The position numbers and the translations under genes were made by a program. Positions 1 through 36,585 of a DNA stretch of 36,585 nt are shown piece by piece. Origin of the DNA: a virus. Each line of letters begins with the position of its first letter. Within the stretch, counting starts at the first letter, position 1. The notes beneath the pieces are model-generated. The model saw only the letters and a program-made list of their open reading frames with translations. It made no database searches and had not been told where the DNA came from. Location: positions 1 through 36,585 of IMG/VR virus record IMGVR_UViG_3300035665_000131; one strand, written 5' to 3'.

Positions 1-52
1 ATCGAGAAAATTCGCGGATCACCAAGGGGCGGGGGTAGTTGGCGCCGCCCGA

Positions 53-405
53 GGGTGACATTGGGTGACTTTTTGGGCGCTTTTTGCCCTCGTTTGGGTG
101 ACATGGGCGCTGGTTGCCCTTATAGCACCAGGGCCTTTAGGCACGATTTGGGTGACATAGACCCCTCTAGGGTGACATAGGGTGACTTTTGGGAAAGCTA
201 TCTCACCCAAACAACTTGCTGATCTTCAGTGCGTAGAACCACGTAGGGTGACATAGTGTAGATGTTTTACTTAAAAAAAATATATTCATCTCTCCTGTAA
301 AAGAAGAAAGTTTTGGCCGATTTTCCGCTCTATGTCACCCAAATGGGTCTAATGGGCTGATCTTTCGAGAGTTAATCCAAAAGCTATGTCACCCTGTAGT
401 CACCC
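53..405. repeat. GGGTGAC repeat array, left-end non-coding region
   Basis: Ten copies of GGGTGAC lie in the first 405 bases. Seven are direct, starting at 53, 63, 96, 150, 170, 180 and 246; three are inverted (GTCACCC), starting at 334, 388 and 399. Six of the ten extend to GGGTGACATA or GGGTGACATT and two to GGGTGACTTT. Bases 261-292 between the direct and inverted groups are AT-rich. The stretch 1-422 holds no convincing gene; a short minus-strand frame across it is explained by the repeats. Position beside an HNH nuclease and the terminase genes suggests a packaging (cos/pac) or terminase-binding site; an origin or a repressor-operator array are alternatives. The repeats are seen directly; the function is inferred. 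Confidence 0.9.
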
Positions 406-422
406 ACACACACCAAACGCCG

Positions 423-857
423 ATGGGAGGCGATATTTGCTGTATGGATATTCGAAGGAAACAAAGACCCAAACCGTGGATGGCGAAGAAGAAGGCGAGG
501 GCAGTTTGGAATATGACTACGGGAGAGAGAGTCAAGCCCTTCGCTCAGAACTCGCACGACAGCTCGTTCTACCAGACGCCCGAATGGAGGGCTACGTCTA
601 AGGCGGTGCTCAACAGGGACGCTATATGTAAGTGGTGCATCAACCTGGGCAAGCTAACGGTGGCAACGCAGGCCGACCACGTCATCCCTCTCCATCGACT
701 CACAGATATCCACCCCCTTGATCAAGACAATATAGTAGGCTCTTGCGTTTCATGCAACGCTCGTAGAGCAGCACTCGATGCAAGAGGTATTGTATTTTAT
801 ACATTTGAGGATTGGGTGAAATACCTAAGAAGCAGAAATGACCTACTATCTAAATAA
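423..857 (+). CDS. HNH endonuclease
   Basis: A 144-residue protein with a treble-clef HNH fold signature: a zinc knuckle CxxC at residues 69-72, the ADHVIPL strand with catalytic His86, Asn103 of the central N, and a second CxxC at 108-111. HNH proteins next to terminase in phages of this type work with the large terminase in genome packaging and cos cleavage. The basic N-terminal stretch (KPWMAKKKA) is usual for the family. Starts at 447 (MDIRRK) and 480 (MAKKKA) are equally possible; the sequence does not decide between them. Its stop overlaps the next gene by 20 bases. Confidence 0.85.
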   Translation: MGGDICCMDIRRKQRPKPWMAKKKARAVWNMTTGERVKPFAQNSHDSSFYQTPEWRATSKAVLNRDAICKWCINLGKLTVATQADHVIPLHRLTDIHPLDQDNIVGSCVSCNARRAALDARGIVFYTFEDWVKYLRSRNDLLSK

Positions 858-1239
858 GAACATTCCTACGAGGAAGAACGGCCAGCCCGAACACGAAATG
901 CAGGTGCAGATCGTGAACTATCTCAAGTCTCACCCATCACACCCACTCTTTACGGCCACCGTAGGAGGTGTTCGCTTAGCGGCGCACACGGCGATGAAGA
1001 TGCGTGCAGCTGGCTATAGCAAAGGGACGCCTGATCTTCTTATCTTCGAGCCGCGAGGTCAATATCACGGATTGGCTTTGGAGGTGAAGACGGAGAAGGG
1101 CCGACCTTCGGATGAGCAGAAGAAGTGGATTGCCGATCTGAATGAGAGAGGCTACTGCGCGAAGATCACCAGAGGATATAAGGAAACGGTAGAAACAATC
1201 AAAAACTACTTAGATGGCAACCATTTGGGAAACCCTTAA
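838..1239 (+). CDS. VRR-NUC domain nuclease
   Basis: A 133-residue protein with the core of the VRR-NUC (PD-(D/E)XK-type) nuclease fold: GTPDLLIF at 63-70 supplies the catalytic Asp and LEVK at 81-84 supplies the E-x-K pair. Standalone VRR-NUC proteins of this size are common in phages and act on branched or flap DNA. It overlaps the HNH gene by 20 bases and the following gene by 26, so it is part of the same transcription unit. A role in resolving replicated DNA before packaging is inference. Confidence 0.85.
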   Translation: MTYYLNKNIPTRKNGQPEHEMQVQIVNYLKSHPSHPLFTATVGGVRLAAHTAMKMRAAGYSKGTPDLLIFEPRGQYHGLALEVKTEKGRPSDEQKKWIADLNERGYCAKITRGYKETVETIKNYLDGNHLGNP

Positions 1240-1594
1240 AGCGGGAAGACAGTTCGCCGAGGACTGCATGACTTCGATCAGCAGAACGAATAACGGCAAC
1301 ATCGTCCTTGGGAACAGGACTCAGGCCTTCAAGCAATATCAGGTATGTATTTCCGTTGAGGGATACAACCGACCTGCCCGTGGCGTCGATTCCGTTGAGC
1401 TTTCGTTCAATTGCTACGACGAAACCATCGCAGGCAGCTGTGAGCTGGCGCAGTCTATTGTCGATGCCCTGCCATCGAATATGATCTATACTTACGACGA
1501 AAAGAAGTACACCCTTACCTTCTCTGACCTTTACCAAGATGTGCCAGACAACGACTTCTATAAGACATCAGTATCGGTAAGGTTCGTATCGTGA
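1214..1594 (+). CDS. Putative tail terminator/completion protein
   Basis: A 126-residue protein, not recognised with certainty. The pattern, an N-terminal helix, then YQVCISVEGYN, a central helix (CELAQSIVDALPSN) and a C-terminal strand ending YKTSVSVRFVS, resembles the small tail-terminator/tail-completion proteins that cap siphovirus tails. These usually lie between the neck and tail-tube genes; here the only candidate is upstream of the terminase, which would be a displaced position. It overlaps the VRR-NUC gene by 26 bases and the small terminase by 4 (GTGA-type junction). The alternative is an unrelated small packaging-associated protein. Confidence 0.45.
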   Translation: MATIWETLKAGRQFAEDCMTSISRTNNGNIVLGNRTQAFKQYQVCISVEGYNRPARGVDSVELSFNCYDETIAGSCELAQSIVDALPSNMIYTYDEKKYTLTFSDLYQDVPDNDFYKTSVSVRFVS

Positions 1595-2067
1595 GCAATA
1601 ACAAGCACAAAATCCTTCAGGATATGAGGGTTGCCGCCGCTGAGGGGGCAAAAGAGGTGATGAAGAAGGTGGTCGAGCCTTCTAAGGATATGATGCCTAT
1701 CGTGGTGCTCGACAAGGACGGTGAGAGGATGTTCAAGCTGGTGATCGATCATCTGGCGGCGAGCGGCCTTTTAGAATCCATCGACGTGGTTACTATCACG
1801 ATGTTGGCGAAAAACCTGTCTATGTTCGTTATGATCTCGCGAGAAATACAAGATGTAAGCGATATCATCCAGTATTACGAGAACGGCACATCTAACGTAA
1901 GCGGAAAGATGATGGCTCTTTCAAAGGTTCAGGGCGAGGTTCAGAAGCTGAGCGCGAAGCTCGGTCTGTCTCCGCTCGACCGGGCGAGGATCCTCGGCGC
2001 TTCGGTAAATGCGGCGAATGCTGCTGCTAAATCGGCGGAGGGAGACGCCATCGATGAGCTCACTTGA
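1591..2067 (+). CDS. terS: Terminase small subunit
   Basis: A 158-residue protein immediately before the large terminase. The start is GTG overlapping the previous stop. Composition and order fit the P27-like small terminase group: a helical N-terminal half, residues about 60-95 in long helices (LAKNLSMFVMISREIQD), and a C-terminal segment LGLSPLDRARILG, where Leu-x-Pro-x-(D/S)-R-x-(R/K) is a recurrent feature of this family. It recognises phage DNA and loads the large subunit. The last 14 bases are shared with the next gene. The neighbouring GGGTGAC array is a plausible binding target, but this is inference. Confidence 0.85.
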   Translation: MSNNKHKILQDMRVAAAEGAKEVMKKVVEPSKDMMPIVVLDKDGERMFKLVIDHLAASGLLESIDVVTITMLAKNLSMFVMISREIQDVSDIIQYYENGTSNVSGKMMALSKVQGEVQKLSAKLGLSPLDRARILGASVNAANAAAKSAEGDAIDELT

Positions 2068-3772
2068 CCTCACCGTGGTGAATAGGATGTACGACTATGT
2101 CGAAGACGTCCTAGATGGTAAAATAGTTGCAGGGAAGTATACGAAGTTGGCTTGCCAGCGATTCGTTGATGATATCTCCTCTGATCAATTTGAGTTCGAC
2201 GTAGAGTCGGCGGCGCGGTACATCACCTTTATAGAGAAGGTATGCATCCATACGAGGGGTGAACACGGCAAACCGTTCATCCTTTCGCCGTGGCAGGTCT
2301 TTTTCGTGGGTCAGCTGTTCGGGTGGAAGCGCAAGGGCGACCTCTCGAAGAGGAGGTTCACTACGGCCCATCTGTTCGTCGGGAGGAAGAACGGCAAGTC
2401 GCAGCTGGCGGCGGCGATCATCCTGGCTATGGCTGTGCTCGATGACGACGGGGCTCCCCAGTTCGTCACTGCGGCCACCAAAAGAGACCAGGCGAAGGAG
2501 GTTTTCGACGAGATACGCCGTATAGTCAAGGCTTCGGCCCCTTTGAACAAGCGTTTTTCGGTAAACAGGAACGAGATCCTCTCTCCGCGCGAGGGTATAA
2601 TTAAGCCCCTCTCTTCTGACGCGAATACGCTCGACGGGTTGAGCTTGAACGTGGGCTGCGTAGATGAGATGCACGCCATGAAGAACGGCGACCTGTACAG
2701 AGTCCTCTCCTCTTCTATGGGAAGCCGCAAAAATCCGCTTATGTTGGCGATTTCTACGGCTGGATTTGTTCTGGACGGCCTTGCCACGGAATTTGTGAAG
2801 GGAGGCAAGGCTGTGCTGGACGGGAACGTGGTGAACGACTCTCTGTTGTTTATGATCTACGAGTTGGACGAGGACGACCAGTGGAGTGACAGCGAGTGCT
2901 GGATCAAGGCCAATCCCAACTTAGGAGTTTCGATAAGTGAAGAATGGTTAAAAGACAAGTACGAGAACGCCAAGATCTACTCCGGCAGGCATATTACCGA
3001 GTTTATGGTGAAGCACTGCAACTTATTCGTAGGTTCTGACACGGTGTGGGTTGAGGAGGAGGTGTGGATGTCTGAGGACAACGTGGAGCCGCTACCCACC
3101 CCGAACAAGCAGGAGGCGTATATCGGCCTCGACCTTTCGGAGACGGACGACATCACGGCCATTGCCGTTGCTATAGGCGATGTCAACTCGAGGATTTCGA
3201 TATATATGCAGTATTTCGTGTGCCGTTCTGCTGTCGAGAGGCGCCTAAAGAAGGACGAGACTTCGATTTACTCGAGGATTGGCGAGTACGACAACGTCTA
3301 CGTGATCGACACGAACAGCATCGACTATAACGTGATTCGCAGAAAGATCAGCGGCTACTACGTTATGGACGGGGTGACGCACTACGACGACGACAACATC
3401 TCCAACAAGTTCAACCTGAAGTCTGTAGCCTACGACCGATGGAACAGCTTGAGTTTGATTCGCGACCTGGAGGGAGACGGGGTGGTTTGCTCCCCTTATG
3501 GACAAGGATACGCTTCTCTCTCGTTCCCTTCTAAGACGTTAGAGAAGCTGGCGAGGGACGGGAAGCTACAGCACGGGGGCGACGAGGTGCTTCGGTGGAT
3601 GATGAGCAATGTAAAGCTCAGGATGGATCCTTCTGGAAATATAAAGCCAGACAAGGAGAAAAGTGGCGATAAAATTGACGGGGTTGTGGCTGCTGTTATG
3701 AGTATAGGAGAGATGTTGTCTTATACTGAGGAAGATGACAGTGCGTTCGAACCCTTCTTCACTGTAGTTTGA
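2054..3772 (+). CDS. terL: Terminase large subunit (ATPase/nuclease)
   Basis: A 572-residue packaging motor of the HK97/Terminase_1 type. Walker A GRKNGKS lies at residues 110-116, Walker B VGCVDEMH at about 200-207 with the Asp-Glu pair, and the C-terminal RNase H-like nuclease domain begins near AYIGLDLSETDD with Asp360; the acidic residue in KSGDKIDGVVA near the end completes the site. An in-frame ATG at 2009 would also open this frame, but the start at 2054 (MSSLDLTVV) gives the normal N-terminus and a 14-base overlap with the small subunit, typical of coupled translation. Confidence 0.95.
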   Translation: MSSLDLTVVNRMYDYVEDVLDGKIVAGKYTKLACQRFVDDISSDQFEFDVESAARYITFIEKVCIHTRGEHGKPFILSPWQVFFVGQLFGWKRKGDLSKRRFTTAHLFVGRKNGKSQLAAAIILAMAVLDDDGAPQFVTAATKRDQAKEVFDEIRRIVKASAPLNKRFSVNRNEILSPREGIIKPLSSDANTLDGLSLNVGCVDEMHAMKNGDLYRVLSSSMGSRKNPLMLAISTAGFVLDGLATEFVKGGKAVLDGNVVNDSLLFMIYELDEDDQWSDSECWIKANPNLGVSISEEWLKDKYENAKIYSGRHITEFMVKHCNLFVGSDTVWVEEEVWMSEDNVEPLPTPNKQEAYIGLDLSETDDITAIAVAIGDVNSRISIYMQYFVCRSAVERRLKKDETSIYSRIGEYDNVYVIDTNSIDYNVIRRKISGYYVMDGVTHYDDDNISNKFNLKSVAYDRWNSLSLIRDLEGDGVVCSPYGQGYASLSFPSKTLEKLARDGKLQHGGDEVLRWMMSNVKLRMDPSGNIKPDKEKSGDKIDGVVAAVMSIGEMLSYTEEDDSAFEPFFTVV

Positions 3773-3790
3773 CGTTATTATATTTGCAAT

Positions 3791-5014
3791 ATGGCAGGCC
3801 CATCTGGACTGAAAAAAGTCATTAGATCGATTTTAGGCTACAAGGCTGAAGAGAGGGCCTATGTGCCTACTGCTTACTACCCTTCGTACGCACCTTTCCG
3901 CGCGAAGAATGTAAACACGTACCAATCCATCAGCTCGCTTCAAATTACGGCTGTTTATGCTTGCATTAGCAAGATAGCCGACACGATTGCGTCTATGGAT
4001 TGCATGGTTGAGCAGCTCTCCCCTGACGGATCGAGAACTCCACTTGCAAACAGCCCATATACCAAGCTGCTTCGGGTACAGCCGAACAGCCTTATGGGAG
4101 CTTACGAGTTCAAGCAGATGATCATCAGCGACGCCCTCATCTACGGCACGGGCTATGCTGTCATCACGGGCGGGGAGATCTTCTGGATCCCCTCTTCGGA
4201 GATGACTTTCGTGATCAACGAAAGAACCGGCGAGAAGATATACAAGTATACTGGCGCCCCGAGTGCTATCCCGCAAGAAAATGTCATTGAGATCAAGGCG
4301 TTCCGTTCGGAGTCGCCTATCAATGTTCAGATTCAAAATATCCAAACCGCGAAGTCCATCCAGAATTACGGGCACAAGTTCTTTGAGAACGGGGGTATGC
4401 TGGGTGGCATCTTGAGCACGAAGGAGCAGATCAAGCCGGAGTACGCCAAGGAGATGTCTGACCGTTGGAAGGAGGAGTACGCTGGCACGGAGAACGCCCA
4501 CAAGATCGCTATCATCGGCGGTGGCTTCCAGTTCCAGTCGATGACGCTGCCTCTCGACCAGGTTCAGTTTATCGACATCAAGAAGTACAGTGCTCAGGAG
4601 ATTTGTCAGATGTACCAGGTTCCGCCTGCCATGATTGGTATGGAGGGCAACACGGCGTACAGCAACTACGAGCAGCAGGTGCTTCAGTTCTATCAGGGCT
4701 GCATCCTCCCTTGGATCAAGCGTATCGAGCTTGAGTTCGAAAGGAAGCTTTTAGGTTTCGACGATTCACTCTCGTGCCGTTTCGACGTAGACAGCCTTCT
4801 GCGTGCCGACTCATCCGCTCGAGCGACATACTACCATTCACTTCTTTCCGACGGTGTATTGTCTATAAACGAGGTCAGGTCACGTGAAGGTCTCTCTCCT
4901 GTCGACGGCGGAGACAATCACCATATCCAGCTTAACCAGATCCCTCTGGCTTCTATGGACAACTACGCGGACAAAGTAACTAAAAATATAAACAATGGCA
5001 ATCTTCCTGTATAA
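3791..5014 (+). CDS. Portal protein, HK97 type
   Basis: A 407-residue portal protein forming the dodecameric DNA-entry vertex of the capsid. Family features seen: the N-terminal lead-in QSISSLQITAVYACISKIADTIASM, the central KQMIISDALIYGTGYAVI, and the hallmark run AQEICQMYQVPPAMIG followed by YSNYEQQVLQFYQGCILPWIKRIE. Order (after large terminase, before capsid) and length match HK97-like portals. Its last 20 bases overlap the following gene. Confidence 0.95.
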   Translation: MAGPSGLKKVIRSILGYKAEERAYVPTAYYPSYAPFRAKNVNTYQSISSLQITAVYACISKIADTIASMDCMVEQLSPDGSRTPLANSPYTKLLRVQPNSLMGAYEFKQMIISDALIYGTGYAVITGGEIFWIPSSEMTFVINERTGEKIYKYTGAPSAIPQENVIEIKAFRSESPINVQIQNIQTAKSIQNYGHKFFENGGMLGGILSTKEQIKPEYAKEMSDRWKEEYAGTENAHKIAIIGGGFQFQSMTLPLDQVQFIDIKKYSAQEICQMYQVPPAMIGMEGNTAYSNYEQQVLQFYQGCILPWIKRIELEFERKLLGFDDSLSCRFDVDSLLRADSSARATYYHSLLSDGVLSINEVRSREGLSPVDGGDNHHIQLNQIPLASMDNYADKVTKNINNGNLPV

Positions 5015-5366
5015 ATTCAGAAACGTAAGAACTAAGCATTCTACGGCTGCCGCAGGCACTGCGGGCTCTCCTGTATCCCACGACTACTGGTTCTACCACG
5101 AGGGATCTACGGCGCCCACCGCTGCTCAGGCAAAAGTTGTTCTCGATCATTTCATCGACAGCTTGGGCTACGTGGGGCCGAATCGCCCTAATATCTCTGT
5201 AGCTATGGCGGCTGGTCACGCGGACACCACGGCAAGAACTAACGCCAATACAGGGAAAGCTTCCTTCCGCATCGGAAAGGCTGTTTACCAATATGCTGTT
5301 GCCTACCACGCTTCTACCGTTGCAGGGGCACTGGCTGCTACCACCACCTGGAAAAACCTTTCGTAA
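4995..5366 (+). CDS. Conserved-position unknown protein between portal and capsid
   Basis: A 123-residue protein I do not recognise. It is rich in Ala, Thr and Ser (TAAAGTAGSP, HADTTARTNANTG) with short aromatic strands (YKFRN, DYWFYH, YQYAVAYH) and a small central helix, suggesting a compact beta-rich fold. It overlaps the portal gene by 20 bases and the capsid fusion by one base (TAATG), so it is translated together with head genes; a capsid decoration or minor head role is possible but unproven. Confidence 0.75.
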   Translation: MAIFLYKFRNVRTKHSTAAAGTAGSPVSHDYWFYHEGSTAPTAAQAKVVLDHFIDSLGYVGPNRPNISVAMAAGHADTTARTNANTGKASFRIGKAVYQYAVAYHASTVAGALAATTTWKNLS

Positions 5367-7468
5367 TGCCATATTCAGATTACCCCGAGGTTATGACCTC
5401 AAATGCCAAGAGGGGCCTGGAGCTTAACGAGGAGAATGGAGGCAAGTGCGCTACCGCCGTAGGCAAGGAGACGGCAAGAATCCTTTCCTCTGGCGAGTCT
5501 CTTTCGGAGGATCGGGTTGTACGTATGTACTCCTACCTCTCGAGAGCAGAAACATACTACAACGAGGACGATCCCACCGCTTGCGGGACGATCAGCTACC
5601 TTATGTGGGGCGGCAAACCCGCTTTGACTTGGAGCCGCTCTAAAGTTGAGGAGATGGAAGAGAATCGTGCCATCGACATGGAAGACCTTACCGAGGCTAT
5701 CATCGAGGCAGTGGAAGACGCTGTCGAGGAGGTGATGGAGGGGGTTATGGCTGAAGAGCCCACGCAGGAGGACGAGCCTATGGAAGAGGAAGAAGAGATG
5801 GTCGATGAGCGTTCTGCCATCAACAACCTCGAGGCAAGATCTATCGCCTGTGAGTTCCGTGCCGAAGAAGAGGATGGTGTGACCATTGAAGGTTATGCCG
5901 CTCGCTACGACGAGGAGACGGAAATCGGAGGTCAGTTCGTAGAGCGTATCTCTCGCGGGGCGTTCAGCGAAGCCGATATGAGCAACGTCGTTGCCCTCTT
6001 CAATCACGACTGGAATATGCCTCTCGCCCGTGTAGGTCGCGGCTTGGAGTTGTGGGACGACGGCCAGGGCCTGAAGTACCGCTTCAAGCTGGGCAACCAG
6101 TCCTACGCCAAAGACCTCGCAGAAAATATCCGTACGGGCAACGTGTCGACGTCGTCGTTTGGATTCACGGTTGAGAAGGATCGGTGGGAGAAGCGCGGCA
6201 GCCAGCCGTTGCGTATCATCGAAAGAGTAAAGAAGCTTTACGATGTCTCTCCAACCACCCAAGGTGCTTACCCAACCACAGATGTAGCCATTTCACGCAT
6301 GATGGAATTCCAAAAACTCGTAGACAACAGTATTCTACCACAACCCTTCTCACCAGAAATTCAAACCCAAACTTCCAATAACACAATGGAAAACCCAACC
6401 ACGCCCGCATACATCCAGAGCCTGGGCGACTCTGAGGCGAATGTCGCCAAGCGCTTCTCTTTCGGTAAGGCTATCAGAGAAGCTGCAGAGGGCCGTCTGA
6501 CGGGCCTTGAGGCAGAAATGAACGCCGAAGCTCGTAACGAGTTCACGAGCGCGAAGATCAATGTGTCTGGCGGTATCTCTATCCCGTCGATGGTTTTGCG
6601 TACTCATGGCAATCCCATGTCTGTTGCTGATACTGCGGATGGAACCAACCACACCTGGGGCGGAACGGTCGGCAGGATGGACGCTGGCTTGATCCCGTAC
6701 ATGATGCCGCAGGATATCGCAACTCAGTTGGGCGTGCGTAACCTCTCCGGTTTGAGCGGAAACGTGGTGTTCCAAGTTGCTAAGCCTAGCGTGAAGCTTG
6801 CTGCTACCAAGCCTGCTGAAGCAGTTACAGCTACTGGCGACAACATCGAGTTCACTGCCAAGACGCTGTCTCCTTCTCGCTACAGCGCATACGTTCGTGC
6901 TACCGAGCAGCTGTTGGCTCAGAGCGCAGACGATATGGGTGCGTTCATCGCAGCTGAAATCCGTAAGGCCGTCGACAAGAAGTTCTCTGACGACGTTTAC
7001 GCTGCTATCAAGGGTAATAATGCCAGCGGCGCGGCATTGAACCAAGGCACTCCCGGAACGCTCGAAACGTTCAACGCTACGACCAAGAACCCGCTCATCC
7101 TTGAGGAGGAGTTGTTGGGCCGCGACGTGAACCTCTCCAACGTGAAGGTGTTGTGCGCTCCGAACGCTTACCGCGTTGCTCGTACGCTGAGCTTGGATGC
7201 GGGTAGCGGTCTGCTCTTCGCAGGTAGCCCGATGGATCGTAAGGACGTGTTGGGATACCCCACCGTTGTTTACTCTGGCGTTACCGCAGGCGAGTTCTTC
7301 ATGTTCGACAGCACGCAGCTCGTCACCGGCGAGTGGGGCGGTCTGAACCTCGTTATCGACCCGTACACCGACGCTCACTTGGGTGTTGTTCGGATCCTCG
7401 CTAACGTGTACAAGTCTGTGACCACGTTGCAGGATGAGTGCTTCGACGGGGTTGCCTCGATGGCCTAA
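5366..7468 (+). CDS. Fused prohead protease and major capsid protein
   Basis: A 700-residue three-part fusion. Residues 1-95 (NAKRGLELNEENGG, the SLSEDRVVRM segment, YLMWGGKPALTW) match a domain often found at the front of phage prohead proteases. A strongly acidic linker spans 97-148. Residues about 155-315 are the HK97-type serine protease, with His214 in FNHDWN and Ser263/264 in STSSFGF. Residues 341-700 are an HK97-fold capsid, including FSFGKAIRE, the GGISIPSMV region and a C-terminal FMFDSTQLVTGEWGGLN. Normally protease and capsid are separate; here they form one frame. Met341 (base 6386) follows an A/C-rich leader-like stretch and could be an internal start for free capsid protein. Confidence 0.93.
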   Translation: MPYSDYPEVMTSNAKRGLELNEENGGKCATAVGKETARILSSGESLSEDRVVRMYSYLSRAETYYNEDDPTACGTISYLMWGGKPALTWSRSKVEEMEENRAIDMEDLTEAIIEAVEDAVEEVMEGVMAEEPTQEDEPMEEEEEMVDERSAINNLEARSIACEFRAEEEDGVTIEGYAARYDEETEIGGQFVERISRGAFSEADMSNVVALFNHDWNMPLARVGRGLELWDDGQGLKYRFKLGNQSYAKDLAENIRTGNVSTSSFGFTVEKDRWEKRGSQPLRIIERVKKLYDVSPTTQGAYPTTDVAISRMMEFQKLVDNSILPQPFSPEIQTQTSNNTMENPTTPAYIQSLGDSEANVAKRFSFGKAIREAAEGRLTGLEAEMNAEARNEFTSAKINVSGGISIPSMVLRTHGNPMSVADTADGTNHTWGGTVGRMDAGLIPYMMPQDIATQLGVRNLSGLSGNVVFQVAKPSVKLAATKPAEAVTATGDNIEFTAKTLSPSRYSAYVRATEQLLAQSADDMGAFIAAEIRKAVDKKFSDDVYAAIKGNNASGAALNQGTPGTLETFNATTKNPLILEEELLGRDVNLSNVKVLCAPNAYRVARTLSLDAGSGLLFAGSPMDRKDVLGYPTVVYSGVTAGEFFMFDSTQLVTGEWGGLNLVIDPYTDAHLGVVRILANVYKSVTTLQDECFDGVASMA

Positions 7469-7501
7469 TTTACCCGACAAGATACTTTAGGACGCCATGA
7501 G

Positions 7502-7537
7502 GGGGAGGGAGAAATCCTTCCCCTTCTCTTTATATTT
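7502..7537 (+). terminator. Strong stem-loop after the capsid gene
   Basis: A 9-base-pair stem (7502-7510 with 7515-7523, one G-T pair) closed by a GAAA tetraloop, followed by a T-rich tract (TTCTCTTTATATTT). It starts 33 bases after the capsid stop and ends just before the next gene. The form is that of an intrinsic terminator; in a late operon it more likely gives partial termination or RNA stabilisation so that capsid mRNA exceeds downstream mRNA. The structure is seen, its strength is inferred. Confidence 0.75.
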
Positions 7538-7542
7538 AAACC

Positions 7543-8109
7543 ATGAAATACGAAATAGTATCTCAGCAAGTCGTCCCAGACCAATTCATACCGGAAATCA
7601 TTGTCAGAAAGCACCTAAGGCTGTATGACGAGACGGAGTCCGATGTGATTGCCTACTACATGAAGGCGGCCATCTCTATGGTTGAGTCGAGGCTTTCGAT
7701 GATCTTCCGGTCGAACCAAGAGGAGACTGTAGTTTCTTTTGGAACTTCGCAGTTTGAGATCAAGCTAAGAGGGTTGGTTATGTTCAATAACATCCTCGAG
7801 GCAAAGTATTATTCTACTGACGGGACATACAAGTCGATTCCGTCGTATACGTTCCAAAATGTGTCTTACCCCTACGTAATTCACATCGACGAAATCCCTT
7901 CCGACCTGGAGATGTCTGGCGACCAGACCTTCAAGTTCACTATGAGCGGGGGTGCTCTTCCTTCGCAGGCCCCGAACCAGGCTTTGGAGGCGATCCTCCT
8001 CCTTGTGGGCCACTACTACAACCAGCGCGAAGCCGAGCATATCGGCGGCGTGACGACGATGATCAAGGAGGGTGTAGACAGGCTTTTAGCATCAGCAAAA
8101 AAATACTAA
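7543..8109 (+). CDS. Head-tail connector (gp6-like adaptor)
   Basis: A 188-residue protein in the position of the HK97 gp6/SPP1 gp15-type head-tail connector that docks below the portal. The first part, VRKHLRLYDETESDVIAYYMKAAISMVESRL, is the helical hallmark of the family, and the end (ALEAILLLVGHYYNQREAE, then IKEGVDRLLASAKKY) matches the usual final helix. It starts directly after the stem-loop behind the capsid gene and is followed one base later by the next neck gene. Confidence 0.85.
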   Translation: MKYEIVSQQVVPDQFIPEIIVRKHLRLYDETESDVIAYYMKAAISMVESRLSMIFRSNQEETVVSFGTSQFEIKLRGLVMFNNILEAKYYSTDGTYKSIPSYTFQNVSYPYVIHIDEIPSDLEMSGDQTFKFTMSGGALPSQAPNQALEAILLLVGHYYNQREAEHIGGVTTMIKEGVDRLLASAKKY

Positions 8110-8110
8110 G

Positions 8111-9268
8111 ATGGCATCAGTCACTGGCGCGGGCCATATGAATGTGCCTGTTTCCTTTTATAGAAACTCTATTGTAGTTGACGAGTATGGCTCTCAAAAT
8201 AAGCAGATAGCATTCTATAAAAAAGCTTTCTGCACAGTAAAGTATATCGGAACCCCGTCGGCTGGTGCTTCTGAGGAATTCATCAACGATCAGAAGACGG
8301 GTAAGGTCAAGGTGGAGTTGGCTATGCGCTTCTTTCCTGGCCTCGACTTCGACGATATCTTCGAGATGGAGGGGGCGACCTTTAACATCTACTCGATCCA
8401 TATCGTGGGCCGTCAGAAGTTCCTTACGATACGCGGTGAGTCTAGGGACGACGAAAGTCAAGTGGTCGGCAAGTACCATTCTGACTATTCTTTCGCGAGG
8501 ATATTTGACACGCTCGAGCTTCCTGGGGTAAGCCAGTCGGCGACCTTCACGTACGACGAGTTTGGCGGGGCGGACTTCTCTGTGCCTGTATACTGCAATA
8601 CGGTTAAGCTCTACCGGGACGACCTTATGATATCATCTGGCGTTGTTTCGGGCGAGGCGGTTCAGGTAGGTGGTGTCACCTTCTACAAGGTAAAGCCTGG
8701 GGTCGGTGATGACCCATTTGAATTCGAATTCACCACACCCCAAAACGAACCCTTACGCGAGGGTGAGTTAGTGGTAGACCCCTCCACAAACCTGATTCTC
8801 TATTATGGGCCTCACTACAAGGTGCGGCTTATGTTGCGTCACGGAGATGTCACTACGGAATACGATCAGGAAATCACTTTAGACATCGGAAACGTCTCGT
8901 GGAGGTTTGCTAATACCACGGTGGACATAGAGCCCGCTATGAAGTCTAGCAGCCACCTTAATTACAACTACGCCCGCCTAAACGACCACCAGGACTACTC
9001 CTTCTCGATGAAGTATCCTGAGCTTTATATGACGTCCAACGGCCCATTGAAGTACAGGAGAACCTCCACCTCCATCACAAAGGTGGGCTCGGGGTCGGTA
9101 GTTAATGACGCGGGAACTGCCTATGGCGACAAGCTTATCGTGAAGAAGATCTCCGAAGCTGGGGAGTACGAGTTGTCTTTTAGGGCAACTTTTAAGGATC
9201 CTCTCGCGGCGGGTTTCAACGAGGCTACCGATTCGAGGGTATTTGTTTTACGCCTAACCGTGGTTTGA
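8111..9268 (+). CDS. Head closure protein with long C-terminal extension
   Basis: A 385-residue protein. Residues 1-120 resemble the small head-closure/adaptor family (SPP1 gp16, Phage_H_T_join): a short beta barrel ending in a strand like FNIYSIHIVGRQKFLTIRGESR. The family is normally about 110 residues. The remaining 265 residues are beta-rich with Pro/Thr/Gly spacers and two regions that read like immunoglobulin-like or PKD-like domains (around 145-250 and 255-385, the latter ending GEYELSFRATFKDP). This looks like a domain fusion giving a decorated neck. Head-closure assignment rests mainly on position and the N-terminal pattern. Confidence 0.65.
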   Translation: MASVTGAGHMNVPVSFYRNSIVVDEYGSQNKQIAFYKKAFCTVKYIGTPSAGASEEFINDQKTGKVKVELAMRFFPGLDFDDIFEMEGATFNIYSIHIVGRQKFLTIRGESRDDESQVVGKYHSDYSFARIFDTLELPGVSQSATFTYDEFGGADFSVPVYCNTVKLYRDDLMISSGVVSGEAVQVGGVTFYKVKPGVGDDPFEFEFTTPQNEPLREGELVVDPSTNLILYYGPHYKVRLMLRHGDVTTEYDQEITLDIGNVSWRFANTTVDIEPAMKSSSHLNYNYARLNDHQDYSFSMKYPELYMTSNGPLKYRRTSTSITKVGSGSVVNDAGTAYGDKLIVKKISEAGEYELSFRATFKDPLAAGFNEATDSRVFVLRLTVV

Positions 9269-9269
9269 T

Positions 9270-9719
9270 ATGGCGGATAGAATTATCATCGACTCATCCG
9301 ACCTGATGAAGAAGCTCAGGAAGATGGGCGCTCAGCTTACCAAAGGCGATCAGAAGGAAGTTAGGGCTATTATGTCGAACTCTGTGAGACCTTGGAAGAC
9401 GGCGATCAACTCATCCATCTACGAGATAGCACAAAGGAAGACGGGAAAGCTCAGCCGCGCTATGGGAATCGGGACGTTTGTTTCGTACAGAAAGGGTATT
9501 ATAGGCGCGAAGGTTCGCCCTGTAAACTCAAGGAGAAACAAACAATCGGCAGGATGGAGGGTTCACTTCTTTGCCTCTCCAGCTCGCCAGATGCGGAAAT
9601 CAAAGAGGTTTCCCTTCCAGTCCAAATACAAAGGACAGCAGCAAAATGTCCTCAACAGATTTATGTCTCAATATACTATATTTGTAGAGAAAACCATTAA
9701 AAACCTTAGAAATGCCTAA
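9270..9719 (+). CDS. HK97-gp10-like neck/tail completion protein
   Basis: A 149-residue basic protein. The start LMKKLRKMGAQLTKGDQKEVRAIM, then RPWKTAINSSIYEIA and RKTGKLSRAMGIGTF, follow the HK97 gp10-like pattern, in which a helix precedes a TG(K/R)L turn and a beta region. It lies between head closure and the tail-tube gene, as expected for a neck protein that joins tail to head. It overlaps the tail-tube gene by 8 bases. Confidence 0.8.
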   Translation: MADRIIIDSSDLMKKLRKMGAQLTKGDQKEVRAIMSNSVRPWKTAINSSIYEIAQRKTGKLSRAMGIGTFVSYRKGIIGAKVRPVNSRRNKQSAGWRVHFFASPARQMRKSKRFPFQSKYKGQQQNVLNRFMSQYTIFVEKTIKNLRNA

Positions 9720-10296
9720 CACGACTATCGCCTCTAACGCAGTAGGGGTTTATGTGCTTGACACTCCTCAAACGGAGCCCATTCCAATCCTTACCGGAAC
9801 CACTCTTACGGGAACAAACGCTCCTACAGGATCAGTAGCTGGTGAATATATGCTCGTAAAAACCTCCGCAGGTGTTTTCCTCGGCGTCGGAAAAGTGACG
9901 GCAGCTGGCTCTCCCCTCACCAGCGCAGCGGCAGACCTCGTCCTGGTCGGAGCGGCTACCTCTACCTCTATCGAAGCTGCTTCCAGCATCTCTGAGGTGG
10001 CAGCACGTACGGGAGTTGGAACTTCGTCGATGTTCATCTCTTCTGGCGCTAGCTCTTGGTCTTCTACTATCGACGGCTTGGTTTACGTGACCGACGACAC
10101 TTACGAAGGAACCCCTATCACTGCCATCGACGCTGCAAACGCTAAATACTTCGTCATCCTGAAGTTCGAGATTGCTGCTAACGAGGGCTACATCGGCCAG
10201 GGTCTGATTGAGAACGCAAGCATCACGGCAGCCGTGGATGATATCTCAACCTACTCTGTTTCTGTTAAGGGCTACGGGGATCTTATCAAGCTGTAA
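9712..10296 (+). CDS. Major tail (tube) protein
   Basis: A 194-residue Thr/Ala/Ser-rich beta protein just before the tail chaperone genes, the standard place and size for the tail-tube protein polymerised around the tape measure. The C-terminal segment EGYIGQGLIENASITAAVDDISTYSVSVKGYGDL is the most family-like part (strand, then SITAAVDDISTYS, then GYGDL), similar to other Bacteroidetes phage tube proteins. Its stop overlaps the next start by one base (TAATG). Confidence 0.8.
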   Translation: MPNTTIASNAVGVYVLDTPQTEPIPILTGTTLTGTNAPTGSVAGEYMLVKTSAGVFLGVGKVTAAGSPLTSAAADLVLVGAATSTSIEAASSISEVAARTGVGTSSMFISSGASSWSSTIDGLVYVTDDTYEGTPITAIDAANAKYFVILKFEIAANEGYIGQGLIENASITAAVDDISTYSVSVKGYGDLIKL

Positions 10297-10616
10297 TGAA
10301 TAAATTCCGAGGAGAATTCAAGGTGAAAATCGGCGGTGTCGAACTGGACGCCGCCTTCACCAACTCGGTGCTCTATATGTTGGAAGAGCACGAGGGCATC
10401 AAGGTTGAGAAGCTGGCTGAATATATCGAGAATCATCAGATCTCGACGTTCGCCAAGATTTGTTATCACTCTTGCAAAGTAGAAGCGATTAGAAAAGGAA
10501 AAGACTTTAAGATTGCCAAAGAGAGATTCGTCGTCGAGCTTTTAGATGAGAACGATATCGAAGAAATCGGACAGGCGATCAGCAATGCCCTTGCGCTGGA
10601 AGAAAAAAAGGATTAA
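10296..10616 (+). CDS. Tail assembly chaperone, G-type short form
   Basis: A 106-residue protein between the tube and tape-measure genes, the place of the lambda gpG-like tail assembly chaperone. It contains VELDAAFTNSVLYMLEEHEG and a charged helical C-terminal half. Its end carries the slippery heptamer A AAA AAG, allowing ribosomes to slip back one base and continue into the downstream frame, which gives a longer G-T product. Both forms coat the tape measure during tail assembly in lambda-type phages. Confidence 0.85.
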   Translation: MNKFRGEFKVKIGGVELDAAFTNSVLYMLEEHEGIKVEKLAEYIENHQISTFAKICYHSCKVEAIRKGKDFKIAKERFVVELLDENDIEEIGQAISNALALEEKKD

Positions 10617-10647
10617 GCGACACGGAACCGGAAGCGCCGGTGTCGCT
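10604..10647 (+). promoter_or_regulatory. Programmed -1 frameshift signal
   Basis: The heptamer A AAA AAG (10604-10610) is in exactly the frame required for -1 slippage (codons GAA|AAA|AAG). Five bases later an 8-base-pair perfect stem begins: 10616-10623 AGCGACAC pairs with 10640-10647 GTGTCGCT, with a partly paired loop. A slippery heptamer plus stem at 5-9 bases is the classic arrangement, as in dnaX and the tail genes of many siphophages. The zero-frame stop TAA is at 10614-10616. Confidence 0.9.
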
Positions 10648-10957
10648 CAAACAGATTTATAATTCAGCACTTGAGGCAGGTATCCTGCCTCATTTGTTTT
10701 GGGATATGACCTTCGCTGAAGCGTCAGCGGTGGTAAACGGTATGAAGCTCAGGGACAGCATAAGCTGGAACCATACCGCGACCATATTGTCTATGATAGC
10801 TAATGTGAACCGATCGTCTAGCAGCAGGTCATATAAACCAGAAGACTTCCACCCGTACGTTAAAGAAGTAAAGAGACCGGAAAAAGATATAAAACAGACC
10901 TTCCAAAGACTTAAAAATGGCATCCATAGCAAGCGTAACAGCGGCCCTGATACTTGA
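10607..10957 (+). CDS. Tail assembly chaperone, T segment made by frameshift
   Basis: An open frame in the -1 phase relative to the upstream chaperone gene. Read through the slip site it adds 115 residues (starting GLSDTEPEAPVSLKQIY) and gives a fusion of about 220 residues. A GTG at 10640 could be called as a start but lies inside the stimulatory stem, and the fusion explains the frame better. The body (AGILPHLFWDMTFAEASAVVNG) matches the small C-terminal part of such chaperones, with an F-W-x-M-T motif. It overlaps the tape-measure start by 41 bases. Confidence 0.85.
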   Translation, partial: KGLSDTEPEAPVSLKQIYNSALEAGILPHLFWDMTFAEASAVVNGMKLRDSISWNHTATILSMIANVNRSSSSRSYKPEDFHPYVKEVKRPEKDIKQTFQRLKNGIHSKRNSGPDT

Positions 10958-13622
10958 CATAAGTAAGTTCAAAAGTCAGATACAGGGCGCGGAGAAAGAG
11001 TTGTTGAAGATGAATCGTTCGATGCAGAGCATCGGCATGAATCTCTCGGCGGCACTTACCCTTCCCATTGGCGCTTTTGCTGCCACAGCCACAAAGACGG
11101 CTGCTGAGTTTGGTTTTATCCAAGCGAAGATCGCGGGTCTTAGCGGAAGCTCTACAATTATAGAGGGGCTATCTAATTCAGCCAGACAACTCGGTAGGGA
11201 CACAATCTTCACGGCTGCTGAGGTGTCTAACCTCCAGCTCGAATTGGTGAAGCTTGGCCTAAGGGAGAGGGAGATCAAGGCGGTTCAAGAACAAACGGTT
11301 CGTTTTGCTCAGGCCCTCGACGTAGACCTGGCTCAGGCCGGATCAACTATAGCTGAGCTTCTGAACAAGATGCCCAGTTCTTTTGATCAGTTTGCCAGCA
11401 AGACTGAAGCGGTAACCTACGCCACGGATGCCTTTGCTTATGCTGTTGCTAGTTCTGCACTTGACGTTGAAGGTTTAACCAGCTCGCTCAACTATGTTGG
11501 TTCTGAAGCTGATGCAATGGGTTTCTCATTTGAGAATACGGTAGGTATGCTTGCCGTGCTCGCCAACGCTGGCTATAAGGGCTCTCGTGCGGGTACTCAG
11601 CTAAGGAGGATTTTGGTAGAGGTAGCTGCGGCAAGCGATGACTCTGGCAAGGCTATGAGAGAGTTTAACCAGAGTGGAGCCAATTTCCAAGAGGTATTGC
11701 AGCAGGTTGGTATCAGGGCGGCAGGTATGGGTGTTGCTTTGCAGGGGCAGCAGGGCTTCATAGATAACTTTGCTAGGGGCATGGAGAACTCTGAGGGATA
11801 CCTTCAGAACGTCTCTGACGTCATCGAGGACTCTCTTCAATACTCGCTCAAGAGAGTTCAGTCTGCCTTCGAGGAATTGCAGATTTCATTTACTACTGCT
11901 GTAGAACCAGCCATTAGGTTGTTACTTGATGCCTTGACGTTTCTCATTAACGGCTTCTCGGCTATCCCAGGCCCGATCAAGGTTGTTATGGTGGCATTGG
12001 CTGCTCTCGCTGCCGTGGTAGGCCCACTGCTTGTGATCATTGCCAAGTACAACATCTTGATGATTCAGGCGACCGTTGCTAACGCAAGGTTCGCTATGAG
12101 CATGAGGGCGATGATGGCGGCTATGGGTTGGATTGGCCTGATTGGCCTTGCTATTGGAATTATTGCGTCTTTTGTTACTGGAACCAAAAGTGCTACAGAT
12201 TCATTTGATGAATTTAAGAAGTCATTAGGTGGGTTAAAAGTTCCTGGAGAGAATATAGGTCTTATAGAAGAAAAGATTAGCGATCTTGAAGAGCAGATAA
12301 TTAACTCAACCAAGGCAATAGACGCAGAGCAAAAAAGGTTGATGAGTCAAGGATTTAGTGCCACTAAGGTTGACGCACTTGGCGCTGGCAGGTTAGAAAG
12401 CCTTAAAAAAGAGAATGAAATACTAAAGCGTCAGCGTTCAGAAACAATAGCTCTTCTTTATTTAGAAAGACAAAGGAAAGAGGAGTACGACAAGAGGGTA
12501 CAGACCATAAAGCAGTATTGGGCTCAAATAGAAAATGAGCAAAAACTTGGCGGCAGAAGCTTTGATCAGATTTTAGCTAGATATAGAGAACTAGAGTCTA
12601 TCATAAAAAAACTTCAAGCCGCTTCAAAGAGCGGGGGTGATGCTGGAAAGATCTATTCTGACATACTTGTCTTAACGGAGGAGAAGGACGAACTAAAGGG
12701 CATACTTGAAACCCTTGGCTATTCATTTGATAGCAGCAAGAAGGGTATTTCGGAATGGGAAAAGGCTGTAAAGACCGCTAGCGATGCTTGGAAGAGAGCC
12801 CAAGCTGAGTTTGGCATGACAGGGGACGAAGTGGCGAAGCTAGAGGCGTTTGCTGCGGCACAGAAAGAGCTTGCCCTTGCTGCTGCTGCGCTTGGAAAGA
12901 CTTCCGATCCCGTGGCTATAAAGGCTTTAGAAGACTTCCTTGAGTTCACTTCCAGGGCTGAAACGGCAAGGAAGATGGTGGAAACATCTAAGGCTATAGA
13001 AGACGCTAATTCAGCTTATATACAGACAATTGATTCCCTTAACTTCCAAAGGGGTCTTGGGGGAATTACTGATGCGGAATACACTCAGCAACAGGCCGAT
13101 TCATTAAGGTCTTTGGCTGACTCGATGCTTCAGCTTGGCAACATTGACTTGGCTACTGAGTATTACAATCAGGCCATTGCTCTAGACGCCCTAATAAAGA
13201 AGCAGGAGGAGTCAAATGAATTGCAAACAACTCAAAAACAAGAATTCCTTTCCTTCGTCCAAAATATAGGCAATGCGTTTGGCAATATCTTCAGAGATCT
13301 GACCTCGGGATCAAAGACATTTGCGGAGGTGCTCAAGACCAATATGATTGATGCCCTCACCGCGATCTTGGCAAAACTCGTAGCCATCGCTGTCATGTGG
13401 GGTATTATCGCCATCCTGTCTGGAGGAACTAGTGTTTTATCTGGGGCGGCTCAAGGTATACAGAAGGCTGGTTTTGGTTCCTTTGCTATGGGTCAATTTG
13501 GTCTCGGTAGTTTTGGTAACAAATCGGCACCTGTAACAGTGGACGGATCGATCAGCGGTCATACTATTTATCTTTCGAACAAAAGAGCGTTGAACTCCTA
13601 CGACAGAACTTATGGCGGTTAA
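10917..13622 (+). CDS. Tape measure protein
   Basis: A 901-residue protein of low complexity and long helices, the longest of the early tail genes and directly after the chaperones. Residues 15-330 match the phage tape-measure core (TMP N-terminal region with FGFIQAKIAGLSGSS and the LAVLANAGYKGSRAGTQLRRIL segment). Two hydrophobic stretches occur near residues 350-415 (ALAALAAVVGPLLVII; MGWIGLIGLAIGIIASF) and another near the C-terminus (LVAIAVMWGIIAILSG). Coiled-coil regions lie between. With roughly 0.15 nm per residue a tail of about 130 nm is expected. I see no peptidase or muramidase motif. Confidence 0.95.
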   Translation: MASIASVTAALILDISKFKSQIQGAEKELLKMNRSMQSIGMNLSAALTLPIGAFAATATKTAAEFGFIQAKIAGLSGSSTIIEGLSNSARQLGRDTIFTAAEVSNLQLELVKLGLREREIKAVQEQTVRFAQALDVDLAQAGSTIAELLNKMPSSFDQFASKTEAVTYATDAFAYAVASSALDVEGLTSSLNYVGSEADAMGFSFENTVGMLAVLANAGYKGSRAGTQLRRILVEVAAASDDSGKAMREFNQSGANFQEVLQQVGIRAAGMGVALQGQQGFIDNFARGMENSEGYLQNVSDVIEDSLQYSLKRVQSAFEELQISFTTAVEPAIRLLLDALTFLINGFSAIPGPIKVVMVALAALAAVVGPLLVIIAKYNILMIQATVANARFAMSMRAMMAAMGWIGLIGLAIGIIASFVTGTKSATDSFDEFKKSLGGLKVPGENIGLIEEKISDLEEQIINSTKAIDAEQKRLMSQGFSATKVDALGAGRLESLKKENEILKRQRSETIALLYLERQRKEEYDKRVQTIKQYWAQIENEQKLGGRSFDQILARYRELESIIKKLQAASKSGGDAGKIYSDILVLTEEKDELKGILETLGYSFDSSKKGISEWEKAVKTASDAWKRAQAEFGMTGDEVAKLEAFAAAQKELALAAAALGKTSDPVAIKALEDFLEFTSRAETARKMVETSKAIEDANSAYIQTIDSLNFQRGLGGITDAEYTQQQADSLRSLADSMLQLGNIDLATEYYNQAIALDALIKKQEESNELQTTQKQEFLSFVQNIGNAFGNIFRDLTSGSKTFAEVLKTNMIDALTAILAKLVAIAVMWGIIAILSGGTSVLSGAAQGIQKAGFGSFAMGQFGLGSFGNKSAPVTVDGSISGHTIYLSNKRALNSYDRTYGG

Positions 13623-16359
13623 ACACCTATTTAGCACGGAGTATGTCAGCCAAGCCGGGGTAAGGTACAAGCTTGACATCCACCACCTATACGCCAACTC
13701 TTCGGTTGGCACTCCCACGAGTTTCGACGTTTCGAACATTTCGTTGGACTATCAGTCCTCCGATCTGATGCCGCCGCTGATTGGTTCGTCTATGAGGGTG
13801 TCTGCCTATATGAGCTATGCCCAAAGGGACGCCTTCTTTAACGCCACGAAGACGGAATACGACAACCCCGTCTCGTGTGCTTTCTACGAGTATAAGGACG
13901 ATGCTTTCGCCTTGATATGGTGCGGCCTCCTTGTGCCAGAGGAATGCTCTGAAATCATCTCTGACGAGCCCATATCCATCGAGATGGCCTTCTCTGACGG
14001 TATAGGAACGCTTGCGCTGTACAACTTCGCAGATGAGAATGGAGAGCCATATACGGACAGGGTGTCTATGGCAAAGACCATATACCGCCTATTGAAGAAC
14101 CTGCCTCATGTGCAGCTGTACAGCTCACCTGAACAAGTTACATTCAGAGAGATCGGAACCCCAACCCCTTCTACGGGGTCGGCTAACCCATGGAACCCCG
14201 CCCTCTCCGTATTCGACAATACGTACATCACCAGTTCTACCTTCAACATACCCAAGCAGGAGTTGCAGCGGGATAGGACTTTGGTGGTCGATGACAGCAC
14301 CAGCTTCAGATCGTGTTACGAGGTATTGGAGGATATCTGCGTCGGTATGGGCCTTTCGTGCTGTATGGCAGAGGGCAAGGTGACGTTCTTCTCCAGGCCA
14401 TACCTGGCCTTTATTCCAAACAAGTCTCAGGTCAGATACAGAGACTTCGCTGGCAGCCAAGAGTCGGATTTCGATGCCACGACAGACAAGGGTTATTACG
14501 ACGCCCCGTTAGAGATAACGGAGTTCCTTTCGGGCGCTAATAAGTCGTTCCAATACCCTATAAAGGGCTATTCCATCACCCACGAGCAGTTCGGAAGTGA
14601 CATCATATCCGTCGAGACGAGCGAGTTCAGCAGGCAGAGAAGGCGGCTTTTAGGCCTTATACCTATGGGCACTGACCTTACGAACATAGGTACTTTTGGG
14701 CCGTCATCTGTGTATTATGAGACCTCGAGACTTGGCGGTATGGGCGAATATCAGTTCGATATACAGAAAGTCCTTCTGAGGGGTGACTCTTTGGGGTCTA
14801 TAAAAGATATCTCTATCACTGGAGATGGGGAAAACACGATAAGGATTCAGCACAAGCTGAGGGTTGGAATGCGCCATAAGGGGCTTTATGACGATGTCGG
14901 CTTGCCAGGTCAAGATGTGTACAGGGTTGGAAACACCGTGGTGTGCAGGATGATTATCGAGCTTGTGGATGATACTGGCATCGCATATAGACTCAGAAGA
15001 AGGGTCATAACGATTGATGAGTATAGCACTGGGCAACAGCTTTCGTTGGACATAACCGAACCGGCGCCTCCTCTCATAACTATAGATTACGACTACAGGC
15101 CAAAGACGTACGCCACTTATCCTGGCGGCGGGCCTACTGGGGAGTTTGGATTCGACTGGGTTGCTTCGAACCAAGCTGGATTCAGCACGGCCTTCTTAGA
15201 GTGTATTGTGAACGACCCTGGATATCAGGACGAGGACTCTATAGGTAAATGCGAGTTGTTTTTGACGGAAGAGTTCCCTAACGGCTATTTCCCTGTGCCG
15301 ACTGGCTGTGTTCCAAACGAAAACGGTTATAGCCTTGACCCAAAGAAGGGTCAGGAGTACAACACGTTTAACTTCAGCATGGATCACGTGTTCACTGTTC
15401 CTAACTCATCCACAGAATTCGTTGAGTTCAGGGCTTATGGAAGAAGGATTATCGTTTACGGGGCCAACCAAATACCACTTGCCGCAAGCAACAACTACTC
15501 TTCGGAGGTGCAGCCTGTTCACGCAACATTTTTGGGTAATACCTACATAGACTCCCTTGATGGCCTGTTGGGAACGGATCGTCCATACAGACCGAAGTCT
15601 GTAGATGTTGTTGGCTTTGTGGCGAGGATTGGCGAGGGTGGAGACGAGCAGGAGAAGACGACTATAGCGTTTAATACGGGGGGGTCTGAGATCGTCGACG
15701 GCGGAAGCACGAGACTTTCGGCTCGATCTTATACTACAGACAACACGAGAAGGGGGCTTCTGTGGGCGAACTACAACACCTCGGGAGGAACAGTCGATGG
15801 GCCCACTTTAGACACCACCTGGGCGCCTGAATACGACACAGACGACTTCAGCGTTGACCTGCACCATATGGTGTGCTCTGAGGCCGCTAAAATGCGTCAA
15901 AAAGCCCGTGAGTTTATGTCTGCAACGGCTATAAACGTCCCGGTGATTCATCCATATAGGCTTTTTACCACCCAATCCCTGTCTTCTGGGACGGAAATGT
16001 ACCTTCCCTTCGCCATAAAGTTCGATATGCTCAAGGGCCACTGCTCTGTCGATGCTATGCTCATCGGCTTTGAGAGAGGCGCTATCTTGGAGGTGAATGA
16101 CAACGGGAAGGCTAGAAAAGGGGCTGGCGGGAACGGAGACGGGCCCTCAGAACCTGGTTGGGGCGAGGTTATTAACGGAAAAGTGCTCGTTCAGGGTCAA
16201 AAAGTAGACCTTATCTCCATCACAGAGGCCATCGACCTGGATGTGGTGAAGACAAAGACCGACTTTATCACCGTTACTGAGCCCGTAGACCTCAATGATA
16301 TATCGGCGCCCGATCTCGGCAAATTAGAACTATTCTCTATCTTTATAGGCAAGAAATAA
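13612..16359 (+). CDS. Tail-tip/baseplate protein (hub candidate)
   Basis: A 915-residue protein following the tape measure, overlapping it by 11 bases. The N-terminal 110 residues (FDVSNISLDYQSSDLMPPLIGSSM, then FALIWCGLLVPEE) read like a distal-tail or hub entry domain seen in Bacteroidetes siphophages, where they bind the tail tube end. The middle is beta-rich; a proline-rich segment (PAPPLITIDYDYRPKT) near 485 separates a C-terminal half that ends in an apparent duplicated motif, VDLISITEAIDLDVV and DFITVTEPVDLNDI. I see no catalytic motif. It probably fuses the roles of distal tail and tail-associated proteins; that split is inference. Confidence 0.7.
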   Translation: MAVKHLFSTEYVSQAGVRYKLDIHHLYANSSVGTPTSFDVSNISLDYQSSDLMPPLIGSSMRVSAYMSYAQRDAFFNATKTEYDNPVSCAFYEYKDDAFALIWCGLLVPEECSEIISDEPISIEMAFSDGIGTLALYNFADENGEPYTDRVSMAKTIYRLLKNLPHVQLYSSPEQVTFREIGTPTPSTGSANPWNPALSVFDNTYITSSTFNIPKQELQRDRTLVVDDSTSFRSCYEVLEDICVGMGLSCCMAEGKVTFFSRPYLAFIPNKSQVRYRDFAGSQESDFDATTDKGYYDAPLEITEFLSGANKSFQYPIKGYSITHEQFGSDIISVETSEFSRQRRRLLGLIPMGTDLTNIGTFGPSSVYYETSRLGGMGEYQFDIQKVLLRGDSLGSIKDISITGDGENTIRIQHKLRVGMRHKGLYDDVGLPGQDVYRVGNTVVCRMIIELVDDTGIAYRLRRRVITIDEYSTGQQLSLDITEPAPPLITIDYDYRPKTYATYPGGGPTGEFGFDWVASNQAGFSTAFLECIVNDPGYQDEDSIGKCELFLTEEFPNGYFPVPTGCVPNENGYSLDPKKGQEYNTFNFSMDHVFTVPNSSTEFVEFRAYGRRIIVYGANQIPLAASNNYSSEVQPVHATFLGNTYIDSLDGLLGTDRPYRPKSVDVVGFVARIGEGGDEQEKTTIAFNTGGSEIVDGGSTRLSARSYTTDNTRRGLLWANYNTSGGTVDGPTLDTTWAPEYDTDDFSVDLHHMVCSEAAKMRQKAREFMSATAINVPVIHPYRLFTTQSLSSGTEMYLPFAIKFDMLKGHCSVDAMLIGFERGAILEVNDNGKARKGAGGNGDGPSEPGWGEVINGKVLVQGQKVDLISITEAIDLDVVKTKTDFITVTEPVDLNDISAPDLGKLELFSIFIGKK

Positions 16360-16363
16360 GGCT

Positions 16364-18691
16364 ATGGCTATTGCATACAAGTCCAAAGTATTTTCAAATA
16401 GCGCTGCGAACACCTCGCAGGCTCTTTTTACTGCCGTAGCCTCCAATACGCTCGTAAAATCCATCATCTGCAACAATGATGGAAAGACTACGGGCACAGC
16501 TACGCTGAGAATTAACGAGTCTGGAGGCACTTCTAAGCTCATTCGGAGGGTAACCATCGCCAGTGGCGACGCCTCGGTAGAGTTGCTGTACGACGTGCTC
16601 GCTCTCGAGGCTGGAGACATCCTCTACGTCACTTCTACCGACACCGATATCGTATTCATCATGAGCTATGCAGAAGACAGCGAATCGCTGGCACTTCAGA
16701 GCATAGACGTCCTTTCCGACGTAAATACCACGGGAAAGGTCGATGGAGATGTGCTCACGTGGGATTCCACGACCTCTAAGTGGATCGCAGAGGCAGGAGG
16801 AGGAGGTGGTGGGGCCACCATCTTGAACGATCTGACCGACGTTACCATCGTAGACCCTCTTGACCACGATTCTTTGGTCTATGACGAGGCGACGCTGCAA
16901 TGGGTTAATGGCGCTCCAAAGGCGTTTGATTTGCCCGTATATGCCGCTTCTGCTATCGCAAAGGGGAAGCTACTCAAGGCTGTTGGTGCTCACGGAGACA
17001 AGATTTCGGTGGGATTGTTCGATCTTGACGTAGATGACGCCAAAAACTTATTAGGATTGTCTGTAGAAGCCATCTCAGCGGGTGGCACGGGCCATGCTAG
17101 GGCTTTTGGTGAGCTCAGAGGCATCCCGACGAACTCCTACTCCATCGGGACGATTTTATACGCTTCCGGGACAGCTGGTGACCTCTCCTCTACAGCGGGT
17201 GTGCCCGAGATCCCCGTCGCTATCGTTATCCGATCTCATGTCAATACGGGAAGACTGTTTGTAAGAACGTGGGTTCCTACCGCAAGCAAGGTGTATTCCG
17301 TCAACGGCAATACCGGCAGCGTGATACTTGATGCGGCAGATATCTATAGGGTGGGTTCCAGCGGAGATACGATCGACACAGATCTGACCGCAGCTGAGAA
17401 CAACATTAACTCCATCAAGGCCGTCCTGAAGTACCCTTCCTCATCGTTGACGGGGATACAGGTAAACACGACGAACAAGCTGGAGATTGACTCCACTACT
17501 CAAAAAGCTGTTTTCACGATCAACGCATCTACGGCGGCTACTATCGGCCCGAGCCAGTCGCTATTCCCGCAGGTGAGGATAGGCACCACGGGGGATACCT
17601 ATGACCTTCCAATCACTAGGGGAAGCAACGACGGACAAGTTCCTGTTTATACAGCCGCAACAAACACATCTGAGTGGCGTACTTTGGCTACAGGAAATCT
17701 GTCTGGAACATCCGACGGCATTACACAGGGGACTACCAACCTCTTCCTTACTTCGGCTGAGCGAACCAAACTTACAAGCGTAACGTCAGGAGCGGCAGTT
17801 GCCTCGGTAACTGGCACAGCGCCAATCGTAAGCAGCGGTGGAACTACGCCAGCCATAAGCATCACAGCTGCTACCACATCGGCGGCGGGATCTATGAGTG
17901 CCTCAGATAAAACCAAGCTAGATGGTATTGCAGCTGGGGCCGAGGTGAACCAAAATGCTTTCAGCAACTTTGCCGTAGCCACCCAAACCACAGTTTCGGC
18001 AGATGCCAAGACAGATACCGTCACGTTTGCTGTAGCAGGCGGTATGACCATCACCACGAACGACACGACTGACACTATTACGTTTGACTCGAAACAACTC
18101 GACACCGACGATGTGACTTTGCAAGGGGCACGGCTCATCGATATTAACGGCGAGACATTGACGCTTGAGGATAGTACCCAACTGCACCCGGTAGCCGTCT
18201 TTACCAGCGACTCGGTGGAATTAAGGGAAGTTTCAATTGGCGCAATGGACAATGCCATCGCTGGATACATTTCTTTTCGTGAGGCAGCCAACAACGGCAC
18301 GAACGGGATTCGTTTACAGGCCCCAACAAACCTCGCCACAAGCCCCACATTTACACTTCCAGCGGCAGATGGCACGAGCGGCCAGGTAATGCAAACGAAT
18401 GGAAGCGGAAGCCTGTCTTTTGTGACGAAGAAAGCAACGCAGGTCACTGGCAAGACTGTATTGACCGGGGCATGGTCGTTGGTTTCTGGGGTGTACGAAG
18501 CGAGTATTTCTGACGCAGCAATCCTGTCGACCAGCATTGTCAACATAATTCCAGACAACGCAAGCGCAGCAACAATTCGCACCGCACAAATGTTACCGAG
18601 AACAGATAGCAGCGCAGGGGCGGTGAAAATCTACTCCACCAACTTACCGGCTGCAAGTATTACCGTGACACTTAATATATTTGACCTGTAA
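16364..18691 (+). CDS. Tail fibre protein with receptor-fibre repeats
   Basis: A 775-residue protein. Residues 110-160 contain a DVNTTGKVDGDVLTWD-type unit and a glycine run, a linker used in Bacteroidetes phage fibres. Around 310-325 the unit VYSVNGNTGSVILDAADI is a known fibre element. Residues 455-525 carry two copies of a fibre repeat, SAERTKLTSVTSGA and SASDKTKLDGIAAGAEVNQN. The C-terminus (APTNLATSPTFTLPAADGTSGQVM, then strands) resembles fibre tip attachment regions. It is translated four bases after the hub gene and its stop overlaps the next start. Confidence 0.85.
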   Translation: MAIAYKSKVFSNSAANTSQALFTAVASNTLVKSIICNNDGKTTGTATLRINESGGTSKLIRRVTIASGDASVELLYDVLALEAGDILYVTSTDTDIVFIMSYAEDSESLALQSIDVLSDVNTTGKVDGDVLTWDSTTSKWIAEAGGGGGGATILNDLTDVTIVDPLDHDSLVYDEATLQWVNGAPKAFDLPVYAASAIAKGKLLKAVGAHGDKISVGLFDLDVDDAKNLLGLSVEAISAGGTGHARAFGELRGIPTNSYSIGTILYASGTAGDLSSTAGVPEIPVAIVIRSHVNTGRLFVRTWVPTASKVYSVNGNTGSVILDAADIYRVGSSGDTIDTDLTAAENNINSIKAVLKYPSSSLTGIQVNTTNKLEIDSTTQKAVFTINASTAATIGPSQSLFPQVRIGTTGDTYDLPITRGSNDGQVPVYTAATNTSEWRTLATGNLSGTSDGITQGTTNLFLTSAERTKLTSVTSGAAVASVTGTAPIVSSGGTTPAISITAATTSAAGSMSASDKTKLDGIAAGAEVNQNAFSNFAVATQTTVSADAKTDTVTFAVAGGMTITTNDTTDTITFDSKQLDTDDVTLQGARLIDINGETLTLEDSTQLHPVAVFTSDSVELREVSIGAMDNAIAGYISFREAANNGTNGIRLQAPTNLATSPTFTLPAADGTSGQVMQTNGSGSLSFVTKKATQVTGKTVLTGAWSLVSGVYEASISDAAILSTSIVNIIPDNASAATIRTAQMLPRTDSSAGAVKIYSTNLPAASITVTLNIFDL

Positions 18692-19653
18692 TGGCAGTAG
18701 GAGAATTTGCGTTGCCAGCAAACGGCACAAGCAGTGGCGGAGGGACGCTAACCCAAACCCTGCGGCAATACGTAAGTGGCACCACGTGGACGAAGCCATC
18801 GGGCCTTGTCTTCATCGAGGTTCTGTGTCTAGGCGCGGGCGGTGGGGGCGCATCGGGTGGGCAGTTCGGAAGTGGCGTTGCAGCACCTGGCGGAGGAGGT
18901 GGAGGAGCACCATCTATCTCCTGGACGCAGGTCATGGCTGCCTCGTTAGGGGCCACAGAGACCGTAACTATCGGAGCGGGGGGAACGGGGGGCACACCGC
19001 AGTTAACGGCAAGCACCGTAGGCAACAATGGAGGCACAGGGGGTGACACCTCATTCGGATCGCACTGCGTTGCCAAAGGAGGGGTAGGTGCAACCAACCG
19101 AAGTGGAGGTGGTCAGCGTCAAATTCAAAGCAACACACCCGCATATGGTTGGGGTAGTTTTCCCGGCCATGAAGGGAGGAATGCAAGCGCATCCGGAGGG
19201 CAAGGCAGCGCAGGAGACCCCCAATCATTAGCAACCCAATTCGGTGCCCAAGTGGTGAACGTGCTGGGCGGTTGCTCCGGTGGTGGAAATACTAGCGCAA
19301 ACGCCATCGGTACAGGAAACCAAGGCAACCAATACTATCTGTTAAACGGAACTACCACCACAAGGATTCAGGGTGGCGGAGGAGCGGGCGCGAACGGGTT
19401 GAACGGCACCAATAACGCGGTAGACCGCATGGTATGGCCTCCCCGTATCGCAGCCCTTTCTCCAAGTTACAAGTTAGGTGTAAGTGGAGGAAGTGGAGCG
19501 AGTTCTATCACTGGCACGGGTGGCAACGGGGGCAACGGAGGTTTGTATGGAGGATCTGGTTCCGGGGGCGGAGGGTCTCGCAATGGAAACGCAAGCGGAG
19601 CTGGCGGAAGTGGAGCTGGGGGTCTTTGTTTTGTAATCGAATACACCATCTAA
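18691..19653 (+). CDS. Glycine-rich tail tip adhesin
   Basis: A 320-residue protein. After a short N-terminal cap, residues 40-60 have the start of the glycine-rich tip family (TWTKPSGLVFIEVLCLGAGGGG). Several polyglycine runs follow (GGGGGG, GGGGAGANG, GGNGGNGG, GSGSGGGGS) and the end returns to a strand (GLCFVIEYTI). Such polyglycine-II sandwiches form host-receptor tips, comparable in principle to the gp38-type adhesins. Its start overlaps the fibre stop (TAATG), so it probably forms the distal tip of that fibre. Host-range determination is inference. Confidence 0.85.
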   Translation: MAVGEFALPANGTSSGGGTLTQTLRQYVSGTTWTKPSGLVFIEVLCLGAGGGGASGGQFGSGVAAPGGGGGGAPSISWTQVMAASLGATETVTIGAGGTGGTPQLTASTVGNNGGTGGDTSFGSHCVAKGGVGATNRSGGGQRQIQSNTPAYGWGSFPGHEGRNASASGGQGSAGDPQSLATQFGAQVVNVLGGCSGGGNTSANAIGTGNQGNQYYLLNGTTTTRIQGGGGAGANGLNGTNNAVDRMVWPPRIAALSPSYKLGVSGGSGASSITGTGGNGGNGGLYGGSGSGGGGSRNGNASGAGGSGAGGLCFVIEYTI

Positions 19654-19865
19654 TGATTTACGTCGTTATCAAAGACAATTATGTCATCGACCGCATCCTT
19701 GCGGATGAGACACCCAATTACCCTCACCCTCACGATATGATCGTGGAGGATGTGGACATGAACATCCATATCGGAGACTGGTATGAGCAGGCAGAAGATA
19801 TCTTCTACCGCCCTGTAACAGCTACACCACCAGACTCACCGTTCCAGCCCCAAGTTGTTGGATAA
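19653..19865 (+). CDS. Small acidic protein downstream of the adhesin
   Basis: A 70-residue acidic protein (MIYVVIKDNYVIDRILADET at the start) beginning on the stop codon of the adhesin gene. It has one predicted strand-helix region, no membrane segment and a Pro-rich C-terminus (TATPPDSPFQP). Possibly a tail fibre assembly or minor tip protein, by position only. I do not recognise the family. Confidence 0.75.
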   Translation: MIYVVIKDNYVIDRILADETPNYPHPHDMIVEDVDMNIHIGDWYEQAEDIFYRPVTATPPDSPFQPQVVG

Positions 19866-19882
19866 TTTATCTTTGTTCTGAG

Positions 19883-20014
19883 ATGGCCAAGGTCAATATA
19901 TATATCTACAAAGAGAAGAAGAGAGTCAAAAGAAAGGGAAGACACTCTAAAAAGAAGTCTAACGACAAGCTGTCTAAGAACTATAAAAAACCTTATAGGG
20001 GACAGGGACGATGA
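19883..20014 (+). CDS. Small highly basic protein
   Basis: A 43-residue protein beginning MAKVNIYIYKEKKRVKRKG, with about 17 Lys or Arg residues and few acidic ones. The stop codon TGA overlaps the start of the next gene (ATGA), the junction style used across this genome, which supports it as a real gene. The composition suggests nucleic-acid or membrane-surface binding. Function unknown; it lies between the tail tip and lysis genes. Confidence 0.7.
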   Translation: MAKVNIYIYKEKKRVKRKGRHSKKKSNDKLSKNYKKPYRGQGR

Positions 20015-20226
20015 ACTACGAGCTTGCCGCGATACTGCTTACTGCCGCAACTATGGCTGGCGGTCTTATTAGAACGTGGATCGTCACTCAGGAAGAGCTG
20101 ACGAAGGTTAAGGGTCGCCTGTTGGCCCTGGAGAAATCCGAAAACGAGGTCAAGCGTATCTTAGAGAAGCTAGAAGACACCATGGTCAGGCTCGATCGCC
20201 TGCTCGTAAAACACGGAATCGAATGA
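20011..20226 (+). CDS. Small membrane protein with coiled coil, lysis-associated
   Basis: A 71-residue protein with one N-terminal membrane segment (residues 4-24, ELAAILLTAATMAGGLIRTWI) and a coiled coil (LTKVKGRLLALEKSENEVKR onward). This topology occurs in XhlA-like and other holin-associated proteins in lysis cassettes. Start and stop overlap the neighbours by four bases (ATGA), and the next gene is the endolysin. A lysis accessory role is likely, its exact type unproven. Confidence 0.75.
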   Translation: MNYELAAILLTAATMAGGLIRTWIVTQEELTKVKGRLLALEKSENEVKRILEKLEDTMVRLDRLLVKHGIE

Positions 20227-20648
20227 GACCAATTTCACACATCGTGATCCACTGCTCCGCAACCAAGGAGGGTGCAGATATCAAAGCCGCTGACGTCGAC
20301 GCCTGGCACAAAGCCAAAGGGTGGGATGGCATTGGCTACCACTTCTTCATCAAGCTTGACGGAACCATCGAGCTTGGACGTCCTATCCAAAGAGTAGGAG
20401 CCCATGTTGCTGGATATAACAAGAATTCTATTGGCATCTGCTATGCAGGAGGCCTGGAGGAGGATGGTAAGACTCCTAAAGATACCCGTACGGAGAAGCA
20501 GAAGGAATCTATGAAGAACCTCTGCGAAACACTTCTCCGCAAGTTCCCCTCCGCCAAGGTGGTGGGCCATAACGACTTTGCAGGCGTTAACAAAGCCTGT
20601 CCTTCTTTCGACGTTCAGAAGTGGGTGAAAGACTCTAAAATCAAATAA
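20223..20648 (+). CDS. Endolysin: N-acetylmuramoyl-L-alanine amidase
   Basis: A 141-residue Amidase_2-type zinc amidase (T7 lysozyme/PGRP fold) that cuts the bond between MurNAc and L-alanine in peptidoglycan. Expected zinc ligands are His10 (IVIHCSA), His116 (VVGHNDFAG) and Cys126 (KACPSFD); Tyr39 and Lys124 match the catalytic Tyr and Lys of T7 lysozyme. It is a single-domain protein of standard length with no signal peptide or binding domain, so a holin is needed for export. It sits in a group of small membrane genes with ATGA overlaps. Confidence 0.95.
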   Translation: MRPISHIVIHCSATKEGADIKAADVDAWHKAKGWDGIGYHFFIKLDGTIELGRPIQRVGAHVAGYNKNSIGICYAGGLEEDGKTPKDTRTEKQKESMKNLCETLLRKFPSAKVVGHNDFAGVNKACPSFDVQKWVKDSKIK

Positions 20649-20649
20649 G

Positions 20650-20811
20650 ATGTGGCAATTTTTCGCAGAAAACTGGCAGACGCTGACCCTGGCGGTAATC
20701 ACCTGTTTGGGCACGTTTACGGCGCTGACCGAGTCAACCAACGACGACAAGATCGTCGACGTGATCAAGAGGATCCTCAACGCGATCATCTTGGGCAAGC
20801 CGACAAAGTGA
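20650..20811 (+). CDS. Putative holin or lysis membrane protein
   Basis: A 53-residue protein starting MWQFFAENWQTLTLAVITCL. One membrane segment (about residues 9-25) is followed by an amphipathic, charged tail (STNDDKIVDVIKRILNAIILG). Proteins of this form are recurrent in lysis groups of Bacteroidetes phages. The GTGA junction couples it to the following gene. Holin identity is inferred from position and topology only. Confidence 0.7.
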   Translation: MWQFFAENWQTLTLAVITCLGTFTALTESTNDDKIVDVIKRILNAIILGKPTK

Positions 20812-21038
20812 AGCCTCTTGACCTTGCGGCTCTTTTAGGCAAGCTAGACCTTACCGAAGTCTTTAAGACCAAAGGCGACCTCAAACGGTGGAGCGCCAAG
20901 AGGACGATAGGGGGGCTTATAGCTGTTACCGCTTGCAACGATATCGTCTTTAACGGAATCACTTGGCCAGCTGTCGCGCTGTGCCTCGTGGCCATAACCC
21001 CCCTTTGCCTATCGTTTATGGAGCAAGAGCGTGAGTGA
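20808..21038 (+). CDS. Two-segment membrane protein, holin candidate
   Basis: A 76-residue protein with GTG start at 20808 overlapping the previous stop. After a charged N-terminal helix (LAALLGKLDLTEVFKTKGDL) come two membrane segments (TIGGLIAVTACNDIVF; WPAVALCLVAITPLCLSF), then an acidic end (MEQERE). This is the usual small holin plan. An ATG at 20652 is in frame, but upstream of the GTG the frame is the shifted reading of the previous gene, so the GTG is preferred. Its end overlaps the opposing gene by 23 bases. Confidence 0.75.
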   Translation: MKPLDLAALLGKLDLTEVFKTKGDLKRWSAKRTIGGLIAVTACNDIVFNGITWPAVALCLVAITPLCLSFMEQERE

Positions 21039-22134
21039 TCCTCGCGATTTGGCCCCTTTGGGGGTGGTGTACAAAGGCTTCCATAGTCCTTGGGGCGTGT
21101 TGAAATCCCATTTTGTGATGCCAAGAGTCAGCGGGCGATAAAGACCGCATAGACTCTACGCATACACTCATATAGTCCTTCGCTACCTTGTGGTGGACGT
21201 GATGGGTATAGATATACTTGTGCTGGCAAGCCGACCACGCGTCGGGAGCTTCGTGGGCCATCAAGAGCGGCAAATTAGCCGTTCTAGCCCCGTCTCCGTG
21301 CGTGAATCCAATCAAGTTAGTGTCGAAGTTGATGTACTTCCTGTGCGAAGGAGACACATCGCACGTAAAAGTGTCTACCTTATGGAACCACGAAGACACG
21401 ACGTCGGCAAGGAAATATCCCGACATATAATCGTGATTTGAGGGGCAGTAGACGAAGTGAACGGGGGCGAGTGATAGTAGGTGCTCAACCATGCCGATAT
21501 AGAGGCTCTTTGCGGCCTCAAATGCCTCGAACCACATACCATCTGTGTCCTGGGGAACGCCCTTCGTAGTAGTCCTCCTCGTGTTGTCGGTATGGAGGAC
21601 GTCATTACCACCCACAAACACGATCTTAGAGATGGGGTATACCGCAGCCGCCGAGGTGAGCTGGTAGATACACTCGATGCAGGCGTCTACGGCCTCTATG
21701 ATGTTGTAGGAGGAGTTCCCCGTCTCGGTGGTGGAGGCATACTTTCCTATGTGCAGGTCGGCGGGGTTGATGATGAGGAGGCAGCCCTCCTCCCCGTAGT
21801 CTATAGGATCAGGGAACTTGTAGTCGTAGGAGTAGTTCTTTACGTCATCCACGATCCGCTTGGCAACCTCTTCCATAGACACCTTATTCGTGGCGAATAT
21901 GGAGTAGGACTTTCCTTTGTGCCAGTAGTAGGAGATATTCTCTACGGGGATGCCCTGCTCATCGGCGTACTTCTCGAGGTTGGAGTCGATATTTCTGGAT
22001 AGCTTCCTGCGGAGAGCGTCGTTATACTCTATATTGTACTCCTCCGAGATTATCTTGGCGACCTTTGACTTCGCCATACCCGTCTTGTAGAGCTGTATCG
22101 CCCTACGTATATACTCGTTAGTCCGTCCTCTCAT
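21016..22134 (-). CDS. Metallophosphoesterase with N-terminal HTH region
   Basis: A 372-residue calcineurin-like phosphoesterase. Metal-binding motifs in order: DLH at 126-128, GGND at 175-178 (GDND usually), SNHD at 232-235, HGD at 279-281 and HHVHH at 311-315. Residues 1-55 look like a helix-turn-helix unit (AIQLYKTGMAKSKVAKIISEE), suggesting DNA binding and a phosphodiesterase or nuclease role in replication or recombination. The last gene of the minus-strand unit; its end overlaps the late unit by 23 bases. Substrate unknown. Confidence 0.85.
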   Translation of the reverse strand: MRGRTNEYIRRAIQLYKTGMAKSKVAKIISEEYNIEYNDALRRKLSRNIDSNLEKYADEQGIPVENISYYWHKGKSYSIFATNKVSMEEVAKRIVDDVKNYSYDYKFPDPIDYGEEGCLLIINPADLHIGKYASTTETGNSSYNIIEAVDACIECIYQLTSAAAVYPISKIVFVGGNDVLHTDNTRRTTTKGVPQDTDGMWFEAFEAAKSLYIGMVEHLLSLAPVHFVYCPSNHDYMSGYFLADVVSSWFHKVDTFTCDVSPSHRKYINFDTNLIGFTHGDGARTANLPLLMAHEAPDAWSACQHKYIYTHHVHHKVAKDYMSVCVESMRSLSPADSWHHKMGFQHAPRTMEAFVHHPQRGQIARITHALAP

Positions 22135-22666
22135 GGATGTTGTATTTGTCTAGGATGTCTAAAACGCTGACTTTGGAGTTATAGTCGTGGATGACATTGG
22201 CTAAACAATACATAGGCGGAGCAAGAGAGGGAGTGAGCTTGTAATTCGAAAGCCCGTTGATGTCTCTCATTTTGTGGGGGATGTTCCTCGATGCCTTGTA
22301 GAGCATGGCGTCCTCTAACGCGGAAGGGTACGATCCCCTATCGATAAAGAATGAATTTACGCCATAATAAGTCTCCGCGATGTGCCTATAACACTCCATC
22401 ATGTCGTAAATATCGGAATCTAAGGACGTTTCCCAAACAGAAACCACCGTCTTTCCCATATTCCGAGCCTCGAAGTAGTGTGTGGCGTCAGAAATAAGCT
22501 TCATAGGTAGGTAGCAATACCGGCGCAGAAACATCGCCATCGCCGTCCTGTACTTCGATTTGCGAGGATTAAAAGACTCGTCCTCGTTACACATATCTTT
22601 TACCAGCTCGTATACTGCATCTACTTCTAGGGGCTTAAACCCATAGATCTTATCTAGGTGATTCAT
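22118..22666 (-). CDS. Unknown protein between helicase and phosphoesterase
   Basis: A 182-residue protein without a recognised domain. It has a helical pattern with many aromatic and charged residues (RYCYLPMKLISDATHYFEA). It overlaps the helicase by 4 bases (ATGA) and the phosphoesterase by 17, so it is cotranslated with replication genes. It could be a primase-related or replication accessory factor, since the neighbouring helicase has no primase domain; this is inference from position only. Confidence 0.8.
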   Translation of the reverse strand: MNHLDKIYGFKPLEVDAVYELVKDMCNEDESFNPRKSKYRTAMAMFLRRYCYLPMKLISDATHYFEARNMGKTVVSVWETSLDSDIYDMMECYRHIAETYYGVNSFFIDRGSYPSALEDAMLYKASRNIPHKMRDINGLSNYKLTPSLAPPMYCLANVIHDYNSKVSVLDILDKYNIHERTD

Positions 22667-24087
22667 TTACTTGTTCCTGTGATAAAGAAAAACATCTCAT
22701 TATAGGCCTCTTTGTCGGCCACCTTAAACAGGTAGGTGTGCTTCCTTTTGCCGGCCGGATCTTTCGGGATGCCGTGGCTCTCGCACTTACCCTTAAACGT
22801 CCTCATAGAACCCGTCTGGTTGCCGTTCTTTACGCAGAACTGAGCATAGCCAGAATATAGGCGCTCTTGGTGGATCCACTCGCAGTCGGAGTCGTTCCTG
22901 TTGCCTACCTCGAGACCCGCTGCTCCCAAGAAAGAGAGGAACACATCCCCATCATGCCGGAAGTCGTCCAGGATGGTTGCCAGCTTAGACGGCCTCACCA
23001 TCTTTCCAAACGTGTTCTGCATAGTCACAAAGCAGCGGATCATATCGAAAAGCATCTCCTTCTGCTCTATGGGGTTCATAAGCTTCTCGCTGATGAAGGG
23101 GTCGCGCTCGCTCTCGGGGATGGCGTTCAGGAACTGGATGATGTCGATCCTCCTCGAGATACCGCTGTCACCCAAGGCGTGTGTAAAGCCAAACTCGTTC
23201 GAAGCGACTATCAGGGAGGCCCTCGGGACGAAATACTCGACCTCTTTGTACAGCCTGCGCCCGGAAATCTCTTCTTTCGAGACGATCTGCTTCAGCACGT
23301 CCTTATTGCCTAGGTTTCCCGAGGCGTCACCGCAGATACACAGTATGTGGTTGGCAAGGTCGATCCTATAGCGTGACTCGTCCTTCGTAAGGTTGGACAG
23401 GTCGTCTACACGGCATACGTTGCGCTTACCTACCACGTTCACCACGGCGTCGATCAGCGTGCTCTTCCCGCTCGCTGCCACACCCATCAAGATGAGCATC
23501 CTTTGGCTTTGGAGAGGGTCTCCCGCCAGAGAGTTCGCCAGCGAAGCCAAGGCGTAGTTACGCATAACCTCGTCCGGGATGGCCTTTTCGATAAAGTTCT
23601 TCCATACCGTGCCATCCTCCCGCTCTCCCATATACTTGAAGGGAAGGCAGTAGGTAAAGACGTTGGTAGGGTCATGAAACTCCATAAACACCATAGAATC
23701 TCTGTTAATCATCAGAGATCCGTCTATGAAGTTGAGTCCTCGGGGGTTCGTGTTGACGTTCGTGCCCCATCGGTCAGAGCAGACCGAAAGGCACTTCTCT
23801 ACAGCACGTACGAAGTCCCCGTCTATGGAAAGAGAGATAGGGCATCCTAAGCGATCGAGAGAAGCCTCTATAAGGTCGTAGATGCGCCCAGGTTCATAGA
23901 AACACCCATTCCATATATGCACAACCTGGCCTATGATAAGTATAGGCATGGCGCAGTCGTTCGCACTATAGTTGATGAGGGAGGCCACAGCAGAAGGCAT
24001 AGCCTTTGCTCCGACCTTCCCCTCTCCAACCAAAGTGACAATCGTTTTGCCGTCTAGTTTAGTTATCTTTTCTAGGATCGAGTTCAC
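22663..24087 (-). CDS. Replicative helicase, SF3 (D5/P4-type)
   Basis: A 474-residue protein. Residues 115-150 (RGLNFIDGSLMI) match the D5_N region that precedes SF3 helicases. Walker A GVAASGKST lies at 202-210, Walker B ILCICGDAS near 248-256, and VASNEF at 294-299 is the SF3 sensor motif; Arg311-313 (SRR) is the arginine-finger position. Archaeo-eukaryotic primase residues are not visible, so this is a helicase part only, unlike full P4 alpha proteins. It probably unwinds phage DNA at the origin. Confidence 0.92.
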   Translation of the reverse strand: MNSILEKITKLDGKTIVTLVGEGKVGAKAMPSAVASLINYSANDCAMPILIIGQVVHIWNGCFYEPGRIYDLIEASLDRLGCPISLSIDGDFVRAVEKCLSVCSDRWGTNVNTNPRGLNFIDGSLMINRDSMVFMEFHDPTNVFTYCLPFKYMGEREDGTVWKNFIEKAIPDEVMRNYALASLANSLAGDPLQSQRMLILMGVAASGKSTLIDAVVNVVGKRNVCRVDDLSNLTKDESRYRIDLANHILCICGDASGNLGNKDVLKQIVSKEEISGRRLYKEVEYFVPRASLIVASNEFGFTHALGDSGISRRIDIIQFLNAIPESERDPFISEKLMNPIEQKEMLFDMIRCFVTMQNTFGKMVRPSKLATILDDFRHDGDVFLSFLGAAGLEVGNRNDSDCEWIHQERLYSGYAQFCVKNGNQTGSMRTFKGKCESHGIPKDPAGKRKHTYLFKVADKEAYNEMFFFITGTSK

Positions 24088-24292
24088 GAATCTTTAGCTC
24101 AACGGTTTCCAACCTCTCGACCAAAGAGGCCACGGTGACCTCTAACTCGTCCTCTTTTGCGGCCTTTTTGATATAGGTTAGGTACTCGTGAATCAGGCCA
24201 AGAACAGCGCCTACAGCCACAAACCCATCATCGTCATGCGGGAGATCCTGTACGTCCAGCAGGAGGGTCTCTAAAGCCGCTTCAGCAGTCAT
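24059..24292 (-). CDS. Small acidic helical protein
   Basis: A 77-residue protein overlapping the helicase start by 29 bases. It has a leading acidic stretch (LLLDVQDLPHDDDGF) and a C-terminal coiled-coil-like helix (EDELEVTVASLVERLETVE). No family recognised; by position a replication accessory protein. Confidence 0.7.
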   Translation of the reverse strand: MTAEAALETLLLDVQDLPHDDDGFVAVGAVLGLIHEYLTYIKKAAKEDELEVTVASLVERLETVELKIRELDPRKDN

Positions 24293-24293
24293 C

Positions 24294-24599
24294 TCAGAAG
24301 GGGAGATCGTTTACCTGCTTGCCAGACATATCGGTAGTGAATGTCTTGGGCTGCTGAGGGGCCTCCTCGCGTGCAGCCATACGCTTGCCGTTACCTACCA
24401 CCGGCGTCTTCGGCCAGTCGTTGGTTTCTTTGGCTTTGGCGCGGCTGTTCTTGTCGAGAGACTGGCAGACCATAAAATCATGCCCATAGGGGCTGTCCGG
24501 GGTGTCGACAATCTTAAAGTCGGCATAACGGCGGCCATCTTTCCCGATGGTCACAAACTTCTCGTCGATTTTCGACAGGTCAATAGAGAAAACAATCAT
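24294..24599 (-). CDS. SSB-like protein with acidic C-terminal tail
   Basis: A 101-residue protein. The N-terminal 55 residues (MIVFSIDLSKIDEKFVTIGKDGRR, then FKIVDTPDSPYGHDFMVCQS) read as short beta strands, and a Pro/Gln-rich linker follows. It ends DLPF, close to the D-D-x-P-F acidic tip by which bacterial SSBs recruit partners. Small proteins of this kind occur near replication genes of Bacteroidetes phages. A single-stranded DNA-binding role is plausible; the OB fold is not certain, and another helicase-loading factor is possible. Confidence 0.6.
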   Translation of the reverse strand: MIVFSIDLSKIDEKFVTIGKDGRRYADFKIVDTPDSPYGHDFMVCQSLDKNSRAKAKETNDWPKTPVVGNGKRMAAREEAPQQPKTFTTDMSGKQVNDLPF

Positions 24600-24859
24600 T
24601 GTGAAATGTTACGGATGTGTTTAATCAGTTCTTTCTGGGTGGGGTTGCGCCATTCTGCTGGCGACATAGCACTGAGCTTGAGCTTGGGGATCATGCCCTC
24701 CAGCTGTTCTTTGGAGAGTTCTCCCGACCAAACCAGCTCTGAGAGTTCGTCTTTCCTATCTTGAGGATAGTTGGTTGCGCTGACAAGGTATGAAACATAG
24801 GGTCGTATGTCCTCTTCTTGGAAGAGATCATCGATCCAGTCGTCCGCTTCTGATTGCAT
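24596..24859 (-). CDS. Unknown acidic protein
   Basis: An 87-residue protein starting MQSEADDWIDDLFQEED. A longer frame opens upstream at 24907, but its first residues are the shadow of the neighbouring membrane gene, so I chose the ATG at 24859. It is charged and helical (KDELSELVWSGELSKEQLEG), with no recognised domain. Its stop overlaps the next start by four bases. Confidence 0.7.
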   Translation of the reverse strand: MQSEADDWIDDLFQEEDIRPYVSYLVSATNYPQDRKDELSELVWSGELSKEQLEGMIPKLKLSAMSPAEWRNPTQKELIKHIRNISQ

Positions 24860-24959
24860 AGAACACGGAGAGGATAATGGCCGAGATAAAGGTAGAGAGC
24901 ACCACAATAACAGTGCTGTACCACAGGATCAGAGCCGCCGACTTCAATACTTCAATCAT
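24828..24959 (-). CDS. Single-span membrane micropeptide
   Basis: A 43-residue protein, MIEVLKSAALILWYSTVIVV then VLSTFISAIILSVF, one membrane-spanning run from residue 8 to 34, and a short basic tail (AIRSGRLDR). It overlaps the following gene by 32 bases and the previous one by 8, the compact style of this block. Unknown function; a small inner-membrane peptide. Confidence 0.65.
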   Translation of the reverse strand: MIEVLKSAALILWYSTVIVVLSTFISAIILSVFYAIRSGRLDR

Positions 24960-25080
24960 TACAAACAGTTTTAAGGGTTTTCATAATTTCTTCCTCGGTA
25001 AAATCTAAAGCCTGGGCCATAGACAAAAAGTTGTAGACCAGGTCTTCCACGTCATGCTCTCCATCGATAGAAACGGTCAT
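24952..25080 (-). CDS. Small acidic protein after tRNA-Arg
   Basis: A 42-residue protein from ATG at 25080 (MTVSIDGEHDVEDLVYNFLS), with a helix and acidic tail. An in-frame ATG at 25167 would start inside the tRNA gene, so the later start is preferred, though a non-ATG start between 25080 and 25116 is possible because residues just upstream look coding-like. Function unknown. Confidence 0.55.
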   Translation of the reverse strand: MTVSIDGEHDVEDLVYNFLSMAQALDFTEEEIMKTLKTVCND

Positions 25081-25115
25081 GGAGTCTCTGTTGCGGCAGA
25101 TTTTGATCTCAAGAG

Positions 25116-25189
25116 TGGGCCGGGAGGGACTCAAACCCTCATGGTTCAATTTAGAAGATTGATGCATTGTTCAGTTATGCTACCAGCCC
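25116..25189 (-). tRNA. tRNA-Arg (anticodon UCU)
   Basis: Read on the minus strand, all four arms pair: acceptor GGGCTGG with CCGGCCC (7 bp, one G-U), D-stem GCAT/ATGC, anticodon stem TCAAT/ATTGA with loop CTTCTAA, variable ACCAT, and T-stem GAGGG/CCCTC with loop TTTGAGT. Anticodon TCT decodes AGA. The discriminator is A; CCA is not encoded. The D-loop lacks the usual GG, and the T-loop is slightly divergent. The phage genes of this block use AGA and AGG freely (for example 33570..34331), so supplying this tRNA is sensible. Confidence 0.85.
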
Positions 25190-25221
25190 TTTGGGGCGAA
25201 GTTAAACAAGTTTGGATTGGT

Positions 25222-25452
25222 TCAGTCTTTTTTCGACGTAATTTCTTCGGTCAGGAAATCCATTATTTCCCTAGAAGCTAGTGCTATAGGAGAAATATCG
25301 ATCTTGTGCCTGGCGTCCCAAAGGAACACGGCGATGATATTAAAGTATACCTCGTCCGCACCTGGCCCGCTGTCATCAAGCCAGTATTCATAGTCGACAT
25401 AGAACTCTATGTCCTCCCAGTCAGGGATCTTAATGATGTCGTAGTCTAGCAT
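25222..25452 (-). CDS. Unknown acidic protein next to the methyltransferase
   Basis: A 76-residue acidic protein (MLDYDIIKIPDWEDIEFYVDY), overlapping the methyltransferase end by 23 bases. Alternating aromatic and acidic residues suggest a small beta-alpha fold. It may be a DNA mimic in principle (high D/E content), but no family is recognised and this is speculation. Confidence 0.7.
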   Translation of the reverse strand: MLDYDIIKIPDWEDIEFYVDYEYWLDDSGPGADEVYFNIIAVFLWDARHKIDISPIALASREIMDFLTEEITSKKD

Positions 25453-26461
25453 CTTCTATAGCCTTAAAGATTTGATATACAACTTGTGGCACTACGGCGT
25501 TTCCATATGCCTTTACTGACTCTTTTCTCCATTTTGGAAAGGTAATTCCGTCCAATTCACGGGGAAGCCCATCATCTCCGCCACAAACCGGGGATTCAGT
25601 TGGGAAGTGCTCCCAGTTCCCAACTTGATGAAATTGGGAAGCTGCCCATCGTGCTTCATCTTGTTCCCGTTCTCTCCTCTCAAATGCTCTAATGAGTTGG
25701 CCCCCTTGTAGTCCCTCGCTGCGGGTGTCGGTAGCATTCCGTTCGCTGCTAATTGCTTCAACGGAACTTGCAGCGCATCCCCGTGCTTCTCCTTCGCTCG
25801 TTGCCACGCCTCCGGGCTGCGCGGCGTGTTGTAGTCGAACATCGTCGGCGTTGGCAGCATCCCGTAAACTACCTGGCTCGCCAGACCGTTGTACTTCGTT
25901 CCATTCTTGTAGCCGTTGCGTTCGGCTCTCGCTCGCATCTTCTCTGGAGATTCTGCTCGGTCGGTAGTTGTTGGAGTTTGTAGCAACCCACCATATCCGA
26001 TCCCGTCGGTGGGGTGCGCCAACACCCGCAGCTGGAATGACGCCCGTCCATACTTCGTACCCCATAGCTTCCAAGTCAGCGCACACCTCCTCGAAGACCA
26101 CGCCCCCGTTCCAATTAAGGAGGCCGCGTACGTTTTCGCCCACAACGTAGGCCGGGGCAACCTCTGATATGATGCGACACATTTCGGGCCATAGGTGGCG
26201 TTCGTCGTCCTTTCCGAGTCGCTTTCCTGCGCTTGAGTAAGGCTGGCAGGGAAAGCCCCCGCTGAGGATGTCGACGGATCCTCTCCATTGGGTTCCATCG
26301 AATGTTTTGACGTCGTCATAGGATTTGGATTGGGGGAAGTGATACTGAAGCACGGATTGACAGAAGGAATCTTTTTCTACGTGGAAGACATTCGTCCATC
26401 CCATCCACTCGGCAGCGAGGTCAAAGCCTCCTATACCGCTAAATAATGATGCGTGATTCAT
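25430..26461 (-). CDS. DNA (cytosine-5) methyltransferase
   Basis: A 343-residue C5-MTase with the ordered motifs: I (LFSGIGGFD, residues 6-14), IV (GGFPCQPYSSAGKR, catalytic Cys72), VI (GENV, 108-111), VIII (APHRRDRIWWV, 149-159) and X (KAYGNAVVPQV near the C-terminus). Between motif VIII and the conserved TESPVCGGDDGLP segment lies a 110-residue hydrophilic, low-complexity stretch instead of a clear target recognition domain; this stretch lies opposite the strongest part of an overprinted gene. Expected role: protecting phage DNA from host restriction. Confidence 0.93.
   Translation of the reverse strand: MNHASLFSGIGGFDLAAEWMGWTNVFHVEKDSFCQSVLQYHFPQSKSYDDVKTFDGTQWRGSVDILSGGFPCQPYSSAGKRLGKDDERHLWPEMCRIISEVAPAYVVGENVRGLLNWNGGVVFEEVCADLEAMGYEVWTGVIPAAGVGAPHRRDRIWWVATNSNNYRPSRISREDASESRTQRLQEWNEVQRSGEPGSLRDAANADDVRLQHAAQPGGVATSEGEARGCAASSVEAISSERNATDTRSEGLQGGQLIRAFERREREQDEARWAASQFHQVGNWEHFPTESPVCGGDDGLPRELDGITFPKWRKESVKAYGNAVVPQVVYQIFKAIEDARLRHH
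25513..26319 (-). CDS. Overprinted methyltransferase-companion protein
   Basis: A 268-residue frame lying entirely inside the methyltransferase gene, same strand, shifted frame. It is not a random shadow: it has the signature of proteins that accompany C5 methyltransferases in phages and mobile elements, with SSRRCALTWKLWGTKYGR (75-92), three threonine-proline motifs LQTPT (113-117), LPTPT (155-159) and LPTPA (196-200), and the terminal LNPRFVAEMMGFPVNW (241-256). An ATG at 26319 starts it. Its function is unknown to me; a target-recognition or specificity subunit role for the methyltransferase is inference. Confidence 0.75.
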   Translation of the reverse strand: MTTSKHSMEPNGEDPSTSSAGAFPASLTQAQESDSERTTNATYGPKCVASYQRLPRPTLWAKTYAASLIGTGAWSSRRCALTWKLWGTKYGRASFQLRVLAHPTDGIGYGGLLQTPTTTDRAESPEKMRARAERNGYKNGTKYNGLASQVVYGMLPTPTMFDYNTPRSPEAWQRAKEKHGDALQVPLKQLAANGMLPTPAARDYKGANSLEHLRGENGNKMKHDGQLPNFIKLGTGSTSQLNPRFVAEMMGFPVNWTELPFQNGEKSQ

Positions 26462-26483
26462 ACATTATGGGCCTATTTTGCCT

Positions 26484-26654
26484 TTAAGAAAGGGATTTAC
26501 ACTCATCTTCTTTGACTACGGCATAGTCAAGTTGAGGACACCAGACGTATGAGGGATCGAATCGCGTTCGCAATTCCTTCATGGCGGCGTCAGCAATTTC
26601 GTTGTTTGAACCTTCTGCCAGCTCAATCAACTCGTCTTCAGGTAGTTCGTTCAT
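26484..26654 (-). CDS. Small acidic protein with repeat-like helix
   Basis: A 56-residue protein (ELIELAEGSNNEIADAAMKE then LRTRFDPSYVWC). The pattern E-L-x(5)-N-x-x-(I/A)-A-x-x-A-M-K-E-L-R-x-R-F-D-P-x-Y is found in small Bacteroidetes phage proteins that I know only as hypothetical. It overlaps the following gene by 17 bases. Two cysteines are present. Function unknown. Confidence 0.65.
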   Translation of the reverse strand: MNELPEDELIELAEGSNNEIADAAMKELRTRFDPSYVWCPQLDYAVVKEDECKSLS

Positions 26655-26919
26655 GTATTACAGAGTTTGGATCGTTTTTACTCCCGAGTTTGGCTAGTCC
26701 TTGGTCATTAACAAGGTCAAATTGATCCCCAATCTCCCTTAATGTACCTCCCAATATCTTTGCAAGATTTCTAACTGCATCAAGTTCAAGAGATTCTAAC
26801 CACTTGTCTTGTACTGCCACGGGACAGTCTTCAAAACAAGTAGGTTCTTTTTTCTCTTCATCTTCAAACTTGTGCAAGATGTACACTCCGCTAAGGTTCC
26901 TGCGTTTCAATTCATTCAT
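26638..26919 (-). CDS. Unknown protein
   Basis: A 93-residue protein with CFEDCP, then a helical segment (AVQDKWLESLELDAVRNLAK) and ILGGTLREIGDQFDL. No recognised family. It is followed by the small acidic gene with a 17-base overlap, and its start lies 20 bases downstream (on the minus strand) from a tRNA-like structure. Confidence 0.7.
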   Translation of the reverse strand: MNELKRRNLSGVYILHKFEDEEKKEPTCFEDCPVAVQDKWLESLELDAVRNLAKILGGTLREIGDQFDLVNDQGLAKLGSKNDPNSVIHERTT

Positions 26920-26939
26920 GGTATCGTTTTTGGGTTTAG

Positions 26940-27041
26940 TAGCCAGGGCAGGATTCGAACCTGCAATGTGGGCTCCGTAATGAGGGTCGTACCATTTCGA
27001 CTTGCCGAACTTGAGTCCGTTTACCTATCCACTACCTGACT
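26940..27041 (-). tRNA. Anomalous tRNA-like gene, about 102 nt, isotype unclear
   Basis: On the minus strand the acceptor AGTCAGG/CCTGGCT pairs over 7 bp (one G-U) and the T-arm GCAGG-TTCGAAT-CCTGC is perfect; discriminator A. A D-arm-like GTGGATAGGT follows the 5' acceptor. The middle is 70 bases, too long for a normal tRNA. A loop reading CTCAAGT would give anticodon CAA (Leu) with a large variable region, but the stem has two mismatches. It may be a degenerate or highly derived tRNA, a tRNA carrying an insertion, or a tRNA-like RNA processing element. Confidence 0.45.
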
Positions 27042-27140
27042 AACGCTGTCTTTCCTGCCGTCATCACTTTTCTTGCAGTGAGCCGTGTTTCCTAGTCTCC
27101 AGGAACCAATAGCACCCGTTTATACTCTGGGTACACCGAG
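27042..27140 (-). other. Structured spacer between tRNA genes
   Basis: About 100 bases with no gene. On the minus strand it can form at least two hairpins: TCACT/AGTGA around an 8-base loop containing GCAAGAAA, and TTCCT/AGGAA around a 7-base loop. No tRNA cloverleaf fits it. Possibly a small RNA or a processing spacer of the tRNA transcript. Confidence 0.3.
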
Positions 27141-27217
27141 TGGTGCTCCCTGCTGGGCTTGAACCAGCGACCAGCGGATTATGAGTCCGACGCTCTAACC
27201 GACTGAGCTAAGGGAGC
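27141..27217 (-). tRNA. tRNA with anticodon CAU (Ile2-like or Met)
   Basis: A standard tRNA: acceptor GCTCCCT/AGGGAGC, D-arm GCTC-AGTCGGTTA-GAGC, anticodon stem TCGGA/TCCGC (one mismatch) with loop CTCATAA, T-arm GCTGG-TTCAAGC-CCAGC, discriminator A, and an encoded CCA. The stretch around GACTCATAATC and GGTCGCTGGTTCAAG resembles bacterial tRNA-Ile(CAU), the lysidine-modified type that reads AUA, more than elongator Met, but this cannot be settled by sequence alone. Its 5' 23 bases overlap the 3' end of a protein gene. Confidence 0.9.
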
Positions 27218-27620
27218 GAGGAACCCTCGAGCGGATCATATCTAAGATATCATCCCTATTCTCGATGCCCATAGACACCAAATACTCGTCAAAGTCAGAT
27301 ATCACACAGTCTACGTTGTAGTTCTTGATCGCACGCTGAGCAAGAACGTACATCTCGTGGTAGCCCTTCCAATAGAGCATATTCGACTCGTGTTTCTTGC
27401 GGGCGTAAACCACAGCGTAGTGATCGGTATCGAAGTATGAGCTGATGGTCACATACGTAAAGTGTCCCACCAAAGCACACATGATAGCAGCACGAGGCAT
27501 ATACTGCTCTTTCGTCTTGACCCCGTTCTTTCTCTCTATGCCCACCTTGCGGTAGAAGCTCTCGATGATGGGGCCCAAACTCTCTTTATCCATCTTTACT
27601 TGTTTTTTTGATTTCGTCAA
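27195..27620 (-). CDS. DnaA domain IV-like DNA-binding protein
   Basis: A 141-residue protein. Residues about 42-77 (MPRAAIMCALVGHFTYVTIS then SYFDTDHYAVVYARKKH) follow the DnaA domain IV pattern: P-R at the basic-loop position, a helix, a helix-turn-helix, then D-H-x-x-V and A-x-K-K of the signature; the usual Arg before DH is Thr here. No AAA+ domain is present, so it is a stand-alone binder, probably of DnaA-box-like sites. The stop codon TAG falls inside the adjacent tRNA, so the last 23 bases overlap it. Met10 at 27593 is an alternative start. Confidence 0.65.
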   Translation of the reverse strand: MTKSKKQVKMDKESLGPIIESFYRKVGIERKNGVKTKEQYMPRAAIMCALVGHFTYVTISSYFDTDHYAVVYARKKHESNMLYWKGYHEMYVLAQRAIKNYNVDCVISDFDEYLVSMGIENRDDILDMIRSRVPRSLSSVG

Positions 27621-28050
27621 ATGAATCGGGCCAATATGTCTCCCAGTCCTTTATGTCAGGATCTACTGCATAGATGCAGGCTACTCCAGGCTTTATCATG
27701 TTGTAACCCACATAACGCATAGTCTTCCACCCCTGCTCATCTCGAACTTGAACTAACTCGCCAAGCTCATATTTTGAACGCAATTCTTTTTCAGTGGTGT
27801 CGTTATACCAGTCGTCAAATAAAACAGGATCCATCTCCCATATATTATGATCTCCTATCCTGATATGGTCAGCAAGACCATTGCCCAGATGACGGTGCTT
27901 TACATTCTCGTAAGCTTCCCTAGTAACAAAAATCATTTCTCCATCGGCAATTAAAGCTGGCTGAGCAGTCTCCCATGACTGCCAGGGCTTATGACCGATT
28001 CCCGTGATAGTCTTGCCCATCAATTCATCGACCCCATAAATCCTATCCAT
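27586..28050 (-). CDS. Unknown protein
   Basis: A 154-residue protein (MDRIYGVDELMGKTITGIGH) with a Trp/Asp-rich body (DHNIWEMDPVLFDDWYND, DIKDWETYWPDSFDEI) and a strand-rich middle (ELVQVRDEQGWKTMRYVGYN) reminiscent of small SH3-like barrels. It overlaps the DnaA-like gene by 35 bases and the next gene by 8. Not recognised. Confidence 0.75.
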   Translation of the reverse strand: MDRIYGVDELMGKTITGIGHKPWQSWETAQPALIADGEMIFVTREAYENVKHRHLGNGLADHIRIGDHNIWEMDPVLFDDWYNDTTEKELRSKYELGELVQVRDEQGWKTMRYVGYNMIKPGVACIYAVDPDIKDWETYWPDSFDEIKKTSKDG

Positions 28051-28264
28051 GATTCCTGATTTCGAATTCTTGAACTAAAATCTCTCCGTCAGCAGACCTG
28101 ATCATATAGACGATGTCTCGAAGGCGGTATACAAGTGCCGTAACTATGTAAGGGGTGGCTTCTTCGTCAACAACATGACATACTATATCTCCTATTTCGA
28201 ACTTTGGTTCCTGATAAATACGCCGTCTACCGTTTTTCCAGTTCTCGAAGCGATTTCTTTCCAT
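28043..28264 (-). CDS. Small SH3-like barrel protein, unknown
   Basis: A 73-residue protein with a basic first third (MERNRFENWKNGRRRIYQEP) and then FEIGDIVCHVVDEE, YIVTALVYRLRDIVYMIR, a pattern like small SH3/KOW-type barrels. Its first 25 codons overlap the 3' end of the MazG-like gene by 73 bases in another frame. No other Met allows a shorter start before the barrel region, so the overlap appears genuine. Confidence 0.65.
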   Translation of the reverse strand: MERNRFENWKNGRRRIYQEPKFEIGDIVCHVVDEEATPYIVTALVYRLRDIVYMIRSADGEILVQEFEIRNHG

Positions 28265-28506
28265 GCTTTCTCTAAGGCTTCATCAGGTTCATATCCCAAT
28301 TGGTAAGACAAAATGATTAAGGTCACGAAGCTGTCGCCCAAGGCGTCCAGCAGCTCGTCTTCGCCCTTCTTCTTGGAAAGGCAGCTCGCCAGCTCTCCCA
28401 CCTCCTCCACCACCTTCAGCATCTGGGACTTGGCGTTAGAAGCCGCCAAGAGGTCTCTTTCTTGAGCCCAGTCGCGGATAAACAACTGCAAGTTATTCCA
28501 TCTCAT
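28192..28506 (-). CDS. MazG-like nucleotide pyrophosphohydrolase
   Basis: A 104-residue protein with the MazG-like hallmark: KVVEEVGELA at 31-40, followed by ELLDALGDSF at 51-60 that supplies the metal-binding acidic residues (E34, E35, E38, D54, D58). It hydrolyses (d)NTPs to monophosphates; in phages it may adjust nucleotide pools or counter ppGpp. The C-terminus SRTGKTVDGVFIRNQ is the usual one, so the gene is complete. Confidence 0.88.
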   Translation of the reverse strand: MRWNNLQLFIRDWAQERDLLAASNAKSQMLKVVEEVGELASCLSKKKGEDELLDALGDSFVTLIILSYQLGYEPDEALEKAWKEIASRTGKTVDGVFIRNQSSK

Positions 28507-28885
28507 CTTCAGAGTAGATATTGAGTTTGTACAGGTCGCTTACCTTCAGGACGATACGAGCCAAAGCCCGCTTCTCCGCCATAGCGATAGGGTAAGAGTT
28601 TTTGGTGTTCGCTGGCGACGATTCGCCAAAAGTGACGATATATTGACCGTTTTCTTTGTGCCTGGCCTCAGCACGGACACAGTAGCAGCTTTTTTCTACG
28701 TTCGTAAATTCTCGACACGCCTCAAGGTTGATATCGTACGTCTCAATCACCTTGGCCTGGATCCTCTCCACGCCGCTCCTCGTGATCACCACGAAGCCCT
28801 GTGGAGCCTTCCAGAAGTCGTCTTTCGTAAGGTTGTACTTGGCAGCCAGCTCGCGGAACTTCTGCGCTTGCGATTCTTTAACCAT
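28493..28885 (-). CDS. Unknown protein, possible recombination-associated
   Basis: A 130-residue protein. The C-terminal part YPIAMAEKRALARIVLKVSDL then YSEDE resembles the A-x-K-R-A-x-x-R-x-(I/V)-L motif near the end of Erf/Rad52-like single-strand annealing families, where it is followed by an acidic tail. The N-terminal part has a strand-rich region around QGFVVITRSGVERIQAKVIE. Full annealase length (about 200 or more) is not reached, so this is only a weak hint. Confidence 0.65.
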   Translation of the reverse strand: MVKESQAQKFRELAAKYNLTKDDFWKAPQGFVVITRSGVERIQAKVIETYDINLEACREFTNVEKSCYCVRAEARHKENGQYIVTFGESSPANTKNSYPIAMAEKRALARIVLKVSDLYKLNIYSEDEME

Positions 28886-29111
28886 TGATCAGTTGTTTGT
28901 AAGCCCTCTCGAGCTTGTACTTTAATTCTTCGTTCTCCCTCTTTAAGTCAGAGCACATACCACTCAAAGTATGCACCGCCGTAGCGGCATTCATCAGATC
29001 ATTTCTCAGATCCATCCACGCCTCTTTTTTCTCGCCGCTCAATCCCGTCGACTGTATCGAAGCCAGATAGGCCGTTGCCGTGAGCTTCGTAATGAGTTGA
29101 TCCACGTTCAT
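28878..29111 (-). CDS. Small helical protein with coiled coil
   Basis: A 77-residue protein, helical, ending in a coiled coil (SDLKRENEELKYKLERAYKQ). Its 5' 113 bases overlap the DUF3310 gene in a different frame, while its own coiled coil is outside the overlap. It overlaps the following gene by 8 bases. Unknown function. Confidence 0.65.
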   Translation of the reverse strand: MNVDQLITKLTATAYLASIQSTGLSGEKKEAWMDLRNDLMNAATAVHTLSGMCSDLKRENEELKYKLERAYKQLING

Positions 29112-29298
29112 AGTTATCGATTAGGTATTGGATATAGGTCATAGCTTTCTTGAGGTCTTCCACACCTCCTTTGTCGCGCCAGCGGCTCACATACTTGATG
29201 ACGTTGCCCTCGCAGAAGGGTATGTCGTTCTTGAAGATGAATTCCGTAGGCTGGATAGCCATCTTGGAATAGTGCTTAGGAGAAAGTCCATTTTTCAT
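28999..29298 (-). CDS. DUF3310 protein (SaV-like)
   Basis: A 99-residue protein with the DUF3310 signature: HYSKMAIQPTEFIFKN (9-24), EGNVIKYVSRWRDKGG (30-45), EDLKKAMTYIQYLID (47-61). This family is common in phages and was named in some as a nucleotide-kinase-associated small protein; its real function is unknown. The C-terminal 37 residues beyond the domain are encoded by the region shared with the next gene. Confidence 0.85.
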   Translation of the reverse strand: MKNGLSPKHYSKMAIQPTEFIFKNDIPFCEGNVIKYVSRWRDKGGVEDLKKAMTYIQYLIDNYERGSTHYEAHGNGLSGFDTVDGIERREKRGVDGSEK

Positions 29299-29734
29299 TG
29301 AGCATCTTGCTTTCGTAGTACCGGAATACAGGGTGAGAGAATTTTACAGAGACGAATGGGGCGGAACCGCGTGGCTTGAGGAGCATCACCTTCTCTACCT
29401 TGCCGGTATAGACGACGTCGCAGGGCTCGGTAGTTTCTTCCGCTGTGCAAGAGTCTTCGATGATCTTGTTGGCGATCTGCTCAGCTTGGCGGATATCGAG
29501 CAGCGAAGGCAGCCACTCGGGAGAGTAGAACGAGATTCTTGAGAGCAGGTCGCGGCCATAATGCTCGGCCCACTCCTCGTCGATGGTCTCGTTGTCTTCG
29601 ATGTAGTCGAGCGTGTCTTCCAACCGCCACTTGACGAAAGATTCTTCGAAGGCTTTGGGCTGGATCTTGCAGTGAGCACGGATGACGCCGCGCTCTCCCA
29701 ACAACACGAAGGCAAGTTTTTCAATGAAGTTCAT
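29276..29734 (-). CDS. Unknown acidic protein
   Basis: A 152-residue protein (start ATG at 29734, MNFIEKLAFVLLGERGVIRA); an earlier ATG at 29785 is not preferred because it lies inside the upstream gene. It is rich in acidic residues and Trp (YIEDNETIDEEWAEHYG), with a C-terminal strand region (VVYTGKVEKVMLLKPRG). No family recognised. Confidence 0.7.
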   Translation of the reverse strand: MNFIEKLAFVLLGERGVIRAHCKIQPKAFEESFVKWRLEDTLDYIEDNETIDEEWAEHYGRDLLSRISFYSPEWLPSLLDIRQAEQIANKIIEDSCTAEETTEPCDVVYTGKVEKVMLLKPRGSAPFVSVKFSHPVFRYYESKMLNEKWTFS

Positions 29735-30012
29735 GACAACCACTTTAAGTGTTCCTCTAAATTGTCCACATCCAAAAGGATGCACAAGTCTAACAACTTT
29801 TGCCTACTCAAGTCAAGGTCGGCGTAAACTTTTTCTTGGTAGTAGGTGGATTCCCTCACCTCCAAGAGCAGCCTGCCCTTGATCATCCACGCCAGGTGGG
29901 CGCAGCAGTCTTCTACCATATTTTTTTGGCCTCTAAACTGTCGGCCTTTGGCATTCTTGAGGTCATAAAACAACCTCATCATCTGGTTGGCGGAGGGGAT
30001 CAGTTGAGACAT
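29731..30012 (-). CDS. Unknown helical protein
   Basis: A 93-residue protein (MSQLIPSANQMMRLFYDLKN) with two cysteines (CC at 36-37), a long basic helix, then YADLDLSRQKLLDLCILLDV. Overlaps its neighbours by 4 and 13 bases. Unknown function. Confidence 0.7.
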   Translation of the reverse strand: MSQLIPSANQMMRLFYDLKNAKGRQFRGQKNMVEDCCAHLAWMIKGRLLLEVRESTYYQEKVYADLDLSRQKLLDLCILLDVDNLEEHLKWLS

Positions 30013-30203
30013 GGTTTTTGGGATGTGAGTTCTTCCATAGCAGTTACTTTGTGGGCCTTGTTGTAGATCCTCAAGACCTCTACACAGTCTTTGACGGCCC
30101 TCACGGCTTCTTGCAGGCCCTCGCTGGGGGCTACGATAGACAGGAACATAAGGTTCACGGCCAGGTCTTGCAGGTCTTCTTCAGTCCTCTTGAAATTCTT
30201 CAT
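30000..30203 (-). CDS. Unknown small helical protein
   Basis: A 67-residue helical protein starting at 30203 (MKNFKRTEEDLQDLAVNLMF). A longer frame upstream begins inside the next gene and has an unlikely Ser/Thr/Arg-rich start, so the shorter one is chosen. No recognised domain. Confidence 0.65.
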   Translation of the reverse strand: MKNFKRTEEDLQDLAVNLMFLSIVAPSEGLQEAVRAVKDCVEVLRIYNKAHKVTAMEELTSQKPCLN

Positions 30204-30504
30204 CGTACATATCGTTAAGGGATTCTGTAAAGCGCACAGCGAAGTTGTAGGCAGATGCCTGATCGTTGAAGATCTGGACACCGCGCTTCTTGTAGTCTTC
30301 CTCCCAGAGGTAGACCGTAGCGACGATGCCTTCGGGTTCTTGGGTGATACACACCACGTAGGGGTTGCAGTCAAAGCCGCTGATCTTGGCGCTTACATGG
30401 CCCAAGCCCTCTTCGTACACGTCGCGCTCGAGATAGGCGCTCCAGCTCTCGCTCTTGGTCTTGTAGACCACCTTCGAGTCTTCAATCCTTACGTAGTATT
30501 TCAT
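30181..30504 (-). CDS. Unknown small protein
   Basis: A 107-residue protein starting MKYYVRIEDSKVVYKTKSES (ATG at 30504). It alternates beta strands and helices and has an acidic end (ESLNDMYDEEFQED). The family is not recognised. It overlaps the following gene by 23 bases. Confidence 0.65.
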   Translation of the reverse strand: MKYYVRIEDSKVVYKTKSESWSAYLERDVYEEGLGHVSAKISGFDCNPYVVCITQEPEGIVATVYLWEEDYKKRGVQIFNDQASAYNFAVRFTESLNDMYDEEFQED

Positions 30505-30568
30505 AGGAGATTTTTGTGAAAATAGAGTTGCCAAAGTAGTCCTCCTCTGAGAACTTATAGCCTTCCAT
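30482..30568 (-). CDS. 28-residue candidate micropeptide
   Basis: MEGYKFSEEDYFGNSIFTKI plus eight residues, 28 in all. It fills the otherwise empty 30505-30554 and overlaps the upstream gene by 14 bases and the downstream by 23, the genome's usual style. No membrane segment. The call rests on fit and composition only. Confidence 0.4.
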   Translation of the reverse strand: MEGYKFSEEDYFGNSIFTKISYEILRKD

Positions 30569-30737
30569 ATCTTTCTTGGAAAAGCCTTCGCATAGAACGG
30601 TCTGTTTGATCTTCTTCACTCCAGTGCTGGTATGGGTAGATGACATTGAAGATTTCTTCCAGTTCAGGAGAAAGTACAGGCGTACGCTTCCTCTTTTGCT
30701 CTAGATAGAGCTGCTTATAGGTCTTATTTTCTTCCAT
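30555..30737 (-). CDS. Unknown small basic/acidic protein
   Basis: A 60-residue protein (MEENKTYKQLYLEQKRKRTP) with a charged helical N-terminus and a conserved-looking PYQHWSEEDQTDRSMRR. No family recognised. Overlaps the previous gene by 37 bases. Confidence 0.6.
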   Translation of the reverse strand: MEENKTYKQLYLEQKRKRTPVLSPELEEIFNVIYPYQHWSEEDQTDRSMRRLFQERYGRL

Positions 30738-31018
30738 CCTATAGGGTTGTTTAAGTTGTTGTCATAAGCGGCTACATAGTGCCGTTCTTTTTCTATCCAG
30801 TACAGCGATCCTATGTACAGGCGCTGCACCCAGGTCTCTCCATCGTCAGATACCTCTGCCATCTCTCCGACCTTCAATTCCTCGTCAAACATCTCCTCAG
30901 CCATTCTTGCAACTCCCAGCAACACGACAGCAGCGTGTTTGTCTTTTTCGTCGCCATTCTTGATGGCTTTCGCCCGCTTGCGAAGCCTCTCGATGAATTG
31001 ATCTTCTCTTTTTGTCAT
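30701..31018 (-). CDS. Unknown protein
   Basis: A 105-residue protein. The N-terminal helix FIERLRKRAKAIKNGDEKDK and GVARMAEEMFDEELKVGEM are followed by a strand-rich end (LYIGSLYWIEKERHYVAAYD). Overlaps the neighbours by 37 and 4 bases (ATGA). Confidence 0.7.
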   Translation of the reverse strand: MTKREDQFIERLRKRAKAIKNGDEKDKHAAVVLLGVARMAEEMFDEELKVGEMAEVSDDGETWVQRLYIGSLYWIEKERHYVAAYDNNLNNPIGWKKIRPISSSI

Positions 31019-31245
31019 GATTTGGAAATCTTTTCATCAATAAAATCTAGGATTGCATCAAACCAATCACCATCCCACATTCTTCCGTTGTGTATCTGCT
31101 CGAACTCTTCCGCCCATTCGATAGCGTGGTCTATGTAGTTGATGAGATGCATGGGCAGGTCTCTATCTCCGAGTTCAACTGATATCATGACGAGTGTCTC
31201 AAGGTAATTTCGAAGTCCGTTGGGGTATTTCTTTTCTTGTGACAT
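31015..31245 (-). CDS. Small acidic helical protein
   Basis: A 76-residue protein (LRNYLETLVMISVELGDRDL; INYIDHAIEWAEEFEQIHNG). It is helical with many Asp, Glu and Trp residues. No recognised family. Confidence 0.65.
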   Translation of the reverse strand: MSQEKKYPNGLRNYLETLVMISVELGDRDLPMHLINYIDHAIEWAEEFEQIHNGRMWDGDWFDAILDFIDEKISKS

Positions 31246-31250
31246 GAGTT

Positions 31251-31796
31251 TTAATCTTTGATTAAGCGGACAGAGAAGCCGTTTTGAATGTCGAAGTCGT
31301 CTCGGCTGACACCCAAGTTCCTAGATATTAGGTAGTGACCCCAAGAACGCGCTCCACTCGGGGTTGAAGACCAGAACATAACGTAGTTGGTTTTATTTTT
31401 GAATCCACCATGTCGGACGCGGTATCCACTTGGAATAGCTTTGAATCCTTTGTTAACTTCCGCACCATCCCAATCTTTCGGTGACTTTAACAAGCTACCT
31501 GCTTTTTTAATGCCTCCGAAATATCCTTCATTGTCTCCGCAATACTCAACAAGTTGTCTCCATTCTTTATCTGACGGAACGTGGAATCCCTCGGGGGCAA
31601 GACCTCGTGGGTCGTTGACTGCGTACCAGTTGTAGTAACACTCCCCGTTGTCGGGGTTGATGCACATAGCAGATTCTTGCAGGCCCGCCCACTCGTCTGC
31701 GTCTTGTACAATCGGAATATGGTCTCCGTTGCGGAACTTGAACACTCGGAGATTCTTCGTAGTCCAAACTTGCGATCCGATTTGAATAGTTTTCAT
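31251..31796 (-). CDS. FISUMP-domain protein
   Basis: A 181-residue protein that is nearly all FISUMP domain (Fibrobacter succinogenes major paralogous domain, TIGR02145): MKTIQIGSQVWTTKNLRVFK at the start, DNGECYYNWYAVNDPRG in the middle, GLAPEGFHVPSDKEWRQL, then SGYRVRHGGFKNK and VMFWSSTPSG at the end. The family is almost confined to Bacteroidota and related groups, where it is usually surface or secreted; here there is no signal peptide. It is strong evidence for the host group and possibly acquired from it. Leader has CAAGAAATC just before the ATG. Confidence 0.9.
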   Translation of the reverse strand: MKTIQIGSQVWTTKNLRVFKFRNGDHIPIVQDADEWAGLQESAMCINPDNGECYYNWYAVNDPRGLAPEGFHVPSDKEWRQLVEYCGDNEGYFGGIKKAGSLLKSPKDWDGAEVNKGFKAIPSGYRVRHGGFKNKTNYVMFWSSTPSGARSWGHYLISRNLGVSRDDFDIQNGFSVRLIKD

Positions 31797-31963
31797 GATT
31801 TCTTGATGAATCGGTAGGTGATAGGGCCAAAGTCTTCTATAGTCACGTAGTGGTAAACCCTGTCTTTGAATTCTCCTGAGAAGAGGAACTCAGCAGGAAC
31901 CCATTCTTGATGCTCCCAGTCGCGAACAAGCACCGTCTCGCCTCGGGTGAACTCAGTATACAT
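31793..31963 (-). CDS. Small unknown protein
   Basis: A 56-residue protein starting MYTEFTRGETVLVRDWEHQE (ATG at 31963; an earlier ATG at 31987 is less likely). Strand-rich with acidic residues (KDRVYHYVTIEDFGPITYR). The pattern GETVLVRDWE suggests a small barrel. Overlaps the FISUMP gene by 4 bases. Confidence 0.6.
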   Translation of the reverse strand: MYTEFTRGETVLVRDWEHQEWVPAEFLFSGEFKDRVYHYVTIEDFGPITYRFIKKS

Positions 31964-32333
31964 AGAGGTGGTTTTTTGCTGAAACAACTTTCTTGTAGGT
32001 CATCCCGTCAATGACATCGCCGTTGAAGTCTACCCAGTTGGGCAGGCGCTTGGGGTTGTAAGAGATGGCGCTTTCTTCTACAGGGTAGAGCCTGCTCAGG
32101 CTGCATTTAGATGTACATACCTCCACTTTCTTGCAGGAAACCCAAGCACAAACAGTCTTGTGAGCACCCTCGTGTATTTTCTTGGCCGTAGACTTGTGGT
32201 TTACGAGTCTTGCGTCATACATAACCAGCTGCGCGTCCATAGGATTGACGTACGTGACGTCATTTCCTCGGCGAATCTGCCAGTGCATATAATGCTCTCC
32301 TGGCGCTAAGTGGAATCTTACCTTAATCATCAC
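31953..32333 (-). CDS. Cys-containing unknown protein
   Basis: A 126-residue protein (MMIKVRFHLAPGEHYMHWQI) with CAWVSCKKVEVCTSKC, four cysteines that could bind a metal, and a C-terminal DFNGDVIDGMTYKKVVSA. Beta-rich. Not recognised. ATGA-type overlap with the next gene. Confidence 0.7.
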   Translation of the reverse strand: MMIKVRFHLAPGEHYMHWQIRRGNDVTYVNPMDAQLVMYDARLVNHKSTAKKIHEGAHKTVCAWVSCKKVEVCTSKCSLSRLYPVEESAISYNPKRLPNWVDFNGDVIDGMTYKKVVSAKNHLYVY

Positions 32334-32560
32334 TTCAGTCTGTTTTTCTTGGAGTCATAAGAGCCCCATGATTTTGCAACGGGTGAGCGATTTACAATCT
32401 TGGAGAAGACAACTACGATGTCTCCGTCTTTCAGTTCTGAGACTTTATACCATCCAGCTTTCTCATCAAACAAAGAGTAGTTGTACCCGTAGATCTGGAT
32501 TCCTAAAGCGAGCCAGCTGTTCACTTCTTTCTTGCTGTTTGCCTGCACGTAGATTTTCAT
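32330..32560 (-). CDS. Small unknown protein
   Basis: A 76-residue protein (MKIYVQANSKKEVNSWLALG; SELKDGDIVVVFSKIVNRSP). Beta-alpha pattern. The leader carries CAAGAATCC directly before the ATG. No family recognised. Confidence 0.65.
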   Translation of the reverse strand: MKIYVQANSKKEVNSWLALGIQIYGYNYSLFDEKAGWYKVSELKDGDIVVVFSKIVNRSPVAKSWGSYDSKKNRLK

Positions 32561-32760
32561 GGATTCTTGATTAAGATGTCCCCCGAAGGGCTCAGTAATT
32601 CTAGTTCAACAAGGAGTCTTGCAGTCCTTCCATAGTGGCCTTGCAAAGCCTTGAGCACATCATTCTTGATGAGGTAGCTAAACAGCTCGAGCGTTTCTTG
32701 CTTGGTGAGCCATCCACTCTCGTAGCGGAGCAGAGTCTCGAATTCTAGTTCTCTAGTCAT
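32557..32760 (-). CDS. Small protein with LQGHYGR motif
   Basis: A 67-residue protein: ELFSYLIKNDVLKALQGHYG then RTARLLVELELLSPSGDIL. The string F-S-Y-L-I-x(4)-(V/L)-x-x-L-Q-G-H-Y-G-R-x-A-x-x-L-(I/V)-E is widespread in small phage proteins I have seen only as hypothetical. Helical. Overlaps its neighbours by four bases each. Confidence 0.75.
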   Translation of the reverse strand: MTRELEFETLLRYESGWLTKQETLELFSYLIKNDVLKALQGHYGRTARLLVELELLSPSGDILIKNP

Positions 32761-33017
32761 AGCGCAGTAACGATTACATCGATGTCATAACAGTCTGCGT
32801 GCAAGTCGCAAACTTCGCACCTGGAGAATGAAGAGTCAAGCCCCGTAGAGAAAGAGAACGTAAATTTTTCGTGGTACACCGAAATTCTTGAATCCAACTC
32901 CCTCACGAATTCTTGGACTCGATCGATTTGGTCTTGGTTCAAGCCCGACTTGTCGTCGTTGATAAAAGCTGGCAGGAAAGAACCTGCGATGCTCAAGGTG
33001 TCGAAGATGTAAGTCAT
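32757..33017 (-). CDS. Small Cys-rich unknown protein
   Basis: An 86-residue protein (MTYIFDTLSIAGSFLPAFIN; DDKSGLNQDQIDRVQEFV) with a C-terminal cysteine group (SRCEVCDLHADCYDIDVIV). The AGSFLPAFINDDKSGL region recurs in gut phage small proteins of unknown function. CAAGAAAAA precedes the ATG. Confidence 0.7.
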   Translation of the reverse strand: MTYIFDTLSIAGSFLPAFINDDKSGLNQDQIDRVQEFVRELDSRISVYHEKFTFSFSTGLDSSFSRCEVCDLHADCYDIDVIVTAL

Positions 33018-33145
33018 TTTTTCTTGTATTCAGTGATTCCGTCGTGCTCAACAACAACGTACGAGCATTCTTGCACGTAGATGACCTCATCTTTTGCGAT
33101 GAAGTAGGCGTGACCGTCTTGGTCGAAGTAGAGAGGGTAGCTCAT
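33014..33145 (-). CDS. 43-residue acidic-aromatic protein
   Basis: MSYPLYFDQDGHAYFIAKDE then VIYVQECSYVVVEHDG and EYKKK, 43 residues in all. It fills the space between two genes with four-base ATGA overlaps on both sides, which strongly supports it. Strand-rich; function unknown. Confidence 0.7.
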   Translation of the reverse strand: MSYPLYFDQDGHAYFIAKDEVIYVQECSYVVVEHDGITEYKKK

Positions 33146-33339
33146 GAGAGGTAATATGAATACAGCCAGCCGCAGTCGTCGTCGTACAGGTCGTCTTCTT
33201 CCACAGGAGAGCCGACCAATTCTTGCAGACGCTTGACGTCTACTCGTTTCCAGTACCCGAACCGCAGGTACGTAGCGCCTCCGTCCGTCTTGCGGATCTG
33301 GAACTCGCCTAATTCTTGGGTGATAGCTTCAGTCTTCAT
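33142..33339 (-). CDS. Small unknown acidic protein
   Basis: A 65-residue protein starting at 33339 (MKTEAITQELGEFQIRKTDG). A longer upstream frame reads a Cys/Ser/Arg-rich shadow, so the shorter start is used. It contains GGATYLRFGYWKRV and an acidic end (VEEDDLYDDDCG). Confidence 0.65.
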   Translation of the reverse strand: MKTEAITQELGEFQIRKTDGGATYLRFGYWKRVDVKRLQELVGSPVEEDDLYDDDCGWLYSYYLS

Positions 33340-33514
33340 CGAATGTAGTCCAGCAAAAGAGTAAGTCTTCTTCGAAAGCTTCTTCCAGGTCTTCGACCTT
33401 GTAATATGTGCGGAGGATATACAGCAGGTTCTCCTCGTTCGCAGCGTAGAACATACCCGACTCAATCAGGTAGCCCTCGCTGATTTCTTCTCCAGTCACA
33501 GAGTCTTGTCGCAT
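33329..33514 (-). CDS. Small acidic unknown protein
   Basis: A 61-residue protein starting MRQDSVTGEEISEGYLIESG (ATG at 33514, directly preceded by CAAGAA). It contains GMFYAANEENLLYILRTYYK and an acidic tail (LEEAFEEDLLF). A longer start at 33583 exists but the region is already used by the micropeptide gene. Confidence 0.65.
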   Translation of the reverse strand: MRQDSVTGEEISEGYLIESGMFYAANEENLLYILRTYYKVEDLEEAFEEDLLFCWTTFDED

Positions 33515-33573
33515 TTCTTGATGATTAAGAACAACATCATTAACAGTAAGAGGACAGAGTAAGCCACTATCAT
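33496..33573 (-). CDS. 25-residue membrane micropeptide
   Basis: A 25-residue protein, MIVAYSVLLLLMMLFLIIKK plus CDKTL: one membrane segment and a short basic tail. Its start overlaps the stop of the upstream 253-residue gene by ATGA, the coupling style of this genome, and it overlaps the next gene by 19 bases. Too short for automatic calling, but position and the consistent overlap support it. Confidence 0.6.
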   Translation of the reverse strand: MIVAYSVLLLLMMLFLIIKKCDKTL

Positions 33574-34331
33574 GGCTCGACAAAGAATCTTGTCGTCAGG
33601 CCGAGAGCCTCGCGCTCGCGAGTCGTACGCTTGACTCGAAGTCCTGCGATATACGCTCCGGTCTCAGGAGCACCCAACTTGCGGTCGAGGAATCTTGCGT
33701 CGGTTTCGTCAGCGTCGAAGACAGGAAGCCCGCGCCATTCTTGAGGCAGACTTGCATTCTTGCGGACTCGGCCAGTCTTGGAGTCGACATCGGCGAATGG
33801 AACCGCGATGCCCAGGTTATACTTGGTCGCTACGTCGAGCAATTCTTGCCAGTCTAATTCTTCTGAGTAGCTGAGCGTCAGGTGATAGTTGGGGTACTTC
33901 TCGAGCAGCTTGACACGGTTGAGCACCTTCGTGTAGTCGTAGAACTGAACGTCACTGAATTCTTGGAGGATAGACTTGAACAGCTCCGGCGAGAGGTCGC
34001 TGGTGCCGTTGAGGCGGATAGCCAAAGTGTCTCCGTATTTCTTGCGGGCAGACTTGATTTCTTTTCGTAGCTGCTCGATGAAGTCTAGACGGTTAGAGTA
34101 GAAGTAGTTCGTGCGCCCAATTCTTGCCTTGTGGATCTTGGTGTCGAACTTGGCACGCCCTGCGAAGTGTAGGCACGTAGCCCTGCAGCCCGCTGAACTT
34201 TTTGGACATACATTCTTGCCGCTCGAGTCGTATGGCGACAGGTACACAATTCCTGTGTTGACGTCTACCTTGACGCCCTTGATAGTCTTGGCCGAAGAGT
34301 TTACGCCCAAGATGTAGCTGAATTCTTTCAT
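33570..34331 (-). CDS. Conserved phage protein with CxxxC-type cluster
   Basis: A 253-residue protein of a widespread phage family that I know only as hypothetical: NSSAKTIKGVKVDVNTGIVY, the cluster CPKSSAGCRATC (residues 41-52), then AIRLNGTSDLSPELF and FYDYTKVLNRV, and YHLTLSYSEE. The three cysteines near the start and the order of strands recall the family annotated gp37/gp68-like. A metal or iron-sulfur site is possible, but no enzymatic role is established. Ends in ATGA overlap with a micropeptide. Confidence 0.7.
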   Translation of the reverse strand: MKEFSYILGVNSSAKTIKGVKVDVNTGIVYLSPYDSSGKNVCPKSSAGCRATCLHFAGRAKFDTKIHKARIGRTNYFYSNRLDFIEQLRKEIKSARKKYGDTLAIRLNGTSDLSPELFKSILQEFSDVQFYDYTKVLNRVKLLEKYPNYHLTLSYSEELDWQELLDVATKYNLGIAVPFADVDSKTGRVRKNASLPQEWRGLPVFDADETDARFLDRKLGAPETGAYIAGLRVKRTTREREALGLTTRFFVEP

Positions 34332-34570
34332 GATAAGACAGTTACGAGTTCAATGAAATCTACTTTTCTCAGCGCATCCAAAGCCAGGTCTTGCGCTATT
34401 CCTGAGGAGCCATCGTACACGGCGAGTTTTGCATAGAAATAGAGCGCGTCAGCCCTTTCTTGCTCGTCCATTTCTTGCCAGTGAACCACGATTTCTTCGA
34501 TGTTCTTGTCAGAAAATACCTCGAGCCATAGTTTCCACGTGGCGTAGTTCGCCCATCCGTTGTATCTCAT
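34328..34570 (-). CDS. Small phage protein with NYATW motif
   Basis: An 80-residue protein with MRYNGWANYATWKLWLEVFS at the start; the string G-(W/Y)-x-N-Y-A-T-W-x-(L/V)-x-L-W-L recurs in small phage proteins (DUF7249-like). It is helical after that (ERADALYFYAKLAVYDG). Ends by ATGA overlap with the following gene. Unknown function. Confidence 0.75.
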   Translation of the reverse strand: MRYNGWANYATWKLWLEVFSDKNIEEIVVHWQEMDEQERADALYFYAKLAVYDGSSGIAQDLALDALRKVDFIELVTVLS

Positions 34571-34571
34571 C

Positions 34572-34748
34572 TCAGTATTTTGTAACGGTTAAACACACAT
34601 TTTCTTGCTCGTCAATCCAGCCGGTGATTCGGCAAGTCTTGCGACGAATTACACTGCGACCATTCTTGCGAACCTCCCACAGGAAGGTGTCAGCGTTCAG
34701 CCCCCATACAGAGAACAGACCGCGAATTCTTGATTCGTTAGTTTTCAT
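34572..34748 (-). CDS. Small unknown protein
   Basis: A 58-residue protein, MKTNESRIRGLFSVWGLNAD; the start at 34748 is directly preceded by CAAGAA. Strand-rich (TFLWEVRKNGRSVIRRKTCR). No recognised family. Confidence 0.6.
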   Translation of the reverse strand: MKTNESRIRGLFSVWGLNADTFLWEVRKNGRSVIRRKTCRITGWIDEQENVCLTVTKY

Positions 34749-34927
34749 TTCTTGTCTACTTTTCTCCATCCATAAGCCCGGTAATATCCTGGGCGGTTGT
34801 TGTTGTATATCTCAAAGTAAGTTTTGAGAACTTTCCATTTCTTGGTGCGCTCAGGGATGGACACAATACTGCCCACGAAGAACACAGTTTTCCTAGACCT
34901 TTGGTCTTCAAAGTAATACTCAATCAT
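34745..34927 (-). CDS. Small basic unknown protein
   Basis: A 60-residue protein (MIEYYFEDQRSRKTVFFVGS; RPGYYRAYGWRKVDKK). Basic and aromatic, strand-rich, four-base overlap with the neighbour. Unknown. Confidence 0.65.
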   Translation of the reverse strand: MIEYYFEDQRSRKTVFFVGSIVSIPERTKKWKVLKTYFEIYNNNRPGYYRAYGWRKVDKK

Positions 34928-35015
34928 TTCTCTTGGATTTTAGGTCGTTGTGAATGCCAGCAGCGCAGCAAAGGGCGCACAGAAGGATTGGAAGGATGCC
35001 GAAGAAAAACATCAT
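34920..35015 (-). CDS. 31-residue membrane micropeptide, Cys-rich
   Basis: MMFFFGILPILLCALCCAAG, then IHNDLKSKRND: a 31-residue protein, a single membrane segment with three cysteines and a charged tail. It overlaps the next gene by 8 bases, and its start overlaps the previous stop by ATGA. Confidence 0.6.
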   Translation of the reverse strand: MMFFFGILPILLCALCCAAGIHNDLKSKRND

Positions 35016-35107
35016 TTCTTATTTTGGATGTTAATCCACCACGGAACAGAAATAAGGAAGCACACGAAGGCCCCCATAATGTACGGGAATTCAAAGAAAA
35101 GATACAT
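35012..35107 (-). CDS. 31-residue membrane micropeptide
   Basis: MYLFFEFPYIMGAFVCFLIS, then VPWWINIQNKK: a 31-residue single-span peptide, four-base overlap with the following one. CAAGAAATAAAACT precedes the ATG. Confidence 0.6.
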   Translation of the reverse strand: MYLFFEFPYIMGAFVCFLISVPWWINIQNKK

Positions 35108-35111
35108 AGTT

Positions 35112-35198
35112 TTATTTCTTGATAGCGTCAATAACTTGGAATGCAGTGAACACGCCCACAATTGTGAGCACGAGAACAATGACGACTGAACCAAACAT
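35112..35198 (-). CDS. 28-residue membrane micropeptide
   Basis: MFGSVVIVLVLTIVGVFTAF, then QVIDAIKK: a 28-residue single-span peptide and the first of a tandem set of membrane micropeptides. The next gene starts four bases after its stop. Its leader follows directly on the 3' end of a tRNA-like structure. Confidence 0.6.
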   Translation of the reverse strand: MFGSVVIVLVLTIVGVFTAFQVIDAIKK

Positions 35199-35221
35199 AG
35201 TTTTCCCTTTTTTTGGATGTG

Positions 35222-35364
35222 CCAGGATGGGGGGAGTCGAACCCCCCACGTAGACCGTCTCCCGGTTTCTTGCAGCCCACATTTGCACACACTCCCCCAA
35301 GGAAGTATGCAGGCTCCGCCGGAAGCTCTCACGCCCGGCCGGTCACATTGACCTATCCACCCTC
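35222..35364 (-). ncRNA. tRNA-like structure with long central insert
   Basis: On the minus strand a perfect T-arm (GGGGG-TTCGACT-CCCCC) lies beside a 3' acceptor CATCCTG; a 5' partner GAGGGTG pairs over 6 of 7 positions. The 10-mer ACCTATCCAC (plus strand) after the 5' acceptor is identical to that at the same place in the 102-base tRNA-like gene near 27.0 kb. The central 100 bases form several hairpins (for example GCCGG/CCGGC and ACTTCC/GGGAGT) and carry no anticodon arm I can defend. The rest of 35199-35593 holds no gene. Confidence 0.45.
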
Positions 35365-35540
35365 CCCGCGAGGTAGGGTAGATAACCTAGTTTTCACCAA
35401 GATCTACATTTGTGGACTCTTGCGAACTTAACGGGGGGGACGGGCCCCGAATTACGTCCCTAGTTTGCGCATCCTGTAGATGTTCCGCTATTTGCTAGGC
35501 CGATATTTCAAAGAACTCAACAACGAGAACACAATACTAT

Positions 35541-35588
35541 GAGGGTGCGGGTGAATCGAACACCCTGCGCAGCCGTCCTGCGCACCCT
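35541..35588 (-). ncRNA. Minimal tRNA-like element (acceptor, one arm, T-arm)
   Basis: 48 bases directly after the stop of the 129-residue gene. Acceptor AGGGTGC/GCACCCT pairs perfectly over 7 bp, T-arm GGGTG-TTCGATT-CACCC is perfect, and between them only 16 bases form one short GC-rich hairpin (GCGCAG-GACGG-CTGCGC, sharing two acceptor bases). There is no D-arm or anticodon arm. It could act as an RNase P/RNase Z processing site or a terminator; a T-stretch does not follow. Confidence 0.5.
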
Positions 35589-35593
35589 TGTGG

Positions 35594-35983
35594 TTAAATT
35601 ACTTCGCTATCATCGCAGATCAGCATCCAATAATCGAACGCGCTCACAATTGAGGCGCGGATTGAATCCTCCGTAACTACCGCCGAAGTAGTCCACGCAC
35701 GTTTGACGTCCCCCCCCCATACAGCCGTCAAGTTGACGTCCTGCGAATTGAACACTTTGCGGCCGTCAACCTCAACGCGGACAGTATGTGGTGCAGTTAA
35801 GCTCCATCCTGATCCACCGGGCCCCTTAAGGGTGCGGAACTTCGCAGCATGCGCGGCGAACTTGTTTGCCGCAGCCACTACGGCTGATCGGTCGGACGTT
35901 TCGCCCGTACGGGTTACCAGAAGGTGAACGGTTACCGGGCGCTTTCCGTGCGAAGTAACGAAGATTTCAATTTGAGTTTCCAT
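35594..35983 (-). CDS. Unknown protein, first gene of the minus-strand unit
   Basis: A 129-residue protein (METQIEIFVTSHGKRPVTVH; VLRR-like basic features absent) with a strand-rich N-terminal half and a Gly/Ser-rich turn (GPGGSGWSLTAPHTV). Ends in an acidic tail (ICDDSEVI). Its codon use is GC-richer than that of neighbouring small genes. It stands alone with a long leader and a good Bacteroidetes-type promoter upstream, and is followed by a tRNA-like element. Possibly an early, highly expressed protein; function unknown. Confidence 0.75.
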   Translation of the reverse strand: METQIEIFVTSHGKRPVTVHLLVTRTGETSDRSAVVAAANKFAAHAAKFRTLKGPGGSGWSLTAPHTVRVEVDGRKVFNSQDVNLTAVWGGDVKRAWTTSAVVTEDSIRASIVSAFDYWMLICDDSEVI

Positions 35984-36055
35984 AACACTAAAAATTAAAA
36001 GGTTTTGTTGTTGTTTTTATTATTTGTCCCTTGTGCGTTTGCGATCAGGACACAA

Positions 36056-36085
36056 CGAAGGTAGAAATAAATTCCGGAAAGTCAA
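36056..36085 (-). promoter_or_regulatory. Bacteroidetes-type promoter for the minus-strand unit
   Basis: On the minus strand, TTG (36083-36085) is separated by 19 bases from TACCTTCG (36056-36063), which matches the Bacteroidetes -7 element TAnnTTTG at all but one position. It lies about 70 bases upstream of the 35983 start. The elements are seen; activity is inferred. Confidence 0.55.
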
Positions 36086-36188
36086 GCGCCACCCCAAAAA
36101 AAATGCAGAAAGCCCCCCTATATATATATGTGTCAAGCGGGCAAAATTGGCTAAAAATTTAACATTTGGGCGGAAGCCAAACGGCCCC

Positions 36189-36221
36189 CAAACATACCCA
36201 AAAGACACCGAACACCCCCAA
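36189..36221 (-). promoter_or_regulatory. Second promoter candidate, minus strand
   Basis: A perfect -7 element TATGTTTG (36189-36196) with TTG at 36219-36221, 22 bases upstream of it. Slightly long spacing. It lies about 200 bases before the first minus-strand gene and could be a second start point or belong to an untranslated RNA. Confidence 0.35.
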
Positions 36222-36309
36222 ACCGTTAGTTATTGATAATTAAGGTAATTACAAAAATTAGAACAAAACGGTCGGATGTTGTTACTAATTAAATGCAAGT
36301 AATTCGAAT

Positions 36310-36447
36310 GTATAAAATAGTGTTATCGACGAAATAAGGGAAAAAATTATACACCCTCAAAATTTATACTACCGACGAAACAGCGGGAAAATTTATACAC
36401 CCAAAATTTATACTACCGACGAAACAGAAAGAAATATTATACACCCC
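36310..36447. repeat. AT-rich iteron array with DnaA-box-like sites (candidate origin)
   Basis: Two identical 25-base copies (36359-36383 and 36403-36427) and a diverged third upstream occur with a 44-46 base period. Each period carries TTATACACC (36347, 36393, 36437), which differs at one position from the DnaA-box TTATnCACA. AT-rich stretches surround the array. The phage encodes a DnaA domain IV-like protein and an SF3 helicase. An origin of replication is the best explanation; operator clusters are the alternative. Confidence 0.8.
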
Positions 36448-36460
36448 GAACGTATAAATC

Positions 36461-36547
36461 CGTGAAACATCGACGAATGCGTGAAACATACGTTGAAAAT
36501 ACGTTGCAAACGGCTGAAACCCCTGTAAATACAGGCCATCCAGGGGT
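36461..36547. repeat. Short direct repeats and dyad at the right end
   Basis: CGTGAAACAT occurs at 36461 and 36480, ATACGTTG at 36488 and 36499. A perfect dyad CCTGT-AAAT-ACAGG lies at 36522-36535, nested in ACCCCTG/CAGGGGT (36519-36525 with 36541-36547). No gene is found from 35984 to the window end. This is probably part of the same replication or regulatory region as the iteron array. Confidence 0.65.
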
Positions 36548-36585
36548 AGGGGGGTGCCAAAATTATACGGTCACCAGGCGGCCAC

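Follow-up and report, generated by a model that had tools for sequence, protein, structure and literature searches.

A cytosine methyltransferase gene of a tailed phage encloses a second reading frame that probably encodes its specificity subunit

Results

Two reading frames at one locus

The window analysed here is a virus sequence of 36,585 bases (IMG/VR record IMGVR_UViG_3300035665_000131, taken at full length), which is that of a tailed phage as judged by its terminase, portal and head protease genes. It carries a C5-cytosine methyltransferase gene at 25430-26461 (alpha, read in frame A; 343 amino acids from an ATG, with motifs I-VIII and X) and, sitting entirely within it in the +1 phase, a second open reading frame at 25513-26319 (beta, read in frame B; 268 amino acids from an ATG that coincides with A codon 48), the proposed specificity subunit; these and all other features of the locus given below lie on the minus strand. 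The coordinates bear out the initial annotation, which had described a gene fully overprinted, in another phase, inside a cytosine methyltransferase. No Shine-Dalgarno sequence was found upstream of the beta ATG of the 25513-26319 frame. Two tRNA genes (Rfam RF00005; 25116-25189 and 27144-27217, minus strand) flank the methyltransferase region.

Alpha is a C5-cytosine DNA methyltransferase by its match to PF00145 (2e-47) and by its motifs I, IV (PCQ), VI (ENV), VIII and X. In an alignment of 45 homologs its PCQ, ENV and RxR motifs are invariant, as are motif IV (GGFPCQP, 26240-26260, with the catalytic Cys72), residues of motif VIII (GAPHRRDR, 25997-26020) and G320, N321 and P325 of motif X (GNAVVPQ, 25484-25504, downstream of the beta stop). 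The protein matches phrog_363 over residues 1-338 (1e-75), and its nearest solved structure is M.HhaI (residues 4-161). The PF00145 match, however, covers residues 1-182 only; beyond it alpha is hydrophilic and variable, and then GDDGLPRELDGITF...AYGNAVVP (motif X) resumes. Neither a variable region with a target-recognition domain (TRD) nor motif IX was found within the alpha chain, where the middle of frame A is unconstrained and a motif-IX-like sequence is read in frame B instead.

Beta matches phrog_1008 ('DNA methyltransferase') over residues 17-262 (1.1e-22) and gave no match in Pfam, NCBIfam or PDB (sequence searches; PDB also by profile). It carries SSRRCALTWKLWGTKYGR, and the three L(P/Q)TP(T/A) motifs about 42 residues apart that had been noticed initially are indeed present, as LQTPT, LPTPT and LPTPA at residues 113, 155 and 196 (spacing 42 and 41), together with LNPRFVAEMMGFPVNW at residues 241-256. 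The motifs stand at the start of three cassettes. Cassette 1 (LQTPTTTDRAESPEKM..., residues 113-154, 25858-25983) is of type B, common to 12 loci; cassette 2 (LPTPTMFDYNTPRSPEAW..., residues 155-195, 25735-25857) falls into cluster A, with 90% nucleotide identity to the third cassette of locus L014; and cassette 3 (LPTPAARDYKGANSLEHL..., residues 196-236, 25612-25734) falls into cluster A as well, in a sub-type common to L034, L040 and L043.

Openness of the second frame

A scan of IMG/VR with frame B gave 80 loci. Frame B was in the +1 relation to frame A in 89 of the 92 loci having both matches, the exceptions being L001 (orientation uncorrected) and L073 and L078 (two copies). Openness was assessed on 45 distinct homologous loci (<97% identical), which span exactly 156 codons from the alpha start through motif VIII, and the number of stops expected was obtained by randomising the A codons synonymously, with the codon usage of the non-overlapping parts. 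As can be seen across A codons 52-156, the +1 frame had 0 stops versus ~242 expected, and across codons 2-50 it had 64 versus 75.5; in the +2 frame, used as a control, the stops equalled expectation along the whole length. Because short B motifs were used to recruit the loci, the choice of sample accounts in part for the open cassette region, but largely not for codons 52-105, where the +1 frame was open in 45/45 loci, with 2.9-8.6 expected. An ATG was present within A codons 44-59 in 44 of the 45 loci (29-33 expected). Frame B is thus kept stop-free from just past this ATG, as expected of a protein that initiates there. The openness of the second frame is not due to chance, and the overprint is real.

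Selection on the two frames

We compared pN/pS of the two frames pairwise (76 pairs; 44 pairs for the cassettes). The values are simple counts, each frame taken alone and the pairs non-independent, and the contrast between the frames far exceeds what these simplifications could yield. Over codons 2-38, which are read in frame A only, pN/pS of A was 0.16. Over codons 52-105 it was 0.24 for A versus 1.53 for B, and over codons 106-145 it was 0.30 versus 0.71, with pS of A dropping from 0.72 to 0.25. In the cassettes the relation was reversed, B having 0.17 and A 2.94, and in the motif IX block the values were 0.24 for B and 0.77 for A. Differences per site in the cassettes were 0.198, 0.122 and 0.449 at B positions 1, 2 and 3, and amino-acid identity there was 0.79 in B, 0.47 in A and 0.49 in the third frame. 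Within LNPRFVAEMMGFPVNW (25552-25599) the third positions of A are frozen and its first positions, which are position 3 of B, vary; for example, A reads L, I or V where B invariably reads F.

The claim that the second frame is real and conserved holds from near A codon 106, where B-frame conservation starts by per-position entropy (W, W.S.RC.LTWK). It does not extend to the first ~55 residues of B, over motifs IV-VI, which show no sign of amino-acid constraint in frame B. A doubly constrained stretch at 25994-26146, recognised by entropy, pS and pN/pS, holds alpha motifs VI-VIII and the beta N-domain (W..K.F...LIG...W.S.RCALTWK..GT...R..FQL). Each frame is under purifying selection in its own segment, and the constraint is handed over, resting on A as far as motif VIII, on B through the cassettes and motif IX, and again on A at motif X. 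Two further proposals of the initial annotation are supported, namely that the second frame takes over the constraint where the first is relieved of it, and that the methyltransferase frame beyond motif VIII is hydrophilic with no recognition domain of its own.

The assignment of LNPRFVAEMMGFPVNW to motif IX is based on its consensus and its position before motif X, and we regard it as the probable motif IX of the enzyme. In searches of the relatives with Pfam and NCBIfam profiles, run to confirm motif IX, the matches ended before it.

Cassettes of beta and their shuffling

Past the N-domain, B contains 1-5 cassettes of ~40 residues each, with LPTP or a variant at the start and with constant flanks. 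Clustering placed the 117 cassette modules, apart from singletons, in 19 recurring groups, and the order and number of modules differ among loci (L-I-Q in L048, D-L-Q in L049, I-H in L059 and D-I in L085). In one relative (L024) alpha is 84-87% identical to the 25430-26461 alpha on either side of the cassette region, yet this region has one single, different cassette. Judging by these comparisons, cassettes appear to have been independently gained, lost and reordered between contigs, and the swaps leave both frames open. These recurring, shuffled modules are candidate recognition domains.

Relatives with other layouts

The nested layout, with motif IX in B and motif X in A, prevails among the loci of both the B scan and a scan of bacterial genomes, mainly of Bacteroidota. 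Another 45 IMG/VR loci have a staggered layout, where alpha ends after motif VIII (median 186 amino acids) and a +1 beta, overlapping alpha by ~230 nt, holds the cassettes, IX and X; genes 82/81 of Mycobacterium phage Refuge resemble it. Actinophages L184, L186, L191, L232 and L239 have an alpha with IX and X and without cassettes, and a nested +1 ORF with 2-5 cassettes. The nested ORF of some actinophages has cassettes but not motif IX, so that the contribution of beta is not uniform, and in L097, L101 and L174 the cassettes are split between the two frames. Whatever the frame, the order of parts (I-VIII, cassettes, IX, X) is constant. Profile comparison of nested betas, such as that at 25513-26319, with those of the other layouts gave N-domain homology at probabilities of 96.6% and 93.5%, which taken by itself is a weak indication since the N-domain overlaps alpha.

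Beta was also found away from an intact overprint. In L073 and L078 (1444-1986 in each), an intact alpha/beta pair is followed by a second, free-standing beta of 181 amino acids with another cassette type; its own ATG lies immediately 3' of the alpha TAA, and the alpha frame there has stops at 1533, 1707 and 1980. In L144, L145, L146 and L147 (Bacteroides faecis and related genomes) the alpha frame is broken both within the cassette region and ahead of motif X, and the beta is intact (335-353 amino acids), an arrangement that is either a remnant or a differently split form. The free-standing beta and the intact betas with a broken alpha argue that beta is an independent protein and more than an overprint. 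Homologs of the second frame outside intact overprints, which the reality of the gene had been said to call for, thus exist as staggered ORFs and as a free-standing gene, and purifying selection in that frame, likewise called for, is present by per-frame pN/pS.

Some further observations concern individual phages. In seven actinophage loci (L097, L099, L100, L102, L104, L107 and L109) the first LPTP cassette of the alpha frame comes 8-11 nt after a +1 stop, which makes a regular junction between the frames. Public records L002 (PQ571277.1), L003 (PQ571269.1) and L006 (LC859274.1) annotate one frame, though both are open: alpha in the Bacteroides phages, and beta plus an alpha fragment in the Rhodococcus phage. 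Klebsiella phage BUCT541 (L096) has an enterobacterial C5-methyltransferase whose open +1 frame ends in RWLMGFPVEW; this seems to be the same overprint, with no clear LPTP arrays. Paenibacillus phage Diva gp49/gp50 have the same +1 nested layout and are annotated as two CDS ('g49 internal gene').

Discussion

In C5-methyltransferases the variable region lies between motifs VIII and IX and, together with motif IX, makes the small DNA-reading domain (PMC3404938). With the variable region and motif IX in beta and the remainder in alpha, the simplest mechanism is a complete enzyme reassembled from two polypeptides. We consider it likely, with good confidence, that the locus encodes a split C5-methyltransferase made of alpha (motifs I-VIII and X) and nested beta (target-recognition cassettes and motif IX), and that this enzyme is probably multispecific. 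That the second product is the recognition part of a two-subunit enzyme had been suggested at the outset, and it is the best reading of the sequences, to which the motif-IX-like end of beta, its modular variable cassettes and the relatives in which beta is separate or joined to motif X all point.

According to this mechanism, AdoMet binding, catalysis (through motifs I-VIII) and motif X would come from alpha, whose middle would be read-through of the other frame that the protein tolerates. Beta would initiate at its own ATG within alpha and supply a short N-domain, three target-recognition cassettes and motif IX, and the two would assemble into one active enzyme. In the alpha-beta complex on DNA, LNPRFVAEMMGFP may occupy the place of motif IX, with the cassettes in the major groove. 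Each cassette may address a separate target sequence, so that a change of cassette would lead to methylation of different sites, and methylation would protect the phage DNA against host restriction. Modelled by itself with AlphaFold2, beta reached no confident fold (pLDDT 54.6). In the predicted structure of a one-chain actinophage relative, the methyltransferase core and the IX-X end were confident, with an HhaI-like fold, and the cassette region had no confident structure (pLDDT ~35), so that a cassette is a putative TRD.

It is possible that the enzyme is split as proposed but that the cassettes jointly form one recognition surface for one target, as single-specificity split enzymes exist (M.AquI and M.EcoHK31I; PMC3404938). 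We regard this as rather unlikely, given that 1-5 discrete cassettes of ~40 residues are gained, lost and reordered independently, as in the tandem-TRD enzymes of Bacillus phages (PMC8936443).

The constant order of parts in any frame would also suit a single polypeptide made by programmed frameshifting, which would leave frame A after motif VIII, read the cassettes and IX in frame B and perhaps return for X; methyltransferases are, moreover, among the genes flagged in a paper predicting such events (PMC10885494). Frameshifting requires the product frame only downstream of the shift site, however, and B lacks stops from codon 52 on and shows constraint from codon 106 on, both points lying ahead of any place past motif VIII where a shift would be useful. 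In addition, an ATG stands just ahead of the stop-free stretch, a free-standing beta has its own ATG, and some actinophage alphas keep IX and X while the nested ORF has the cassettes. Frameshifting is therefore disfavoured, above all by the openness and constraint of B upstream of the shift site and by the free-standing beta, and we find it quite improbable.

Beta on its own has no recognised Pfam or PDB domain, and might be a real overprinted protein that acts outside the methyltransferase, for example in anti-restriction or regulation. This is highly improbable, as beta relatives adjoin alpha motifs I-VIII and either have motif X themselves or leave both it and motif IX to alpha, and as alpha here is without its own target-recognition region and motif IX. 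That the second frame is a passive by-product, left open and conserved by alpha motifs and codon usage, is barely conceivable and was rejected for this phage's family: although over A codons 52-105 the conservation of B does follow the alpha motifs, the stop depletion with a normal +2 control, the ATG and openness counts, the inverted codon-position pattern in the cassettes and motif IX, the per-frame pN/pS and the separate beta genes of relatives all contradict it.

The split methyltransferase proposed here has partial precedents. Beta of M.EcoHK31I is reportedly nested in another frame of the alpha gene, as the 25513-26319 ORF is inside 25430-26461 (+1). The large polypeptide of M.EcoHK31I has motifs I-VIII, X and a predicted TRD, and the small one has motif IX (PMC3404938); the 25430-26461 alpha likewise has I-VIII and X, with IX, by consensus and position only, in the second polypeptide. 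Unlike in M.EcoHK31I, the constrained variable cassettes are here in beta with IX, and they are multiple and shuffled where that enzyme has one specificity (YGGCCR); the likeness drawn here is one of motif content. M.AquI is split within the variable region, alpha having I-VIII and the second polypeptide the distal variable region, IX and X (PMC3404938). This is as in our staggered relatives and unlike 25430-26461, which encodes motif X in the alpha frame and encloses beta completely. Bacillus phage enzymes M.SPR, M.H2I and M.phiBssHII recognise several target sequences through tandem TRDs (PMC8936443). The array of ~40-residue cassettes resembles theirs in layout, but theirs are single chains in one frame and this array is in a nested second frame.

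The records consulted for phrog_1008 and Diva gp49/gp50 give annotation, without mechanism, selection analysis or cassette structure. Since a two-polypeptide C5-methyltransferase with motif IX in the small subunit is already known, and since an 'internal gene' is on record for one phage, the two-subunit idea is less new than it seemed; the novelty lies in a recognition part built of cassettes in an overprinted frame, in how widely it occurs and in a frame boundary that slides. In the open-access literature searched, which leaves out most subscription journals, there was no paper on this combination.

With belief and doubt about equally balanced, we propose that phage methyltransferases with a cassette-built, interchangeable specificity subunit overprinted on the catalytic one form a widespread class. 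One recombination would swap a module while keeping both frames open, the frame boundary would slide between lineages, and extra betas could serve one alpha, as do the exchangeable specificity subunits of Type I systems.

It is rare for a long overprint on one strand to show clear selection in both frames, and at this locus the sequence itself tells how the work is divided: one frame serves catalysis and the other recognition, with a sharp hand-over between them. If beta is the recognition subunit, many phage annotations of a 'DNA methyltransferase' and a 'hypothetical protein' would each describe half of a single enzyme, and an activity screen based on the annotated ORF alone would miss it. 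The shuffling of cassettes in two frames simultaneously poses an evolutionary question that can be tested directly, and it might yield programmable split methyltransferases.

Follow-up and report, generated by a model that had tools for sequence, protein, structure and literature searches.

A conserved repeat array beside the probable cos-type end of a metagenomic phage genome is better described as candidate iterons than as DnaA boxes

The window analyzed here is the whole of IMG/VR virus record IMGVR_UViG_3300035665_000131, a stretch of 36,585 nucleotides classed as linear. The features on which the analysis bears are listed below, with the strand in parentheses.

1..40 (+), left physical end; the starts of 19 contigs, the window among them, fall exactly 40 nt before a G-run motif ends
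53..405 (no strand assigned), ten GGGTGAC[A/T] repeats in both orientations, a probable cosB-like terminase binding region
423..857 (+), HNH endonuclease gene (PF01844, E 2.7e-5)
1591..2067 (+), small terminase gene of the P27 type (PF05119, E 6.2e-9; TIGR01558 below cut-off)
2009..3772 (+), large terminase gene
22663-24087 (-), SF3/D5-type helicase gene, a D5/primase-helicase relative
27195..27593 (-), stand-alone DnaA domain IV-like protein with a likely ATG start; the ORF extends to 27620 from a TTG
36220..36500 (no strand assigned), AT-rich noncoding stretch surrounding the array, GC 0.32
36310..36489 (+), whole array, CGACGAA alternating with TTATAC
36347-36355, 36393-36401 and 36437-36445 (+), three TTATACACC sites, the near-DnaA boxes of the earlier note, present only in the window's own clade
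36569..36585 (+), right physical end, cos side, placed by junction comparison with contig L021

The array comprises three units of 44-46 bp at 36324-36446, in DNA of 32% GC, with 33-nt direct repeats beginning at 36324, 36370 and 36414 (spacing of 46 and 44), and the GC content of 0.32 at 36220-36500 compares with about 0.50 genome-wide. The earlier note had described three sites every 44-46 bases in AT-rich DNA, and these are indeed present and unmatched by local shuffling of the sequence. It did not mention that two motifs alternate along the array, i.e. TTATAC (36347, 36364, 36393, 36408 and 36437 on the plus strand, 36310 and 36452 on the minus strand) and CGACGAA (36327, 36373, 36417 and 36471). 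By count alone TTATNCACM is not rare in the whole window (3 observed versus 1.67 expected). When the local clusters were compared with 1000 local shuffles, TTATACACC was found 3 times versus a shuffle mean of 0.007, TTATAC 8 times versus 0.48, and CGACGAA 4 times versus 0.06, and none of the 1000 shuffles reached any of the observed counts. The array is real. At its right edge (36461-36489) lie two copies of CGTGAAACA, 19 bp apart and invariant in three genomes, which resemble half of a parS site. An Rfam scan returned two tRNAs only and no RNA family that accounts for the array.

The conservation of the motifs was analyzed by aligning the window with G001 and L021, i.e. three related genomes. 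Both motifs had been picked before the conservation count, for being repeated, and the test is therefore a fair one for constraint. CGACGAA was invariant at 28 of 28 positions and TTATAC at 41 of 42, compared with 85 of 116 for the remaining positions of the array (Fisher p 2e-6 for both motifs versus the remainder, in three related genomes only), and the ACC that completes the DnaA-like box was invariant at 7 of 9. As judged from this alignment, the array is under selection.

In more distant relatives the place of the array is better preserved than its sequence. CGA[C/T]GAA repeats were found on the same side of cos in G011, G012 and L033, with a spacing of 21, 21, 8, 21 and 21 and at identical distances to the cut, the 21-bp period being about two helical turns; the L014 array has the same spacing, and the arrays of L094 and L008 are shorter. 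Other repeats stand at the same place in L055 (GTGTACTTTGGACAC, four copies) and G004 (GTGCGTGCATA, five copies), and the last repeat lies 115, 62 and 40 bp from the cut in different clades. L042, which has the cos core and a GGGTGAC array, carries no CGACGAA array within its 355 nt. The array would thus seem to be lineage-specific, its motif sequence changing between lineages and its place staying the same. The inverted-repeat element GTGTACTTTGGACAC, whose four copies in L055 lie at 296-404, also flanks the CGACGAA array in G012 and L033, and was noted near the array in L031 as well as L033.

The array is found 115-276 bp inward from the right end of the genome, a location that the earlier note had not considered, and the nature of that end was examined by comparison with other contigs. 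The G-run motif stands near the start of 39 family contigs, and 19 of these (counting the window, and with a few near duplicates such as L025 and L032) share the left-end offset of 40; contig starts upstream of the large terminase gene cluster at 1.5-2.5 kb. L021 crosses the junction between the window's right and left ends, and the intervening stretch is 30 nt long in L021 and 17 nt in the window; G001 runs from window position 19 to 36568. That the ends of the window are random breaks of the assembly was rejected, since other contigs share the end and L021 runs across the junction. The 13 extra nt of L021 are the GC-rich CGGTGCCGGCCGA, and similar GC-rich stretches stand directly before the cut in L030, L033 and L055, which suggests that a GC-rich overhang may have been lost in library preparation. 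From the fixed position shared by independent contigs, and from the terminase genes and repeats beside it (ten GGGTGAC copies, the HNH gene, the P27-type small terminase and the large terminase), we infer that the genome end is cos-type.

The small terminase of lambda recognises three R sites within cosB, and termination involves a signal of its own, cosQ (PMC4669245); in HK97, an HNH protein promotes cos cleavage (PMC9410871). The window resembles the cos sites of lambda/N15 and HK97 in having defined ends near terminase genes, terminase-side repeats and an HNH gene nearby, but it differs from them in carrying ten GGGTGAC copies instead of three R sites and an additional array on the right side (PMC4669245, PMC9410871). 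The ten copies at 53-405 compare with about two expected in the whole window, and this array is kept across the family; its place and conservation point to GGGTGAC as the probable binding site of the small terminase.

The earlier note had read the three sites as near-DnaA boxes, a reading that does not survive comparison with relatives. TTATnCACA has no match in the array, and neither TTATNCACA nor TTWTNCACA occurs in 35984-36585; the TTATACACC sites of the window fit a relaxed E. coli pattern only. In L021 the box-like 3' end has drifted, two of the three sites reading TTATACAGC and failing even the relaxed pattern. TTATACACC is confined to the window's clade, being absent from the homologous right-end region in nine of nine more distant relatives checked, and its 3' part is less conserved than TTATAC (7/9 versus 41/42). 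An array of DnaA boxes was therefore rejected. TTATYAACA sites occur in all nine distant right-end regions and are missing from the window clade. Pairs of TTATCAACA and TTATTAACA, nearer to the DnaA-box form than the window's sites, were observed in the right-end regions of L031, L033, L042 and L094.

As for the protein, the 141-residue ORF probably begins with the ATG at 27593 and not with the TTG at 27620, because homologues begin nearby and L001 differs upstream of it. An AlphaFold model of 27195-27617 (pLDDT 77.7, pTM 0.66) superposed on solved DnaA domain IV structures with Z scores of 9.9 (3pvp) and 9.6 (1j1v), an rmsd of 2.4 and about 90 residues, and other helix-turn-helix folds did not fit equally well, the next-best fold being TrpR with a Z score of 4.8. 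Foldseek ranked the same DnaA domain IV entries first, with a probability of 0.99 but an E value of 0.15. No DnaA sequence profile in Pfam or NCBIfam matched the 27195-27620 product, and since no profile finds the family, the DnaA assignment holds at the level of the fold. At that level the structure prediction bears out the proposal of a stand-alone DnaA domain IV-like protein: the product is predicted to have the fold of the DNA-binding domain of bacterial DnaA (1j1v, 3pvp) and, unlike bacterial DnaA, it has neither an AAA+ domain nor a sequence-profile match.

Homologues at about 27% identity were found in G011, G012 and G013, and P41-R42, D65 and V69 are invariant across this small family, presumably matching residues through which E. 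coli DnaA contacts bases and backbone. A single-sequence model of the 94-residue homologue (pLDDT 46.7) was too poor for a search. According to the structure search, DnaA C-terminal-only proteins are already annotated in many phages, and the small proteins of Nonlabens phage P12024L, Tenacibaculum phage Gundel_1 and uncultured Caudovirales have the same predicted fold, at 8-22% identity to the window protein in structure alignments. Sequence searches of phages and the PDB with the protein gave nothing useful, and the literature titles and abstracts returned contained no phage DnaA domain IV initiator, which is not evidence of absence. Two tRNA genes, Met (CAT) and Arg (TCT), lie on the minus strand at 27141-27217 and 25115-25189, and tRNA-Met overlaps the 3' end of the DnaA domain IV-like ORF by 23 bases.

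The earlier note had joined this protein and the array into a matched, minimal initiator system, with the TTATACACC boxes as the target of the DnaA domain IV-only protein and the SF3 helicase as its partner. The helicase itself was confirmed as a D5/primase-helicase relative, and the fold of the protein, its invariant putative contact residues and the preservation of TTATAC all speak for such a system. Against it, the 3' part of the box drifts and the TTATnCACA form is missing, the gene stands about 8.7 kb from the array, and protein and array do not go together among relatives. L014, which shares synteny with G012 (77-99% amino-acid identity), keeps the array but has only 67 nt where G012 carries the gene (in a 12.7-kb contig, so that a copy elsewhere in the genome is possible); L008 has the array and no detectable homologue; and G011 and G012 have the protein and no TTATACACC. 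The matched system is therefore improbable, and the array of the relatives would not appear to need the DnaA domain IV protein. That the protein instead binds TTATAC half-sites and brings in host DnaA or the phage helicase, at an origin beside the packaging site, we consider very improbable. Because relatives keep the array without the DnaA-like protein, a control site of the phage itself, for replication or packaging, is the more probable reading.

A role in packaging, with the array as the outer part of cos, bound by terminase or a DNA-bending protein and marking the right end, for example in the termination of packaging, would suit its position close to that end and the identical distances to the cut in G011, G012 and L033, and lambda-type cos sites do have in cosQ a separate signal needed for termination (PMC4669245). 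We regard this role as unlikely, since the array motif, unlike GGGTGAC, is not family-wide and the distance from the last repeat to the cut varies by clade. Regularly spaced direct repeats in a noncoding region between divergent gene blocks could also serve as operators for a regulator acting on the divergent early and late promoters, but the early genes start more than 300 bp away, at 35983, and no repressor was recognised among the scanned proteins, a minority of the genes. The promoter scan of 35900-36585, which omits Bacteroidota-type promoters, gave a sole sigma-70-type match at 35995-36023, no more than expected by chance, and sigma-70-type promoters inside the array were rejected. An operator array is, in our judgment, rather unlikely.

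The reading that we tentatively prefer, at somewhat less than an even chance, is that the array consists of replication-origin iterons beside the cos packaging site, recognised by a putative binding protein. Iteron-type replication origins of plasmids and phages consist of short direct repeats in AT-rich noncoding DNA, and the window array likewise consists of short direct repeats in register within such DNA. In agreement with an origin, the two in-register motifs are preserved above the rest of the array, an array with a 21-bp period stands at the same place beside cos in distant relatives, and the AT-rich intergenic region lies upstream of the helicase-carrying early operon. The turnover of the motif at a fixed place also favors iterons, because iterons evolve together with the protein that binds them; the GGGTGAC array, by contrast, is kept throughout the family. 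The cumulative GC skew has its minimum at the genome ends and its maximum near 22 kb; this minimum agrees with an origin at the genome ends, although the evidence is weak because skew follows gene direction in this genome. The absence of a CGACGAA array from the 355 nt of L042 stands against an origin.

In such an origin, the iteron array would occupy the noncoding, AT-rich stretch that separates the leftward early operon from the right cos end. Its repeated sites are bipartite, an AT-rich hexamer and then CGACGAA, and the putative protein would bind them in register. The adjacent AT-rich DNA would then open and the phage SF3-type helicase would be loaded, so that the array region would most likely be the replication origin of the phage. 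Packaging would proceed through the neighboring cos, with the GGGTGAC repeats opposite serving to bind the small terminase.

The host is not established, because searches of genome_contigs confirmed no relative of the DnaA domain IV protein or of the large terminase, and the best-ranked cultured-phage match to the latter is only 33.7% identical. An ORF at 31251-31796 (-), which on visual inspection looks like a FISUMP-type (Fibrobacter succinogenes paralogous) domain protein, may point to a host of the Bacteroidota type. A gene product 88 family protein is encoded at 33570-34331 (-; PF17338, E 1.3e-30).

For the phage itself, an iteron array next to a cos-type end, ordinary in kind, is probably the better description. 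The comparison illustrates that a DnaA-box likeness in one genome can disappear when relatives are considered, and it sets up a clear test for what phage DnaA domain IV-only proteins bind; should the one here bind TTATAC and bring in host DnaA or the helicase, it would be an initiator without an AAA+ domain, and replication and packaging would be coupled. It also gives a large phage group, known here from metagenomic contigs alone, a defined genome end that has a repeat array on either side.
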